Source of the DNA: Bradyrhizobium commune
GTDB taxonomy: Bacteria; Pseudomonadota; Alphaproteobacteria; Rhizobiales; Xanthobacteraceae
Direction of reading: 5' to 3'
Assembly (NCBI RefSeq): GCF_015624505.1
Contig: NZ_CP061379.1
Coordinates: forward strand, 6,882,001 to 6,946,000
DNA length: 64,000 nucleotides
Of the stretch, positions 1 to 64,000 are shown piece after piece. How positions within the stretch are numbered: position 1 is the stretch's first letter; each line of letters begins with the position of its first letter. The position numbers were made by a program, and so were the translations under genes. The notes under the pieces are model-generated. The model ran no database searches and was not told the DNA's origin. It worked only from the letters and a program-made list of their open reading frames with translations.

Positions 1-813
1 TTCTCGCGCACCATCACGCTGCCGATGCGGGAGCTGATCGAGCGCGCGGCACGGATCGGGCGTGGCGACCGCGAGGCCTTCCGGCCGCTTCGGCACTACG
101 GCACGCGCGAGTTCGCCCAGCTGTCGCACAGCTTCCTCGGCATGGCCGAGCAGCTGGCGCGGCGGTCGGACTACATCGCGACCTTCTCGGCGCATCTCAC
201 CCACGAGCTGAAATCGCCGCTGACCTCGATCAAGGGCGCGGCCGAGCTGTTGCAGGATTCGTATCACGGCAAGGCCGGCAGCCTGACGCCGGCCGAGCAG
301 ACAACGTTCATTGCCAACATCCTGTCGGACACAAAGCGGCTGGAGGCGATGGCGCAGCGGCTGCGCGAGCTGGCGCGGGCCGAAACCCTGCCGCAGAACG
401 AGCGCACCGAGCTCGCGCCCGTCATCGCCGATCTCAGGAGCCGGTTTCCGGAAAGCTCAATCGAGGCCAGCGGCAGCCTCGACCGTCCCATCGGCATGTC
501 CGGCGAGAAGGCGCTGATCGTGCTGTCGCATCTCGCCGACAATGCGATGCGGCACAAGGCGACGACACTCAGGCTGGAGGCAATCGATGAGCGCACGACC
601 GTGCGGCTGACGGTGAGCAATGATGGCGAGGCGATCTCGGCACCGAACCGCGACAGGATCTTTGACGCGTTCTTCACCACCCGCCGCGACCAGGGCGGCA
701 CCGGCATGGGGCTCGCGATCGCGCGCGCGGTGATGGCGAGCCATGGCGGCTCGATCAGGCTCAAGCCCACCGACGCGGGCGCGGCCTTCGAGCTTCAGTT
801 TCCAGCGGCCTAG
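1..813 (+). CDS. Sensor histidine kinase, C-terminal part (5' end outside window)
   Basis: The reading frame is open from base 1, so the N-terminal sensor and membrane segments are cut off. What remains is a HAMP-like linker (about the first 55 residues), a HisKA dimerisation domain with the H-box FSAHLTHELKSPLTS (His is the autophosphorylation site), and a HATPase_c domain with N-box LADNAMRH and G-box GTGMGLAIAR. It should autophosphorylate and pass phosphate to a response regulator, probably encoded just upstream of the window. The H-box and HAMP style recall CreC-type kinases, but the sensor part needed to name it is missing. Its stop codon overlaps the end of the convergent small gene at 810-950. 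Confidence 0.9.
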   Translation, partial: FSRTITLPMRELIERAARIGRGDREAFRPLRHYGTREFAQLSHSFLGMAEQLARRSDYIATFSAHLTHELKSPLTSIKGAAELLQDSYHGKAGSLTPAEQTTFIANILSDTKRLEAMAQRLRELARAETLPQNERTELAPVIADLRSRFPESSIEASGSLDRPIGMSGEKALIVLSHLADNAMRHKATTLRLEAIDERTTVRLTVSNDGEAISAPNRDRIFDAFFTTRRDQGGTGMGLAIARAVMASHGGSIRLKPTDAGAAFELQFPAA

Positions 814-950
814 ATTGCGAACACCCAGGCGGCGACGATGGTGCCGATGGTGACCAGACCGGCGATGGTCCAGCCGGCGGCGTATTCCAGCTCAGGATGA
901 CCGGTCGCCCGCATGATCTCGACCGGATCGGCGGTATGCTTCTCTGCCAT
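810..950 (-). CDS. Small single-pass membrane protein, 46 aa
   Basis: A short minus-strand frame starts ATG at 950 behind a GAGG ribosome-binding site and ends at 810, overlapping the kinase stop by a few bases. The product begins MAEKHTADPVEIMRATGHPE and has one hydrophobic helix over about residues 24-45. Size and layout (polar N-terminus, one C-terminal helix) resemble the tiny subunit-IV-like proteins of aa3 oxidases in alphaproteobacteria, but no oxidase genes are nearby, so the function is not assigned. Codon use is GC-rich at third positions like its neighbours, which supports real coding. Confidence 0.6.
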   Translation of the reverse strand: MAEKHTADPVEIMRATGHPELEYAAGWTIAGLVTIGTIVAAWVFAI

Positions 951-1026
951 GACTGCCTCGCACGTGTTTCCCCGCGTTATGGATAAGTCGCGTCAGCCGC
1001 CATAAGGTTCCGTCACGGACGCGCGA

Positions 1027-1062
1027 GACAACAAAAAAGTCGAAAACAACCCCATGCACAGT
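1027..1062. repeat. Possible dispersed conserved intergenic sequence
   Basis: An A-rich stretch that includes AAAAAAGTCGAAAACAACCC and then CATGCACAGTAGAA sits between the small membrane gene and the DUF3606 gene. I recall near-identical strings in intergenic regions of other Bradyrhizobium and Rhodopseudomonas genomes. This is memory, not a search, and no inverted-repeat structure is visible here. The rest of 951-1226 shows nothing else I can support. Confidence 0.3.
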
Positions 1063-1226
1063 AGAACGGCCCCCTCGGCGCGAGGCGGGGTCGCGTCGCG
1101 CAACCATTTGGCGCAGCGCGGCAAAACGGTGGCGCCGCGCAATCGCAGCGCGGTCGGCGGGCTTGCCTTCCGAATCGGGTTGCATGCTAGATTGGCCGCA
1201 CGCATTCCATGGCAGGAGAGGGAAGC

Positions 1227-1649
1227 ATGGCCGACAACAAGGCAAAGCGGGGCGGCGCGGATCGCGCGCTGATCGCACTCACCGAGAGGTACGAAGTCGC
1301 CTACTGGTCGAAGAAGTTCAAGGTGACCCCGGCGAAGCTGAAATACGCCGTCAAGAAGGTCGGTCATTCCGCACGCAAGGTCGAAGCGTACATCAAGCTC
1401 CAGAAGCACCGCGCCGCCGACAAGAAGCTGATCGCGCTGAGCGAGCCCTATGAGGTCCGCTACTGGTCGAAGAAATTCAAGATCACGCCGGCCAAGCTGA
1501 AGACCGCCGTCGCCACAGCCGGCCATTCCTCGAAAAAGGTCGAGGCCTATCTGACGGCCCAGAAGGCCGCGAAGAAGAAAAAGGCGGTCAAGAAGATGAA
1601 GAAGGCCGCAAAGAAAAAGAAGGCCGCCTCGGGGAAGAAGGCCAGCTAG
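1227..1649 (+). CDS. Tandem DUF3606 protein with Lys/Ala-rich tail
   Basis: The start is ATG 1227, preceded by GGAGAGGGAAGC; an upstream in-frame ATG at 1209 has no site of its own. The 140-residue product has two similar copies of about 45 residues, each with a YW-SKKFK-TPAKLK core followed by a GHS--KVEAY segment, which matches the DUF3606 family. A strongly basic tail of Lys and Ala (last ~30 residues, repeats of KKAAKKKK type) resembles histone-H1-like tails, so nucleic-acid binding is a reasonable inference. No signal peptide or membrane segment is seen. Most DUF3606 proteins I know are short single-copy proteins, so the duplication plus tail is unusual. Confidence 0.85.
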   Translation: MADNKAKRGGADRALIALTERYEVAYWSKKFKVTPAKLKYAVKKVGHSARKVEAYIKLQKHRAADKKLIALSEPYEVRYWSKKFKITPAKLKTAVATAGHSSKKVEAYLTAQKAAKKKKAVKKMKKAAKKKKAASGKKAS

Positions 1650-1678
1650 GGTGTGTATAAAGGCAGAAGTCGGCGCGG

Positions 1679-2650
1679 CTATTCGATGACCTCGTCCGCA
1701 CGCACCAATAACGACTGCGGTATCTCGATGCTGAGCGCCCTTGCGGTCTTCAGGTTGATCACCGTCTTGAACTGCGTCGGCTGCTCAATCGGAAGGTCGG
1801 CTGGGTTGGCACCCTTCAATATCCTGTCGACGAAAACAGGGGCGCGACGAAACATGGCGGTGAAGTCCACCCCGTAGCCTGCCAGGGCGCCCCAGCGGGA
1901 AGCGACAATGGGCGCGGCAATGGATGGCACGCGGCACCTGTCAACAAGCGCAGCGACCAGCGACGAGTTGGCGACAAATGCATTGGCGTCCGTGATCACG
2001 AGGCCGTCCATGGCGGTGGAGCCCACGGCGGACAGCGCGCTTTCGAGGTCGCCGGGGATGTCAACCTCGATCGGCCGCAGCTCTACCTTCAATGCCAGCG
2101 CGGCGGTCGTCATGGCGCTCATTGTGCCGGTGTTCAAGGGGTTGCCTCGTTGCATGAGGACCCCTGCCCGGGTCATCGACGGAGCTATGCCTGCAAGGAC
2201 CTCTAACCGCTTGGCTCCTAATTCTGTGAGAAAGAAGGTCTGCCCCGTTATGTTACCGCCGGGATGAGCCATGCTGCTGGCAAGGCCTATGGTCACCAGA
2301 TCGGGGCCTACGATCATCACGATCGGAATTTTCGTCGTCGCGCGGTGCGCGGCGATAATCCCGGGAAATGTCGCCGTCACGAGGACGTCGATATCGAGGG
2401 CGACCAGTTCTGCCGCCAGCGCAGGCAGCCGACCGTCGTCACCGCCAGCGTCACGATATTCAACATGAACGTTCTCGCCCTCAACCCAACCCAGATCGCG
2501 AAGCCCCCCGAGGAACGCCTCTACTTCCAGATTTCGGGGTGGGGGGAGGAAAAGGCCGATCCGCGCGATTCGCTTCGCTGGCTGAGCACGCGCTGCCAAT
2601 GGCCATACCAATGTCCCACTCGCCAGCGTGATGAATTCGCGTCGCTTCAT
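1679..2650 (-). CDS. ABC transporter substrate-binding protein (ABC_sub_bind family)
   Basis: The 323-residue product starts MKRREFITLASGTLVWPL and runs to an A-R-A cleavage site, an export signal with a twin-Arg-like start. The mature part matches the ABC_sub_bind (DUF534-type) periplasmic family: an early LGWVEGENVHVEYRDAGG segment and a C-terminal DLPIEQPTQFKTVINLKTA segment near its end. No permease or ATPase gene is adjacent, as is usual for this expanded family in rhizobia. ATG 2650 is preferred to TTG 2656; no strong ribosome-binding site decides between them. It lies 181 bp downstream of the multi-GAF kinase on the same strand. The ligand is unknown. A paralogue is at 57275-58243. Confidence 0.88.
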   Translation of the reverse strand: MKRREFITLASGTLVWPLAARAQPAKRIARIGLFLPPPRNLEVEAFLGGLRDLGWVEGENVHVEYRDAGGDDGRLPALAAELVALDIDVLVTATFPGIIAAHRATTKIPIVMIVGPDLVTIGLASSMAHPGGNITGQTFFLTELGAKRLEVLAGIAPSMTRAGVLMQRGNPLNTGTMSAMTTAALALKVELRPIEVDIPGDLESALSAVGSTAMDGLVITDANAFVANSSLVAALVDRCRVPSIAAPIVASRWGALAGYGVDFTAMFRRAPVFVDRILKGANPADLPIEQPTQFKTVINLKTARALSIEIPQSLLVRADEVIE

Positions 2651-2831
2651 GGCCAATCTTAACCGCTTTCCCTCGGAAGCAGAGAGTAGGCAAATATCGA
2701 CACAAGTCCAAGCGGGTCAATGACCGGGTTGGGTCAATCGCGGCGTTCTGACCAAGGACTGAACATTGTCGCTCATTCCCGGCAAGTAGACATGATCGCC
2801 GCCCGCCTTACTCGTAAAGGCGACCATAGCA

Positions 2832-5800
2832 TCACATCGGTTTGCGCGAGCTCGCACTGAGATCGTCTCTGTTGTTTGCAGGGCTGGTCGCCCGCGGCAA
2901 CACAATCGTGAACTCGGTGAATTGCCCGGGCTGCGTATCCACCTCTATCCTGCCGCCGTGTTGCTTCACGATGATGTCGTGGCTCATCGAAAGACCAAGC
3001 CCGGTGCCTTCTCCGGCCGGTTTGGTCGTGAAGAACGGATTGAACATTTTTTCCTTCACCTCCGGCGGGATGCCGGTACCATTGTCGCGGATGCGTATCT
3101 CGATGTGGTTGCCGAGATTTTTGGTGGCAGCGCCGAGCACCGGCTCGAAATCCGCCTCACCGTTCTCGGCTTCACGCTTGCTCGCGGCATAAAATCCGTT
3201 CGAGATCAGATTGAGCAAGGCGCGGGTGATTTCCTGCGGGAACAGCTCTACCACGCCGGCGTCCGGATCCAGGTCGCGCTGCAGCGTGATATTGAAACCC
3301 GGTTTCTCGGCGCGGGCGCCGTGATAGGCGAGATTGAGGCTCTCGTCCAACAGCGCATTGATATCGACCGCCCGCTGCTCACCCGATCCTTCCCGGGAAT
3401 GCAACAGCATGTTCTTGACGATGGAATCGGCGCGCTTGCCGTGCTGAACGACCTTTTCGAGATTGCTTTTCAGGAGTTCGCGGATTTCATCCAGTTCCTT
3501 TCGTCGGCCGGCCTCGTCGAGCGCCGGATTTTCAAACATTTCGGTCATCTCATCGATGAGTTCGCTCGACAACGCCGCGAAGTTATTGACGAAATTGAGC
3601 GGGTTCTTGATCTCGTGGGCGATGCCGGCGGTGAGCTGGCCGAGCGAGGCGAGCTTTTCCGTCTGCACCAGGCGATCCTGCGCGGTGCGGAGGTCGTCGA
3701 GCGAAGCGGCAAGCTCTTTGGTGCGCTGCTGCACCTCGTCGAACAGGCGGGCATTCTCGATCGCGATCACGGCCTGATCGGCGAAAGTTTCGATCAGTTT
3801 GATCTGTCGCGGGGTGAATGGCCCAGCGACGGGTCTAGCTAGATCGAGAACGCCGAGCACCTCGCCATCGCGCAGAAGCGGCACGCCGATGATCGACTGC
3901 CAGCCTCCGAGCTTTATGGACTGGGGAAGCCCGTATTCGGCATCGGCGGCGATGTCGGGAATGTGGATCGTGCGACGCTCGACCGCGGCGCGTCCGGCGA
4001 CCGTAGCGCGATCGAAACGATGCGGATGGTTCGACAGATATTCGACGAATTCGGGCGTGCCGCCGTAACTCGCGCCCACATGGAGAAGGTCGCCCTGCGA
4101 CTGGAACAGAATGCAGATGGACGCATCGCAGAGACTGGCTGCGGATTCAAGAAGCGTCTGCAGGACCGTCTTGAGATCGAAGACCGAACGGCTGATCACC
4201 TGCAGCACCTCCGACGTCGCGGTCTGCTGCTGCAGTGACTCTTCGAGGTCGCGGGTCCGCTCCTGAACTTGTCTGAACAATTTCACATTGGAAATGGCGA
4301 TCACCGCCTGGTCGGCGAAGGTCTCCAGCATATCGACATGATGATCGGCGAAGGGACCCGGCTCGACCCGCGTGACTCCGATGACGCCGATGGCCTCGCC
4401 TTCGAGCAGCAGCGGGACCCACAACGCGCTGCGCCATCCCCGCTGGCGCACCATCGTCAACTGATCGGATTCAGCGGCAAGTTCTAGTTCGGCGTCGACA
4501 ATCCTGTGGATCTCGCCCCGGCGGACAGCATCGCTATAACTGAAGCCCGACAATGGCCGGGGATAGAAAGCCCTGAGCGCCGCATCGGCCGCAGGCGTCG
4601 TCGACGTAAACGCCGACAAGTGAACGATATCATCGACAATGCTCACGACGATCGTCGCAAATCCGCCGACAAGGTGATTGGAGCGCTCGGCAATGGCCTG
4701 GAAGACGGGCTGCACGTCATCGGGCGAACTGGCGATGACCTTCAGGATTTCCGCAGTCGCGGTTTGCCGCTCCAGCGCCTCCCGGGTCTCGTTGAACAGC
4801 CGCGCGTTCTGGATTGCGATCACCGCCTGGTCGGCGAAGGTCGACAGCAGGTTGATTTGCTTGTCGTTGAACGGACGCACTTCGGTGCGGCGCAGCAGGA
4901 TCGCGCCGATACTCTCGTTCCCACGCAGCAAGGGCACGGACAGAACGGTATGAATGGTCGAGCCTGTGCTTTGGCCCATGGCTCTGGCGTCCGGAAACTC
5001 CGCGCCGTCCCCGGATAGCATGTCGTGAACATGGACAGGCTTTTGGTCCACAAAGGCGCGTCCAGCGGTCCAATTGCGGCTGATCGGCCATTTGTCGATC
5101 GTTACGGGAATGGGACCGGAATGCGCGCTGAAGCGGAGATGTTCTGCGTCCCGCAACAGCACGACTGCATCGTTGGCTTCGCAAAGCTCTCGCGCGCTTT
5201 CGACGATCTCTTTGAGAACCGGTTCGACATCGGTGGGCGAAGAGGCGATCACCCTCAGAACATTGCTGCTCCCGGTCTGGTAGGCCAGTGCCTGCTTGGT
5301 CTCGTTGAACAGCCGCGTATTCTCGATGGCGATCACGGCTTGGTCGGCGAAGGTCTCGACCAGCTCGACCTGCCTTGCCGTGAATTCCCCCGGTTCCTGC
5401 CGCGACATCGCCATCACCCCCTCGACTTTCCCGTCGCGCAAAAGCGGGACCGCGAGCACGGCGCGGATGCCGGCCAGATGGGTCGGCATCCTGATCTCAG
5501 GATCGGCCTCAACGTCGGGGGTACAGACGCTCCGCGCCGACGCAATGGCGCGGCCGATGGTCGAATGGCGGCCGGCCTGCAGCGGATTGGCTTTCATGAA
5601 CCGGATCCAGTCCTCATTGAGATCTGGATGCGATGCCGCCCGGAAACGGAACACGTCTCCGTCTCTCAGAAATACGGTCCCCCGCCGTGCCGAACTGAGT
5701 TCGACGGCCGAGCGGGCCAGGGTCTCGAGCACCGTCTGAAGATCGAAGGCCGACCGGCTGATGACCTTGAGAACGTCGGCGGTCGCGATCTGCTGTTGCA

Positions 5801-7550
5801 GGGATTCTTCAAGGTCGCTGGTCTTGGCCTGAACCTCGTCGAACAGGCGGACATTTTCGATCGCGATCACCGCCTGGTCGGCGAAGGTCGCGACCAGTTC
5901 AATCTGCTTCTCGGTAAAGGCACCGGGCTCGCTGCGATTCAGCGATAGCGCGCCGATCAGCCGGCCTTCACGCAACAGCGGCACCGCAAGCGTCGCGCGA
6001 TAGCGTGCGCGGCTCTGCTCGCCGGTCAGGCCATAATCCGGATCGGCCAGCACATCCGGAATGCAGACTGGTTTCAGGGAGGCTCCCGCGCGTCCGATCG
6101 CGGAGGGATGGCCGGGCGTCAACGGGCGGCGTTCGAGCATTTCATGAACTTCGGGGGGGAAGTTCCAGCTGGCAAGGATGCGGAACACGTTGCCATCGTA
6201 GCGAAAGAACATCGTCTGCTCGGATCCGCACAGCCGCGCCGCGGTATCCGAGATGGCCTCAAGCACGGGATTGAGATTCGAAGGCGAACGGCTGATGGCC
6301 GCAAGGACTTCGCTGGTCGCAGTCTGCTGCTCCAGTGCCTCGCTGAGGCCGCGCGTGCTGGCCTGCACCTCATCGAACAGCCGCGCGTTCTCGATGGCGA
6401 TGGCGGCCTGATCGGCAAAGCTCTGAATGAATTCGATCTCGGTCTCGGTAAATGGCTTCCTGGGCCGGCGCGTGACGACGAGGGAGCCGACACCGCGAGA
6501 TTCGGAGATAATTGGAGCGTAGAGCACCGTCATGCCGCCGGCCGCTTTCACAACTGCCCTTTTGTCCTCCGGCAGGTCGGCCTTGTCGGCGAGATCGGGA
6601 AAGTGGACCGGTTGCCGCTGTGCGATCGCCGCGCCGGTCGAACTTCCCTCGAGCGGCATCGAATCTGCTCCCCAGCCCCCCGCTCCAGCGCCGCGCCGCG
6701 CGACGCCCCTCACCCTGTCGCCTTCGACCAGGTAGACGGCCGCATCGTAAGGATTGAACAGGCGCTGGCAGGATTCGAGGATCGTGTCGAAGACCGGCGC
6801 CGCGTGCGCGACCGAACGGCTGATGATCCTCAGAATGTCTGCGGCCGCGGTCTGCCGCTCCAACGCCTCCTTGGTCTCGTTGAACAGCCGCGCGTTCTGG
6901 ATCGCGATCAAGGCCTGATCGCGGAACGACTCCGCGACCGCGATGTCTTGCCCGCTGAAGTGATCGGGCTTGCTCGCCGTCAGCAGGAAGACGCCGATGC
7001 ATTCGCTGTTGCGCAGCAAGGGCAGATAAAGGCCGCATTTGATGCCGTAGCGATCCGAGATGTATTGCTCGTGAGCGGGCAGCTGGGTCGCCAGGTAGTT
7101 GGGGACATGCACTGTCCGCCTTTCGACGGCCGCCATGGCCGGAAAATTGTGATCCGCTGCCAGCGGCATATCAGGTGCGAATTCGTGTCGTTCAAACAGC
7201 CTGTCCGCAAACGCCCCGGTGATAGCTGTCAGCGAGGCGCCTTCTATCCAGAACACGCCCGTCAGGTCGCAGTTGAACAATCGCGCCGCTGTAGCGCAGA
7301 TGGCGTCGAATACCGACTTCACGTCGGTGGGCGAAGCGCTGATGACCTTCAGAATTTCTGCCGTCGCGTCTTGACGGGCCAGCGCCTTGTCTAGCTCTTT
7401 GGTCAGTTCGACGATCGGCCGACCCTTGCGCGGCGCGGCGACACGGGTCTTCCGACCGTTAGTCTTGGCGGTCTTCCGGCCTTTTGCCGGACTCGCCTTG
7501 CGGGCTTTCGTCTTGGTCTTCTTACCGCCCGCCTTCGATATCCGCGCCAT
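2832..7550 (-). CDS. Soluble histidine kinase with seven tandem GAF domains
   Basis: The start is ATG 7550, with AGGGG five bases upstream; GTG 7556 is an in-frame alternative. The 1572-residue product begins with a Lys-rich tail (about 1-45), followed by seven repeated units of about 175 residues. Each unit opens with a short coiled linker of the type ATAEILKVI-SP-DV and ends near TFADQAVIAIENARLF. These are GAF domains. The kinase core follows: a HisKA H-box GIAHEIKNPLNF with His1312, an N-box LLNLISNGFYA, and G-boxes NGTGIP and GEGTGLGLS. No membrane segment is present, so it should be a cytoplasmic sensor, with redox, small molecules or cyclic nucleotides as possible GAF ligands. No cognate response regulator is adjacent. 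Confidence 0.93.
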   Translation of the reverse strand: MARISKAGGKKTKTKARKASPAKGRKTAKTNGRKTRVAAPRKGRPIVELTKELDKALARQDATAEILKVISASPTDVKSVFDAICATAARLFNCDLTGVFWIEGASLTAITGAFADRLFERHEFAPDMPLAADHNFPAMAAVERRTVHVPNYLATQLPAHEQYISDRYGIKCGLYLPLLRNSECIGVFLLTASKPDHFSGQDIAVAESFRDQALIAIQNARLFNETKEALERQTAAADILRIISRSVAHAAPVFDTILESCQRLFNPYDAAVYLVEGDRVRGVARRGAGAGGWGADSMPLEGSSTGAAIAQRQPVHFPDLADKADLPEDKRAVVKAAGGMTVLYAPIISESRGVGSLVVTRRPRKPFTETEIEFIQSFADQAAIAIENARLFDEVQASTRGLSEALEQQTATSEVLAAISRSPSNLNPVLEAISDTAARLCGSEQTMFFRYDGNVFRILASWNFPPEVHEMLERRPLTPGHPSAIGRAGASLKPVCIPDVLADPDYGLTGEQSRARYRATLAVPLLREGRLIGALSLNRSEPGAFTEKQIELVATFADQAVIAIENVRLFDEVQAKTSDLEESLQQQIATADVLKVISRSAFDLQTVLETLARSAVELSSARRGTVFLRDGDVFRFRAASHPDLNEDWIRFMKANPLQAGRHSTIGRAIASARSVCTPDVEADPEIRMPTHLAGIRAVLAVPLLRDGKVEGVMAMSRQEPGEFTARQVELVETFADQAVIAIENTRLFNETKQALAYQTGSSNVLRVIASSPTDVEPVLKEIVESARELCEANDAVVLLRDAEHLRFSAHSGPIPVTIDKWPISRNWTAGRAFVDQKPVHVHDMLSGDGAEFPDARAMGQSTGSTIHTVLSVPLLRGNESIGAILLRRTEVRPFNDKQINLLSTFADQAVIAIQNARLFNETREALERQTATAEILKVIASSPDDVQPVFQAIAERSNHLVGGFATIVVSIVDDIVHLSAFTSTTPAADAALRAFYPRPLSGFSYSDAVRRGEIHRIVDAELELAAESDQLTMVRQRGWRSALWVPLLLEGEAIGVIGVTRVEPGPFADHHVDMLETFADQAVIAISNVKLFRQVQERTRDLEESLQQQTATSEVLQVISRSVFDLKTVLQTLLESAASLCDASICILFQSQGDLLHVGASYGGTPEFVEYLSNHPHRFDRATVAGRAAVERRTIHIPDIAADAEYGLPQSIKLGGWQSIIGVPLLRDGEVLGVLDLARPVAGPFTPRQIKLIETFADQAVIAIENARLFDEVQQRTKELAASLDDLRTAQDRLVQTEKLASLGQLTAGIAHEIKNPLNFVNNFAALSSELIDEMTEMFENPALDEAGRRKELDEIRELLKSNLEKVVQHGKRADSIVKNMLLHSREGSGEQRAVDINALLDESLNLAYHGARAEKPGFNITLQRDLDPDAGVVELFPQEITRALLNLISNGFYAASKREAENGEADFEPVLGAATKNLGNHIEIRIRDNGTGIPPEVKEKMFNPFFTTKPAGEGTGLGLSMSHDIIVKQHGGRIEVDTQPGQFTEFTIVLPRATSPANNRDDLSASSRKPM

Positions 7551-8217
7551 ATCCACCCCTGATTAAAAGGGGCATCTTATCGGGTGACGGCATCGTTCTG
7601 GAAGGGCCGGATTGGCCTCTGTCGCTCGTCGCGGACTGGCCGACTGATGTCGTCGCAGATGGGTCAATCGCTTCCGAAATGCCATGTCCGCTATCCCGAG
7701 AGCGACCGAACGGCGGGTGTCGTGGGACATCTCACGTCTGCTGCGCACAAACTCGCTTGCGCGCGGAGGATTTCGGCGCTTGCCTGCTGTTGCATCCGAG
7801 CGGCTACGCGTTCAGGAGTCCACGCCCTGGCACTTCGGACACTTGTCCTGCGGCCAGACGCATCAGCCGGCGTGCATCGCCGGCTCGCGCACGCGCAACG
7901 ATGGTGACAATCCAGCCAGGTCAGATCGCCAACTACGTCAGATCAGTTGGCGCATCGATACGCCAGGCTGCGATAAACTGACGCGATTGTGAGACGCGCG
8001 CTGCGCGTTCGGCTTTGCCGCATCAGCATCCCGCTGCTAGGATGCATTACTTCATTTTGCTATTTAAGGTTTGACATCATTCTTTCGCGCCGGCTGATTT
8101 TTGCCGGCGCAGCTCGATCCATTTTCGAACACCTGAAAACTTTCGAACGAGCAGAACCAGCGTTCGCCATTCATGCTTCCCGGTTCGTCAACCACCCCCG
8201 TGCAAGGAGGAAATATT
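7551..8217. other. Intergenic region of 667 bp without a supported gene
   Basis: Short frames occur on both strands but none has a ribosome-binding site, family signature or consistent codon bias. Inverted repeats are visible: an 8-bp stem CGCCAACT/AGTTGGCG at 7927-7952, a 6-bp stem ACGCGC/GCGCGT at 7994-8008 and an 8-bp stem GCGCCGGC/GCCGGCGC at 8087-8110. A TTGACA hexamer at 8071-8076 could be a -35 box for the downstream peptidase, but its -10 partner is weak. Parts of 7600-7750 read like degenerate dispersed repeat sequence. Confidence 0.5.
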
Positions 8218-9867
8218 ATGTCCCCTAGTGCAACACCCCACATGGTCGAACTTCCCAACAGCGTCCATCAACTGCCGACTGGCTCGAAGGCTCTGCGCCG
8301 CACCAGCGGCCAGCGCTGGATCGAGCTGACGCTCGGCGTGAAACGGTCCGCCGATCTGCCTGATCTGTCCGATCTGGACAACAAGCTGCCGAAAGCACGC
8401 AAATACATGACGCGCGACCAGCTTGAGGGCAATTATGGCTCCGATCCCAAGGCCCTCAAATCGATCGAAGATTTCGCCAAGGCGCACAAGCTCGTCGTCA
8501 CGCGCAACGAGCCCGCCGCCGCGCGGCTCGGCATCGCCGGCACGGTCGACGATATCAGCGACGCCTTCGGCGTCACGCTGTTCGACTACGCCCATCCGCA
8601 TCTCGGCGACTTCCACGCCCGCACCGGCCCCGTGCATGTTCCTGCCGAGGTCGGCGATGCCATCACCGGCGTGTTCGGCCTGAACAACCATCGTGTGCTG
8701 CGGCGCTCGCGCCATTCGGCACAGAGCGCCAAGCCGGATTTCGCCAGCGCGGTGCGACACTGGTTCGTTCCGACCGAGCTCGGCGCCATCTACGGATTCC
8801 CCCAGGTCGACGCCAGCAAGCAATGTATCGGCCTGCTCGAATTCGGCGGCGGCGTGGAGACGCCGGATGTCGCGGCCTATTTCGCCAAGATCGGCGTTCC
8901 CGCGCCGGCCGTTGCGGTTGTTGCGGTCGACGGTGTCTCGACCGATCCCGCCGGGGATCCGGACTCGACCGGCGAGGTGATGCTGGACGTCGATGTCGCC
9001 GGCGCGCTCGGAGGCGGCGCCAGGATCGCCACCTATTTCTCGACCTTCGACGAAAAGGGTCTGGTCGATTGCCTCGCCAAGGTCGTCAGCGATTCCGACA
9101 ACGACCCCTCCGTCGTCTCGATCAGCTGGGGGTGGGATGAGAACCAGGCCTTCAACAATGCCGGCGTGATCTGGTCACCGGCGGCGATCGATCACTGCAA
9201 CCACTCTTTCCTCGCGGCCGCGCATCTCGGCATCACCTTCTGCGTGTCCACCGGCGATGACGGCTCGGAAGCGCAGATGCAGGACGGCCGGGCCCATGTG
9301 AATTTCCCGGCCACCAGTCCCTATGTGCTGGCGGTCGGCGGAACGACCTTGCACGCGCGCAAGAACGCGAAGAAGCAGGTGCAGATCACCGAGACCGTCT
9401 GGAACGACGGGCCCGGCAGCGGCACCGGCGGCGGTGTCAGCGACGTCACGCCGGTTCCGAGCTGGCAGAAGGGCATCGTGCCGAAATCGATCAATCCCAA
9501 ACACTTTGCCGGGCGCGCGATCCCGGACGTCGCCGCCAACGCCGATCCGGCCACGGGCTATCTGACGATGTCGGGCGGCAAGCTCGGCATCGTCGGCGGC
9601 ACCAGCGCGTCCGCACCGCTGTGGGCGAGCCTGATCGCCCGGATCAACGCGGCAAACGGCGCGCGGTCCGGCAACTTCAATGCCCTGCTCTATTCCAAGT
9701 TCGGGCCTGCCGGCGTGCTGCGCGACATCACCGTGGGCAACAATGACACCGACGGTCTGCTCGGCGGGCAGTTCAAGGCGGGCCCGGGATGGGATGCCTG
9801 CACCGGCTGGGGCGTGCCTGACGGCGCAAAGCTCCTCACCGCGCTTCAGGGCGGGCCGACCAGTTAG
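8218..9867 (+). CDS. Sedolisin-type serine-carboxyl peptidase (S53, kumamolisin-like)
   Basis: The start is ATG 8218, directly behind AAGGAGGAAATATT; the frame extends upstream but this site decides. The 549-residue protein has an N-terminal pro-kumamolisin activation domain (about 1-185), then the S53 catalytic domain. The family triad is visible: Glu253 and Asp257 in GEVMLDVD (Glu-x3-Asp spacing) and Ser463 in GGTSASAPLWAS. Asp307 in SISWGWDEN is the candidate oxyanion Asp. The C-terminal Ca-site signature is present as LRDITVG and GWDACTGWGVP. It should autocleave and digest proteins at acid pH. No signal peptide is visible, so if exported it must leave by a non-Sec route. It is convergent with the TetR gene, one base apart. 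Confidence 0.93.
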   Translation: MSPSATPHMVELPNSVHQLPTGSKALRRTSGQRWIELTLGVKRSADLPDLSDLDNKLPKARKYMTRDQLEGNYGSDPKALKSIEDFAKAHKLVVTRNEPAAARLGIAGTVDDISDAFGVTLFDYAHPHLGDFHARTGPVHVPAEVGDAITGVFGLNNHRVLRRSRHSAQSAKPDFASAVRHWFVPTELGAIYGFPQVDASKQCIGLLEFGGGVETPDVAAYFAKIGVPAPAVAVVAVDGVSTDPAGDPDSTGEVMLDVDVAGALGGGARIATYFSTFDEKGLVDCLAKVVSDSDNDPSVVSISWGWDENQAFNNAGVIWSPAAIDHCNHSFLAAAHLGITFCVSTGDDGSEAQMQDGRAHVNFPATSPYVLAVGGTTLHARKNAKKQVQITETVWNDGPGSGTGGGVSDVTPVPSWQKGIVPKSINPKHFAGRAIPDVAANADPATGYLTMSGGKLGIVGGTSASAPLWASLIARINAANGARSGNFNALLYSKFGPAGVLRDITVGNNDTDGLLGGQFKAGPGWDACTGWGVPDGAKLLTALQGGPTS

Positions 9868-9868
9868 C

Positions 9869-10555
9869 CTATTCGGTCTCGCGCAGGCGGGCGATTTGCC
9901 TGCCTGCGCGACCCGCAGAGACCCGGCCGCGTCCGTTCGACGCGGCCGATCGCGTCCCTGAACGCGTCCGCTTCTTCGGCGGAAGATCACGGGCTCCTTT
10001 GGCAAAGATATCCGCCAGCGCCCCAAATATGGCCGGCGCGCGTTCCACACGGGCAATCGTTCGTCCGCCTTCGATGGCAGCGACCAATGCGGCTGCGCTA
10101 CCGGATGCGCGCGCGGGAGCGAAACCGCACCCCCTAAGATGCTCTGCAATAATCTCGGTCAGATGAGCAAATCCGAGTGCCAGCCGTTTGGTCAGCTCAG
10201 TGTCCAGCGGGGACAGCTCATTCGCCAGATTTTGCATGAGACATCCATACTGGAAGTCGTCGGCAATCATTTCGGCCGCGATGGCCGCAAAAATCTGACT
10301 GAAAAAATTCGGAGCGTCGCCTGTCGTGTTCGCTGAGACATGCCGGAACGCAGCAGCCCTCTTCGCAAGGTAAGGATCGATTGTTTCCTCTGCGAGCTGG
10401 GTCTTGCCGCGCGGAAAGTGAAAGTAGAACGATCCTTTTGGCGAGCCACTTTCTTCAATGATCTGGTTCAATCCAGTCGCAGCGTAGCCCTGGATGCGGA
10501 ACAGTCGTTCGGCGGTGGCAATCGCGCGGGCGCGGGCGTCAGTTTTGCGTGGCAT
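9869..10555 (-). CDS. TetR/AcrR family transcriptional regulator
   Basis: The start at ATG 10555 (MPRKTDARARAIATAERLF) fits the family; a frame extension upstream would run into the operator region. Of the 228 residues, about 5-60 form the TetR DNA-binding domain (helix-turn-helix around YAATGLNQIIEESGSPKGSFYFHFP). The rest is a helical ligand and dimer domain of the type seen with YcdC/LmrA-like C-termini, followed by a basic tail. It is divergent from the DUF1993 gene, and two near-identical palindromes lie between them (see 10579-10620). It therefore probably represses itself and the DUF1993 gene until an unknown ligand binds. Confidence 0.9.
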   Translation of the reverse strand: MPRKTDARARAIATAERLFRIQGYAATGLNQIIEESGSPKGSFYFHFPRGKTQLAEETIDPYLAKRAAAFRHVSANTTGDAPNFFSQIFAAIAAEMIADDFQYGCLMQNLANELSPLDTELTKRLALGFAHLTEIIAEHLRGCGFAPARASGSAAALVAAIEGGRTIARVERAPAIFGALADIFAKGARDLPPKKRTRSGTRSAASNGRGRVSAGRAGRQIARLRETE

Positions 10556-10578
10556 GTCGCAAACATACCGCGGCTTGC

Positions 10579-10620
10579 TTGACAGCGCTATGGCGATCGC
10601 CATATTATGGCGATCACCAT
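10579..10620 (+). promoter_or_regulatory. Promoter with two TetR-type palindromic operators
   Basis: A TTGACA -35 box at 10579-10584 is followed 18 bases later by TATTAT at 10603-10608. Across the spacer and the -10 lie two 14-bp elements: ATGGCGATCGCCAT at 10590-10603 (perfect palindrome) and ATGGCGATCACCAT at 10607-10620 (one substitution from the first). Their starts are 17 bp apart. A repressor bound here would block RNA polymerase on the DUF1993 gene and probably also on the divergent tetR. The sites are seen directly; assignment to the adjacent TetR protein is inference from position. Confidence 0.75.
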
Positions 10621-10665
10621 AGTAAATGAATGCCGCAATCCCACGCTTCCGTCTGGAGATTTGCC

Positions 10666-11172
10666 TTGTCCCTGTCCATGTACGACGCCGCCGTTCCCGG
10701 CATGGTGCGCTCGCTGAAGAATCTCGACGCCATCCTCGACAAGGCAGTGGCCTATTCCGAGCGCAAGAAGGTGGACCCGACCGTCCTGGTGGGCAGCCGG
10801 TTGGCCATCGACATGCTGCCCTTCTCGACCCAGATCCATCGCGCCACGGAAACAGCGAGGGGCGGCGCGGCGCGCCTGGCCCAGGTGGAGATCCCGAGCT
10901 TCCCCGACGAGGACAAGACCGTGGCGGACCTGAAGAACCGCCTCGCCAGGACCATCGCCTTCCTGGAGAGCGTGCCGACGGAGAAGTTCACGGGGGCCGA
11001 GGACCGCACCGTCACCCAGAAGCTCGCCGGCAAGGACATGACCTTCCCCGCCAAGCAGTATCTGTTCGGCTTTCTGATCCCGAATTTCTACTTCCACGTG
11101 ACCACCGCCTACGCGATCCTGCGCCACAACGGGGTGGAGATCGGCAAGATAGACTTTCTCCGCGGCATCTGA
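10666..11172 (+). CDS. DUF1993 family protein
   Basis: The protein matches the DUF1993 family: an N-terminal LSMYDAAVPGMVRSLKNL segment, then ILDKAVAYSERKKVDP, and the C-terminal FHVTTAYAILRHNGVEIGK-DFL signature typical of the family. TTG 10666 is chosen because GGAG lies 7 bases upstream and because homologues usually begin MSxSMYxA; ATG 10630 and ATG 10678 are alternatives. The 168-residue product is probably a soluble helical (DinB-like) protein. Its function is not known. It is the single target visible for the divergent TetR regulator. Confidence 0.85.
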   Translation: MSLSMYDAAVPGMVRSLKNLDAILDKAVAYSERKKVDPTVLVGSRLAIDMLPFSTQIHRATETARGGAARLAQVEIPSFPDEDKTVADLKNRLARTIAFLESVPTEKFTGAEDRTVTQKLAGKDMTFPAKQYLFGFLIPNFYFHVTTAYAILRHNGVEIGKIDFLRGI

Positions 11173-11213
11173 GGCGAACGCGGACTCGTCCGCGGTATTT
11201 TGCCTGGCTTCTA

Positions 11214-11227
11214 TTGATTTGGATCAA
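11214..11227 (+). promoter_or_regulatory. FNR/FixK-type box upstream of the DUF3303 gene
   Basis: The sequence TTGATTTGGATCAA is a perfect match to the TTGAT-N4-ATCAA consensus of FNR/FixK/Anr regulators. Its centre is 71 bp from the ATG at 11292. An ACTTAT hexamer at 11247-11252 is placed where a -10 box should be if the activator bound at about -41. Oxygen-limited (FixK2-type) induction is the natural reading. Confidence 0.7.
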
Positions 11228-11291
11228 TCGCCGAATATCCCGACGCACTTATGGGCCGAGGTCTTATATTGTTCAGGTATTTGGAGGAAAC

Positions 11292-11618
11292 ATGAAATAC
11301 ATGCTTGAGTACACCGTACGCACAGCAGGTCTTTCCCATGACCAAAACTTTGCGGGGTCGCAGTCGCTTCTCACCGCGTTCAGTAAATGGAAGCCAGAAG
11401 AAGAGAAGGGTTTGACGATCCACGCCTTCGTTGCAAACTTGGCCGGACGGGGCGGTTATGTCCTGGTCGAAGCCGACGATCCCAAGATCATCACCACATT
11501 CGTTTCGAAGTACAACTTCTGGAATGACATCACTGTCGTTCCTGTCATCGATATTGGCGAGTCGGTACCGATAAACGCGAGTTCACTCGCGTGGGCGCAG
11601 AGCGCGTCTAGGAGCTGA
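11292..11618 (+). CDS. DUF3303-like small protein under a FixK-type box
   Basis: The start is ATG 11292 behind GGAGGAAAC. The 108-residue product begins MKYMLEYTVRTAGLSHDQNF and continues with a GYVLVEADDPKIITTFVSKYNFWNDI segment and a closing V-PVIDIGE strand. This is the layout of the small alpha/beta DUF3303-type proteins (ferredoxin-like dimeric barrel). No signal peptide is seen. The perfect FNR/FixK box 65-78 bp upstream suggests expression under microoxic or anaerobic conditions. The biochemical role is unknown. Confidence 0.82.
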   Translation: MKYMLEYTVRTAGLSHDQNFAGSQSLLTAFSKWKPEEEKGLTIHAFVANLAGRGGYVLVEADDPKIITTFVSKYNFWNDITVVPVIDIGESVPINASSLAWAQSASRS

Positions 11619-11837
11619 TGCGATGCGCCTCGGTGAAGTCATCGGGGCGCATTTCGCTGATCCCGTCATGGGCGTGGACAACATAGGCACTGTTTGATCT
11701 CTGTCATGTCCGCTAACGGTCCAATTGCAGACTTCCTGGGAGCGGGCGCCGAGGTCAGCTAGGGGGCCGATTCCGGAAGTCAACGACGATCCATGCGGGC
11801 ACCTGGGTCGGTGCGAGCGTCGCACTTGAAATCTCAG

Positions 11838-11947
11838 AATTACGGTGCCAGTGCACTCAATTGGCCGCTTCGCTTCAGGCTCGGCACGCACGGACCGAAG
11901 GCTGTGCCGTCTAGCGAAGCATGATTAAGTACACTGTCACCGTAATT
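11838..11947. repeat. Palindromic MITE/REP-like element, about 110 bp
   Basis: Two 25-bp ends face each other: AATTACGGTGCCAGTG... at 11838-11862 and its inverted counterpart at 11923-11947, matching at 21 of 25 positions. Nested inside are further inverted pairs, GCTTCGCT/AGCGAAGC (11867-11874 and 11913-11920) and CGGCAC/GTGCCG (11882-11887 and 11904-11909). The whole unit can therefore fold into one long hairpin. I associate ends of the form AATTACGGTGACAGTG with REP-associated (RAYT) transposase loci, but that is memory. No transposase gene is in the window. The rest of 11619-12019 has no supported gene. Confidence 0.7.
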
Positions 11948-11987
11948 GCGCCTGACTGTCTCTTAAGCTGGCTTGGCGTTGCTCACT

Positions 11988-12005
11988 GATCTAGCTAGCT
12001 AGATC
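11988..12005. repeat. Perfect 18-bp palindrome rich in CTAG
   Basis: GATCTAGCTAGCTAGATC reads identically on both strands. It lies 15 bp beyond the stop of the HWE kinase gene and 40 bp from the MITE-like element. No U-run follows, so it is not a standard terminator. It might be a protein-binding site or chance. Confidence 0.5.
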
Positions 12006-12019
12006 GAGCCTATGCATCT

Positions 12020-13510
12020 TTAAGCCGCGAGGCGTTCCAACGGAACGCTCAGCTTTAGTCGAAGGCCACTTCGCCGCCAGTCGTGCTCGATCTTGCCCAA
12101 CAATTCTCCGGTCACACTGCGCTCGGTAAGAATGCTGCCAAAGCCGCGAGCCAATGGTGCGGTGTCGATCAACGGGCCGCCGGTTTCTTCCCACTCAAGA
12201 TGCAAGTCGTCACCACTCGCACTCCATGTAACGCTGATTGAACCGCTCGTCTGCGAAAGCGCCCCGTACTTAACCGCATTCGTCGCAGCCTCATGCAACG
12301 CGAGGGCAAGGCCAGTCACAGCCTTTGCCCCGACAGGCACATCGGGACCGCTCAGGATGATGCGGGCGGGCGAGCCGTCTTCATAGGGCTGCAAGACTGT
12401 GCGCACCAGCGCATCCACCGTCGTGTGCTTGCTTGCGTGTTCCGTACCCATAATGCCGGGTCGAATAAGGTCCTTGGCCCGCAACAGCGCGTCCAGCCGA
12501 CCACGAAGAGCTTCGGCCATTTCCTTGGGAGTGCGGGCAGATCTGGCACTCAGACTAATCATCGAATGGAAATTGGCGAAGATGTTTTTGACCCGATGGT
12601 CCGCCTCACGGGCAAGTAACCGTTGGCGCTCTTGCGCATTCTTCTGGCTCGTTATGTCCACCACCACGCCGACGAAGCGTGAGGACCCACCATCCTGGTC
12701 GGACAAGCACTCGCCACGCGCCTCGACCCAGCGGATACTTCCGTCCTTGCGCAGCAGCCGGTATTCCTGAACATAGCTTCCTCCGGTGGTGACGGCGCGG
12801 TTGACTGCGTTAGCGACCCGTTCTGCGTCCTCAGGATGAATGCCCGCAAGGTACTCCGCCAAAGGTGCGCCCTTGTCCCCTTTGGCGGGATCGACCGAGA
12901 ACATTTCTGCGAACTGGGCATCGGCGAAAAAAGTGTCGGACTGCACATGCCAGTCGAATGTGCCCACCATCCCGGAAGCATTCAGGGCTTGACGAAGCCG
13001 CTCCTCCATTTTCGCTAGTGCCCGCTCGGTCAGAACCCGCTGCGTCGTCTCCACGACAATGGCGAGGACGCCAGCGGGACGGCCGTTCTCGTCCAGCACG
13101 GGGCTGTAATCGAGGTTCATCCAGACTTGCTCGGGAAAGCCTTTACGGTGAAGCGTGAGTTCCTGGTCGCGGTAGGAGAGTGTTCCTCCACTCAAGCCCA
13201 CCTTCATCACGTTGTCGTTGAAGTCGGCGACCTCAGGCCAGCCCTCTCGCACTTTCGATCCGAACAGGAGGGGATGGCGTCCCCCTGCAAAGTCCGAGTA
13301 GGCGTCATTGTAGATCATGACGCCGTCCGGTCCCCACAGGAGCACGATGGGGAGTGGCGAGCGCAGCAGTATTCCGACCGTGGTCTTCAGGCTTTGTGGC
13401 CACCCCGAGACCGGCCCTAGGCCCGTGTCGGACCAGTTGCGGAGACAGATGAGCGTGCCCATCTCGCCCCCGCCGAAAGGAAAGCTATCGTTGTTCGCGG
13501 AATTTGCCAT
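12020..13510 (-). CDS. PAS-domain sensor kinase of the HWE family
   Basis: The 496-residue protein has two PAS-type sensor domains (about 40-155 and 175-290; the second has the HPEDAERV and RLLRKDGSIRWVEARG segments of PAS_3 folds). The kinase core belongs to the HWE family: EADHRVKNIFANF with His305 as phosphorylation site, a short N-box ALHEAATNAVKYGAL, and the family's LEWEETGGP segment (Trp-x-Glu). No membrane segment is present. HWE kinases often act in general stress or light signalling through EcfG/PhyR circuits. No phyR or ecfG gene is visible nearby, so the pathway is left open. ATG 13510 begins MANSANNDSFPFGGG. Confidence 0.92.
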   Translation of the reverse strand: MANSANNDSFPFGGGEMGTLICLRNWSDTGLGPVSGWPQSLKTTVGILLRSPLPIVLLWGPDGVMIYNDAYSDFAGGRHPLLFGSKVREGWPEVADFNDNVMKVGLSGGTLSYRDQELTLHRKGFPEQVWMNLDYSPVLDENGRPAGVLAIVVETTQRVLTERALAKMEERLRQALNASGMVGTFDWHVQSDTFFADAQFAEMFSVDPAKGDKGAPLAEYLAGIHPEDAERVANAVNRAVTTGGSYVQEYRLLRKDGSIRWVEARGECLSDQDGGSSRFVGVVVDITSQKNAQERQRLLAREADHRVKNIFANFHSMISLSARSARTPKEMAEALRGRLDALLRAKDLIRPGIMGTEHASKHTTVDALVRTVLQPYEDGSPARIILSGPDVPVGAKAVTGLALALHEAATNAVKYGALSQTSGSISVTWSASGDDLHLEWEETGGPLIDTAPLARGFGSILTERSVTGELLGKIEHDWRRSGLRLKLSVPLERLAA

Positions 13511-13773
13511 GTCAAAAGGCAGTTTCTACCGTGAAGACCTTTTGCATACAAGTGCGAGAGCAGCGTGCTTATCTCTGCTTCGGGGTCAAAAGCCGAAGGA
13601 ATTCGCTTTGAGCACAATTGGTCCGCGGACCTCCGTCCGGCCCGTCATGAATACACATCAAGTGACTGCGCGGCGCTCAACTCTTCCCAGCCTGTGACCA
13701 TAGCTCTCCCCTGGATGGGAAATCTGTCATAGGCTGCGCCCATCTGTGGCGGCGAAGCCGAGGGGAAACGCCA

Positions 13774-14277
13774 ATGAAACGCACGATCTCAGCTTGCCTC
13801 GCTGGTGCCGTCCTTGTCGCCGGCGCGGCCCACGTCGCCGACGCCAACGGCGCCAGCGTTGCGCCGTCCAAAATCTCCGGCTCGACTGCGCTGGCGCTCG
13901 CGGGCGTGATCGCGCCGCTGTCGCCGGTGCTGTCGGGCGCCGAGAAGAAGGCGGTGGCGACGCTGTTCGCCGCCAATGCCGACATTTCCTACAAGAAGTC
14001 GATCGTGGTGACCGCGGACAAGATCGTCTGCCGCACCGGCAATGTCGACATCACCGTGCGCAATTGCGAGGTGACCTTCGGCAAGAAGGTCAAGACCGTG
14101 AACGGGCCCACCGCCAACGAGATCTTCGCGACCGAGGCGCTGGCCGGCATTCCCCCCGATGGCGCGGCCGGGTCGAATTTCGAGAGCCTGAGCAAGCTGA
14201 GCTGCACCATCGACCCCAACGCCATCCGGCAGAAGGACGGCAGCGGGGCGGATTGCACGTTCCAGCCGGGCAGCTGA
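13774..14277 (+). CDS. Secreted protein of unknown function, 167 aa
   Basis: The start ATG 13774 follows GAGGGGAAACGCCA. Residues 1-24 form a Sec signal peptide (MKRTISACLAGAVLVAGAAH, cleavage near ADA-NG). The mature part has Cys residues in KIVCRTGNVDITVRNCEV, KLSCTIDP and GADCTF, consistent with disulfides in the periplasm. I do not recognise a family. It stands alone between the kinase gene and a hydrolase-like gene on the same strand. Confidence 0.75.
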   Translation: MKRTISACLAGAVLVAGAAHVADANGASVAPSKISGSTALALAGVIAPLSPVLSGAEKKAVATLFAANADISYKKSIVVTADKIVCRTGNVDITVRNCEVTFGKKVKTVNGPTANEIFATEALAGIPPDGAAGSNFESLSKLSCTIDPNAIRQKDGSGADCTFQPGS

Positions 14278-14420
14278 GCCGGACCGGGAGAGCAAGGCAA
14301 GGGCGCCGCGAAATCGCCGCAAGACCAGCCAAGAACTAACCGGCCAAGAACTAATATGGCGAATTGAAAAGACAGGCCAAACCGGCGCACCCATATGAGG
14401 TGCGGAAGGCCCGCACCCTC

Positions 14421-15356
14421 ATGATGAAAACTTGTCTCGCTTTTGTCCTGCTTCTGACCGCGACGGCGGCCTCCGCACATGGTCCATTGCCGACGCGGCC
14501 GACCGCGCCCTCCGATCTCGTCCGGGCGGGCCTCACCGATTCCGATACGACCGCCGGCGGCACCGCACGGCTGTGCGAGCAGGTCACCTTCTCGCGAGGG
14601 CTGCGCTATGGCGAGAGCGAGGCCAATGTGCTCGACGTCGCCACCAGCGCCGCCACCAAGGCTGACACGCCGCGGCCGGTGCTGCTGTTCGTGGCGGGCG
14701 ACACTTTTACCGGCGACCGCGCGGCGCCGGACCTGTCGCGCGAGGTCCAGGACCAGACCATGTGCTTTGCCGCGCGCAACGGCATGATCGGCGTGCGCGT
14801 GAACTATCGCCTGGCGCCCGCGGCGACCTGGCCGACCGGTGCGACCGACGTCGCGGCGGCGCTGTCCTGGATCCACGGCAACATCGACCTGTTCAACGGC
14901 GATGCCCGCGAGATCGTCGCGGTCGGCTACGGCGCCGGCGCCTTCCATGTCGCAAGCCTTCTGGCGCATCCCGAGCTCCAGACCGACCGCGCCGAGGTCG
15001 CCGCGGTCGTGCTGGTGTCCGGCATCTACCGCGCCGGCAAGGATGCGAGCGACAGCGAGAAGGCCTATCTCGGCACCGACGCCGGCCAATATGACAAGCG
15101 GTCTGTGTTTCCCGGCATCCTCAATGTCGACGTGCCGATCGTGCTGGCCTGGGCCGCGGACGATCCCGCGAACCTCGTGGCCCAGGGCGAGACGCTGAGG
15201 AAAACGCTGTGCGGCGCCGGCCACTGCCCGCGCGCCTCGCTCCTGCGCAACCGCGACGGCATCGCCGCCGCGTTTGGTTTGGACGGTTCCGCCAACAGCC
15301 TCGCCGAGCCGACGCTGCTGCTGGCGCACCAGCTCGAGGCGCGGGGGTTGCCGTAG
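14421..15356 (+). CDS. Secreted alpha/beta-hydrolase fold protein lacking the nucleophile Ser
   Basis: The start MMKTCLAFVLLLTATAAS gives a clear signal peptide ending near SAHG; GGAAGG lies about 11 bases upstream. The mature protein follows the esterase/lipase (BD-FAE-like) pattern: LLFVAGDTFTGDR, then GVRVNYRLAPAATWPTGATD, then the elbow VAVGYGAGAFHVA. The nucleophile motif Gly-x-Ser-x-Gly reads Gly-Tyr-Gly-Ala-Gly, so Gly171 replaces the catalytic Ser. Possible acid and base partners remain in LAWAADDP and GAGHCP. It may be a non-catalytic binding protein, or use another residue. The reading frame is intact and codon use is normal, so it is not an obvious pseudogene. Confidence 0.8.
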   Translation: MMKTCLAFVLLLTATAASAHGPLPTRPTAPSDLVRAGLTDSDTTAGGTARLCEQVTFSRGLRYGESEANVLDVATSAATKADTPRPVLLFVAGDTFTGDRAAPDLSREVQDQTMCFAARNGMIGVRVNYRLAPAATWPTGATDVAAALSWIHGNIDLFNGDAREIVAVGYGAGAFHVASLLAHPELQTDRAEVAAVVLVSGIYRAGKDASDSEKAYLGTDAGQYDKRSVFPGILNVDVPIVLAWAADDPANLVAQGETLRKTLCGAGHCPRASLLRNRDGIAAAFGLDGSANSLAEPTLLLAHQLEARGLP

Positions 15357-15533
15357 GGGCGCGGCACCAAGCTCCCCCCAGCCTCACCAATCTCGATCGC
15401 GGCAATCGGTCTCCCACCGTCACCCTGAGGTGGCCGCTTCTTCAGCGACCCTCGAAGGGCGACGGAGCCCACAGCGCGTCAGTACGCCTGCCGCTTTCGT
15501 CCTGCGCCATCAAGCCACAAGATCGACAAACGC

Positions 15534-15547
15534 TTGACCTAGATCAA
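15534..15547 (+). promoter_or_regulatory. FixK/FNR-type box upstream of a branched-chain-type binding protein
   Basis: TTGACCTAGATCAA matches TTGAY-N4-RTCAA with the C at position 5 that is common in rhizobial FixK2 targets. The centre is 66 bp from the downstream ATG at 15606. The implied transcription start near 15582 would leave a short leader. No clear -10 hexamer is visible. The rest of 15357-15533 shows nothing I can support. Confidence 0.6.
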
Positions 15548-15605
15548 GCGGCCCTGGCGCCGATTGAGCCGACCTCGCCAAGGGGCCAACAACAAGGTGT
15601 CGAAC

Positions 15606-16829
15606 ATGCGCGTCGCCGGCAGGATGCTGTTCGTTTCGATGGTCGCCTTGGCGTCGCTTGGCGCGATGTCCGGGCAACGTGCGGACCAAGCCGGAGACGA
15701 CAAGGAAATCCGTATCGGCAACATCATGCCGTATTCGGGACTGCTGTCGGAGTTCGGCGCGATCGGTCAGGCGGAGGCCGCCTATTTCGACATGATCAAC
15801 GACCGCGGCGGCATCAACGGCCGCAAGATCCGCTTCATCACCCGCGACGACAATTCCGACCCTTCGACCGCGCTGGAGCTGACGCGCAATCTGGTCGAGA
15901 AGGACGACGTGCATGTGATGTTCGGATCGTTCGGCACGCCCGGCAATCTCGCCACGCGCTGGTATCTGAACGAGAAGAAGATCCCGCAATTGTTCCTCGC
16001 CTCCGGCGACGAGGAGTTGAGCCAGGCCAAGGCGTTTCCCTGGACCATGGGCTGGCAGCCATCGTTCCGCTCCGAGGGGCGCATCTACGCCAACTACATC
16101 CAGGCCTATTATCCGCATCGCAAGATCGTGGTGCTCTGGCAGAACGACCAGTTCGGGCGCGCGCTGCTCAAGGGCATCGAGGAAGGTCTTGGCGACCTGA
16201 ACCGTCTCGTCCTCGTCGATATCGCCTTCGACATCGACGACGAGCATCTCGACGGGCATGTCTCGATCCTCAGGCGCGCCGGCGCCGATATTTTCGTCTT
16301 TCTCGGCGTGCCCTCGACGGCGGCCAAGGTGATCCAGCTCGCAGCCGCCCTGAACTGGCACCCGGTCTTCGTCGTCAACGACGCCTCCGCCTCGATCGCC
16401 AATGCGATGGCGCCCGCCGGCCTGGAGAATTCGGCCGGGGTGATTTCGGCGGCCTTTCTGAAGGACCCGAGCGATCCCGCCTGGAAGAACGATCCGGCCA
16501 TGAAGGACTGGTTCGCCTTCATGGACAAGTACCACCGCGTCGAGAGCACCAACAACAGCGCGGCGCTCTATGGCTACGCCGCGGCCGAGGCGCTGACGCA
16601 GGTGCTGAAGCAATGCGGCAACGATTTTTCGCGGGACAACATCATGCGCCAGGCGGCTTCGCTGAAGAATTATCAGCCCACCGTTGCGCTGCCCAACATC
16701 CGGATGAACACCTCGCCCGAGCGCTATCTGCCGATCAAGCAGATGCGGCTCGTCCAGTTCGACGGCCGGTCCTGGCAGCCCTTTGGCGAGGTGATCGAGA
16801 CGGCATTCACGGAGGGCGCGGCGCGATGA
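15606..16829 (+). CDS. ABC transporter substrate-binding protein, branched-chain amino acid type (Peripla_BP_6)
   Basis: The chosen start, ATG 15606, has AAGGTG eight bases upstream and gives MRVAGRMLFVSMVALASLG, a signal peptide. The 407-residue protein shows the Leu/Ile/Val-binding fold: IRIGNIMPYSGLLSEFGAIGQ at the mature N-terminus, INDRGGINGRKI, then VEKDDVHVMFGSFGTPG and a C-terminal lobe. Homologues often bind amides, aromatic acids or alcohol-related ligands rather than amino acids. No permease or ATPase is adjacent. The FixK-like box upstream hints at oxygen-responsive expression. A longer frame starting at 15564 lacks a ribosome-binding site. Confidence 0.88.
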   Translation: MRVAGRMLFVSMVALASLGAMSGQRADQAGDDKEIRIGNIMPYSGLLSEFGAIGQAEAAYFDMINDRGGINGRKIRFITRDDNSDPSTALELTRNLVEKDDVHVMFGSFGTPGNLATRWYLNEKKIPQLFLASGDEELSQAKAFPWTMGWQPSFRSEGRIYANYIQAYYPHRKIVVLWQNDQFGRALLKGIEEGLGDLNRLVLVDIAFDIDDEHLDGHVSILRRAGADIFVFLGVPSTAAKVIQLAAALNWHPVFVVNDASASIANAMAPAGLENSAGVISAAFLKDPSDPAWKNDPAMKDWFAFMDKYHRVESTNNSAALYGYAAAEALTQVLKQCGNDFSRDNIMRQAASLKNYQPTVALPNIRMNTSPERYLPIKQMRLVQFDGRSWQPFGEVIETAFTEGAAR

Positions 16830-16968
16830 GGCTGCTCACGTCGCGCTTTTGCCCGCGCGTAGTCTCCACACTGTCGCTGTCCTCCCCTGCGCTTCGCCCG
16901 CGGGCTTTTCGTTTCATGACGAATGTTTAAGATCGGCATGAACCACATTCGCCCCGCCGGGAGATTCC

Positions 16969-18060
16969 ATGACCGAGACCATCCGCATCAAGCGCTTCAA
17001 CGCGCGCCCCGTGATCGTGCCGATGAATTTGCCGCTCCAGACCGCGACCGGAGCGGTGGCCGAGGCACCGCTGGTGCTGATCGACTGCGAGACCGACCAG
17101 GGCGCGATGGGACACGCCTATCTGTTCGCGATCACGCCTTCGGCGCTGAAGCCGCTGACCGCAATGGTCGCGGAAATGTCAGAGCTGATCGCAGGCGACG
17201 AGCTGTTGCCGTTCGAGATCGAGCACAAGCTGACCCGGCGCTTCACGCTGCTCGGGCTCGCCGGCCTGCAACGGCTGGCGCAATCCGGCATCGACATGGC
17301 GGCATGGGACGCGCTGGCGCGCGCTCGAAGCCTCCCGCTGGCCCGCCTGCTCGGCGGCGCACCAAAACCGGTCAGGGCCTATAATTCGAAGGGGCTCGGC
17401 ATCATGCCGGTCGGTGCCGCGGTCGAAGAGGCGCACAAGCTGCTCGCCGAAGGTTTTCGCGCTGCAAAAATCCGCGTCGGGCGGCCCGATGCGCGGGAGG
17501 ATCTCGCCGTCGTCCGCGCGGTGCGCAGGGCCATCGGCGACGATGTGACGCTGATGTGCGACTACAACCAGGCGCTGACGGTGACGGAAGCGATCCGCCG
17601 CGGCGAGATGCTCGACGACGAGGGGCTGACCTGGATCGAGGAGCCGATCAGCCACGACGATTACAACGGCTGCGCCCGCATCGCGGATGCGCTGCGCACG
17701 CCGGTCCAGATCGGCGAGAACTTTGACAGCGCGTTCTCGATGCAATCAGCGCTTGCCGCGGAAGCCAGCGATTACGTGATGCCCGACGTACAGCGCATCG
17801 GCGGCGTCACCGGCTGGCTGCGCGCCGCGTCGCTGGCGCATGCCGCCGGGATCGAGATGTCGACGCACCTGTTCTCGGAGGTCAGCGCGCATCTGCTCTG
17901 CGTGACGCCGACGGCGCATTGGCTGGAATATGTCGACTGGGCCGACGCGGTGCTGGCGACGCGGCTGAAAATCAAGGACGGTTTCGCGCTTCCGGGCGAA
18001 GAGCCGGGGAATGGGATTGCGTGGGACGAGGCGGCGGTGAGGAAGTACGCGGTGGGATAG
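16969..18060 (+). CDS. Mandelate racemase-like enolase-superfamily enzyme
   Basis: The 363-residue protein aligns end to end with Pseudomonas mandelate racemase as I remember it, with a constant offset of three. Metal ligands are Asp198, Glu224 (WIEEP) and Glu250 (IGENF). The Asp-His dyad is Asp273 (MPDVQRIGGVTGW) and His300 (STHLFSEVSAHLL), and Glu320 is kept in LEYVDW. The Lys-x-Lys of the racemase is Lys167-Ile-Arg169 here, so the second catalytic Lys is replaced by Arg. It should enolise an acid substrate using Mg2+, but a dehydratase or epimerase for another acid is as likely as mandelate racemisation. It is convergent with the sulfatase gene; no mandelate catabolic genes are nearby. Confidence 0.9.
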   Translation: MTETIRIKRFNARPVIVPMNLPLQTATGAVAEAPLVLIDCETDQGAMGHAYLFAITPSALKPLTAMVAEMSELIAGDELLPFEIEHKLTRRFTLLGLAGLQRLAQSGIDMAAWDALARARSLPLARLLGGAPKPVRAYNSKGLGIMPVGAAVEEAHKLLAEGFRAAKIRVGRPDAREDLAVVRAVRRAIGDDVTLMCDYNQALTVTEAIRRGEMLDDEGLTWIEEPISHDDYNGCARIADALRTPVQIGENFDSAFSMQSALAAEASDYVMPDVQRIGGVTGWLRAASLAHAAGIEMSTHLFSEVSAHLLCVTPTAHWLEYVDWADAVLATRLKIKDGFALPGEEPGNGIAWDEAAVRKYAVG

Positions 18061-18073
18061 GTGTGTTCCCTCG

Positions 18074-18087
18074 CCCCGCTTGCGGGG
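18074..18087. terminator. GC-rich hairpin between convergent genes
   Basis: CCCCGC-TT-GCGGGG forms a tight 6-bp stem between the racemase-like gene and the sulfatase gene, which end 40 bp apart. No U-run follows on either strand. The surrounding string, with GGGGAGAGGG, recurs at 40383-40397, so it is also a dispersed repeat. A role as a bidirectional stop is plausible only from position. Confidence 0.4.
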
Positions 18088-18100
18088 AGAGGGAGAGGAC

Positions 18101-19528
18101 TCACCGCGCCGCCGCGTTCAGATCCATCGTCTCGAGCAGGCTGTTCTGGCGCCAGTCGATGAAGGCGTCCTTGAGGCGGCTGATCTCACCGGCGTGTTCG
18201 GGCACGCCCCAGAGATTGTGCTGCTCGAGCGGATCGGTGGCGAGATCGAACAGCTGGCCGTCCTCGGCGCCGTGGATGAACACGACCTTCCATCTGTTAT
18301 CGCGCACCATAGTGATCAGCCGCGCTCCGGTCATGGCGACGTCGCCGGCCTGCTCGCTGAACACGAATTCGCGGCCGGCCCAGTCCTCGCCATTCAACGC
18401 CGGCAGCAGGCTCCTGGCCTGGAACGGCTTTGGATGCTCCGCGCCGGCAAGGTCTAAAATGGTGGGCGCAAGATCGAACAGCTGGCACTTTTCGCGGATG
18501 CGGCGGCCGTCGGCGAAGAGGCTCGGCGACCAGAACAGCAGCGGGATGCGGGTGACGGGCTCGTACATCGACCATTTCTGGCTCAGCCCATGCTCGCCGA
18601 GATTGTCGCCATGGTCGGACATGAAGATGACGACGCAATTGTCGAGATAACCCTTGTCCTCCAGCGTTGTCAGCAGGCGGCCGATCTGCTCGTCGATCAT
18701 GGTGACGTTGGCATAGTAATGCGCGCGCAGGCGGCGCATCTCTTCATGGGTCGGCTTAAGCTTCCATGACACCGCGTCGTGATCGACCTCAGTGTCGTGG
18801 CGGCGCTTCTCTTTCAGATAGGCCGGCAGTCCCTCGATCTCGGCCTCGGTCTGCTGCGGCACCGGGAGATCGTTACGGGCGAGATAATGCTCGAGATATT
18901 CCGGCAAGGGATCATAGGGTGGATGCGGCCCGGGCAGGCCGATCTGCATGAACAGCGCATCGGGCTTCGGCCGCGTCTGAAGCCACCACATCGCGGTTTC
19001 CGCGACGAAGATGTCGGGGTGCAGCGATTTCGGCATCTCCCAGGTGAAGGCGCCCATGCGGTCGCCGTAATCCGGCAGGCTGCGATAACCGGCGCGCGAC
19101 GGTTTTGTCAGCTTGTGCGCGGCAAAGGCCTTGTCGAGCTCGTCGGCAAACCAGCGCCCCTCCAAGAAGCGGTCCTTGTTCTCGACCACGAAGCGCTCGT
19201 GGAAGCCGGCCTTGGCGTCATAGGGGATGGTGTGCATCTTGCCGACATTGACGCAGTGATAGCCGGCGTCGGCGAGATTGCTCACCCAGGTCTTCTGCCA
19301 GTGCTGCCCGTTCCTCAGCACGCCCGAGGCATGCGGATAGAGGCCTGAGAACAGCGCGGCGCGCGAAGGCACGCAGCTCGGCGCGTTGATGAAGCAATTG
19401 TCGAAATAGACGCCCTCGCGCACCAGACGATCGAGATTCGGCGTCTTCATATAAGGATGGCCCGTCGCGGCGATCGTGTCGAAGCGTTGCTGGTCGGTCA
19501 TGACCAGAACGATGTGGGGCTTTGTCAC
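18101..19528 (-). CDS. Sulfatase (type I, formylglycine-dependent)
   Basis: The 475-residue protein has the sulfatase signature SCVPSRAALFSGL. Cys52 in Cys-Val-Pro-Ser-Arg is the residue converted to formylglycine. Metal-site elements are present: Asp12-Gln13 in VMTDQQRF and FMSDHGDNLGEHG further on. The Asp-Gln pair and the ending resemble choline-sulfatase and N-sulfoglucosamine-type members. No signal peptide is visible, so it probably acts in the cytosol on an imported sulfate ester. GTG 19528 is the start, with AGGA about ten bases upstream. It is divergent from a FadR-type regulator, and the intervening region holds two operator-like palindromes. Confidence 0.92.
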   Translation of the reverse strand: MTKPHIVLVMTDQQRFDTIAATGHPYMKTPNLDRLVREGVYFDNCFINAPSCVPSRAALFSGLYPHASGVLRNGQHWQKTWVSNLADAGYHCVNVGKMHTIPYDAKAGFHERFVVENKDRFLEGRWFADELDKAFAAHKLTKPSRAGYRSLPDYGDRMGAFTWEMPKSLHPDIFVAETAMWWLQTRPKPDALFMQIGLPGPHPPYDPLPEYLEHYLARNDLPVPQQTEAEIEGLPAYLKEKRRHDTEVDHDAVSWKLKPTHEEMRRLRAHYYANVTMIDEQIGRLLTTLEDKGYLDNCVVIFMSDHGDNLGEHGLSQKWSMYEPVTRIPLLFWSPSLFADGRRIREKCQLFDLAPTILDLAGAEHPKPFQARSLLPALNGEDWAGREFVFSEQAGDVAMTGARLITMVRDNRWKVVFIHGAEDGQLFDLATDPLEQHNLWGVPEHAGEISRLKDAFIDWRQNSLLETMDLNAAAR

Positions 19529-19566
19529 GGTTGATTTGTCCTGCGCGGCGTTGGCTCGAGAGAAAA

Positions 19567-19669
19567 TATGTCTGACATAATAATTCTTGTCAAACCTCCG
19601 GCGATCGGACTATCTTTCATACTGGAAGCCAATTCTCGCGTTCGCACTTGCAATAAATCTGACATTTAT
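19567..19669. promoter_or_regulatory. Two operator-like palindromes in the sulfatase/regulator divergent promoter
   Basis: TATGTCTGACATA at 19567-19579 is a perfect 13-bp palindrome. ATAAATCTGACATTTAT at 19653-19669 pairs at seven of eight positions around its centre. Both share the core TCTGACAT and are 86-90 bp apart. FadR-subfamily GntR regulators typically bind short palindromes of this size with a central T/G base, so the adjacent regulator is the natural ligand. Their position fits dual control of the sulfatase (minus) and the regulator-ABC operon (plus). It also argues that the regulator starts downstream, at GTG 19685. Confidence 0.6.
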
Positions 19670-19684
19670 CCTGACGTTATCCCC

Positions 19685-20443
19685 GTGGCCGATCACAACG
19701 ACAATCCGCAGTCGAGCGTCCTGGTGGCCCGCGAGGTGGCGCGGCTGATCCTGACCGGCGTGTGGCGCGAGGGTACGACGCTGCCGCGCGAGATCGAGCT
19801 CGCCGCGCGCTTCAACGTCAGCCGCGCCTCGATTCGCGAGGCGCTGTCGCTCTTGAAGGCGAAGGGATTGATCGCCTCGAAGCAGAAGGCCGGCACGCAT
19901 GTGCGGGCGCGCTTCGACTGGAACATGCTCGACGAGGAACTCCTGAACTGGACGCTGTCGGCATTGCCGACGCAGGAGTTTGCCAAGCAGATCATGGAAG
20001 TCCGCAGGATCGTCGAGCCGGAGGCCTGCGCGCTCTGCGCGGCGCGCGGCTCCGACGAGGATTTTGCCCGGATCGAGCGCGCCTATCGCGGCATGGATGC
20101 AGCCGGCATGGACCGCGTCGCCTATGCCGAGCCGGACTTGCAGTTTCACCGCGGCATCCTGATCGCCACCGGCAACGATTTCCTGATCGCCTTTGGCGCC
20201 ACGGTCGCAGCCGCGCTGCGGATGTCGTTCAATTTGTCGAGCACCAATCCGGGCGCGCCACGCAAGAGCCTGCCCTATCACCGCGCCGTGCTCGACGAGA
20301 TCTGGGCGCGCAACGCCGGCGGCGCGCGCCAGGCCATGCACAGGCTGATGGATCTCACCGAACAGAACATCGTCACGGCGATGTCGCGCCAGAAGAAGAA
20401 GGACGCCGAGGACGAGAACGTCCGCACCAGACGGACGCGCTAG
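19685..20443 (+). CDS. GntR-family regulator, FadR/FCD subfamily
   Basis: Residues about 10-80 form the GntR winged helix (LPREIELAARFNVSRASIREALSLL and the wing GLIASKQKAGTHV). The rest is an FCD ligand domain (MEVRRIVEPEACALCAARG, DLQFHRGILIATGN, YHRAVLDEI), where metal-binding Asp and His residues are usual. Start GTG 19685 is preferred because the two palindromes lie just upstream; the frame also opens at ATG 19568, inside the first palindrome. It begins an apparent operon with the ABC transporter genes and the AroE-like gene, and is divergent from the sulfatase. It probably represses all of these until a pathway acid is present. Confidence 0.88.
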   Translation: MADHNDNPQSSVLVAREVARLILTGVWREGTTLPREIELAARFNVSRASIREALSLLKAKGLIASKQKAGTHVRARFDWNMLDEELLNWTLSALPTQEFAKQIMEVRRIVEPEACALCAARGSDEDFARIERAYRGMDAAGMDRVAYAEPDLQFHRGILIATGNDFLIAFGATVAAALRMSFNLSSTNPGAPRKSLPYHRAVLDEIWARNAGGARQAMHRLMDLTEQNIVTAMSRQKKKDAEDENVRTRRTR

Positions 20444-20472
20444 ACCGCCGAACAATATCGAGGGAGGACAAT

Positions 20473-21825
20473 ATGAAAAACGCATCGCGCGCGAGCTCGA
20501 TCACCCGCCGCAAACTGCTGAAGGCCAGCGCCGCCGGCGCAGCGCTCGCCGCATTCCCCGCGCCGCTGATCGCGCAGACAAAGCCGTTTGCCGGCGTGAC
20601 GCTGCACGGCGCCTCATTCCAGCACCGCTTCTTCACGCTGCTGCAAAAATACATCCCCGAGTTCGAGGACCAGACCGGCATGAAGGTCGACCTCCAGCTC
20701 TCGGCCTTCCCGGTCTACAACCAGCAGGCCAATCTCGAACTGTCCTCGGGCGGCTCGGCCTATGATTTCGTCAATGTCACCTTCATCCTCGCCGCGCGCT
20801 GGGTCGCGGCCGGGCTGCTCGCCAATCTCGACGAATTCACGGGCGACGCAAACCTGACGCCGGCCGAATGGAATCCGAAAGACTTCGTCGACGGCGCGCA
20901 GGTGCCCTATCGCGACGCCAAGGGCGCCACCTACGGCTATTCCTGGGAAGGCGGCGCGATGCTGATGGGGCTGTCGCGCATGGATCTGATGGAGAAGAAG
21001 GGGCTGAAGATTCCGAAGACGTTCGCGGAATTGCAGCAGGTCTGCGCCGAGATCAACGGCACCGACGGCGTGGCCGGCATCACCTCGTTCCAGCTGCATC
21101 ACTGGAACCTGCCGCCCTACATCCAGGGCTTTGGCGGCAACATCTTTAGAAATCCGCCCGGCGACATCATGCCGACGCTGAACACGCCCGAGACCATTCA
21201 AGGCATCGAGTTCTACGCCAACCTGCTCAAGAGCGCGCCGAAGGGTGTGCTGACCTACACCGAGGACCAGGCGCGGCAGTCGCTGCTCACCGGGCGCTCC
21301 AACATCTTCATCCACTCCAGCTCCTGGGTGACGCCGATCCTGCTCTCCGACGAGAGCAAGGTGAAGGAGACCTCGCGCGTGGTGCGCTCGCCCGCCGGTC
21401 CCGTGCACGACTATCCGGCCTCGAACAGCCAGGGGCTCGGCATTCCCAGGAACGCCAAGAACAAGAAGGCGGCGTGGGAATTCATCAAATGGGCGCTCTC
21501 GCCCGACATCTCGATGCGGCTGGTCAAGGAGCATGGCCACTCCTCGATCTGCCGCCGCTCGATCATCACCAGCGAGGCCTATCGCAAGCTCAACACGGTG
21601 AACGGCCAGGATCTCGGCGCGCTCTATCTCGACGTGCTGGAGCTGCCGGCCAAGGGCCAGAACTACATGGCCTATCGCACCGTGAAGGAGTTCCCGATCG
21701 TCGGCGACGTCCTCAACAAGGCCTTTGAGCAAGTCGCAACCGGCCAGTTGCCTGCGAAGGACGCGATGAATGCGGCGCAAGACCAGGCCATCGCCGCGCT
21801 GCGCCGAGCCGGGACGCAGCTTTGA
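20473..21825 (+). CDS. Sugar-type ABC transporter substrate-binding protein (Tat-exported)
   Basis: ATG 20473 follows AGGGAGGACAAT. The N-terminus SITRRKLLKASAAGAALAAF is a twin-Arg signal, ending near LIAQ. The 450-residue body is a family-1 solute-binding fold (SBP_bac_1): FEDQTGMKVDLQLSAFPVYN, LSSGGSAYDFVNV, a ligand-lobe GYSWEGGAMLMGL, and NKKAAWEFIKWALSP. It delivers a ligand to the two permeases encoded immediately downstream. Ligand identity is not readable, but the adjoining sulfatase and dehydrogenase suggest a sulfated or acidic carbohydrate-like compound. Spacing to the regulator gene is 29 bp and it overlaps the next gene by 4 bp. Confidence 0.92.
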   Translation: MKNASRASSITRRKLLKASAAGAALAAFPAPLIAQTKPFAGVTLHGASFQHRFFTLLQKYIPEFEDQTGMKVDLQLSAFPVYNQQANLELSSGGSAYDFVNVTFILAARWVAAGLLANLDEFTGDANLTPAEWNPKDFVDGAQVPYRDAKGATYGYSWEGGAMLMGLSRMDLMEKKGLKIPKTFAELQQVCAEINGTDGVAGITSFQLHHWNLPPYIQGFGGNIFRNPPGDIMPTLNTPETIQGIEFYANLLKSAPKGVLTYTEDQARQSLLTGRSNIFIHSSSWVTPILLSDESKVKETSRVVRSPAGPVHDYPASNSQGLGIPRNAKNKKAAWEFIKWALSPDISMRLVKEHGHSSICRRSIITSEAYRKLNTVNGQDLGALYLDVLELPAKGQNYMAYRTVKEFPIVGDVLNKAFEQVATGQLPAKDAMNAAQDQAIAALRRAGTQL

Positions 21826-22718
21826 GCGAGAGTGGAATTGACGCGGAGCGACGCAGCTTCAATGTCTGGGCGCTGACGCCGAGCCTGATCGTGCTGTTCG
21901 CAGTCGCCGTGCTGCCGGCGATCTATCTGGTCGTGACGAGCTTGACGCCGTTCCAGCTGACGACGCCGGGCTCGGCGACCGATTTCAGTTCACCGCTGCG
22001 CAATTACGGCCTGCTGCCCGGCGACCCCCGCTTCGTCAATTCGCTCCTCGTGCAGGCCAAGCTCTCGTTCTGGAGCGTGCTGTTCCAGGTGCTGATCGGC
22101 ATGGGGCTGGCGCTGCTGCTGAACGTGCCCTCGCGCTTCGTCGAATTCGCCCGCACCTTCTTCCTGATCCCGATGGTGCTGCCGCCGATCGTGGTCGCGG
22201 TGATCTGGAAGCTGATCTACACGCCCGACATCAGCCCGCTCTATTACGTTGCGCAAGCCCTCAACTTCACCATGCCGGCACTGACCTCGAGCGTCGATTT
22301 CGCGCTGACCGCGATCGTCATCGCCGATACCTGGGAATGGCTGCCCTTCACCTTCCTGATGGTGCTCGCCGCACTCCAGACCATTCCGGATGAATATTCG
22401 GAAGCGGCCCTCGTCGACGGCGCCAACAAGCTGCAGATCTTCTGGTACGTGACCCTGCCCTTCATCACGCCGATCCTCGTCATCTCCGGCATGTTCCGCC
22501 TGATCGACAGCGTGAAGGCGTTTCCGCTGATCTTCCTCTTGACCAGCGGCGGTCCGGGCACGGTCACCGAGGTCACCAACTATTATGCGTATCTGCTCGC
22601 CTTCGACACCAACGAGATCGGCTATTCCAGCGCGGTCACCGTGGTGATGCTATTGCTGGTCTGCGGCATCAGCCTGGGCCTGGTCTGGACGGGCCGGCGC
22701 CGGGAGGCACTGGCATGA
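21822..22718 (+). CDS. Sugar ABC transporter permease (MalF/UgpA type)
   Basis: The start TTG 21822 overlaps the stop of the binding-protein gene, implying translational coupling. The 298-residue protein has six or more membrane helices and the EAA loop EYSEAALVDGANKLQIFWYVTLPF, which contacts the ABC ATPase. The C-terminal helices end in a basic tail. It forms the membrane channel together with the next permease. No ATP-binding subunit gene is in the cluster, so an ATPase from elsewhere (MsmK/UgpC type) must energise it. Confidence 0.92.
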   Translation: MSESGIDAERRSFNVWALTPSLIVLFAVAVLPAIYLVVTSLTPFQLTTPGSATDFSSPLRNYGLLPGDPRFVNSLLVQAKLSFWSVLFQVLIGMGLALLLNVPSRFVEFARTFFLIPMVLPPIVVAVIWKLIYTPDISPLYYVAQALNFTMPALTSSVDFALTAIVIADTWEWLPFTFLMVLAALQTIPDEYSEAALVDGANKLQIFWYVTLPFITPILVISGMFRLIDSVKAFPLIFLLTSGGPGTVTEVTNYYAYLLAFDTNEIGYSSAVTVVMLLLVCGISLGLVWTGRRREALA

Positions 22719-23542
22719 GCGAGTATTCCGGACGCCGCGCCACGCCGGGCCGGCTGTTCGCGATCTCGGTGACGCTGCTGATCCTGCTCTCGCCGTTCCT
22801 CTGGCTGTTGCAGATGAGCTTCAAGTCCAACGACCAGATCCTGCAATTCCCGCCGCCGCTGATCTTCACACCGACGCTGGAAAACTACGTCTCGCTCTGG
22901 CACAGCGCGTTCTCGGCCTCCTTCGTCAACAGCCTCGCGAGCGCTTCGCTGTCGACCGCGCTTGCGCTGCTATTGGGCGTGCCCGCAGCTTACGCGCTGT
23001 CGCGCTGGGCCGGGCGCGGCAAGCACGTGCTGAGCTTCGCGATCCTGGTGACGCGCATGGCGCCGCCGATCGCGTTCACGATTCCCTTCTTCCTGTTCTA
23101 TCGCTGGATCGGGCTGCTCGACACCATCACCGGCCTGGTGCTGGTCTACACCAGCTTCAACCTGCCGCTGGTGATCTGGATGATGCAGCCATTCTTCGAC
23201 ACTATTCCAGTGTCGCTCGAAGAGGCCGCGCTGGTCGACGGCGCACGGACGCGCACGGTGTTCACAAAAATCGTGCTGCCGATGGTGACGCCCGGGATCG
23301 CCGCGACCGCGATCCTGTGCTTCCTCTATGCCTGGAACGATTTCTTCTTCGCGCTGATCCTGACCCGCACCAATGCGCGCACCGCGCCGGTCGCCGTCGT
23401 CAACTTTATGAACTATGAAGGCTGGGAATGGGGCAAGATCGCCGCCGGCGGCTCGCTGGTGATGGCGCCGGTCTTGATCTTCTCGCTCGCGGTGCGCCGC
23501 TATCTCGTCTCAGGGCTCACGGCCGGCGCGGTCAAGGGGTGA
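22715..23542 (+). CDS. Sugar ABC transporter permease (MalG/UgpE type)
   Basis: ATG 22715 overlaps the previous stop in an ATGA arrangement. The 275-residue protein has about six membrane helices and the EAA loop SLEEAALVDGARTRTVFTKIVLP. Family members of this type pair with a MalF-like subunit, as here. The gene ends four bases before the AroE-like gene, keeping the operon tight. Confidence 0.92.
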   Translation: MSEYSGRRATPGRLFAISVTLLILLSPFLWLLQMSFKSNDQILQFPPPLIFTPTLENYVSLWHSAFSASFVNSLASASLSTALALLLGVPAAYALSRWAGRGKHVLSFAILVTRMAPPIAFTIPFFLFYRWIGLLDTITGLVLVYTSFNLPLVIWMMQPFFDTIPVSLEEAALVDGARTRTVFTKIVLPMVTPGIAATAILCFLYAWNDFFFALILTRTNARTAPVAVVNFMNYEGWEWGKIAAGGSLVMAPVLIFSLAVRRYLVSGLTAGAVKG

Positions 23543-23546
23543 GATC

Positions 23547-24344
23547 ATGAAGCTTCCAACCGGCGCATCGCGCACCGTCTTCATCTTCGCCCATCCCGCC
23601 GGCCATGTCGGCGCGCCCCGCTACTACACGCCCTATTTCGAAGCGCATGGCCTCGACTGGCACATGGTGGCGATGGACGTGCATCCGGACAATCTCACTG
23701 AAACGATCCGGGCGCTGGCGAAATCGGCGAGCACCGCGGGCTTCAATCTGACCATGCCGCACAAGCCGGCCGCGTTCGAGCTTTGCGACGAGGTCGGGCC
23801 GGCCGCGACCTTCGAGGGCGTGGTCAACACCATCCGGATCGAAGCCGACGGAAAGCTCGTCGGCGAATCCTTCGACGGCGGCGGTTTCCTGAACGCCGCG
23901 CGCGAAGCCGGCATCTTCGATCTCAATCGCCGTACCGTCGTGATCGGCACCGGCGGCGCCGGCCGTGCGATCTGCCACGCGCTGGCCGCGGCCGGTTTGA
24001 AGCGCTTGCGCATCCTCAACGAGGTGCCGGGCCCGGTCGAGGCGCTGGCAACAAAACTGCGCGGGCAATTTCCGGATCTCGACATCAGCATCGAGGAACG
24101 CTTCGACGATGCCGGCCTCTGTGTAAACGCGACCTCGCTCGGCCTGCACGCGACCGACACGCTGCCGATGGATCCGGCAAAGCTGCCGAAGGATTGTGCC
24201 GTGTTCGACATCATCGCCGCACGGCGCACCGAGTTCATGGAAGCCTGTGCGGGCCGCTGCCTGAAGGTGGTCGATGGCGTCGCGATGATCCGGCACCAAT
24301 TGCCGCTGCAAACGGCGTTCTGGCGGGGCGTCCCGTCATCCTGA
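23547..24344 (+). CDS. Shikimate dehydrogenase-like oxidoreductase (AroE family)
   Basis: The 265-residue protein has the AroE two-domain pattern. The N-terminal substrate domain has FNLTMPHKPAAF (catalytic Lys), VVNTI (Asn) and GESFDGGGF (catalytic Asp). The C-terminal Rossmann domain has VVIGTGGAGRAICHALAAAGL. The usual N-terminal HS-S substrate motif is altered to HPAGHVGAPRYY, so the substrate is probably not shikimate itself. The gene is the last of an ABC import operon, so it most likely oxidises the imported compound or its hydrolysis product with NAD(P). ATG 23547 is four bases after the permease stop. Confidence 0.88.
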   Translation: MKLPTGASRTVFIFAHPAGHVGAPRYYTPYFEAHGLDWHMVAMDVHPDNLTETIRALAKSASTAGFNLTMPHKPAAFELCDEVGPAATFEGVVNTIRIEADGKLVGESFDGGGFLNAAREAGIFDLNRRTVVIGTGGAGRAICHALAAAGLKRLRILNEVPGPVEALATKLRGQFPDLDISIEERFDDAGLCVNATSLGLHATDTLPMDPAKLPKDCAVFDIIAARRTEFMEACAGRCLKVVDGVAMIRHQLPLQTAFWRGVPSS

Positions 24345-24358
24345 GCTGCTTCCCCATC

Positions 24359-24443
24359 GTCATTGCGAGGAGCCCTTGCGACGAAGCAATCCAGAGTCTT
24401 TCCGCGGAAAGATTCTGGATTGCTTCGCTGCGCTCGCAATGAC
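24359..24443. repeat. Inverted-repeat element, GTCATTGCGAG family (copy 1)
   Basis: The element begins GTCATTGCGAG and ends CTCGCAATGAC. Internal arms GAAGCAATCCAGA and TCTGGATTGCTTCG face each other around a central TTTCCGCGGAAA. Two further copies with the same ends occur at 40416-40501 and 49304-49385, and a decayed half copy near 53923. Each sits directly downstream of a gene or between operon genes, as expected for REP/BIME-type repeats. Confidence 0.85.
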
Positions 24444-24479
24444 GGAATGTGGAGCAACGACCCGGCCTGATCGGCAGGC

Positions 24480-24725
24480 CTACCACACCTCCGCGCCGGG
24501 AATTTTCTTGCGCACTGCGATGCGCTGGATCCAGATGCAGCGACGGACGGACCTGTTGGAACGGCCGACGGCGGATATGCCTTCGCCAGCTTGAAGCAGC
24601 GGCGCGATGTTCTCGCGCAGCGCGCGGCAGCGGGCGAACTCGGCCTGCCAGTCGATGACAGCGGCTTGCGCGCTCGACGTGACCAGCGCCAGCATCACAA
24701 GCCCAAGAGAGCCTGCCCTGATCAT
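24480..24725 (-). CDS. Small secreted protein of unknown function, 81 aa
   Basis: ATG 24725 is chosen because AGGAG lies nine bases upstream; earlier in-frame starts would overlap the neighbouring gene. MIRAGSLGLVMLALVTSSAQ is a signal peptide, cleaved near AQA. The mature ~60 residues contain Cys in FARCRAL and VRRCIWIQ and a basic C-terminus. No family is recognised. It lies 14 bp after the ATC-hydrolase-like gene on the same strand and may be co-transcribed with it. Confidence 0.6.
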   Translation of the reverse strand: MIRAGSLGLVMLALVTSSAQAAVIDWQAEFARCRALRENIAPLLQAGEGISAVGRSNRSVRRCIWIQRIAVRKKIPGAEVW

Positions 24726-24739
24726 GCCCCGCATCTCCT

Positions 24740-25213
24740 TTACTGCGCCTTGCCGGCGTCGCGCCGGTAGCGAAAATCGCAATGATCGGCGCCTTGCATG
24801 ATGGTCTGCGTGCGCGTCAGCTTGACGTCGGGGCCAAAACCTTCCGCGGTCGCGAAATCGGCGGTGCAGATCAGGAGAAATCCGAGCTCCGGCTCGCCAA
24901 GCGCCTTGTAGAATTCAGCATAGGCGCACCGCTTCACGTCGAAGGCGAATGCGTCCTGCGACTGCTCGATCACGTCGTAGGCAAGCGCGTCGTCGCGGGC
25001 GTAGGTCTTGAAGGCGGAGGCGACGGCCTGGCCGAGATTGGCCTCGTTCTTCGCCTTCCAGAATTCCTCGCCAAAGCCGCGATAGAGTTCGCCGAGCGTC
25101 TTGCGCACCAGCGCGTTCGCACGCGCCTCGCCGAGCTCGGCCTGGAACGCCTTAACCAGCGGCACCAGCACCTGTGCCTGGATTTTGGCCTGTTCGATCA
25201 CGGATATGCTCAT
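24740..25213 (-). CDS. L-2-amino-thiazoline-4-carboxylate hydrolase-like protein
   Basis: The 157-residue protein matches the ATC_hydrolase family in its central and C-terminal pattern. It has KRCAYAEFYKALGEPELG, then ICTADFATAEGF, and a closing MQGADHCDFRYRR with a conserved His-Cys-Asp. The named reaction opens the thiazoline ring on the way to cysteine; many family members have not been tested. Start ATG 25213 (MSISVIEQAKIQAQ) is taken rather than a longer frame reaching 25273. It is soluble with no signal peptide. An imperfect inverted repeat GGTTGTATC/GATGTAACC at 25291-25316 upstream could be an operator. Confidence 0.78.
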   Translation of the reverse strand: MSISVIEQAKIQAQVLVPLVKAFQAELGEARANALVRKTLGELYRGFGEEFWKAKNEANLGQAVASAFKTYARDDALAYDVIEQSQDAFAFDVKRCAYAEFYKALGEPELGFLLICTADFATAEGFGPDVKLTRTQTIMQGADHCDFRYRRDAGKAQ

Positions 25214-25687
25214 GGGCAGCCTTCCCGGCTTCGGATGCCTCGATTTCAGCGTGAGGCCTGTGAAATGGAACACACTTGAAGCATCGTTAAGGTTGTATCA
25301 TACTCACGATGTAACCAAGGCGCACGGGACGCACGAGCCCCGGACCTGTTTTTAGATCATTTCATTCTCGAACACAGAGTTGGAGTAGGCAATGCTTCGC
25401 TCAATTCTCGGTGCTCGCTTATTGCCGTCGCGGTTCGACCGCAGACTTGATCCGCATCCCACCGGCTTGAAAGCATCCCCTCGCTCGGGGTGAGACGGAT
25501 GACCACGACCGGCCTCGAAAAATTCCGTCCGCCGTGCCGTCCGGCTCAACGACGTGAAGACGGCATCGCGCGCAGGCGTTGCATGACCGAGCGGGTGTGA
25601 ACGGCGCAGCATCGCCTCGACGAAGAGACAGTCCGCCAGCCCGGGAGAGCGCCGGCATCGACAGCTCGCAGCATCGAAAGGACGCCC
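25214..25687. other. Intergenic region of 474 bp without a supported gene
   Basis: Frames on both strands lack ribosome-binding sites and family features. Base composition drops near 25280-25400, consistent with promoter DNA for the two divergently transcribed flanking genes. No repeat of the families found elsewhere is present. Confidence 0.5.
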
Positions 25688-26974
25688 ATGGACGAAGCCA
25701 AGCCGCTGACCAGCGCATTCTCCAGGACCGCGAATTTCTCGATTCATCAGGTCGACACCGCGTTCAGGGCTGCCGCGCGGGCCGCCGCTGTCCCCGCTGC
25801 GGTGCCGTTCACCCCGCCACCTACGCTCGGGCCGCTGGCTGCTTTCGCAGGCACTTTCACCGGCCAGGGGTTCAACACGATCTTCCGGCCCGACAGCGCG
25901 ACAACGCCGACGCCAATGCCGGGACCGATCAACACCACCGACCCGGCCGACAACGTGCTGGAGCTCAATCTCACCGACGAGACGCTATCGTTCTCGAACA
26001 ATCTCGGGTCGATCCCCAATCGTGGCTCGGGGCCGCAGGCCGACGCATTCTTGAACGGCGTGCCGTATCTCCAGACCATCAACGACGTCACCACGGGTGC
26101 GCCGATCGGCATTCACTTCGAGCCCGGCATCTGGCTCGCGGTGCCGGAGACGACCAATCCGCACGAACCGGTCACCGTCGCGCGCATGGCCTCGATCCCG
26201 CATGGCACGACGATCACGGCGCAGGGGACCGCACTGCCGCCGGTCGCCGGCAAGCCGACCATCGCCGCCGTCGACATCACGCCGTTCCTGAACGGCAATC
26301 CGGCCAACAAGCACACATTCCAGAATCAGACCGCCGCCAACAAGACCACGCGCAGGCTGCCGCAAGACCTCACCGCGCTGATCGCCTCCGGCAAGCTCAC
26401 CCAGGCCATGATCACGGACCCCAACACCTTGCTGCGCAACCAGATCGCGCACCAGACCATCAGTCAAACCATCATCATCGAGACCTCGACCAAGCCCGGC
26501 TCGCCGCTGTCCGGCGGTCCCTTGCCGGCCGTCACCTCGGCGGGACCGCATCCGCAGGCGCCGAACTTCGCCGGCGGCACCGCGAACATCGCGTTCCTGC
26601 AGGGGGTCCCGGCCCCGCCGCCGGGCCGCGCGGGCGCCAACGCCAACGCGTTCCAGATGGACGCCGTATTCTGGATCGAGACGGTGATCTACGACATCGA
26701 CGTGCCGCGCATCCCGTCCGGCGAGCCGCCGATCATCCTCCAGCCGGTGCAGAAGAGCACGGTGCCGCTGGTGCCGAGCTTCGTCGCAATGCTGCCGTTC
26801 GTGCCCGGCAAGGGATTTGCCGGTGGCCGCGTCAGGGTGGCGACGACGCAGATCCAGTATTCGCAGAAGGTGATGCTGGATTTTGCCGGCCTGACCTGGC
26901 CGCACGTCTCCGTCGCCTCGCTGGTGCCGGCAGCCCCGGTGCCGATTCCGGAGCATCTGCTGCCGCTGACGTGA
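25688..26974 (+). CDS. Uncharacterised 428-aa protein, possibly of a haem-binding-like family
   Basis: ATG 25688 lies behind AAAGGAC. The protein is soluble with no signal peptide and is rich in Pro, Thr and Asn. Segments such as LGPLAAFAGTFTGQGFN near residue 45, LELNLTDETLSFSNNLG and GIHFEPGIWLAVPETTNP recall a family that annotation pipelines sometimes call 'heme-binding protein', whose opening resembles nitrobindin-type lipocalin domains. No axial haem ligand can be assigned by eye. It is followed by a terminator-like hairpin. It stands alone, facing the convergent oxidoreductase gene. Confidence 0.8.
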   Translation: MDEAKPLTSAFSRTANFSIHQVDTAFRAAARAAAVPAAVPFTPPPTLGPLAAFAGTFTGQGFNTIFRPDSATTPTPMPGPINTTDPADNVLELNLTDETLSFSNNLGSIPNRGSGPQADAFLNGVPYLQTINDVTTGAPIGIHFEPGIWLAVPETTNPHEPVTVARMASIPHGTTITAQGTALPPVAGKPTIAAVDITPFLNGNPANKHTFQNQTAANKTTRRLPQDLTALIASGKLTQAMITDPNTLLRNQIAHQTISQTIIIETSTKPGSPLSGGPLPAVTSAGPHPQAPNFAGGTANIAFLQGVPAPPPGRAGANANAFQMDAVFWIETVIYDIDVPRIPSGEPPIILQPVQKSTVPLVPSFVAMLPFVPGKGFAGGRVRVATTQIQYSQKVMLDFAGLTWPHVSVASLVPAAPVPIPEHLLPLT

Positions 26975-26995
26975 GAGCGGCTCACGCAGGTTTTT
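26970..26995 (+). terminator. Rho-independent terminator-like hairpin at the 3' end of the 428-aa protein gene
   Basis: CGTGAG-AGCGG-CTCACG forms a 6-bp stem at 26970-26986 that includes the TGA stop. After CAGG a run of five T follows. The stem is short and the U-run is offset by four bases, so efficiency may be modest. Confidence 0.55.
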
Positions 26996-27014
26996 ATACT
27001 TTAAAGTACAGAAA
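26991..27014 (-). promoter_or_regulatory. Second copy of the TetR-type operator, downstream of both flanking genes
   Basis: Read on the minus strand this 24-bp sequence matches the operator at 28059-28082 at 19 of 24 positions, sharing TTCTGTACTTT and AGTATA. Its centre TACTTTAAAGTA (26997-27008) is a perfect 12-bp palindrome. It lies between the ends of two convergent genes, where no promoter is expected. Confidence 0.55.
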
Positions 27015-27054
27015 CTGGTCCCAAGCACAGGGGCGCAGCATTCTCGATCCGGGA

Positions 27055-28038
27055 TCAGGCCAGGTTCGGCGTAAAGATGACCTTACCCTTGAAGCTCGCA
27101 GCCTGGGCGATCGCATCGGGAAATTGCTCCAGGCCGTAGGTCGCAGCGACCGGCGCCGTGAGTGCTCCCGACGTCACCAGCGCGGTCAGATGATCGTACA
27201 TTTTGCCCATGGTCTCGGCCGTCGCAGTCTTGTGCCAATGCACGAGCCAGAAGCCGCGCACCGATACCTCGGCAAAAATCGCTCTTTGGCTCGAGCCGGA
27301 GAAGGGCTGTCCGCTCATCGCGCTGTAGAGAACGACCATGCCTTTCGGCGCGACGCAGTTCATCAGGTTCAGGGTCGATGCGCCGCCGACCATATCGAGC
27401 GCCAGATGGATGGAGGCTCCGCCCGTCTCGCTGGCGACGCGCTTGGGCAGATCGGGACCGTCGACGAGCACCACATCCGCTCCCAGCGCGCGCAACTCCG
27501 GCACCAGTTCCTCGCGGCGAACGACGTTGACCAGCTTGATTCCCAGCGATTTCGCAACCGCGATGACCGCACGACCGGTTGCCGAATTGGCGCCATTCTG
27601 AATCACCCAGCCACCGTTCGGGATCTTTACCATATCGGTCAGCAGCAGATAGGCCGTCGCAGGATTGACGCCGACCATCGCGAGCTGCCGAACGTCCGCC
27701 TGCAGCGACAAGGGCCGCTGCCATGTCGCGGTGAACTTGACCCGCTCGGTCCAGGTCGGAACCATGATCGGTATCAGGGTTCGGTCGCCTTCCTTCAGGT
27801 GCTTTACGTTTGCACCGGCCGCGATCACACGGCCCACGCCTTCGATTCCGAGGGTGGCCGGCAGCGGCGGCAGAAATCCGTAGCGTCCCGCCGCGATCAT
27901 GAGGTCGGTGGCATTGACGGGAGCGGCCTCGACGGCGACCACGACGTCATCAGGGCCTGGAGTACCCACATCGGGCACGTCGTTCAGCTTCACTGCGTCC
28001 GCAGGCTTTCCGAACGCCACGACTTGAACCGCCTTCAT
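27055..28038 (-). CDS. Zinc-independent MDR-family oxidoreductase (quinone/enoyl reductase type)
   Basis: The 327-residue protein is a medium-chain dehydrogenase/reductase: a GroES-like N-domain (DVVVAVEAAPVNATDLMIAAG, LGIEGVGRVIAAG) and a Rossmann domain (WVIQNGANSATGRAVIAVAKSLG). The Cys and His zinc ligands of alcohol dehydrogenases are absent. The pattern fits 2-enoyl-thioester or quinone reductases (ETR/MECR-like) that use NADPH. ATG 28038 follows AAGGGAGACGACAG. The gene is divergent from a TetR regulator with a palindromic operator between them, so it is probably induced by an electrophilic or toxic compound. Confidence 0.9.
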   Translation of the reverse strand: MKAVQVVAFGKPADAVKLNDVPDVGTPGPDDVVVAVEAAPVNATDLMIAAGRYGFLPPLPATLGIEGVGRVIAAGANVKHLKEGDRTLIPIMVPTWTERVKFTATWQRPLSLQADVRQLAMVGVNPATAYLLLTDMVKIPNGGWVIQNGANSATGRAVIAVAKSLGIKLVNVVRREELVPELRALGADVVLVDGPDLPKRVASETGGASIHLALDMVGGASTLNLMNCVAPKGMVVLYSAMSGQPFSGSSQRAIFAEVSVRGFWLVHWHKTATAETMGKMYDHLTALVTSGALTAPVAATYGLEQFPDAIAQAASFKGKVIFTPNLA

Positions 28039-28058
28039 CTGTCGTCTCCCTTTGCTTC

Positions 28059-28082
28059 ATTCTGTACTTTGTAGTATAGAAT
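28059..28082. promoter_or_regulatory. TetR-type operator between the MDR gene and tetR
   Basis: A 24-bp near-palindrome running from ATTCTGTACTTT to GTAGTATAGAAT pairs at 9 of 12 positions. It lies 21 bp upstream of the MDR start codon and 90 bp upstream of tetR. Size and place fit a TetR dimer site that controls both genes. Confidence 0.65.
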
Positions 28083-28171
28083 AGGAGGAAGGTCAACGAA
28101 TCCGCCGGATTGCTCCGGTCACGTCTCCTTGAGGACTTAACTTCCGCAGCCGGAGTGCATAAACAGGTTGG

Positions 28172-28747
28172 ATGGCAAGACCACGCAGTTTCGATCCCGA
28201 CGACGTCCTCGAAGTCGCGCGCGAGGTGTTCTTGCGCAAGGGCTACCAGGCGGCGTCGCTCGACGAGATCACGGCGGCGAGCGGCATCGCCAAGCCGAGC
28301 CTCTATGCGGCGTTCGGCGACAAGAGCGCGCTGTTCCTGCGCGTGCTCGATCGCTATCACGACCGCATCCTCGGCTGGGCGGAGCGCGTCCTGGCCCAGC
28401 CTGGCCCGGCCCGCGACGCGATCCGGCAATGGCTCACCGGCTTCGTGCCGTATTGCTCCGGCGCCAAGGGATCGCGGGGCTGCCTGTCGATCAACTCGGC
28501 GACCGACGGGTCGCTCGACCAGGCAGAAATCCGCAAGAGCATCGAGCGCTACAACAGACGGCTCGAGCAGCTGTTGCGCGCGCGCCTGCATGCCGACCGG
28601 ACGCAGTTCAGGAAGGGCTTTGATCCCGATCTCACGGCACACACGATCATGGTGGTGCACACGGGATTGATGACGCTCGCGCATCAGGGGTCCGACGCGA
28701 AGCAGGTTCAGGCCGTGATCGACCAGGTGATGACCCTGCTGGCTTGA
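28172..28747 (+). CDS. TetR/AcrR family transcriptional regulator
   Basis: The 191-residue protein opens MARPRSFDPDDVLEVAREVF with a TetR DNA-binding domain (GYQAASLDEITAASGIAKPSLYAAFGDKSALF). The remainder is helical, with GSRGCLSINSATDGS as in AcuR/YxaF-like regulators. It probably represses the divergent MDR oxidoreductase. The start ATG 28172 lacks a strong ribosome-binding site but matches the family start. After the stop, 28748-28993 contains no supported gene. Confidence 0.92.
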   Translation: MARPRSFDPDDVLEVAREVFLRKGYQAASLDEITAASGIAKPSLYAAFGDKSALFLRVLDRYHDRILGWAERVLAQPGPARDAIRQWLTGFVPYCSGAKGSRGCLSINSATDGSLDQAEIRKSIERYNRRLEQLLRARLHADRTQFRKGFDPDLTAHTIMVVHTGLMTLAHQGSDAKQVQAVIDQVMTLLA

Positions 28748-28993
28748 AAAGGGCGAGGCGCGATGCCGAAGCCGGTCGGGACCTCACGCTTCGCTTGATC
28801 CGGACTACGCGCTGTTCCAGCGAAGCGGAGCAAGGCGCCCCAGTCCGTCTACGCTCTTCGAGCTACGCCGGACACGCTTGGCATTGAGATGAATTGGATC
28901 GTGGCTTGCCTAGCCGAAGCTCGCGGCGGCAGCCCGCCTGCGCCCTTTGGGCTTCGGCGTGGCATCCTTCACTCGGCTATCGCGAGCGAAGGA

Positions 28994-29068
28994 TGGTGGG
29001 CACGACAGGGATCGAACCTGTGACCCCTACCATGTCAAGGTAGTGCTCTCCCGCTGAGCTACGTGCCC
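28994..29068 (-). tRNA. tRNA-Val (anticodon GAC)
   Basis: The minus strand from 29068 folds as a complete tRNA: acceptor GGGCACG/CGTGCCC, D-arm GCTCAGCGGGAGAGC, anticodon arm CTACC-TTGACAT-GGTAG, and T-arm with GGTTCGATCC. The loop TTGACAT gives anticodon GAC (Val, GUC/GUU). The 3' CCA is encoded (28994-28996). Seventy-five bases, no intron, no missing arm. Confidence 0.96.
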
Positions 29069-29142
29069 TAGAGGTCATTAAAATCGGGTGGGGTCCCTAT
29101 AACGGCTCAGGGGACCCGGCGCAAGGACACTCGACAGCCGAT

Positions 29143-29502
29143 TTAGGCCGCCAGCATCTTGTTCACTTCGCTCACCAATTCGCGCAGGTGAACGGGTTTC
29201 GACAGTACCTTGGCGTTCTTTGGGGCGTCCGAATCCGAGTTCAGTGCGACCGCTGCAAAGCCGGTGATGAACATGATCTTGATGTCGGGATCGAGTTCCG
29301 AGGCCCGGCGCGCGAGCTCGATACCGTCCATCTCCGGCATCACGATGTCGGTGAGCAGCATCTCGAATGGCTCTTCGCGCAACCGCTGATAGGCGGCCAT
29401 GCCGTTGTCGTGCGAGGAGACCTGAAAACCGGCGTTTTCCAGCGCCTTGACCAGGAAACGGCGCATGTCGTTGTCGTCTTCGGCGAGCAGGATCTTTGGC
29501 AT
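29143..29502 (-). CDS. cpdR: Single-domain response regulator CpdR
   Basis: The 119-residue protein is one receiver domain and nothing else. Acidic residues sit in LLAEDDNDMRRF, phospho-acceptor Asp52 in LLTDIVMPEMDG, Thr80 in MFITGF, and Lys102 in LSKPVHL. In Caulobacter and rhizobia CpdR, dephosphorylated by the CckA-ChpT relay, loads substrates on ClpXP and times the cell cycle. Sequence, size and position next to tRNA-Val and the N-formylglutamate amidohydrolase gene fit cpdR of Bradyrhizobium and relatives. A second copy elsewhere in the genome would be normal. Confidence 0.88.
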   Translation of the reverse strand: MPKILLAEDDNDMRRFLVKALENAGFQVSSHDNGMAAYQRLREEPFEMLLTDIVMPEMDGIELARRASELDPDIKIMFITGFAAVALNSDSDAPKNAKVLSKPVHLRELVSEVNKMLAA

Positions 29503-29875
29503 GGCAGGAACGTTGAATCCCCAAGGGCAATCACAAGACGATCACAAGGCATCGGCAGAGGTCACTAAGCCCGACAGACGGTAAATTTCGGGTGAAAATC
29601 TTTACCCTGGGCGGCTTGCGCGACCGGCTCTTTGTGAACCGGAACGGGCCCCAAATCAATCGAGCCGCGCCGCCAAATCCGCAGGCAGATGCCCGCAGGG
29701 TTAAGACGTGTTCCAGTGCCGATCACACTTTTTCGCTTGGCAGAATGATTGCGATTCCGGACAATGACGACACATAAGAGCCGTTCGACCGGCCGAATCA
29801 CTTTGATCCGGACCTTGCCGGATGCTGCGGCACCACGGGACGAAGCCTGAGAATTTAGGGACGAAGCCTGAGAAG
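29503..29875. other. Intergenic region of 373 bp with a 17-bp direct repeat
   Basis: Two exact copies of GGGACGAAGCCTGAGAA lie at 29837-29853 and 29858-29874, with a 21-bp period, immediately upstream of the amidohydrolase start. The period is seven codons and in frame, so an upstream start (ATG 29822) would add a seven-residue tandem repeat to that protein. Nothing else is seen between cpdR and this point. Confidence 0.6.
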
Positions 29876-30766
29876 ATGACCCGGTTTGACGGCGACGTGT
29901 CGCCAGCCTTCGAGATCGTAGAGCCCGCCGAATGGCGCGCGCCTGTGATTTTCAACTCGCCCCATTCCGGCTCGACCTACCCGGACGAGTTCCTGAACGC
30001 CTCGCGGATCGATTTGCCGACGCTGCGGCGCTCGGAAGATTCCTTCATGGACGAGCTGATCGGCCATTTGAGCGAGCGCGGCTTTCCGACCGTGCGGGTC
30101 AACTTTCCCCGCTCCTATGTCGACGTCAATCGCGAGCCCTATGAGCTCGATCCCCGCATGTTCACCGGCCGACTGCCGAGCTTTGCCAATACCCGCTCGA
30201 TGCGCGTCGCGGGTGGGCTCGGCACCATCCCGCGCGTGGTCGGCGACGGCCAGGAGATCTATCGCGACCGCATCCTGGTCGATGACGCGCTGGCGCGGAT
30301 CGAGACGCTGTACAAGCCCTACCATCGCGCCCTGCGCCGGCTGATCAACAAGGTGCACCAGATGTTCGGCACCGTGGTGCTGGTCGATTGCCACTCGATG
30401 CCCTCGGTCGGCGTCAGCAGAGACGAGCCGCGCCGGCCCGACGTCGTGATCGGCGACCGTTACGGCACGAGCTGCACGCCGCTATTGCCCGACCGGGTCG
30501 AGGAGACCATGAGCGGGCTCGGCTATTCGATCGGCCGCAACAAGCCCTATGCCGGCGGCTTCATCACCGAGCATTACGGCAATCCGGCGAGCGGGCTGCA
30601 TGCGGTGCAGCTCGAACTCAACCGCGCGATCTACATGGACGAGCGGCGGCGCGAGCGCGGTCAGCGCTTTGCGCAAGTGGCAAACGACTTCGCAGTGCTC
30701 GCCGACGTGCTGGCCACGACGATTCCGTTCGGCGATCTCGGCCCGTTCCAGGCCGCGGCGGAATAA
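29876..30766 (+). CDS. N-formylglutamate amidohydrolase family protein
   Basis: The start is ATG 29876 (MTRFDGDVSPAFEIVEP). The 296-residue protein has the family pattern: PVIFNSPHSGSTYP near the start, VNFPRSYVDVNREPYELDPRMF, VLVDCHSMPS with metal-binding Asp-Cys-His, GDRYGTSC, and PYAGGFITEHYG. The named reaction releases formate from N-formylglutamate (histidine degradation), but no hut genes are near. In alphaproteobacteria this paralogue travels with cpdR and hisN. Soluble, no signal peptide. Confidence 0.9.
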   Translation: MTRFDGDVSPAFEIVEPAEWRAPVIFNSPHSGSTYPDEFLNASRIDLPTLRRSEDSFMDELIGHLSERGFPTVRVNFPRSYVDVNREPYELDPRMFTGRLPSFANTRSMRVAGGLGTIPRVVGDGQEIYRDRILVDDALARIETLYKPYHRALRRLINKVHQMFGTVVLVDCHSMPSVGVSRDEPRRPDVVIGDRYGTSCTPLLPDRVEETMSGLGYSIGRNKPYAGGFITEHYGNPASGLHAVQLELNRAIYMDERRRERGQRFAQVANDFAVLADVLATTIPFGDLGPFQAAAE

Positions 30767-30862
30767 ACGCTCAGTTTTTCCAACGATCGCGTCGCGCGCG
30801 ATTGGCGCGAACAGGTTTTCACTTCGCATCAACGCGCGCATGAAAATGAAAACCGAGAGCCA

Positions 30863-30897
30863 AAGAAAAAGGGCCGCTTCTGATGAAGAAGCGGCCC
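30863..30897 (-). terminator. Rho-independent terminator of the candidate sRNA
   Basis: A perfect 10-bp GC-rich stem (30871-30880 with 30888-30897, loop of seven) is followed on the minus strand by TTTTTCTTT. On the plus strand no T-run follows, so it terminates minus-strand transcription. No protein gene on the minus strand lies upstream for more than 2 kb, which points to a local RNA gene. Confidence 0.85.
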
Positions 30898-30953
30898 AAG
30901 TCTAGGGAGGAAACGCCCAAGGAGGGCAGCGGTAACGCAGAGCGCTACCGCAC
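30863..30953 (-). ncRNA. Candidate trans-acting small RNA with two anti-Shine-Dalgarno motifs
   Basis: On the minus strand a -35 TTGCAC (30983-30988) and a -10 CATATT (30960-30965) with a 17-bp spacer predict a start near 30953. The transcript would fold into three hairpins. The first is a 10-bp stem GCGGTAGCGC/GCGTTACCGC with a UCU loop. The second is GCCC-UCCUU-GGGC. The third is a 10-bp terminator stem GGGCCGCTTC/GAAGCGGCCC followed by five U. The second loop carries CUCCUU, complementary to AAGGAG, and the linker before the terminator carries CCUCCC. No frame of convincing coding quality overlaps. Length is about 91 nt. I see all parts in the sequence; expression is inferred. Confidence 0.72.
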
Positions 30954-31290
30954 CGCAACAATATGCGGCCGCGACGCACAAAGTGCAAGGGCTTTCGAGC
31001 CGTTTCCCATGCAAAACGCACATAGCTCAATTGCTTTAAAAGAAACCCAGATTCAGTTTCTTTGATAAGGAAATTCAATGGGTTGATAGTCATTTGCATA
31101 CGAACAAGGCATGGTCGGAACTAAGCTTTCAACTCTATGATCGATATTTGGCCAGCAGATGGCTCGGATGAGGCAGTGTCACGCCGCATTCAAAATACCA
31201 GGGTGCAAGATTAAGACAGCGCTGCCCGTCTCCGGCGATTTGAGCTAGGCAGAGGCGAACTTCACCCGACTTTCGTTTTGAGGATGTGCC

Positions 31291-32073
31291 GTGACGGTGA
31301 TCGACTTCTCAGCCTTCATCGGACGGCTTGCCACCGCCTCCGGCGAAACCATTTTGCCGTTCTTCCGCACCTCGCTGTCGATCGACGACAAGAGCAAGAC
31401 GAAAGATTTCGATCCCGTCACCGAAGCCGACCGCGCCGCGGAAGCGGTGATGCGGCGGCTGATCAAGGCCAACTTTCCCCAGCATGGCATCGTCGGCGAG
31501 GAATTCGGCAATGAGCGCGAGGACGCCGACTATGTCTGGGTGCTCGACCCCATCGACGGCACAAAATCCTTCATTGGCGGCTTTCCGATCTGGGGCACGC
31601 TGATCGCGCTGCTGCACAAGGGCACGCCGGTGTTCGGCATGATGCATCAGCCCTTCATCGGCGAGCGCTTTTCCGGCGACAACGGCTCGGCCAACTATAA
31701 AGGCCCCTCCGGCGAGCGCCGGCTCCAGGTCCGCCGCTGCGCCTCGCTGTCGGAGGCGACGACCTACACCACCAGCCCGTTGCTGATGAACGAGCGCGAT
31801 CGCGGCATTTTCGGACGAGTTGAGAAAGGCGTGCGGCTGTCGCGCTATGGCGGCGACTGCTACTCCTATTGCATGCTGGCCGCCGGCCACGTCGATCTCG
31901 TGGTCGAGACCGAGCTGAAGCCTTACGATATCGCAGCGCTGATCCCGATCGTGACCGGCGCCGGCGGCGTCGTCACCACCTGGGAAGGCAAGCCCGCACA
32001 GGGCGGCGGCCGCATCATCGCCGCCGGCGATGCGCGGGTTCACCAAGAAGCACTGAAACTGCTCAACGGATAA
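31291..32073 (+). CDS. hisN: Histidinol-phosphatase (inositol monophosphatase family)
   Basis: The 260-residue protein belongs to the Mg-dependent IMPase fold. Motifs are DPVTEADRAAE, then IVGEEFG (Glu ligand), then WVLDPIDGTKSFIGGFP (catalytic Asp-Pro-Ile-Asp-Gly-Thr), and near the end ELKPYDIAALIPIVTGAGG. The spacing and GTKSFIGG fit the HisN branch that dephosphorylates L-histidinol phosphate in actinobacteria and alphaproteobacteria. GTG 31291 follows AGGA with a six-base spacer. It has 17 bp to the next gene on the same strand. Confidence 0.88.
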   Translation: MTVIDFSAFIGRLATASGETILPFFRTSLSIDDKSKTKDFDPVTEADRAAEAVMRRLIKANFPQHGIVGEEFGNEREDADYVWVLDPIDGTKSFIGGFPIWGTLIALLHKGTPVFGMMHQPFIGERFSGDNGSANYKGPSGERRLQVRRCASLSEATTYTTSPLLMNERDRGIFGRVEKGVRLSRYGGDCYSYCMLAAGHVDLVVETELKPYDIAALIPIVTGAGGVVTTWEGKPAQGGGRIIAAGDARVHQEALKLLNG

Positions 32074-32090
32074 GCGACAGAGGGGCCTGC

Positions 32091-33056
32091 ATGAAAAAAC
32101 GCCGCTCGCTCCTCCTTGCCATCCTGCTGCTGGTATCGACGGTCGCGTCCGCGCAGAATTTCCCGGCCAAACCGGTCAAGCTGATCGTGCCGTTTCCGGC
32201 CGGCGGGCCCAACGACATCATCGCGCGCGTGATCGGCCAGCGCATGTCGGAACTGGCGGGCCAGCCGGTGCTGATCGACAATCGCGGCGGCCAGGGCGGC
32301 GTGCTCGGCACCGACGCGGTCGCCAAGAGCGCGCCCGACGGCTACACCATTGCGATCTCCTCTGCGGGCGCGCTCGCGATCAGCCCGAGCATGGAGAAGG
32401 TCGCCTACGACACGCTCGCCGATCTCGCCCCGGTGACACTGGTCGCAACCGTACCGGAAATGCTGGTTGTGGCGACCAACGTGCCCGCCAAGGACATCGG
32501 CGAATTGATCGCGCTGGCGAAAGCGCAGCCGGGAAAGCTCAACTTCGCCTCCTCCGGCCCCGGCAGCCTGCCGCACCTCGCCGGTGAATTGTTCAAGCTG
32601 ACGGCCAAGATCGACATCGTGCACGTGCCCTATCGCGGTGCAGCTCCTGCGGTGAACGATCTCTTGGGTCAGCAGGTGCAGATGACGTTTTTGGATCTCC
32701 CGGTGCTGCTGCCGCAGGTCAAGGCGAGCGCATTGCGGCCGATCGCAGTCGGCTCGGCGGAGCGCGCCCCGACCGCGCCTGACGTGCCGACCACGAAGGA
32801 AGCGGGCTTTCCCGATCTGCGCATCGAGAACTGGTACGGCATGGTGGCGCCGAAGGGCACGCCGAAGGAGATCGTGACCGCGCTGCATGATCTCGCGACA
32901 AAGGCGATGGCGGATCCGGCCGTGAAGGAAAAGCTCGCAGCCCAGGGCGCGACGCTGATCGGCGACGAGCCGGAGCATTTTCGCAGTTTCATCGCGGATG
33001 AGACCAGGAAGTGGGCGCAGGTGATCAAGGACGCCGGCGTCGAGACGGCAAAGTAG
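32091..33056 (+). CDS. Tripartite tricarboxylate transporter substrate-binding protein (Bug family)
   Basis: ATG 32091 follows GAGGGGCCTGC. MKKRRSLLLAILLLVSTVAS is a signal peptide ending near ASAQ. The 321-residue protein has the Bug signature: FPAKPVKLIVPFPAGGPNDI, VLIDNRGGQGGVLGTDAVAK, then NFASSGPGSLPHLAGELFK and HVPYRGAAPAVNDLLGQQV. Bug proteins bind small carboxylates for TctAB-type transporters; no tctA or tctB is present, as is common for these expanded paralogues. Confidence 0.92.
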   Translation: MKKRRSLLLAILLLVSTVASAQNFPAKPVKLIVPFPAGGPNDIIARVIGQRMSELAGQPVLIDNRGGQGGVLGTDAVAKSAPDGYTIAISSAGALAISPSMEKVAYDTLADLAPVTLVATVPEMLVVATNVPAKDIGELIALAKAQPGKLNFASSGPGSLPHLAGELFKLTAKIDIVHVPYRGAAPAVNDLLGQQVQMTFLDLPVLLPQVKASALRPIAVGSAERAPTAPDVPTTKEAGFPDLRIENWYGMVAPKGTPKEIVTALHDLATKAMADPAVKEKLAAQGATLIGDEPEHFRSFIADETRKWAQVIKDAGVETAK

Positions 33057-33067
33057 CTCTACCCCCC

Positions 33068-33958
33068 TCACACCGCCTCCGCCCGCAAATGCTCCACCAG
33101 CATCTTCGCCGGCCTTGGCAGCGTCTTGAAACTCCTCGCGCAGATCACCAGCCTCCGGTTGGCCCAGGCGTCGCGCAGGCGGACCATGGCGAGCGGCATC
33201 AGCTTGGCGCAACGGCGGGCGGCGGCTTCGGGCACCAGGGCGACGCCGACGTCGGCGGCGACCATCTGGCAGATCGCGTCGAAGTCGCGCAGCCGCGCGC
33301 GGAAATGCGGGCGCATACCGAGCCGTGCCGCATGCTTGGAGATATGGACCTGAAGTGCGGTCGCGCTGGTCAGCCCGACGAAATCGCAAGCGCCCGCCTC
33401 CTGGAAGTCGATCCGGCGGCGGCCGGCGAACGGGCCGCGACGCGATGTCACCAGCGTCAATCGATCCTCGCTGAACGGGAAGCGCTCGATATGATCCGGC
33501 AGCGCGTGCTCGGCGGCGAAGCCGAGATCGGCGGCGCCCGCGGTGATCGCGGCGGCAATGTCGGTGCTCTCGCGCTCCTCGATGTCGATGGCGACATCGC
33601 GATGCTCGCGCAGGAAGCCGGCCAGCGCCTTGGGCAGGTGCTCGGAGAGACCCGAGGTGTTGGCGAGGAAATGCACGCTGGCGCGCACGCCGCTGGCAAA
33701 GCCGGCGAGATCGCCGCGCATGGCATCGACCTGGTGGATCACAAGCCGCGCATGATCGAGCAGGCTCTCGCCCGCCGCGGTCAACTCGACGCCGCGGCGG
33801 CCGCGCTTCAAGAGCGCGACGCCGAGCGCGTCCTCGAGCCCCTTGATCCGCGCGCTGGCCGAGGCCAAAGCCAGGTTCGACCGCTCCGCACCGCGGGTGA
33901 TGCTGCGCTGGTCTGCGACCGCGATGAAGAGCTGGAGGTCGACGAGGTCGAAACGCAT
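33068..33958 (-). CDS. LysR-type transcriptional regulator
   Basis: The 296-residue protein begins MRFDLVDLQLFIAVADQRSI with the LysR helix-turn-helix (GAERSNLALASASARIKGLEDALG), followed by a substrate-binding domain (VHFLANTSGLSEHLPKALAGF...). It is divergent from the TauE/SafE permease gene about 100 bp away, which is the likely target. The effector is not known, perhaps an organosulfur or sulfonate compound if the exporter is a guide. Confidence 0.92.
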   Translation of the reverse strand: MRFDLVDLQLFIAVADQRSITRGAERSNLALASASARIKGLEDALGVALLKRGRRGVELTAAGESLLDHARLVIHQVDAMRGDLAGFASGVRASVHFLANTSGLSEHLPKALAGFLREHRDVAIDIEERESTDIAAAITAGAADLGFAAEHALPDHIERFPFSEDRLTLVTSRRGPFAGRRRIDFQEAGACDFVGLTSATALQVHISKHAARLGMRPHFRARLRDFDAICQMVAADVGVALVPEAAARRCAKLMPLAMVRLRDAWANRRLVICARSFKTLPRPAKMLVEHLRAEAV

Positions 33959-34059
33959 GGTGGATCTCCTGCTTCCGGCGTCCAGCCTTCGTTTGTGGCG
34001 AAGGCTGCCTCCGTAACCTCCAGATTGTGCCGGAGCGCGGCTTCGGTCAATGTGCCGGC

Positions 34060-34812
34060 ATGATCGACCCGCTTCTCATCCTCATCGCCGCCGTCTTCCT
34101 GATCGCCGGATTCGTCAAGGGCGTGGTCGGGCTCGGCCTGCCGACCGTCTCCATGGGCCTGCTCGCCGTGAGCATGGCGCCGGGGCGCGCGATCGCCATC
34201 GTGATCGTGCCCGCCATCGTCACCAACATCTGGCAGACTTTCGTCGGCCCACATTTGCGCGACATCCTCAAGCGGCTGTGGCCGCTGATGATCGGCACCG
34301 TGATCGGCTGCTGGCTCAATGCCGGCGCACTGACCGGCCCCTATGCGCGCTACGGCACGGTGGTGCTCGGCGTGCTGCTCGTCCTCTATGCGCTGATCGG
34401 TCTCAGCAAGTTTCAGGTCCGCGTCGCGCCGCAGAACGAGAAATGGGTCGGCGGCGTGGTCGGCGTCGTCACCGGCATGATCTCGGCCTCGACCGGCGTG
34501 CAGGTGATTCCCTCGATGCCGTTCATGCAGGCAATCGGCATGGAGAAGGACGAACTGGTGCAGGCACTCGGCGTGTTCTTCACCACCGCGACACTGGCGC
34601 TGGCCTTCAACCTCACCGCCGGCGGCCTGCTCACGCCGGCCAACGCCGTGCCGGGCGCGATCGCCATGGCCTGCGCCTTTGTCGGCATGTTCATCGGCCA
34701 ATCGGTGCGGGCGAAAATGCCGGCCGAAGCGTTTCGCCGCTGGTTCCTGGTCGCGATGATCCTGCTCGGCGTCTATCTCACCGGCAGCGCGCTGCTGAAA
34801 GAGTTCATGTAG
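34060..34812 (+). CDS. TauE/SafE family anion permease
   Basis: The 250-residue protein starting MIDPLLILIAAVFLIAGF has about eight hydrophobic helices in two related halves. It has the family's GFVKGVVGLGLPTVSMGLL near the first helix and GMISASTGVQVIPSMPFMQAIG in the second half. TauE/SafE members export or import sulfite, sulfoacetate and similar anions. ATG 34060 is preferred; GTG 34027 would add 11 residues. It is convergent with lysE, six bases apart. Confidence 0.9.
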   Translation: MIDPLLILIAAVFLIAGFVKGVVGLGLPTVSMGLLAVSMAPGRAIAIVIVPAIVTNIWQTFVGPHLRDILKRLWPLMIGTVIGCWLNAGALTGPYARYGTVVLGVLLVLYALIGLSKFQVRVAPQNEKWVGGVVGVVTGMISASTGVQVIPSMPFMQAIGMEKDELVQALGVFFTTATLALAFNLTAGGLLTPANAVPGAIAMACAFVGMFIGQSVRAKMPAEAFRRWFLVAMILLGVYLTGSALLKEFM

Positions 34813-34818
34813 CGAAGG

Positions 34819-35451
34819 CTACCGCGTCTCCAGCATGGCGACGCGGATGCCGAGATAGATGAAGAGGCCACCAAGCGCCCGGTTGACCCAGGCCATCACG
34901 CCTTCAGACCGCCTCAGCCGATGCGCGGCCCTGGCCGCGAACGCCGCTAGCACGAGGCACCACAATGTTCCCGTAAAGATGAAGATCAGGCCGAGCGTCA
35001 GAAAGGCGAGCGGCTTGTGCGCAGAGTCAGCTGCGACGAATTGCGGCAGGAAGGCCAGGAAGAACAGCGCGACCTTGGGATTGAGCGCATTGGTGAAGAC
35101 GCCCTGCAGGAACACCCGCCGCGGCGAACTCCGCGCCGGTTCGTCCTTGATCGCTGCGAGTGCCGGCTTCGACCACAGCATCTGAAGCCCGGTCACGACG
35201 AGATAGGCGGCGCCGACCAGCTTCAGGATCGAAAACGCAGTAGACGAGGCCATCAGCAGGGCCGAAAGGCCGATCGCGGCGCCCGCGACGTGGAAAAAGC
35301 AGCCGCAACTGATGCCCAGGGTGGCCGCGGCCCCGCCGCGCCAGCCCATCTGCATGCTGCGGCCGATCACATAGACCGTATCGGGCCCCGGCGTGATGTT
35401 GAGCAGCACGCCGGACAGGATGAACAGCCAGATTTCGTGAATGCCGAGCAT
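34819..35451 (-). CDS. LysE/RhtB family exporter
   Basis: The 210-residue membrane protein has six helices and the LysE-type signature ITPGPDTVYVIGRSMQMGWRGG after the first helix, with FLQGVFTNALNPKVALFFLAFLPQF in the middle. Family members export amino acids or homoserine-lactone-related compounds; the specific substrate cannot be read. The gene starts ATG 35451 and faces the cyclase gene across about 160 bp. Confidence 0.92.
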   Translation of the reverse strand: MLGIHEIWLFILSGVLLNITPGPDTVYVIGRSMQMGWRGGAAATLGISCGCFFHVAGAAIGLSALLMASSTAFSILKLVGAAYLVVTGLQMLWSKPALAAIKDEPARSSPRRVFLQGVFTNALNPKVALFFLAFLPQFVAADSAHKPLAFLTLGLIFIFTGTLWCLVLAAFAARAAHRLRRSEGVMAWVNRALGGLFIYLGIRVAMLETR

Positions 35452-35614
35452 ACCAAGGCCCCCGCCGCCCGGCCGGGCGGTCCCAAGCGATCGGGCTTAG
35501 TCGGTTCGCTCCTCCCCGTCCACCGCCGGAATTGCTGAGGATTTGCATCGAATTTGCAATGCGGATCATACTTTCGTTCGGCATCATCTGCTCTATAAGG
35601 GTCGGATTCTTGAA

Positions 35615-37465
35615 ATGCGGGATTCGCGGGCCGCTGCTGCGCCGTGGCAGGTCCCGCTCCCTTGGAGCCCCGAGGATATGGAAAGACGTCTGGCCGCCAT
35701 CGTCTGCGCCGATGTCGCCGGCTATTCCCGGATGATGGGCAGTGACGAGGCCGGCACCCATGCCGCCTTCAAGGCGCATCGCAGTGCGATCCACCCGATC
35801 ATCCTCAACCATGGCGGCCGCGTCGTGAAGAACACTGGCGACGGCTTCCTGCTGGAGTTCCCCTCCATCGTTGGCGCCGCCGAGGCCGCGATCGCCATGC
35901 AGGTGCTGATGGCGGAGCGCAACCATCATCTGCCCGCCGACCGCGCCATGCAGTTCCGGCTCGGCATCCATATGGGTGACGTCATCGCCGACGAGGACGA
36001 GGTGTTCGGTGACGATGTCAACATCGCCGTCCGCCTCGAATCGGTGGCGAGCCCCGGCGGGTTCGCGATCTCGGCCAAGGCCTATAGCGAGGCGAGCAAG
36101 CATCTCACCGTGCCGCTCAGCGACGCCGGCAATCACCGCTTCAAGAACATCAGGGATCCGGTCGGGGTCTGGACCTGGGTGCCCGAGGGCGCACCGGTGC
36201 TGGCGCCCGAGCTGAAGGAAGCCTCCGCGCTGTCCCGAACCGCGATCGTCGGCGTGCTGCCCTTTGCCAATCTCAGCGACGCCCAGGACGAATATTTCTC
36301 CGACGGCCTGACCGAGGATCTGATCCACGCGCTGTCGCTGCAATCCTTCTACCGCGTGCTGAGCCGCAACTCGACCTTCGCCTTCAAGGGCAAGAATGCC
36401 GGTACCCGGCTGATCGCGCGCGAGATCGACGCGACCTATCTGATCCAGGGCTCGGTGCGCCGCGCCGGTGCCAAGATCCGCGTCACCGCCGAGCTGATCG
36501 CGCCGGAGACCGGCGAGCAGCTCTGGACCGGCCGCTACGACCGCGACATCGGCGATCTCTTCGCGATGCAGGACGAGATCACGACCAATCTGTCCGCGGC
36601 GATCGCCACCGAGATCGTCCGGGCCGAGGCCTCCGCGCCCGCGCGCCCGACCACCGACGTGACGGCCTGGGACCGCTTCCTGAAAGGTCTGTCGCACTAC
36701 TACCGGCAGACCAAGGAAGATCTGGATGCGGCGGTCAGCCTGTTCCGGGAGGCCATCGCGCTCGATCCAAAGCTGTCGATCGCGCACGCTTATCTCGCCA
36801 CGATCCAGATCCAGAGCATCCAGTTCGGCTGGGTCAAGGGCACGCGCGAGATGTGGGCGGAGGCGATGGGCCTGGCTGAGACCAGCGTCCGGCTCGATCC
36901 GCGCTCGTCCTTTGCGTTCTCGATCCTGTCCTGGGCGCACGCGATGGAAGGCCATGACGAGGCGGCGATGGACGCCGCCAAGCGCGCGGTCGCGCTCAAC
37001 CCCTATGACATGGGCGCGCGCGGCGTGCTCGGCATCTGCCATTTCGTCATCGGCGAGCACCGCCAGGCGATCGAGCTGTTCTCGATGGCCGCCCAGCGCG
37101 ACAACAGCGACCCGCGCTATCAATGGGCGGCGCTGAACGCCTTCAGCCATTATCTCGTCGGTCAATATGACGCGACGCTGTCGTGGGCCCGCGAGCAGCT
37201 CTACGTCAACCCGAACCACATGCAGGCCCTGGCGATCCGCGTCGCGGCATTGGCGCAGCTCGGGCGGACCGCCGAGGCGATCGAAGCGACCTCCGTGCTG
37301 ATGGGCAATTACCCGACCCTCAACGTCGATCGTCACTTGCGGAATTTTCACTGGAAGCGGCCAGAGGACATCGCGCATTACCGCGAGGGGCTCCTGAAGG
37401 CAGGTGTGCCGCCGACCAAGCTCACGCTGGTCCAGAGCGACGTCAAGCGCGCCGCCGAATCCTGA
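35615..37465 (+). CDS. Class III adenylate/guanylate cyclase with TPR-like C-terminus
   Basis: The cyclase homology domain begins at MERRLAAIVCADVAGYSRMMG (metal Asp in CADVAGYS). It has VVKNTGDGFLLEF (second metal Asp) and DDVNIAVRLESVA with the transition-state Asn and Arg. A linker with GVLPFANLSDAQDEYFSDGLTED and a TolB/CadC-like segment follows, then several TPR-like repeats. No membrane helix is seen. Such proteins are numerous in Bradyrhizobium and make cAMP in the cytosol. ATG 35615 is given; ATG 35678, with GGAG ten bases upstream, is a strong alternative and would give 595 residues. Confidence 0.9.
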   Translation: MRDSRAAAAPWQVPLPWSPEDMERRLAAIVCADVAGYSRMMGSDEAGTHAAFKAHRSAIHPIILNHGGRVVKNTGDGFLLEFPSIVGAAEAAIAMQVLMAERNHHLPADRAMQFRLGIHMGDVIADEDEVFGDDVNIAVRLESVASPGGFAISAKAYSEASKHLTVPLSDAGNHRFKNIRDPVGVWTWVPEGAPVLAPELKEASALSRTAIVGVLPFANLSDAQDEYFSDGLTEDLIHALSLQSFYRVLSRNSTFAFKGKNAGTRLIAREIDATYLIQGSVRRAGAKIRVTAELIAPETGEQLWTGRYDRDIGDLFAMQDEITTNLSAAIATEIVRAEASAPARPTTDVTAWDRFLKGLSHYYRQTKEDLDAAVSLFREAIALDPKLSIAHAYLATIQIQSIQFGWVKGTREMWAEAMGLAETSVRLDPRSSFAFSILSWAHAMEGHDEAAMDAAKRAVALNPYDMGARGVLGICHFVIGEHRQAIELFSMAAQRDNSDPRYQWAALNAFSHYLVGQYDATLSWAREQLYVNPNHMQALAIRVAALAQLGRTAEAIEATSVLMGNYPTLNVDRHLRNFHWKRPEDIAHYREGLLKAGVPPTKLTLVQSDVKRAAES

Positions 37466-37646
37466 AGAGTAAGCGAGCGCTGTGATCTCAGCGCCCGGCT
37501 TTATTGACACCACAGTGAATTCGGCCACACTTCATCACACGCCGAAGTAGCATAATCTCCCCGCGTCCGCTGTCTGTTTGTTAGGACTTTCCGCGCCTGA
37601 TCGGCGCGGCTGTTTTTCGCGATTCGTTTGTTTCAGGACTTTGCTG

Positions 37647-40367
37647 ATGGATAATCCCCACAAGAAGCCCTACGTCCCCTCGATCGAGGTCTCGGCCAAC
37701 AATCCCTGCCCGTTCCTGCGCGGCCTCGTCGGCGAAGGCTTCGTCGACGGCGGAACGGTGCCGCTCACCACGCTGTCGCAGACGATTGCGAATGCGAGCG
37801 GTGAGAAGGGGCTGAAAAAAGTGTCGGCCCGGATTCAGGTCCGCGGGGTGGCCCTGATCGCCAACGGCTTCGGTCACATCCTGAGGAGCATCTGGTCGGG
37901 CGCGCAACTCGATGCGCTGCGCGGCGGTCCGCTGGACAAGCTCGGCGCCGGCTCGCGCATCCTCGGCGTCGACGGCAAGGTCAACGAGGACGAGATCGCG
38001 CGCCTTGCGAGCTTCGGCCGGAGCTACACCGATCCGAACGGCGGCGGCAGCGAGCCCGGCCTCAACGCCGCCGAAATCGACATCTTCATGCGCGACAACC
38101 TCAAGCGCGCAGGCCACGCCGCGCGCTGGTACTACCCGCTGCTGATGAAGTTCGAGTGGCCGATCCTGCTGAAGATCATGGGCAAGGTCGACGGCAAGGG
38201 CGACCGCTATCTCAGCATCGCCGACGTGCGGACGCTGTTCAACGCGCGCCAGTTCCCCGATCGCATCAACCGGCGGATCGTGTCGCAGCCATTGCTGTCG
38301 GCCTGCGCGCTCAGGTTTCGCTGGGCGCTGGGGCTCGCAGCGCTGCTTCTCGCGGTCGGTGTAGCGGCTTTGGTCGCGGTCGCCGAATTCCCCAACCAGG
38401 TTCGCGCCATGCTGCCGCAGAAAGGGATTCTTGCGCAGCTGATTCCGCCGCCTTTGCCGAAACTCCCGGAGACGACGGCCGCCTATTGGCTCGAGCAAAA
38501 CTGGTCGCTGAAGGACCGGCACTGGTTCCATCACGCGAGCCAGGGCACCGCGACCTTCCCGGTGCCCTATAACTGGTTCATGGCGCTGGAGCAGCCGCGG
38601 CTTCGGCTGGTCTCGCGGCCGGGCATGTTGAGCGACAGCGCTTACCTCGAGCGCTTCGGCTTCATCCCGAGCCCAAAATCGATCCAGACCGACGCCACCA
38701 CGCTTCGCCACTTCGGCTATGCCAATGTCTACGACACGACGCAGCCACCGGACTGGTCGACCCGATGGACGGCGGCGGAGAATGTCGACGGCCTGCCGGT
38801 CGGCTTCGCGCGGATGACCGGCGTGGTCGATCCCGCGACCGGCCGCCGCGAAGCGGACAAGATCGGCCTGACCTGCGCGGCCTGCCACACCGGCCAGATC
38901 CATTACAAAGGCATCGACGTGCGCTTCGACGGCGGGCCGGCCATGACCGACCTGAAGAAGCTCGAGCTCACGACCGGCCTGTCGATTGCCTACACGCTTT
39001 ATGTGCCGTTCCGCTTCCAGCGCTTTGCCGATCGCGTGCTCGGCTCTGATGCCAGCAAGGCGGATCGCGATGCGCTCAAGCAGCAGCTGGGCGCAATCGG
39101 CAAATTCCTGATCGACTGGCAGACCAGGTACGACGACACGGTCCACGGCAAGAAGCAGGCGGACACCGAGGAAGGCTTCGGCCGCCTCGATGCCCTCAAC
39201 CGCATCGGCAATCAGGTCTTCTCGCAGGATTTCGCGTTGAGCGGGGTTAAAGGCTTCGAAAAGAACCTGCATGCCCAGGACGCGCCGGTCAGCTACCCCG
39301 CGATCTGGACCGTGCCGTGGTTCAAATTCGCCCAGTACGACGCCTCGATCGAGCAGCCCCTGATCCGCAACGCCGGTGAAGGGCTGGGCGTGACGGCGCT
39401 GCTCAATCTCTCCGACGCCTATCCCGAAGACAGGTTGCTCCGGTCCTCGGTCCATATCAGGACGCTCGGCTGGATCGAGGACCTGCTCAGAGGCTCCGAT
39501 CCGTTCAAGATGGCCGATCCGAGCTTTAGCGGCCTGCTGGCGCCGAAATGGCCGTCGCAGATCCTCGACGATGCATGGAAACTGAAGCCGGATCGCGTTG
39601 AACGCGGCCGCGCGATCTACGCCGAGATGTGTTCGGGCTGCCATTTGCCGCCGGTCAACACCCCAGCCTTCTGGTCCTCCGGCCATTGGGAGCCGAGCGG
39701 CGACAGTAAGGTCCTGAACGCGGTGACGATCCCCACCGAGGAGATCAAGACGGACCCTCAACAGTCGCTCGTGCTCGGCAACAGGACGGTCGACGTGCCC
39801 GGCTTCCTGAAAGTGAATACGGCGGACCTGAAGACCTGGTGGCAATGCGACATCCCGACCGCGAGCTCGCCGACCGAGATGTCCTACGCGCTCGGCCTGA
39901 TGACGGTCGTCGACCTCGTCGCCCGCAAATGGATGGACGACGAGAAGACTCCCGATGCCGAACGGGCGCAATTGTGGAATCTCGCGCGCAAGAACTGCCT
40001 CAACCCGGCGCCAGGGCCGCGCTACCGGGCGCGTCCGTTGAACGGCATCTGGGCCACCGCGCCCTATCTGCATAATGGCTCGGTACCCTCGCTGTACTGG
40101 CTCTTGAAGCCGCAGAACGAGCGCCCGACCAAGTTCTGCATGGGACGCCGCGACTACGATCCGGTGACGGTCGGCTTTGCGATCACCGCGGGCGAGCGGT
40201 GCAAGACCGGCGAAACGGAGTTCTCGGCGGGGATCACGGGCAACAGCGTGCTCGGCCATTCCTTCGAGCGCAAGGACGGCGAACCGAAACAGCCCGGCGT
40301 GATCGGCCGCATGTTCAAGGACGATTCCGAGCGCTACGATCTGATCGAGTACCTCAAGACGCTGTGA
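37647..40367 (+). CDS. Membrane-bound di-haem cytochrome c (peroxidase-like) with N-terminal Pro-Cys-Pro domain
   Basis: ATG 37647 follows AGGA by nine bases. The 906-residue protein has three parts. Residues 1-220 are a soluble domain with NPCPFLRGLVGEGFVDGG (Pro20-Cys21-Pro22) and an EF-hand-like DGKGDRYLSIADV. One membrane helix spans about 226-246. The large remainder carries two haem c sites, CAACH (410-414) and CSGCH (662-666), as in di-haem cytochrome c peroxidase relatives. The helix topology would place the c-type haems in the periplasm and the first domain in the cytoplasm. The Pro-Cys-Pro motif followed by Leu and Gly-Phe resembles haem-thiolate peroxidases (Peroxidase_2). The function is likely an oxidation or peroxide reaction, but it is unproven. 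Confidence 0.85.
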   Translation: MDNPHKKPYVPSIEVSANNPCPFLRGLVGEGFVDGGTVPLTTLSQTIANASGEKGLKKVSARIQVRGVALIANGFGHILRSIWSGAQLDALRGGPLDKLGAGSRILGVDGKVNEDEIARLASFGRSYTDPNGGGSEPGLNAAEIDIFMRDNLKRAGHAARWYYPLLMKFEWPILLKIMGKVDGKGDRYLSIADVRTLFNARQFPDRINRRIVSQPLLSACALRFRWALGLAALLLAVGVAALVAVAEFPNQVRAMLPQKGILAQLIPPPLPKLPETTAAYWLEQNWSLKDRHWFHHASQGTATFPVPYNWFMALEQPRLRLVSRPGMLSDSAYLERFGFIPSPKSIQTDATTLRHFGYANVYDTTQPPDWSTRWTAAENVDGLPVGFARMTGVVDPATGRREADKIGLTCAACHTGQIHYKGIDVRFDGGPAMTDLKKLELTTGLSIAYTLYVPFRFQRFADRVLGSDASKADRDALKQQLGAIGKFLIDWQTRYDDTVHGKKQADTEEGFGRLDALNRIGNQVFSQDFALSGVKGFEKNLHAQDAPVSYPAIWTVPWFKFAQYDASIEQPLIRNAGEGLGVTALLNLSDAYPEDRLLRSSVHIRTLGWIEDLLRGSDPFKMADPSFSGLLAPKWPSQILDDAWKLKPDRVERGRAIYAEMCSGCHLPPVNTPAFWSSGHWEPSGDSKVLNAVTIPTEEIKTDPQQSLVLGNRTVDVPGFLKVNTADLKTWWQCDIPTASSPTEMSYALGLMTVVDLVARKWMDDEKTPDAERAQLWNLARKNCLNPAPGPRYRARPLNGIWATAPYLHNGSVPSLYWLLKPQNERPTKFCMGRRDYDPVTVGFAITAGERCKTGETEFSAGITGNSVLGHSFERKDGEPKQPGVIGRMFKDDSERYDLIEYLKTL

Positions 40368-40374
40368 ATTTCAG

Positions 40375-40396
40375 CTCTCCCCGTTGGCGGGGAGAG
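40375..40396 (+). terminator. Hairpin after the di-haem protein gene
   Basis: CTCTCCCCG-TTGG-CGGGGAGAG is a perfect 9-bp stem starting eight bases after the stop. No U-run follows. It belongs to the same GGGGAGAGG-type short repeat as the hairpin near 18080, so it may be a repeat that also stops or protects transcripts. Confidence 0.5.
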
Positions 40397-40415
40397 GGCA
40401 ATATCCATCTACATC

Positions 40416-40501
40416 GTCATTGCGAGCGTGGCGAAGCAATCCAGACTGTCTCCGTGGAGGCAGCCTGGATTGCTTCGTTCGCAAGAGCTCCTCGCAATGA
40501 C
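40416..40501. repeat. Inverted-repeat element, GTCATTGCGAG family (copy 2)
   Basis: Ends GTCATTGCGAG and CTCGCAATGAC, with inner arms GAAGCAATCCAG and CTGGATTGCTTC. Same organisation as the copy at 24359-24443. It lies between the convergent di-haem protein gene and the hydrolase gene. Confidence 0.85.
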
Positions 40502-40513
40502 GAAGGATAGACC

Positions 40514-41461
40514 TCACCCGAACAGCGGTGTGCCCGGCACGAACGCATCGAAGGCGGCCCAGAACTGGGCGCGGTAGCGGTCCTGCTCCTGGAGGATCTC
40601 GTGCTTCGAGCCGGCGATCACGAGATGGGAGCCGGCGCGCAGATGATAGGCGAACTCCTCGATCGCGGCCGTGGAAACGACCGTGTCGTTGGAGGCCGCC
40701 AGCATCAGGATCGGCTGGCGGATCTCGGAGGGATAGCTCATGCCCTTGAAGGTGTGCATCGCGCGGAAGGCGGTATCGGCCCAGGCGACCGTCGGTGACG
40801 CCAGGCCGAGCGTCGGATCCTCCTCGAGGATCGCAGCATTACGCGCGTAGCGCACGGGATCGCTGGTCAGTGGATTGTTGATGAAGGGATTGAGCCCGGT
40901 GATGTGGTCGCTGCCGCCTGGGACATAACGACCGCCCTGCCCGGTCAGGCGCATCGTCTTGAGCAGCGCACGCACCGGAAACGAGGTGGCGCGGCCCGGC
41001 AGGTCGATCATCGGCGCCGACAGCACCATGCGGTCGAACCAGCGCTTTTGCGCATGCGCTACGCGCAGCATCACCGCACCGCCCATGGAATGGGCGAGCG
41101 CGAAGAAGGGCGGCGGGCAATCCGGCAGCACCACCTGCTGCACGAAGGCCTCCACGTCGATCTCGTAATCGGCGAAGTCGCGCACATAGCCCTTGCGCGG
41201 ATCGCGCAGGCGACGCGACGAATGGCCCTGCCCCCGCCAGTCGAACGTCGCCACCGCAAAACCGCGGTCGCGCAGGTCGCGCACGGTCTCGAAATATTTC
41301 TCGATCTGCTCGCTGCGTCCGGTGAAGACGCAGACAGTGCCCTTGCGGTTCGCCGGCGGCGCCCAGCGCGCAAAACGCAGCTCGACGCCATCAGGCGTCT
41401 TGATGGTGCCGCTGACGACGTTTTCGGGCACGGGATTGGACGGAATCGAGACCAGCGTCAT
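40514..41461 (-). CDS. Alpha/beta hydrolase, lysophospholipase/monoacylglycerol lipase type
   Basis: The 315-residue protein has the family order: RFARWAPPANRKGTVCVFTG, FDWRGQGHSSR, nucleophile elbow LAHSMGGAVML (Ser), acid Asp in LMLAASNDTVVS, and His in IAGSKHEIL. This is the PldB/MGL layout. No signal peptide is present, so it probably acts on membrane lipids or acylglycerols from the cytosol. ATG 41461 is chosen; TTG 41485 would add eight residues. Its upstream region is shared with the divergent heat-shock gene's promoter. Confidence 0.9.
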   Translation of the reverse strand: MTLVSIPSNPVPENVVSGTIKTPDGVELRFARWAPPANRKGTVCVFTGRSEQIEKYFETVRDLRDRGFAVATFDWRGQGHSSRRLRDPRKGYVRDFADYEIDVEAFVQQVVLPDCPPPFFALAHSMGGAVMLRVAHAQKRWFDRMVLSAPMIDLPGRATSFPVRALLKTMRLTGQGGRYVPGGSDHITGLNPFINNPLTSDPVRYARNAAILEEDPTLGLASPTVAWADTAFRAMHTFKGMSYPSEIRQPILMLAASNDTVVSTAAIEEFAYHLRAGSHLVIAGSKHEILQEQDRYRAQFWAAFDAFVPGTPLFG

Positions 41462-41521
41462 GGGGCGCGAAGTGCTGACAATCAAGGGGCGGAAGCGTTG
41501 AAAAGGCGCCAGTATCGCCCT

Positions 41522-41549
41522 CTTGAACGCAGTATCCCTGAACCCATAT
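41522..41549 (+). promoter_or_regulatory. RpoH (sigma-32) type promoter of hsp20
   Basis: CTTGAA at 41522-41527 and CCCATAT at 41543-41549 are separated by 15 bases, matching the heat-shock sigma consensus. The implied start near 41556 gives a leader of about 113 nt, the usual length of a ROSE leader. Confidence 0.8.
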
Positions 41550-41555
41550 CACCAT

Positions 41556-41671
41556 GGTGCAGGCCGCTACCAGTGTTTCGGAACCGGAACATCAGGCTGC
41601 ACACAGACGAAAGCCCGGCCCGATCGGCGGGCGGGTTGCCAACCAGTCGCTCAATGGAGGACTTGACCATG
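41556..41671 (+). promoter_or_regulatory. ROSE-type RNA thermometer in the hsp20 leader
   Basis: The last hairpin sequesters the ribosome-binding site. AGUC-(G)-CUC at 41645-41652 pairs with GAGGACU at 41657-41663, around the loop AAUG. The strand opposite the Shine-Dalgarno contains UCGCU (41647-41651), matching the conserved U(U/C)GCU motif, with one bulged G as in described ROSE elements. Upstream is a second hairpin, GCCCG/CGGGC at 41613-41632. Heat would melt the weak final stem and free GGAGG. The upstream boundary is estimated from the promoter. Confidence 0.82.
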
Positions 41672-42130
41672 CGTACCTACGATCTTACCCCGTTCTATCG
41701 TTCCACCGTCGGCTTTGACCGCCTCTTCAACCTGCTCGACCAGGCCGGTTCGGACGGCAGCCCCGGCTATCCCCCCTACAACATCGAGCGCACCGGCGAG
41801 GACGCCTACCGCATCACCGTCGCGGTCTCCGGCTTCTCCAAGGACGAGCTCTCTATCGTCGCGAAGGAAAACACGCTGACGATCAAGGGCGAGAAAGTCG
41901 CCAACGAGAACTCGAAATCCGAAGTGCTCTACCGCGGCATCGCAGCGCGCGCCTTCGAGCGCGCCTTCCAGCTTGCCGATTTCGTGCAGGTGAAGGACGC
42001 CTCGCTCGAGAACGGCCTGCTTCACGTCGACCTCGTGCGCGAGATTCCCGAGGCCAAGAAGCCGCGCCAGATCGCGATCAACAGCGGCGCATCGAGCGCG
42101 CAGGTGATCGAGAGCTCGGTCGCCGCCTAA
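41669..42130 (+). CDS. Small heat-shock protein (Hsp20/alpha-crystallin)
   Basis: ATG 41669 follows GGAGGACTTGACC. The 153-residue protein starts MRTYDLTPFYRSTVGFDRLF and has an alpha-crystallin domain from about residue 30: PPYNIERTGEDAYRITVAVSG, LSIVAKENTLTIKGEK, and the family's FERAFQLADFVQVKDASLENGLL with a short C-terminal tail. This is the IbpA/HspH-like class A type of Bradyrhizobium. It binds unfolding proteins during heat stress. The RpoH promoter and ROSE leader agree, and a strong terminator follows. Confidence 0.95.
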   Translation: MRTYDLTPFYRSTVGFDRLFNLLDQAGSDGSPGYPPYNIERTGEDAYRITVAVSGFSKDELSIVAKENTLTIKGEKVANENSKSEVLYRGIAARAFERAFQLADFVQVKDASLENGLLHVDLVREIPEAKKPRQIAINSGASSAQVIESSVAA

Positions 42131-42154
42131 GCACGTCGACAGCCATCAGGTTGC

Positions 42155-42186
42155 GAAAACGCCCCGGTGCCCCGGGGCGTTTTTTG
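42155..42186 (+). terminator. Rho-independent terminator of hsp20
   Basis: ACGCCCCGG-TGCC-CCGGGGCGT forms a 9-bp stem extended by A-T pairs, followed by TTTTTTG. It lies 25-55 bp after the hsp20 stop. Confidence 0.93.
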
Positions 42187-42211
42187 TTTGGCGCGGCTCT
42201 CTCGCCGTCGT

Positions 42212-42338
42212 CGTCCCGGCGAAGGCCGGGACCCATACCGCGTGATCTATCGATCGATCGCTGTCTCCGTGCCACGGCAACTGCCAGTCCTCGCCAAACA
42301 TCTCCCAGTGGTTATGGGTCCCGGCCTTCGCCGGGACG
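42212..42338. repeat. Inverted-repeat element, CGTCCCGG family
   Basis: Two 25-bp arms are perfect inverted copies: CGTCCCGGCGAAGGCCGGGA... at 42212-42236 and its reverse complement at 42314-42338, with 77 bp between. A single degenerate arm (GTCGTCCCGGCGCAGGC) occurs near 50926. This is a second, distinct family from the GTCATTGCGAG elements. The rest of the 325-bp gap holds only the hsp20 terminator. Confidence 0.85.
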
Positions 42339-42455
42339 ACACCGTTTGTTTGGAGTCCTTGCTGCAACGCATCACAGGCTGGTGAGCCGGCGTAACGCTG
42401 CCACCTCGCACTCCGTCCTTTGGGTATCGAGCCCAAAACAAGACGGAGAACGATC

Positions 42456-43226
42456 ATGACTTTCTGGCGCAGCCTTTTCGTCGCTGCGAGCCTGCTGGCG
42501 GCCCCCATCAGCCTCGCTCACGCGCAGACGCCGCAGACGGTGAAGGCGAAGAACGTCGTGCTGGTGCACGGCGCCTGGGCTGACGGTTCGAGCTGGTCGG
42601 AGGTGATCCCGATCCTCCAGGCCGCCGGCCTGCACGTGACTGCCGTGCAGAATCCGCTGTCGTCGCTTGCCGACTCCGTCGAGGCGACCAAGCGCGCGCT
42701 GGCCGAGCAGGATGGACCGACCGTGCTGGTGGCGCATTCCTGGGGCGGCACCGTGATCAGCCAGGTCGGCACCGATCCGAAGGTCACCGGCCTCGTCTAT
42801 GTCGCCGCGCGCGCCCCGGATGCGAACGAGGATTTCGTCGCGCTGTCGAAGCAGTTTCCAACCGGACCGGTTCGCGCCGGCATCGTTGAGCACGACGGCT
42901 ACACCAAGCTTTCGGAAGATGCGTTCCTGAAATATTTCGCCAACGGCGTCGCGCCGGAACGCGCCAAGGAGCTTTATGCCGTGCAATGGCCGACGGCAGC
43001 CTCGATCTTCGCCGGCCGCACCACCGAGGCCGCCTGGCATTCGAGGCCGAGCTGGTACGCTGTGTCGAAGAACGACGGCACCATCAATCCTGATTTCGAA
43101 CGCTTCCTCGCCAAGCGCATGAACGCAACCACGATCGAGCTCGACGCTGGCCACCTCTCGCTGGTGTCGCATCCGAAGGAAGTGGCGAATCTGATCCTGG
43201 AAGCGGCGGGCTACGGTCACAGCTGA
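42456..43226 (+). CDS. Secreted alpha/beta hydrolase
   Basis: ATG 42456 follows ACGGAGAACGATC. MTFWRSLFVAASLLAAPISL is a signal peptide with cleavage near AHAQ. The mature protein has VVLVHGAWADGSSW (oxyanion region), VAHSWGGTVIS with nucleophile Ser, and ELDAGHLSLVSHP with catalytic His. This is the small esterase type often annotated with salicylate esterase or hydroxynitrile lyase relatives. The substrate is unknown. A palindromic terminator lies 20 bp after the stop. Confidence 0.9.
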   Translation: MTFWRSLFVAASLLAAPISLAHAQTPQTVKAKNVVLVHGAWADGSSWSEVIPILQAAGLHVTAVQNPLSSLADSVEATKRALAEQDGPTVLVAHSWGGTVISQVGTDPKVTGLVYVAARAPDANEDFVALSKQFPTGPVRAGIVEHDGYTKLSEDAFLKYFANGVAPERAKELYAVQWPTAASIFAGRTTEAAWHSRPSWYAVSKNDGTINPDFERFLAKRMNATTIELDAGHLSLVSHPKEVANLILEAAGYGHS

Positions 43227-43245
43227 GGGCAAGCTGCCTGACGCG

Positions 43246-43274
43246 AAAGGCGCCTGAGATCTCAGGCGCCTTTT
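43246..43274. terminator. Bidirectional terminator between convergent genes
   Basis: AAAGGCGCCTGAG-ATCTCAGGCGCCTTTT is a long, nearly perfect palindrome with T-runs on both strands. It serves the hydrolase gene (plus) and the Pro-rich protein gene (minus). Confidence 0.9.
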
Positions 43275-43301
43275 GCTTTGCTCGCCTCCCTCCGGCGTCG
43301 C

Positions 43302-44054
43302 CTAATCCAGCCCCTGCGCGGCGGGCATCTCCTGCGTCGGCAGGATCGTCGGTGCGGGCTTGGCCTGGCCGACGGTTGCAGCTGGAGTTTCCGCAGGCTT
43401 CGCCTGCACGGCGGCGGTCTGCTGCGCAGGCTGCGCTTGCTGCGGCGCCGGCGCTGGCTCGACCGGCTTTGCAGCCGCCACCGGCGTCTCGCCGCGCGGC
43501 GGCGCGGCCTTCGGCAGCGGGACGGTGCGGCTTGCGACATGCGGGATCGCGGCGGGCGGACGCGGCGGACCGCCGCGAACTACCGTCGGCGGCGGCAGCG
43601 CGCTTTGCGGCCCGTAAGGCGCGACAGCGGGCTCCTCATAGGCCGGCGCCATACCATAGGCGTCGCGGGCCGGCATGAAGCGCAGGATCCGCCCGTCGCG
43701 GGCGTCGATCACGAGCCGCCCGTCGTCACCGCGACGGTCGATCACGGCGATGGTATAGACGCCGCCGCGAAAGCGCGGGATGCCGAGCGGCGAAAAGCCG
43801 TTTTCACGCAACACCGCATACACTTCGGTCGGCGGCAGCAGAGCCGGCGCCGGGCCGCGCTCTTCGTAGCCATAACCGTAGCCGTAACGCTGTGGCGGCG
43901 GGGGCACGGCCTCCGGCGGCCCGTACGGCCCGTCGAAATCCGACACCGCGATATAGGCCCCGCGCGCGGCGCCGTTCGCCAAAATTTGCGCATTCGCCGC
44001 GGTCGCGGCCAGCACCAGCGCGGCGGCGGCCACACATCCTGTGAAAAACTTCAT
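43302..44054 (-). CDS. Exported Pro/Ala-rich protein of unknown function
   Basis: ATG 44054 is chosen, with AGGAG ten bases upstream. MKFFTGCVAAAALVLAATAA is a signal peptide with cleavage near ANAQ. Residues about 55-140 form a compact part with TEVYAVLRENGFSPLG and a YTIAVIDRRGDDGRLVIDAR segment, similar to PepSY-like or periplasmic sensor folds. The C-terminal 110 residues are Pro/Ala-rich and probably disordered, suited to spanning the cell wall. No family name is certain. It stands alone on the minus strand. Confidence 0.8.
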   Translation of the reverse strand: MKFFTGCVAAAALVLAATAANAQILANGAARGAYIAVSDFDGPYGPPEAVPPPPQRYGYGYGYEERGPAPALLPPTEVYAVLRENGFSPLGIPRFRGGVYTIAVIDRRGDDGRLVIDARDGRILRFMPARDAYGMAPAYEEPAVAPYGPQSALPPPTVVRGGPPRPPAAIPHVASRTVPLPKAAPPRGETPVAAAKPVEPAPAPQQAQPAQQTAAVQAKPAETPAATVGQAKPAPTILPTQEMPAAQGLD

Positions 44055-44555
44055 GATCGACACGCTCCTGTCAGGCCCCGAACAGCTCGCGCTCTTTCGC
44101 TTCTGGCGGCGTGGCGCGCGGTTCGAAGGGTTGATCCGAAGCTTCATTCGGGATTTCGGCGGCGCTTGGGCCGGATCAGGGCGCGTTTGCTTCAAAACCG
44201 GGGCCGCGCGCCATGCGGAAAGCGATGATTGACACTTTGGGAATCGGGACTTGCACGCGCTTGTGTGCTAGACAAAAATTTGGCAAGGTGATGGTTAGGA
44301 CAGGAAGACTGTCTCAATTTTGCTTGCGGTTCCGGCATAGGGATTGCAACGAAAGTCGGTGCTTTCGAGCGCCAGGAGACAACAGGCAAAGCCGTTCTCG
44401 GGGACGAAGAACGCCTTGGTCTGAATTCTTGGCCTGAATTTAAGAAAATGCGGCTCGCAGAGGACGAGCGGTGGCCCTGAAGCGGGTGCCGCGGAACGCC
44501 CAAGGTGCGCCGAAGATGGCGGTGAGGCAGCTTGCCGCATGGAGAGGATAGAGCA
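44055..44555. other. Long leader/promoter region upstream of gltB (501 bp)
   Basis: No frame here has a ribosome-binding site or family pattern. Short A/T-rich patches around 44265-44345 and 44415-44450 could hold promoters for gltB. A tandem-like GGTCTGAATTCTTGGCCTGAATTTAAG lies at 44418-44444 (two copies of GGYCTGAATT). The sigma-54 spacing GG-N10-GC is not met at the candidate near 44240. Confidence 0.45.
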
Positions 44556-49289
<4,734 letters not shown>

Positions 49290-49303
49290 GCATCACACAC
49301 CCC

Positions 49304-49385
49304 GTCATTGCGAGCGCAGCGAAGCAATCCAGACTTTCTTCTCGGATACACTGGATTGCTTCGTCGCTTCGCTCCTCGCAATGAC
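49304..49385. repeat. Inverted-repeat element, GTCATTGCGAG family (copy 3), between gltB and gltD
   Basis: Ends GTCATTGCGAG and CTCGCAATGAC, inner arms GAAGCAATCCAG and CTGGATTGCTTC. It lies inside the gltBD gap, where its hairpin in the mRNA could lower readthrough or stabilise the upstream message. Confidence 0.85.
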
Positions 49386-49426
49386 GAGAAGAAACAAACG
49401 ACTAAGCGGCAGGGACTTCGGGTTTA

Positions 49427-50878
49427 ATGGGCAAGATCACGGGTTTTCTCGAAATCGAACGGCACGACCGCAAGTACACCCCGGTCGCCGAGCGCGTGAA
49501 GCATTACAACGAGTTCGTCGTTCCCTTGACCGAGAAGGAAACGCGCGACCAGGCCGCGCGCTGCATGAATTGCGGCATTCCCTATTGCCACGGCACCGGC
49601 TCGGTCGCGCCCGGCACGCCCGGCTGCCCGGTCAACAACCAGATCCCCGATTTCAACGACCTCGTCTATCAGGGCAATTGGGAAGAGGCCGCGCGCAATC
49701 TGCACTCGACCAACAACTTTCCGGAGTTCACCGGCCGCATCTGTCCGGCGCCGTGCGAGGCCTCCTGCACGCTCAACATCGACGACAACCCGGTCACCAT
49801 CAAGACCATCGAATGCGCGATCGTCGACCGCGCCTGGGACAATGGCTGGCTGAAGCCGGAGGTCGCCTCCGTCAAGACCGGCAAGAAGGTCGCGGTGGTC
49901 GGCTCCGGCCCGGCCGGCATGGCCTGCGCCCAGCAGCTCGCCCGCGCCGGACATGACGTGCATCTGTTCGAGAAGTACGCCAAGGCCGGCGGCCTGCTTC
50001 GCTACGGCATTCCCGACTTCAAGATGGAAAAGGGCATCATCGACCGCCGCGTGGCGCAGATGGAAGGCGAAGGCGTCACCTTCCACTACAACAGCCACGT
50101 CGGCGCTGACGGCAATGTCGATCCGCGCGAGATGCTCAACGAGTACGACGCGGTCGCGCTGACCGGCGGTGCGGAAGCCCCGCGCGACCTGCCGATCCCC
50201 GGCCGCGAGTTCGACGGCATCCATTATGCGATGGACTTCCTGCCGCAGCAGAACCGCCGCGTCTCCAGCGAGCCGCTCAACGGCGTCACCGAGATTTTGG
50301 CCGGCGGCAAGCATGTCGTCGTGATCGGCGGCGGCGACACCGGCTCCGACTGCATCGGCACCTCGCTACGCCAGGGCGCGCTGTCCGTGACCCAGCTCGA
50401 GATCATGCCCGCCCCGCCCGAGCACGAGAACAAGGGCCTGACCTGGCCGAACTGGCCGCTGAAGATGCGGACGTCCTCGAGCCAGGCCGAAGGCGCAATC
50501 CGCGAATTCGCGGTGCTGACGCAGAAGTTCACCGGCGAGAACGGCCAAGTCAAGAAGCTGCACTGCGTGCGCGTCGACGACAAGTTCAAGCCGATCGAAG
50601 GCACCGAGTTCGAGCTCGACGCCGAGCTCGTCCTGCTCGCCATGGGCTTCGTCCACCCCGTGCACGAGGGCCTGTTGAAGATGCTCGCGGTCGACCTCGA
50701 CCCGCGCGGCAACGTCAAGGCCAACACGCTCGACTATCAGACCTCGCGCCCGAACGTGTTCACGGCCGGCGACATGCGGCGTGGCCAGTCGCTGGTAGTG
50801 TGGGCGATCCGCGAGGGCCGGCTGTGCGCGCGGTCGATCGACACGTTCCTGATGGGGAAGACGGATCTGCCGCGGTAG
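49427..50878 (+). CDS. gltD: Glutamate synthase small subunit
   Basis: The 483-residue protein has N-terminal Cys-rich 4Fe-4S motifs ([13 protein letters not shown], then CPVNN and [12 protein letters not shown]). An FAD-binding site follows ([21 protein letters not shown]) and an NADPH site ([20 protein letters not shown]). The C-terminal [18 protein letters not shown] completes the FAD domain. It takes electrons from NADPH to GltB. Start ATG 49427 ([17 protein letters not shown]) matches known GltD starts. Confidence 0.97.
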
Positions 50879-50963
50879 GTTCGACGCGAGCCGCGCAAGC
50901 TCAAAAGCAGACAAGCAATCCGCTGTCGTCCCGGCGCAGGCTTGGGCTGCGATGAGCTGCCCT

Positions 50964-52679
50964 CTAATTCTGCAACCTCACCCCTAACATCACCACCGTG
51001 CCCTGCGAGCTCGAGCCCGCGACATTCGAATCCAGGATGTCGTGGCGCAGCGTGCCCTTGATCCAGACATTGCGGTTGAGCTTGTAGATCAGATTGCCTT
51101 CGATCGAGTAGGTCTTGTCGTTGCGGTTCTGGCCCTGGTAGTCGTAGGTGCCGTAGGTGAACTTGCCGATCGCGGTGAGCCAGCGGCGGAAGTCGTGATC
51201 GACCTCGGCCGCGTAGGTGTGCACCAGCACGCCGGAGGAGCCGGGGATGGTGGTCTCCGCGATCTGCGTGTCGGTGTTGAATTTCACCGTGGTGAGACCG
51301 CTGGCGTTCCAGATCAGCGAGCCAGATGTCAGGAAGCCCGAGAGCTGGCTCAGCCGCGGATCGACATAATTGCGCGCGGAATAGCCGACCGAGACTTCGC
51401 CGGTGAGGATGCGCGAGAACTCGAAGGACGAGCCGACCTTGGCGTAGCCGCCGTTTGAATCGCGCAAGTAACCGTTGCGGTCGGCGGCCTGGTCGTGGAC
51501 GCGGGTATCGCCCTGGATCTCGACGAAGGGTTTCAGGCCCGGCTTCAGCTCGTAGGAAAAGCGCCCGACACCGCCATACTGGTTGAAGTCGCGGTCGTTA
51601 TTGCTGAAGGTCGAGCCGTCGGTCAGCTTGGAGTCGGTATAGGCGGTGCGATCCACTGTCGCGCCCGCGGCGACCTCGAAGCGATTGAAGGTCTGGTCGA
51701 AGCCGAAGGTGCCGCCATAGGTGGCGTAGACCGGATATTTTTGCAGGCCCGCCTGCACGTTCGGGCTGCCGGGATTGTCGGTCGCAAGCCGCAGGCGGAA
51801 TTGCGAGGTCAGCTTGAGATCGCGATCGACATCGAAGCGGCCGTCGACATGGCCGGTGAAATCCGGGCGGTCGATATCGACCGGCGACGGCGAAGCGAGA
51901 CCGTCGATCGTGGCAGGCATGTTGTTGGTGTAGCCGGAGAACGAGCCGCGCAAATCCGCGACCAGCGCGTGGCGCTCCCAGTCGGACTGCACGAGGAGAT
52001 CAGGTGCGACCACATAGACCGGCGAGCCGACCGGCTTGTTCAAACGCGCCGGATTGGTGTCGTAGCCCGTGGAGAGTTCGAGGCCGCCCTTGATGAGAAA
52101 ACTGCCGGCATAGTCGCCGACCGCGCCGAACGCATCGTCGTCCGCCTTGAGGCGGCGGCGCAATGGCTGGCCCGGCACGGTGCCGGCCATCGCCGGCGGC
52201 ACCGGCGCTTTGTTCGCGGTCTCCGACGGCGGCGACGCGATGCGAGGCGGGCCGAGAGTGGATACGGGCGGCGTGGCCGGCGGCACCGGCGAACCGGGAC
52301 CGGCCGGGCGTTTCGGCTTCGCCTGACCCGGATAGAGCTTCGGCTGCTGACGCTTGCGGTTCAGCGAGTCATAGCCGGAGCTGCTCGCGCCATTGGCGGC
52401 GGGCAGGCCGTAGGTCGGGACCTGGCCGATGCGCGAGGTCGCGGGCGTCTCGCTTCTCTTGCGCGGGTCGTCATTGGGATCGGGCGGCTGCGGGATCGCA
52501 TCCGACGGCGCCTGCGGGACGCCCGCCGTACGGCGCGTCGGCAGCGTGTCCGGCGAGACGAAGCCGCCGCGGCTGGGATTGAACAGGTCGGGCGTGAGGC
52601 TCTGGGCGGCTGCCGGAGCGCTTTCCAGCGTGGTCAGCAGCAGGCATGGCAAAACGGCGCGAAAGCGTTGCGCGCGCAT
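50964..52679 (-). CDS. Outer-membrane beta-barrel protein (BBP2-like)
   Basis: The 571-residue protein starts [20 protein letters not shown], a signal peptide ending near AAAQ. Residues about 25-165 are Pro-rich and low complexity. From about 175 to the end the sequence alternates in amphipathic strands ([30 protein letters not shown], ...) with ~14-18 strands expected, and ends in VMLGVRLQN, close to the outer-membrane C-terminal signature (aromatic/hydrophobic last strand). Family members are annotated as outer membrane beta-barrel proteins of unknown cargo. GTG 52709 is an alternative start. Confidence 0.82.
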
Positions 52680-52893
52680 GCTCCGGCCCCTGCCTGGAGG
52701 CAACCCCACGATCGAATAACTCCAACGAAATCAGACACTTCGTCGATGGCTTTCCGCGGACATGCGGGAACCATCGTTAATGGAGTTAAAACAATTATGG
52801 TTAATGACCCGTTGAGGCTTTCCGCGCCTGCGTCGCCTCGCGCGCCGGGGCGTGCTAAGGAGGCGGCCAACACACGCCTCCCTGGATCAGAGC

Positions 52894-53904
52894 ATGCCGA
52901 GTTCAAAACCGCTGATGACCTCATCATCCGGCCCCACCCCCGCCAGCGTCGAATCCGCGCTCCGCACGCTGGAGACGGAGAGCGGCGGCATCAACGCCCT
53001 CGCGGCCGCGCTGCGCGGCCCGCTCGGCGAGACGTTTGCCAAGGCGGTCGACCTGATCCGCAACGCAAAAGGCCGCGTCATCGTCACCGGTCTCGGCAAG
53101 TCCGGCCACATGGCGCGCAAGATCGCGGCGACCCTGGCCTCGACCGGCACGCCGGCCTTCTTCGTCCACACCGCCGAAGCGGCCCACGGCGATCTCGGCA
53201 TGATCACCACTGATGACGTCATCATGGCGCTGTCCTGGTCCGGCGAGCAGCCGGAGATGAAGACCCTCGTGAATTATTCGGCGCGCTTTGCGATCCCGAT
53301 GATCGCGGTGACGTCGAACGCTGCCTCTTCGCTCGGACAAGCCGCCGACCTCGTGATCGAGCTGCCCAAGGCGCGGGAGGCCTGCCCGCATAATCTGGCG
53401 CCGACCACCTCGACCATGATGCAGGTCGCGATCGGCGATGCCATCGCGATCGCGCTCTTGGAAGGCCGCGGCTTCACCGCGCTGGAATTCGCCCATTTCC
53501 ACCCCGGCGGCAAGCTGGGTGCGATGCTGAAATTCGTCCGCGACTACATGCGCACCGGCGCAGAGATCCCGGTCAAGCCGCTCGGTACCAAGATGTCGGA
53601 CGCCGTGGTCGAGATGTCGGCCAAGGGTTTGGGCTGCGTCTGTATCGTCAACGAGGCGAACGAAGCCGTCGGCATCATCACCGACGGCGATCTGCGCCGC
53701 CATATGCGACGGCCCGACCTTTTGACCGCGACGGTCGACGCGATCATGACCAGGCAGCCGAAGTCCGTGCCGCCCTCGATGCTCGCCACCGAGATGATCG
53801 AGGTGCTCAACGCACGGAAAATCACGACGCTGGTCGTGACCGACGCGGACAAGGTCGTCGGCATCGTGCATCTGCACGATCTGCTGCGGGCTGGCGTGGC
53901 GTAA
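52894..53904 (+). CDS. kpsF: KpsF/GutQ family sugar-phosphate isomerase (arabinose-5-phosphate isomerase)
   Basis: The 336-residue protein has a SIS domain (VIVTGLGKSGHMARKIAATLASTGTPAFFVH, ALSWSGEQPEM) and two CBS domains at the end (IVNEANEAVGIITDGDLRRHM and LVVTDADKVVGIVHLHDLLRAG). It interconverts ribulose-5-P and arabinose-5-P, the first step of Kdo synthesis for LPS. The HPGGKLG segment after the SIS domain is typical of the family. ATG 52894 is taken; ATG 52915 is possible. Confidence 0.94.
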   Translation: MPSSKPLMTSSSGPTPASVESALRTLETESGGINALAAALRGPLGETFAKAVDLIRNAKGRVIVTGLGKSGHMARKIAATLASTGTPAFFVHTAEAAHGDLGMITTDDVIMALSWSGEQPEMKTLVNYSARFAIPMIAVTSNAASSLGQAADLVIELPKAREACPHNLAPTTSTMMQVAIGDAIAIALLEGRGFTALEFAHFHPGGKLGAMLKFVRDYMRTGAEIPVKPLGTKMSDAVVEMSAKGLGCVCIVNEANEAVGIITDGDLRRHMRRPDLLTATVDAIMTRQPKSVPPSMLATEMIEVLNARKITTLVVTDADKVVGIVHLHDLLRAGVA

Positions 53905-53949
53905 CGCACCGCTCTCTCCACTCGTCATTGCTAGCGTAGTGACGCGTGG

Positions 53950-54504
53950 TTAGACCGCCGGAAACCGCGCCGCGTTCTCCTCCAGCGGCAGCTTCAGCCC
54001 GTTCGCCAGATACGACACCGTGCGATAGAAGCCGCACAGCAGCATGATCTCCAGGATCTGCGCCTCGTCGTAATGCGCCGACAGTGCGGCAAACTCCTCG
54101 TCACTGAACGTCGCGCGCTGATGCAGCGCGTCGACCGCCGCGATCAGTGCCTGCTCGGCCGGCGACCAGCAGGCTGACGTCGCGTCGCCCTGCACTGTGG
54201 CGCGGACTTCCTCCTCGGTGAGCTTTGCCGGCCCGGCAAAGATCGCGACGTGCACACCCCATTCATATTCGCATCTGTTCAGCGCGCAGGTGCGGTCGAT
54301 GACGATCTCGCGCTGGCGCAGCGACAGCGGCCCGGGATCGAGCAGCCCGCCGGCGCGAAATTTGTCCCATGCGCGGGCATGGCCTGCCATCACCCGGAAT
54401 AGCACCAGCGGCGGCGCGCCGCGCATGATGCGGTCGAACTGCGCCTGGATCTCCGGGGGATAAGGCGGGGTGAGCGGCGCGATGCGCGGTGTGGCCTGAG
54501 ACAT
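53950..54504 (-). CDS. Carboxymuconolactone decarboxylase family protein
   Basis: The 184-residue protein has the AhpD/CMD core: LSLRQREIVIDRTCALNRCEYEWGVHVAI, with Cys, Glu and His positioned as in the family, and later ALIAAVDALHQRATFSDEEF. Such proteins are peroxidase-like or decarboxylases; this subtype is often found with HxlR regulators. It is divergent from an HxlR gene, and twin operators lie between. Start ATG 54504. Confidence 0.9.
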   Translation of the reverse strand: MSQATPRIAPLTPPYPPEIQAQFDRIMRGAPPLVLFRVMAGHARAWDKFRAGGLLDPGPLSLRQREIVIDRTCALNRCEYEWGVHVAIFAGPAKLTEEEVRATVQGDATSACWSPAEQALIAAVDALHQRATFSDEEFAALSAHYDEAQILEIMLLCGFYRTVSYLANGLKLPLEENAARFPAV

Positions 54505-54518
54505 GGACCGTCTCCGTT

Positions 54519-54557
54519 GCTACATTTACTGTAGCAGCACGCTACACTATTTGTAGC
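54519..54557. promoter_or_regulatory. Twin perfect inverted-repeat operators (HxlR type)
   Basis: GCTACA-N5-TGTAGC occurs twice, at 54519-54535 and 54541-54557, both arms perfect. Their starts are 22 bp apart, about two helical turns, so two dimers could bind on the same face. They fill the 72-bp gap between the CMD gene and the HxlR gene and probably control both. Confidence 0.78.
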
Positions 54558-54576
54558 AACCCGCAAGAGGGCTCCG

Positions 54577-54903
54577 ATGGCGAAACAGACCGGCTCCAGC
54601 ACACGCAGCGTCCGCGGCTCGCGCACGGGCCGGCCGATCATGGCGCTGCTCGATCTGCTCGGCCGGCGCTGGAGCTTGCGGATCCTCTGGGAATTACGCG
54701 ACGCCGCCCTCACCTCGCGCGGCTTGCGCACTGCCTGCGACGAGGCTTCGCCAACGGTGTTGCAGACGAGGCTGACCGAATTGCGCGAGGCCGGGTTTGT
54801 GGAATTGGGCGACGGCGGAGGCTATGGGCTGACGCCGCTGGGCCGCGAATTGTGCGAGACATTCATGCCGCTGCACCGATTTGCGGAACGTTGGCGAAAC
54901 TGA
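54577..54903 (+). CDS. HxlR-type winged-helix regulator
   Basis: The 108-residue protein matches the HxlR family: LLDLLGRRWSLRILWELRDAALTSRGLR, then TVLQTRLTELREAGFVELGDGG, with a wing and C-terminal helix RFAERW. No Cys is present, so a redox switch like HypR/QorR is not supported; a ligand-type response is likelier. It probably represses the CMD gene through the GCTACA sites. Confidence 0.93.
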   Translation: MAKQTGSSTRSVRGSRTGRPIMALLDLLGRRWSLRILWELRDAALTSRGLRTACDEASPTVLQTRLTELREAGFVELGDGGGYGLTPLGRELCETFMPLHRFAERWRN

Positions 54904-54917
54904 CGCAGACTTGCCGC

Positions 54918-55181
54918 TTATTTCGGAAGGCATTCAACATTATAGGCAATGATCAACTGCGCCGGATCGGCCTTGCCGATGCTCTTCAGGTCTTCCAACC
55001 CGCTTCTCAATCTGGCCCCCGCGTCCTTCAGGCTGCTCTCGAGCGCCGATTTGGCCGCCTTGCATCGCTCTTCATTGGAGAACTCCTGAAACACCACGTT
55101 CGGGCGCAGCCTCCATTCGGCCCTGTCGTTCGTCGCGGCCGGGTCGACAGAGTATGAAAAGACGTACATCAAGACCCACAT
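54918..55181 (-). CDS. Small protein of unknown function, 87 aa
   Basis: ATG 55181 is preferred since GGAG lies seven bases upstream; ATG 55187 would place GGAG one base away. The product (MWVLMYVFSYSVDPAATNDR...) has a possible ligand of aromatic residues at its start, a helical middle with SNEERCKAAKSALESSLKDA, and ends NVECLPK. Two Cys may pair. No signal peptide is obvious and no family is recognised. Confidence 0.55.
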   Translation of the reverse strand: MWVLMYVFSYSVDPAATNDRAEWRLRPNVVFQEFSNEERCKAAKSALESSLKDAGARLRSGLEDLKSIGKADPAQLIIAYNVECLPK

Positions 55182-55234
55182 CGGCATGCTCCATCTTCAC
55201 GCGCCGATGACGATCCCTGCTTTATCGGCAGGCC

Positions 55235-55248
55235 ATGATCTAGATCAA
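55235..55248 (+). promoter_or_regulatory. FNR/FixK-like box (one mismatch)
   Basis: ATGATCTAGATCAA differs from TTGAT-N4-ATCAA only in the first base. It lies 64 bp upstream of the small membrane protein gene at 55312, a spacing like the perfect box at 11214. No clear -10 hexamer follows. Confidence 0.45.
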
Positions 55249-55311
55249 CGTCGTCTCGCATCCGCGTCGGACCATCCCCTGCGGCGCGGCCAATTGCCCG
55301 ACGGGGGCCGG

Positions 55312-55560
55312 ATGAAGCACCTGTGCGAGTTGTTGTCGGAGGGCTCCGCCGCCGCGGCGGCGGTGCTGTGGTTTCTGTCCGCTAGCATCAGGTTGAAAAG
55401 GCCGGGCAGGATCAGGCACGGGCTCGAAACTGGCCTGGATGATCCCAAGGCAATTCTGATCATGGTCTACAGGCAAAGCCGGTGGAGTGCCTGGGCTGCG
55501 ATCGCGGCCGGATTGGCTGCCGTGTTCGCCATCGCTGACGGACTGCTGCCGGGCACCTAA
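55312..55560 (+). CDS. Small membrane protein, 82 aa
   Basis: ATG 55312 follows GGGGGCCGG. The product has two hydrophobic stretches, EGSAAAAAVLWFLSASI and SAWAAIAAGLAAVFAIADGLL, so it is likely an inner-membrane protein with both ends on one side. No family is recognised. The FixK-like box upstream suggests control by oxygen. Confidence 0.6.
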   Translation: MKHLCELLSEGSAAAAAVLWFLSASIRLKRPGRIRHGLETGLDDPKAILIMVYRQSRWSAWAAIAAGLAAVFAIADGLLPGT

Positions 55561-55581
55561 AAGCGATCGCCTCACACGCAG

Positions 55582-56025
55582 CTAAGCCGCGGCGACCGTC
55601 AAATTCGCGCCATCCACCTGCACCACCTTCACGCGCGTGCCCGCCGGCGTGTCCGGACCAGCCACGCGCCACACCGTGTCGCCGATGCGCACGGTGCCGT
55701 TGCCATCGATGATCGGCTTCTCCAGCGTGAACTCGCGGCCGAGCAGCGCCTCGGTGCGCTTGTTCAGGAACGGGCTCGCGGTCGCATCCAGCTTCGGCCG
55801 GGCGAGCCTGCGCCACACCGGTACCGCGGCGATGGCAAACACCGCAAACATCACGAGCTGGATCTGCCAGGACACGACGAGGCCGAACGAGATCAGGCCG
55901 ACCAGAAGAGCCGCAAGCCCGAGCCAGAACAGGAAGACACCCGGTGCGATCACCTCCAGCGCCATCAGGATAAAGCCGAAGATCAGCCAGTTCCAGGTGC
56001 CGAGCGATACGAACATGTCGGTCAT
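55582..56025 (-). CDS. NfeD-like membrane protein
   Basis: The 147-residue protein has hydrophobic helices in its first ~75 residues (WNWLIFGFILMALEVIAPGVFLFWLGLAALLVG) and a C-terminal OB-fold (LLGREFTLEKPIIDGNGTVRIGDTVWRVAGPDTPAGTRVKVV), as in short NfeD proteins. ATG 56025 follows AGAGGTCGTATC. It lies 22 bp after the SPFH gene on the same strand. NfeD and SPFH proteins form membrane microdomain complexes. Confidence 0.93.
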   Translation of the reverse strand: MTDMFVSLGTWNWLIFGFILMALEVIAPGVFLFWLGLAALLVGLISFGLVVSWQIQLVMFAVFAIAAVPVWRRLARPKLDATASPFLNKRTEALLGREFTLEKPIIDGNGTVRIGDTVWRVAGPDTPAGTRVKVVQVDGANLTVAAA

Positions 56026-56047
56026 GATACGACCTCTGTGAGCAATC

Positions 56048-57046
56048 CTATTGCCGCGGCGGCACCGACGGCGGCGTGCCGCCGACCGGCGGCACCGACC
56101 CGCGGCGCGCCGCGGCAGCCGCGGACGCGGCACTTTCGCCGAACGTGGCCTTGGCGATCTCGCCGATGCCGGCGAGCGAGCCCAGCATGCTCATCGCCTC
56201 GACCGGCAGCATGATCACTTTCTGGTTCGGCGAGTCCGCTAATTGCCCGAACGCCTTGATGTACTTGTCGGCGATGAAATAGTTCAGCGCCGCGACGTCG
56301 CCCTTGGCGATGGCGTCACTGACCATCTGCGTGGCCTTCGCCTCGGCCTCGGCCGACCGTTCGCGTGCCTCGGCGTCGCGGAAGGCGGCTTCCTTGCGGC
56401 CCTCAGCCTGAAGGATCTGGCCCTGCTTGGCGCCCTCGGCGCGCAGGATCTCGGACTGGCGCTGGCCTTCGGCAGCGAGAATGTCGGCGCGCTTGACGCG
56501 CTCGGCCTTCATCTGCCGGCCCATCGCCTCGACGAGGTCGGCCGGCGGCACGATGTCCTTGATCTCGATGCGGTTGACCTTGAGGCCCCAGGGCGAGACC
56601 GCGGCATCGACCACGCGCAGCAGGCGCTCGTTGATCTCGTCACGATGCGACAGTACCTGGTCGAGATCCATCGAGCCCATCACCGATCGGATGTTGGTCA
56701 TGGTCAGCACGATGATCGCCTGCTCGAGATTGGCGACCTCATAGCTCGCCTTGGCGGCGTCGAACACCTGGAAGAAGGCGACGCCGTCCACCGTCACGGT
56801 GGCATTGTCCTTAGTGATCACCTCCTGCTCGGGAATGTTGATCACCTGCTCCATCATGTTGATCTTGCGCCCGACGCGATCGAAATAAGGCACGATCAGG
56901 TTGAGCCCGGGGCTCAGCGTCTGGGTGTATTTGCCAAACCGTTCGATGGTCCAGTCATAACCCTGTGGCACCGTCTTCACGCCGGCAATCAGTGTGACAA
57001 TGACGAGCAACACCAGAACAATTGCGAAAATATCGAAGCCGCTCAT
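56048..57046 (-). CDS. SPFH/Band 7 (stomatin/prohibitin-like) membrane protein
   Basis: ATG 57046 follows GGAGGACAT. The 332-residue protein has one N-terminal helix (IFAIVLVLLVIVTLIAGV), then the Band 7 domain (VPQGYDWTIERFGKYTQTLSPGL ... VDGVAFFQVFDAAKASYEV). A coiled region rich in Ala, Glu and Arg follows (EGQRQSEILRAEGAKQGQIL), and the C-terminus is Pro-rich. It is the QmcA/slipin type that partners NfeD, encoded next. It probably forms oligomeric rings that organise the membrane or control a protease such as FtsH. Confidence 0.95.
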   Translation of the reverse strand: MSGFDIFAIVLVLLVIVTLIAGVKTVPQGYDWTIERFGKYTQTLSPGLNLIVPYFDRVGRKINMMEQVINIPEQEVITKDNATVTVDGVAFFQVFDAAKASYEVANLEQAIIVLTMTNIRSVMGSMDLDQVLSHRDEINERLLRVVDAAVSPWGLKVNRIEIKDIVPPADLVEAMGRQMKAERVKRADILAAEGQRQSEILRAEGAKQGQILQAEGRKEAAFRDAEARERSAEAEAKATQMVSDAIAKGDVAALNYFIADKYIKAFGQLADSPNQKVIMLPVEAMSMLGSLAGIGEIAKATFGESAASAAAAARRGSVPPVGGTPPSVPPRQ

Positions 57047-57274
57047 ATGTCCTCCAAGGCGGGAAAAAGCCCTTTCCCGCGCTGTCATTGGTCGGGATCA
57101 AGACCCTACCGGTTCAGCGGTCACGAGTAACGTCTGCATCCACGCGATTCTGCACAAGACGCACGGAGAGGGAACGGTCACGATTATGTATTTGTGGAGG
57201 GCTCTTGAAAGCGCTCGGACGCAGACCTACCGGCAAAGGTTAAGGATTTCGCCTGTATCGTCGACCAGAAACAC

Positions 57275-58243
57275 CTATTCGACGACCATGTTCGCGGTTG
57301 CGAGCAGGCTCGAAGGAATGGTGACGCCAATCGCCTTGGCCGTCTTCAGGTTGATCGCGAGCTCGAACTTGGTGGGGTTCTGGACCGGAAGTTCGGCAGG
57401 CAACGCACCCTTCAAGACCCGGTCGATATAACCGGCGGCACGACGCAACTGCTCGGCGCTGTCGGTGCTGTAGGACATCAGCCCGCCCTCACCGACAAAG
57501 ATTCGGCTCCAGAACACCGCCGGCAGACGAGCCTCCGCAATCGCTGCCAGCAGATGCGCGCGATTGGCCATGGTGAAGAAGTCCGGCAGGACCAGGAAGC
57601 CACCCTCCTTGTGCGACGCCAGCGCGGCAATCGACGTCGCGTCGTGCACCGGTGCAGGCTCGACTGTCACGTGAAGCGTGCGTGCCGCGTCCTCGATCGT
57701 GCGCAGCATCAGGAGCGCGAACGGTGCGGTATCGGGATTGTAGACAACAACGACACGCGAAACCTTTGGCGTGATCTGCGTCAACATCTCCAGCCATTTG
57801 CCGGCGAGCGGGCCGTCATAATCGGTAAAGCCGGTGATGTTGCCGCCGGGACGGGCGAGATCTTTCACAAAACCCTGGCTGACAGGATCGGTGACGACGG
57901 CGAATACGATCGGGGTCGTCGTGGTGCGCTGGCGCAGCTCCTCCACCGACGGCGTGCCGATTGCGAGCAGGATGTCGGGCTTGAGCGCGATCAGTTCGTC
58001 GGCAAGCCGGGCGATGTACGCACGGTCGCCCGCGCCGCTGCGCCAGTCGACTCTGAGATTGTCCTGCTCCTTCCAGCCATGGGCGGCGAGCGCCTCGGCC
58101 AGGCGGGCCTGTCCGATCACGTCATCGGAGGCGATGACCGAGAGCACGCCGAGCCGCCGCGGCGCGCTCGACTGCTGCGACAGCGCTGCGGGCGGCAGCA
58201 CGGTGACAAACCCAAGAAGCGCGAGGCAATCGCGGCGATTCAT
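57275..58243 (-). CDS. ABC transporter substrate-binding protein (ABC_sub_bind family, second copy)
   Basis: The 322-residue protein begins MNRRDCLALLGFVTVLPPAA, an export signal, and matches the same family as 1679-2650 (AHGWKEQDNLRVDWRSGAGD; ending ELAINLKTAKAIGVTIPSSL). It is 11 bp from the hemH stop on the same strand, so it may be co-transcribed with hemH. No permease or ATPase gene is near. Confidence 0.9.
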   Translation of the reverse strand: MNRRDCLALLGFVTVLPPAALSQQSSAPRRLGVLSVIASDDVIGQARLAEALAAHGWKEQDNLRVDWRSGAGDRAYIARLADELIALKPDILLAIGTPSVEELRQRTTTTPIVFAVVTDPVSQGFVKDLARPGGNITGFTDYDGPLAGKWLEMLTQITPKVSRVVVVYNPDTAPFALLMLRTIEDAARTLHVTVEPAPVHDATSIAALASHKEGGFLVLPDFFTMANRAHLLAAIAEARLPAVFWSRIFVGEGGLMSYSTDSAEQLRRAAGYIDRVLKGALPAELPVQNPTKFELAINLKTAKAIGVTIPSSLLATANMVVE

Positions 58244-58253
58244 GCGGCGACCA

Positions 58254-59291
58254 TCAAATCCAGCCTTGAAGCTCGCGTAGCACGAGCGTCCGGATCACGT
58301 CCATGCCGGGCTCGCTGTCGTTCAGGCAAGGGATCGCCGAAAACGCCTCGCCGCCATTGTGCTTGAAGATCTCGGCATTCTCCTGCGCGATCTCCTCCAG
58401 CGTCTCCAGGCAGTCGGCGGAGAAGCCCGGCGTCACCACCGCGATGCGGCGCACGCCGTCTTTCGCCAGACGCTCCATGGTTTTGTCGGTGTAGGGCTGC
58501 AGCCACTCGTCATTGCCGAAGCGCGACTGGAAGGTCAGCAGCAGTTTTGTGTCGTCCATGCCGAGCCGGCGGCGTAGCGCCTCCGTCGTGGCGACGCAAT
58601 GGCTCTGATAGGGATCGCCCTTGTCGACATAGGATTTCGGCATGCCGTGGAAAGAAGCGACGATCAGCTCCGGCTGGAAGGACAACGTCGGGAGATGCGC
58701 CTTGATCGAGGTCGCGAGCGCCTCGATATAGGCCTCGTCCACGTAATAAGGCGGCGTCACCCGCAGCGTCGGCTGGTTGCGCAGGCGGGCGAGCACGCGG
58801 AACACTTCATCGCAGACCGTCGCCGAGGTCGAGGCGGAATATTGCGGATAGAGGGGGACTGCGAGGATGCGGTCACATCCCTTCGCGATCAGCGCATCGA
58901 TGCCCGACTGGATCGACGGATTGCCGTAGCGCATCGCCCAGTCCACCACGACGTGGTCGCGGTCCGACAGGGCGGCGCCAAGCTTGTCGGCTTGCGAGCG
59001 CGTGATGGTCTTCAGCGGCGACTCGTTCCGCTCCTTGTTCCAGATCTTCTGGTAGTCGAGCGCCTTGGTGCGGGGACGGCTGCGCAGGATGATGCCGTTC
59101 AGCACCAGCTGCCAGATCAGACCCTGATCCTCGATGACGCGGGCGTCCGACAGGAATTCCTTGAGGTAGACCCGCACGCCCGGGGCGTCGGCCGTGTCGG
59201 GCGTGCCGAGATTGACAAGGAGCACGCCGACGCGCGGCTGGCCGGATTGCGCGGCCAATTTCGCGGTCTCGATGGGGACTACGGTCGTCAT
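58254..59291 (-). CDS. hemH: Ferrochelatase
   Basis: The 345-residue protein has ferrochelatase signatures: VGVLLVNLGTPDTADAPGVR near the start, then VPLYPQYSASTSAT, LIVASFHGMPKSYVDKGDPY with the metal-binding His, and PGFSADCLETLEEIAQEN with catalytic Glu. It inserts Fe2+ into protoporphyrin IX, the last step of haem synthesis, at the inner membrane face. No CPO or other hem gene is adjacent. Confidence 0.97.
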   Translation of the reverse strand: MTTVVPIETAKLAAQSGQPRVGVLLVNLGTPDTADAPGVRVYLKEFLSDARVIEDQGLIWQLVLNGIILRSRPRTKALDYQKIWNKERNESPLKTITRSQADKLGAALSDRDHVVVDWAMRYGNPSIQSGIDALIAKGCDRILAVPLYPQYSASTSATVCDEVFRVLARLRNQPTLRVTPPYYVDEAYIEALATSIKAHLPTLSFQPELIVASFHGMPKSYVDKGDPYQSHCVATTEALRRRLGMDDTKLLLTFQSRFGNDEWLQPYTDKTMERLAKDGVRRIAVVTPGFSADCLETLEEIAQENAEIFKHNGGEAFSAIPCLNDSEPGMDVIRTLVLRELQGWI

Positions 59292-59372
59292 GGCAGGGTG
59301 TGGGTCGCGCGTTGCACCGAACTTGTCAAGATTGGGCCGGTTTCGCTAGGGTTCATGCCAGGGGGAGAAACC

Positions 59373-59771
59373 ATGACGCTGGCGGAATGGTGCGTATTCG
59401 GAGCGGTGCTGCTCTATCTGTTGACGCTGGCGGCCGGCAAATTGACGGCGATCCGCCGGTTCGACAATGCCAATCCGCGCGATCCCGCCTTCTTCCAGGA
59501 TCCGATCCGGGCACGAGCGCTCGGCGCCCATCAGAACGGCATCGAGACCTTTCCGTTTTTCGCCTTTGCCGTGCTGCTCGCCGAATTCCGGGATTCGCCG
59601 CAGCGGCTGATCGACGAGCTGGCGATTCTGTTCCTGATCGTGCGGATCGCCTATGTGCTGACCTATCTCGGCAACCGTCCGACGCTCCGCTCCATCCTCT
59701 GGAACATCGGCTTTGCGCTCAATCTCGGGGTTTTCTTCATGCCGATGTTGAAGCGGTTTTTGCCGGGGTGA
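59373..59771 (+). CDS. MAPEG family membrane protein
   Basis: ATG 59373 follows GGGGGAGAAACC. The 132-residue protein has four hydrophobic helices and a loop with NPRDPAFFQDPIRARALGAHQNGIETFPFF, the MAPEG pattern (Arg-Ala-x-x-Ala-x-x-Asn-x-x-Glu). Members include glutathione-dependent membrane enzymes; bacterial ones of this type are mostly untested. It is divergent from hemH. Confidence 0.92.
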   Translation: MTLAEWCVFGAVLLYLLTLAAGKLTAIRRFDNANPRDPAFFQDPIRARALGAHQNGIETFPFFAFAVLLAEFRDSPQRLIDELAILFLIVRIAYVLTYLGNRPTLRSILWNIGFALNLGVFFMPMLKRFLPG

Positions 59772-59800
59772 TTCTTACCCTCCCCTAGAGGGGTAGGACC

Positions 59801-60904
59801 TCAAAAACACGTCGTCCGTTCGGCCGCGATGTAGCCGAACAACAGGCCCACGCCGAGCAGCAGCACCAGGCCGGCAGCGCCGAATTCGATCCCGCGCATG
59901 AAGAGAGCGCCGCCGCCGTCGCGCCCTCCGCTCAGACGCGCGGCGATGTCCTTGGCGGAGACCGCGACGATCGCGATGGTCGCGACCGTGATCGCCGTGC
60001 CGAGGCCCATCAGCAAGGTCGCGGCGATCCCGGCCCAGAACAGGCCCTGGGCGAGCGCGAATACCAGCACCAGGATCGCCCCCGAACAGGGACGGATGCC
60101 GACGGTCAGGATCGCGGCAAAGCCGCGCCGCCAGCCGTCGGGGCCGGCGAGCTCGGCCGGGGTGGGGCCATGGGAATGACCGCAATGCTCGTCGTGGACG
60201 TGCGCGTGACTGTGGTCGTGGTGATGGTGATCATGGTCATGATCGCCATGCGCATCAAGATGATGGTGATGGCCGTGATCATGGTGGTCGTGCGGCACGC
60301 CGGCGATCGCCGGCACCGGCTGGGTCGCCTGAAGCGCGCGGATGAAGGCGCCGCCCTTGACCCAGACCAGCCGCAGGCCGAACAGCGCGATCAAACCATA
60401 GCTTGCGATCTCGATCGCGCCTTCCGCCTTGCACATGGTCCTGGCCGTCGCGTTCAGGATCCAGGCCGAGATGCCGACGATCAGGATCGCCACCAGCGAC
60501 TGCATCAAGGCGGAGGCGAACGACAGCGCGATGCCGCGCCGCGCAGTCTCGCGGTTGGCGACGAGGTAGGAGGCGATCACCGCCTTGCCGTGGCCGGGCC
60601 CGGCGGCATGGAAGATGCCGTAGGCAAACGAGATGAAGAGCAGAGTCCACACCGCCGAGCCGTCGGACTTGGCGGCGCGGATGGTCGCCGACATCTGGCG
60701 ATAGAATTCCGACTGCTTCGCCAGGAGCCAGCCGACGAGGCCGCTGGCCTCGGGCTCGGCCGCCTGCGCCGACTTCGGCGCCCCGAACGGATTTTGTGCG
60801 AGGAGATCGTGGAGTGCGGCGTCAGCCACGCCGACGGCCAGGAGAACAGCAGCGCAGACCATGAGTCGGTGCGCGAGCGGAGAGAGAAGCTGCTTCAAGG
60901 GCAA
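59801..60904 (-). CDS. NicO/RcnA-type nickel-cobalt exporter with His-rich loop
   Basis: The 367-residue protein has about six or seven membrane helices and the NicO signatures FAYGIFHAAGPGHGKAVIASYLV and TVGIRPCSGAILVLVFALAQG. Between them is a cytosolic or periplasmic loop of about 40 residues with more than 20 His (HDHHDHGHHHHLDAHGDHDH...). This is typical of RcnA-like efflux or of HupN-like import. The gene starts with TTG at 60904 inside the end of the DUF1007 gene (10-bp overlap), so translation is coupled. ATG 60862 is an alternative. Confidence 0.9.
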   Translation of the reverse strand: MPLKQLLSPLAHRLMVCAAVLLAVGVADAALHDLLAQNPFGAPKSAQAAEPEASGLVGWLLAKQSEFYRQMSATIRAAKSDGSAVWTLLFISFAYGIFHAAGPGHGKAVIASYLVANRETARRGIALSFASALMQSLVAILIVGISAWILNATARTMCKAEGAIEIASYGLIALFGLRLVWVKGGAFIRALQATQPVPAIAGVPHDHHDHGHHHHLDAHGDHDHDHHHHDHSHAHVHDEHCGHSHGPTPAELAGPDGWRRGFAAILTVGIRPCSGAILVLVFALAQGLFWAGIAATLLMGLGTAITVATIAIVAVSAKDIAARLSGGRDGGGALFMRGIEFGAAGLVLLLGVGLLFGYIAAERTTCF

Positions 60905-61533
60905 TCCACCGTGATCTTGTTGGCAAACATCATGCCGAAATTGGCGTTCGGGCCATCCATGAAGGTCTGCTCGTTGAGCTTCTGCGCAGTCGCGGTGCCG
61001 TCGCTCGGACGATCGAGCTTCATCTGGCAGCCCACAGGGGCGCCGACCAGCTTGACCGGATTGTCCTTGGCCATCTGGAAATCGATGAAGAAGGAGCGGT
61101 CGAACACTTCGAGCACCAGTTGCTTCGGCTTGACCGGGGTCTTCAGCGGCAGCGTGAAGTGCAGGGTCAGCACCGTATCCTTGTAGTCGAGGAAATAGTC
61201 GATCGGCTCGTTAAAGCGCTCCTTCTTGCCGTCGGCTCGCGCAAAGGTGAAGTAGGCATATTCCTTCAGCGACTCGACGTTGGTCTGCGCCAGCGACCCG
61301 AGCTCCTCGCGCGTATAGGCGCCCTTCTTTTTGGCCTCGAGGCCCTGCACCGCATAGGCCGAGAACATGTCGTCGAAGGTCCAGGCATGGCGCACGCCGG
61401 TGATCGAGCCATCCTCGGCATAGAGCAGCTCGCTCGTCGCGGTGATCCAGACATGCGGATGCGCGCTCGAAGCGCCTGATGCGAGCATCATTACGACGGC
61501 GAGCAGCAGGCCCAGCAGGACGCGCATGCCCAT
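60895..61533 (-). CDS. DUF1007 family periplasmic protein
   Basis: The 212-residue protein has a signal peptide (MGMRVLLGLLLAVVMMLASG) and a mature start SAHPHVWITATSELLY with the family's His-Pro-His motif, a candidate metal site right at the mature N-terminus. Further on is RHAWTFDDMFSAYAVQGLEA. Family members regularly pair with NicO transporters, as here, and probably bind the metal in the periplasm. Its ATG overlaps the dcp stop by one base (TGATG). Confidence 0.92.
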   Translation of the reverse strand: MGMRVLLGLLLAVVMMLASGASSAHPHVWITATSELLYAEDGSITGVRHAWTFDDMFSAYAVQGLEAKKKGAYTREELGSLAQTNVESLKEYAYFTFARADGKKERFNEPIDYFLDYKDTVLTLHFTLPLKTPVKPKQLVLEVFDRSFFIDFQMAKDNPVKLVGAPVGCQMKLDRPSDGTATAQKLNEQTFMDGPNANFGMMFANKITVDCP

Positions 61534-63614
61534 CAGGCCGCTTTCGCCGCGTCGAGCAGGCCGCGGCGGCGGAGCAGCGCGTCGGGCTCGGGCGGGCGGC
61601 CGCGGAAGGCCTCATAGGCGGCCTCCGGATCAACCGAGCCACCGGTCGAGTAGATGTCGTCGTGGAGGCGCTTTGCGACCGCCGGATCGAAGATGTTGCC
61701 GGCTTCCTCGAAGGCGCCGAAGGCGTCGGCGTCCATCACCTCCGACCACATGTAGCTGTAATAACCGGCGGCATAGTGATCGCCGGAGAAAATGTGGCCG
61801 AACTGCGTCGGCCGGTGGCGCATCGAGATTTCCTCGGGCATGCCGATCTTCTCCAGCTCGCGTCTCTCGAAGGCGCGCACATCCTGCGCGGCGGCGGCCG
61901 GCTGGGTATGGAATTCGAGATCGACCAGCGCCGAGGAGACGAACTCGACCGTGGCAAAGCCCTGGTTGAATTTTCGCGCGGCGAGGAAGCGCTGGAGCAG
62001 ATCGTCCGGCAGCGGCTCGCCGGTCTGGTAGTGGCGGGCGAACTGCTGGAGCACTTCGGGCCGCTCCTGCCAGTGCTCGTAGAGCTGCGACGGCAGCTCG
62101 ACGAAATCGGTGAACACCGAGGTGCCCGACAGCGACGGGTAGGTCACGTTGGAGAGCATGCCGTGCAGGCCGTGGCCGAATTCGTGGAACAGGGTGCGGG
62201 CGTCGTCCGGCGACAGCAGCGAGGGCTCGCCGTTCGCGCCCTTGGCGAAGTTGCAGACATTGATGACCAGGGGCGCGATCTCGCCGTCCAATTTTTGCTG
62301 GTCGCGCAGCGAGGTCATCCAGGCGCCCGAGCGCTTCGACGGCCGGGCGTAGTAGTCGCCGTAGAACAGCGCCTTGTGCTTGCCGTCGGGTCCCCTCACC
62401 TCCCAGACCCGGACGTCCGGGTGCCAGGCCGGAACGTCCTTGCGCTCCGCGAAGGTGATGCCGAACAGGCGCGTGGCGCAGTCGAAGGCGGCGGCGATCA
62501 TGTGATCGAGCGTCAGATACGGCTTGATCGCGGAATCGTCGAAATTGGCGCGCTGGAGGCGCAGCTTCTCGGCATAAAAGCGCCAGTCCCAGGGCGCGAG
62601 CTTGAAATTGCCGCCCTCTTCCGTGATCAGCGCCTGCATCTCGTCGCGGTCGGCGAGCGCCCGCGCCCGCGCCGGCTTCCAGACCCGCTCCAGCAGGCCG
62701 CGCACCGCATCCGGCGTCTTGGCCATGGAATCCTCGAGCCGGTAGGCGGCGAAGGTCGGGTAGCCCAGAAGGTTGGCGCTCTCCTCACGCAGCTTCAGGA
62801 TCTCGACGACGGTCGCGTTATTGTCGTTGGGATTGCCGTTGTCGCCCCGCGCGGTGAAGGCCTTGTAGACCTTCTCGCGCAGATCGCGGCGGGCCGAGCT
62901 CTTCAGGAACGGCTCGACCGAGGAGCGTGACAGCGTGACGATGGCCTTGCCTTCCATGCCGCGATCTTCTGCCGCAGCCTTGGCGGCGGCGACAAAGCTC
63001 TCGGGCAGGCCCTGGCGGTCGGCCTCCCCGAGCTCCATGAACCACTCCTGCTCGTCGCCGAGCAGATGATGGCTGAAGCTGGTGCCGAGCTGAGCCAGCT
63101 TCTCGTTGATCTCGGCCATGCGCGTCTTGGCCTCGTCGGACAGGCCGGCGCCGGCGCGGTGGAAGCGGGTGTAGGTGCGCTCGAGCAGGCGGAGCTGCTC
63201 CGGAGAGAGACCGAGATTGGCGCGGTTCTCGTGCAGCTGGGCGATGCGGCCAAACAGCACAGCGTTCATCATGATGGGATTCCAGTGCCGCGCCATCCGC
63301 AAGGAGACGTCCTTGTCGATCTCCAGGATGGCCGGGTTGGAATGCGCCGAGACCAGATCGTAGAACACCGCCGCGACCTTGTTGAGCAGCTTCCCGGAGC
63401 GCTCCAGCGCCGTGATGGTGTTGGCGAAGTCGGGCGCAGCCGGGTCGTTGGTCATCGCCGCGATCTCGGCCGAGTGATCGGCGAAGGCCTGCTCGAAGGC
63501 CGGCAGGAAGTGCTCCGGCTTGATCTCGTCGAAGGGCGGGGTCGCGAACGGCGTCACCCAGGCCTTCAGCAGCGGATTGGTCTCGGCGTCCGTAGTTTGG
63601 CGGGGGTCTGACAT
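61533..63614 (-). CDS. dcp: Peptidyl-dipeptidase Dcp (M3 metallopeptidase)
   Basis: The 693-residue protein matches E. coli Dcp along its length: ATPPFDEIKPEHFLPAFEQAF near the start, APWDWRFYAEKLRLQRAN, WHPDVRVWEVRGPDG, and the zinc site LFHEFGHGLHGML with His477, Glu478 and His481. It removes C-terminal dipeptides from peptides, probably in the cytosol since no signal peptide is present. It is the first gene of a coupled group with the DUF1007 and NicO genes. Confidence 0.96.
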   Translation of the reverse strand: MSDPRQTTDAETNPLLKAWVTPFATPPFDEIKPEHFLPAFEQAFADHSAEIAAMTNDPAAPDFANTITALERSGKLLNKVAAVFYDLVSAHSNPAILEIDKDVSLRMARHWNPIMMNAVLFGRIAQLHENRANLGLSPEQLRLLERTYTRFHRAGAGLSDEAKTRMAEINEKLAQLGTSFSHHLLGDEQEWFMELGEADRQGLPESFVAAAKAAAEDRGMEGKAIVTLSRSSVEPFLKSSARRDLREKVYKAFTARGDNGNPNDNNATVVEILKLREESANLLGYPTFAAYRLEDSMAKTPDAVRGLLERVWKPARARALADRDEMQALITEEGGNFKLAPWDWRFYAEKLRLQRANFDDSAIKPYLTLDHMIAAAFDCATRLFGITFAERKDVPAWHPDVRVWEVRGPDGKHKALFYGDYYARPSKRSGAWMTSLRDQQKLDGEIAPLVINVCNFAKGANGEPSLLSPDDARTLFHEFGHGLHGMLSNVTYPSLSGTSVFTDFVELPSQLYEHWQERPEVLQQFARHYQTGEPLPDDLLQRFLAARKFNQGFATVEFVSSALVDLEFHTQPAAAAQDVRAFERRELEKIGMPEEISMRHRPTQFGHIFSGDHYAAGYYSYMWSEVMDADAFGAFEEAGNIFDPAVAKRLHDDIYSTGGSVDPEAAYEAFRGRPPEPDALLRRRGLLDAAKAA

Positions 63615-63751
63615 CGCTGGTCTCGTTTTTTGCGGCTCGATTGTTGGAGCCAGCTATAGCACGCGATGGGGCTTTTTTGGGCCATTTGGCCTTGCTCCCG
63701 CCCGGCTTTTCGGGGAGATTGCGGCCCTCGAAACCACGGACCCCAGAGCCC

Positions 63752-64000
63752 ATGCCTTCCTCGTCCTCCCGTCAGATCGTCTGGCCGAGCGTCATCACCG
63801 TCATCAGCGCCGCCATCCTGATCGGCGCCGAGGTGTTCGGCGCGGCGTTTGCCGGCGGCTGGGCGCTCGCAGTTCTGATGAATCTCGGCGACCAGGGCGC
63901 GCACATCCTTCAGGCCGTGCTGTTCGTACTCGGCGTGCTCGTCATGATCGCCTTCGTCCGCGCAGCTCAGCGCGTCGAGCCGTTCTTCAAGCGCGGCTGA
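63752..64000 (+). CDS. Small membrane protein, 82 aa
   Basis: ATG 63752 follows CCCAGAGCCC; a ribosome-binding site is weak. The product has two hydrophobic helices (VITVISAAILIGAEVFGAAF and HILQAVLFVLGVLVMIAFV) and a basic end VEPFFKRG. The stop TGA is the last three bases of the window, so the gene is complete. Divergent from dcp. No family is recognised. Confidence 0.65.
   Translation: MPSSSSRQIVWPSVITVISAAILIGAEVFGAAFAGGWALAVLMNLGDQGAHILQAVLFVLGVLVMIAFVRAAQRVEPFFKRG

Follow-up and report, generated by a model that had tools for sequence, protein, structure and literature searches.

An FGase/hisN-linked alpha-r8 (MmgR, Rfam suhB) small RNA gene of Bradyrhizobium commune with an exposed anti-Shine-Dalgarno linker and PhaR-operator-like sites at its promoter

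What is encoded on the minus strand between the N-formylglutamate amidohydrolase (FGase) gene and the hisN/suhB-type gene of Bradyrhizobium commune, and how might its product act? Within the 64,000-nucleotide stretch of DNA that was analyzed (the window), an earlier note, made from the sequence alone, had placed a candidate small RNA (sRNA) at 30863-30953 and had ascribed to it the repression of many mRNAs through two anti-Shine-Dalgarno (anti-SD) motifs. Judged by its sequence, the minus-strand sRNA gene is real, and it is the FGase/hisN-linked chromosomal copy of alpha-r8 (MmgR, Rfam suhB RF00519), an RNA that is already known. As a whole, the locus is best explained (with a probability of about 0.8) as encoding an FGase/hisN-linked, trans-acting alpha-r8 sRNA that would serve as an anti-SD repressor and would be modulated by PhaR/AniA. 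The parts of the locus are as follows.

29822-30766, plus strand: FGase gene, the convergent neighbor (PF05013, 248.2 bits).
30862-30870, minus strand: U tract UUUUUCUUU, directly 3' of the terminator hairpin in the sequence.
30863-30953, minus strand: presumed sRNA transcript of about 91 nt, the start being placed from the -10 position (sequence parts, fold, Rfam RF00519).
30871-30897, minus strand: terminator hairpin of 11 pairs (8 GC), 6 of the 11 changed on both sides.
30904-30913, minus strand: linker 10-mer UUUCCUCCCU, the predicted exposed anti-SD seed, common to the alpha-r8 family (passages of PMC12559287).
30914-30928, minus strand: hairpin 2 of the predicted fold, loop UCCUU, with 0 pairs changed on both sides.
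30929-30951, minus strand: hairpin 1, GCGGUAGCGC-UCU-GCGUUACCGC, mostly beyond the Rfam model, with 4 of 10 pairs changed on both sides.
30949-30957, minus strand: PhaR-operator-like core 2, TGCGGTGCG, spaced 21 bp from core 1, 3' of the -10 element and across the presumed start.
30960-30965, minus strand: putative -10 element CATATT, the same in 32/32 genus copies and in 80/80 FGase-chosen loci (best 80 of 586).
30970-30978, minus strand: PhaR-operator-like core 1, TGCGTCGCG, which fits YGCRNYGCR (consensus from PMC12542648), within the -35/-10 spacer.
30983-30988, minus strand: putative -35 element TTGCAC; a TTG hexamer 17 nt ahead of CATATT is kept in 80/80 FGase-chosen loci (best 80 of 586).
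31291-32073, plus strand: hisN/suhB-type inositol monophosphatase family gene, the divergent neighbor (PF00459, 199.2 bits).

The promoter-like -35/-10 pair and the three hairpins with a terminator, both described in the earlier note, were recovered on the minus strand where it had placed them. The hexamers TTGCAC (30988-30983) and CATATT (30965-30960), separated by 17 nt, match the sigma-70 consensus in 3/6 and 4/6 positions, respectively; the pair scored under the threshold of a simple promoter scan, which did not report it. The 91-nt minus-strand stretch 30953-30863 is predicted to fold into three hairpins with an energy of -48.1 kcal/mol, compared to a mean of -25.4 kcal/mol for shuffled sequences (z = -8.48), and none of 200 dinucleotide shuffles was equally stable. 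The terminator has 11 pairs and the tail TTTTTCTTT, and 30760-31300 contains no other terminator-like site; because shuffles of this region average 1.1 such sites, the terminator match taken alone carries little weight. In the predicted fold, the linker 10-mer is unpaired with a probability of 0.94-1.0, in agreement with the exposure of CCUCCC that had been claimed. Loop 2 had been said to expose CUCCUU; this does not hold, as the unpaired letters are UCCUU and the preceding C is base-paired (unpaired probability 0.0).

The Rfam scan (cmscan) that the note had proposed as a check returned RF00519 (suhB, "Makes More Granules Regulator RNA") at 30934-30856, minus strand, with 74 bits against a cut-off of 41; the match covers model positions 1-77 of 77, and most of hairpin 1 lies outside the model. 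Because of this match, the sRNA belongs to a known family, and a new sRNA family was rejected; thus, the minus-strand sRNA of the note stands, whereas its standing as a new candidate does not, the family having been published in 2005. Two Rfam matches reach the gathering threshold in the 64-kb window, RF00519 and a tRNA (28997-29068, minus strand, RF00005, 68.9 bits). Weak matches to SorY, sbrA and two snoRNA families were far under their cut-offs and were discarded; the weak matches on the sRNA, three in number, each take in its terminator hairpin.

The suhB family was described by Corbino et al. (2005) as a noncoding RNA opposite suhB that is flanked by a promoter and a terminator and of which Bradyrhizobium japonicum has five copies (PMC1273637); in the main texts of two B. 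japonicum transcript papers, neither suhB nor mmgR occurs. According to passages of reviews, including PMC7143759, MmgR of Sinorhizobium meliloti is a 77-nt Hfq-dependent RNA that limits polyhydroxybutyrate (PHB) accumulation, and passages of PMC7143759 name NtrC as its inducer and AniA as its repressor. The phasin effect of MmgR is worded differently in passages of two reviews, one of which has phasins over-expressed in the mutant. The sRNA of the window resembles MmgR in its full-length RF00519 match, in its three stem-loops with an anti-SD motif (as in passages of PMC7143759), and in an operator-like PhaR site at the promoter. It also has the features by which passages of PMC12559287 define alpha-r8, namely a single-stranded UUUCCUCCCU after a weak hairpin and a Rho-independent terminator, and it shares the linkage of the main alpha-r8 copy to the FGase gene, with PF05013 adjoining. 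Given the published work on MmgR/suhB and on SisA-D of Caulobacter, the candidate is therefore of a known kind at a known locus. It can be annotated with Rfam, and the unguided first reading amounts to a clean recovery of a real sRNA gene.

The RF00519 model was matched in 40/40 genomes drawn from the genus, in 52 of 61 order genomes (45 over the cut-off) and in 22 of 80 phylum genomes (16 over the cut-off), with this genome included in each count. FGase and hisN both flank the sRNA in 31 of 32 loci (L001, L003-L032 and L168), the exception being L003. Another set of loci was chosen by the FGase protein and comprises the best 80 of 586 candidates, 77 of them titled Bradyrhizobium and three Alphaproteobacteria bacterium; it shares some genomes with the 40-genome genus draw, although the way of choosing is separate. 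Among these best 80 of 586, all 80 loci carry the sRNA, once each, TGCCCTCCTTGGGCGTTTCCTCCCTAGACTT is identical in 79, and hairpin 1 keeps 10/10 pairs in 77, the remaining loci being two in which the pattern failed and one with six pairs; the hairpin 1 variants that keep the pairs include GCGGTAGCGC/GCGCTATCGC and GCGGTAGGGC/GCCCTATCGC. It should be noted that the genus, wider and PhaR-core segment rows were picked with the string GGGCGTTTCCTCCC, so that seed conservation in these rows is by construction; the seed counts free of this choice are 80/80 for the FGase-chosen loci (best 80 of 586) and 17/20 for the fetched paralog loci. TTTCCTCCC is absent from five of L043-L088 (L084-L088).

Covariation was assessed in 27 of the 48 distinct genus rows, paralogs included. 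In the real structure, 93.7% of cells pair, which is above all 500 shuffles and compares to 39 to 63% in slid versions, and the covariation score of 0.185 exceeds that of each of the 500 shuffles and of every slid version (0.047 to 0.093). Both sides changed in 10 of 25 pairs, a number that 0/500 shuffles reach; however, the slid controls at -1 to -3 have 8 to 11 such pairs, as many as the real structure, and therefore this count alone does not separate the structure, which is set apart from the slid versions by the cells paired and the covariation score. By element, the pairs changed on both sides are four in hairpin 1, six in the terminator and none in hairpin 2, and because of the latter, hairpin 2 is without covariation support. 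The conservation and compensatory stem changes among relatives on which the note had staked its candidate are thus present.

The linker 10-mer UUUCCUCCCU is, in our analysis, most likely the working anti-SD element, as printed for Caulobacter SisA. Passages of PMC12559287 report that SisA-D of Caulobacter crescentus, which belong to alpha-r8, share this 10-mer, and that SisA pairs through it with the 5' UTR of a target, the pairing being confirmed by compensatory mutation; the FGase-linked copy corresponds to sisA. The same source describes the Caulobacter RNA CrfA as a sponge, whereas no perfect-match sponge was seen in this genome in a search that covered exact complements: AGGGAGGAAA occurs four times, twice as the antisense strand of the two sRNA genes, once as the ribosome-binding site (RBS) of a MaoC-family gene, and once (L039) in DNA that has the look of coding sequence.

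Two other ways of reading the element have to be weighed against a trans-acting RNA with a single constant seed. Since the element lies directly upstream of hisN, it could be a cis-acting leader or terminator element of hisN/suhB. We consider this extremely improbable: by sequence only, the sRNA gene is on the strand opposite to hisN/suhB and has its own promoter layout and terminator, unlinked sRNA paralogs exist, and Corbino et al. (2005) judged the cis reading unlikely (PMC1273637); a hisN leader was rejected on the strand and on that judgement. The two-motif design of the note corresponds to an AbcR-like action, in which the anti-SD motifs of loop 2 and of the linker work independently. 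The predicted fold leaves UCCUU entirely unpaired in loop 2, hairpin 2 is invariant in 80/80 FGase-chosen loci (best 80 of 586), and passages of the review PMC7143759 have the first-loop anti-SD motif of MmgR predicted to take part in targeting and give AbcR1/AbcR2 of rhizobia, too, three stem-loops and CU-rich anti-SD motifs. However, loop 2 is UCCUU in only 20 of 30 wider rows (L001 plus 29 of 42 wider segments) and in 10 of 16 additional paralog segments of the genus, being different in the other 10 and 6; for the second copy in this genome, a different fold is predicted at hairpin 2; and the proven pairing in the alpha-r8 family uses the linker 10-mer (passages of PMC12559287). AbcR1/AbcR2 also differ in having two anti-SD elements compared to one constant element here, in their locus (beside lsrB in S. 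meliloti, passages of PMC7143759) and in their Rfam family. No match at the gathering threshold other than RF00519 and the tRNA was obtained in the 64-kb window, and, in a library expected to include an AbcR model, a match to AbcR (alpha-r15) was found neither at the gathering threshold nor up to E = 1 in 30700-31300. The two conserved anti-SD motifs in unpaired regions that characterize AbcR were not found, loop 2 being variable in relatives, and filing the sRNA as AbcR was rejected on the RF00519 match and on the linker as the only constant motif. An AbcR-like action thus appears improbable. Of the two motifs in the note, the linker, constant and exposed, is upheld and loop 2 is not; of the broader proposal that the sRNA represses many mRNAs by anti-SD pairing, the exposed motif remains and the two-motif design is lost.

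Passages of PMC7143759 and PMC12559287 state that direct mRNA targets of MmgR are not identified, and we looked for RBSs complementary to the linker. In 40 genus genomes, GGGAGGAAAC at 0-8 nt before ATG (the AAAC form) has 247 sites, compared to 67 for AAAG, 110 for AACA and 146 for ACAA in the same search; when any of the four letters is allowed at the last position, the total is 517 sites. The AAAC form outnumbers AAAG in 37/40 genomes, AACA in 36/40 and ACAA in 31/40. Over the genus, the RBS context that is complementary to the sRNA is thus over-represented; this genome by itself does not show the excess, and in it AAAC accounts for two of seven GGGAGGAAA sites compared to three for AACA and five for ACAA. 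Orthologous genes are counted repeatedly in the genus totals of GGGAGGAAAC, which are therefore not independent, and at least three sites correspond to the antisense strand of sRNA genes.

We fetched 20 of the GGGAGGAAAC sites, which were picked for recurring spacer strings, so that the following gene tallies are no sample: a MaoC-family hydratase at six sites (this genome included), a membrane protein of 55-79 aa at seven (absent from the matches of this genome), a protein whose signal, judged by eye, is twin-arginine-like at four (this genome included), and three others. The candidate target sites are AGGGAGGAAACGCGATG for the MaoC gene and GGGAGGAAACCATG for the secreted-protein gene. At the MaoC site of this genome, a 13-nt pairing with the sRNA has a predicted energy of -26.5 kcal/mol; the outer three sRNA nucleotides belong to hairpin 2. 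This gene (L160, G000:C1:1659900-1661210) has the RBS AGGGAGGAAACGC, a 13-nt perfect complement of the sRNA, and in five other fetched genomes, chosen for the motif, the MaoC gene keeps AGGGAGGAAAC. The membrane protein, from seven genomes chosen for the motif (L148-L154), ends in FIVPSQSV[HR]W and has the RBS GGGAGGAAACAACAATG; one copy was scanned and had no Pfam match. Predicted pairing with the RBSs of six phasin genes is -22.5 kcal/mol for L036, -16.0 kcal/mol for L037 and -10.1 to -14.4 kcal/mol for the other four; because four of six are weaker than -15 kcal/mol, the phasin link of S. meliloti MmgR is not clearly reproduced in this genome.

Control of the promoter is the remaining part of the question. 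Passages of PMC12542648 give the S. meliloti PhaR consensus as WNWD2NYGCRNYGCRNH2WNW and report that PhaR shifts an mmgR promoter fragment and that altered palindromes in tested promoters abolished PhaR shifts; a related short box, NGCN3GC[GA]N3, has been proposed for B. diazoefficiens (passages of PMC10888616). Two YGCRNYGCR cores, each with a matching left arm, lie at the promoter in the window (30984-30970 and 30963-30949), compared to the one PhaR site listed for S. meliloti mmgR in passages of PMC12542648. At least one core is present in 32/32 genus FGase-linked copies (shuffled mean 0.76), in 32 of 38 order/class segments (shuffled mean 0.52; L078 and L082, without the picking string GGGCGTTTCCTCCC, drop out of this count) and in 1 of 18 unlinked genus segments (L003). 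The pair at 21 bp is found in 32/32 genus FGase-linked copies and in 79/80 FGase-chosen loci (best 80 of 586); 17 order/class segments have at least two cores, 11 at 21 bp, five at 19-20 bp and one as an overlapping pair. In the window, the tandem (12 nt between cores) occurs once, at the sRNA promoter, while shuffles average 0.19; the pattern was written after the sites had been seen, and 17 of 100 shuffles have at least one tandem. The left-arm form of the core is not over-represented in the window (8 versus 13.0 in shuffles). We found no published description of the tandem arrangement in a search outside which the main S. meliloti promoter papers lay, and this is no proof of novelty.

The presence of the core pair on FGase-linked copies (79/80, best 80 of 586), compared to a core in 1/18 unlinked paralogs, suggests PHB-responsive control. 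Alternatively, a different regulator could bind the pair, or the pair could simply arise from GC-rich sequence in the promoter and hairpin 1: such a short core is frequent in this DNA (1.4 per kb per strand, 176 on both strands of the window), the first 3 nt of hairpin 1 are shared with core 2, and the full consensus with both AT-rich arms is found in 0/32 genus copies and 5/38 order/class segments, for which reason we infer, rather than observe, PhaR binding; its direction of control is likewise putative. We nevertheless regard this alternative as unlikely, because letters within the core differ between copies although its pattern and, among the genus copies, the spacing of 21 bp are kept, genus paralogs with a similar hairpin 1 are without the core, S. 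meliloti PhaR binds the mmgR promoter (passages of PMC12542648), and two phasin promoters of the same genome carry a close core pair, L033 with two palindromes around TTGACT and L038 with two cores 19 bp apart. Among the six phasin promoters, L034 has two cores far apart and L035-L037 have none. The palindromes of L033 are at -103 and -74 upstream of the ATG, a layout that matches the one published for S. meliloti phasins (passages of PMC12542648).

Copy number varies in the family: S. meliloti has one alpha-r8 copy compared to two in this genome. The second copy (5467195-5467272; L002:1501-1578; 52 bits) adjoins a COX4_pro-family (cyoD-like) gene, has a different 5' hairpin (CAATCCG-GCTT-CGGATTG) and is without a PhaR core; its other neighbor is nuclease-like by eye. 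Other genus members have up to 12 RF00519 matches at E <= 0.001, some of which are below the cut-off, with 9 to 12 such family matches in some of them (G010, G037; L168-L183). In G010, two copies 370 kb apart on a 402,731-base contig lie in a run that is identical over at least 4.5 kb (L169, L170), which looks like a duplicated segment. The linker 10-mer is present at the hit in 17 of the 20 fetched paralog loci, most with different upstream DNA; the three without it (L173, L177 and L178, with 55.8, 34.8 and 34.7 bits) are all from G010. In other families of the order, four loci (L045, L046, L053, L060) contain a tandem sRNA pair, and in all four the PhaR cores are upstream of one copy only.

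In the preferred reading of an FGase-linked, trans-acting alpha-r8 RNA, the gene would be transcribed leftward in this strain from its own promoter as an RNA of about 90 nt, which the intrinsic terminator would end and the U tail of which probably loads Hfq. The exposed linker UUUCCUCCCU would then pair, with the aid of Hfq, with GGGAGGAAA-type RBSs, and this pairing may repress the translation of several mRNAs. The PHB sensor PhaR/AniA probably modulates transcription through the pair of operator-like sites that lies over the promoter with a spacing of 21 bp, and the output of the sRNA would therefore follow carbon-storage status. A more far-reaching proposal, which we put forward tentatively and at somewhat less than even odds, is that FGase-linked alpha-r8 is an order-wide PHB-sensing riboregulator, in which the tandem PhaR operator (21 bp, two helical turns) ties granule status to the silencing, by the seed, of a conserved set of GGGAGGAAAC-started mRNAs. 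If this is true, the targets in Bradyrhizobium would include a secreted protein and a membrane protein of 70 aa in addition to a MaoC-type (mesaconyl-CoA or enoyl-CoA) hydratase, and the dispersed paralogs, which share the seed but are without the operator, would therefore act on the same target set under other signals. The target context yields testable predictions for direct mRNA targets of MmgR, and the operator pair yields testable predictions on why many alphaproteobacteria keep this sRNA beside the FGase gene.
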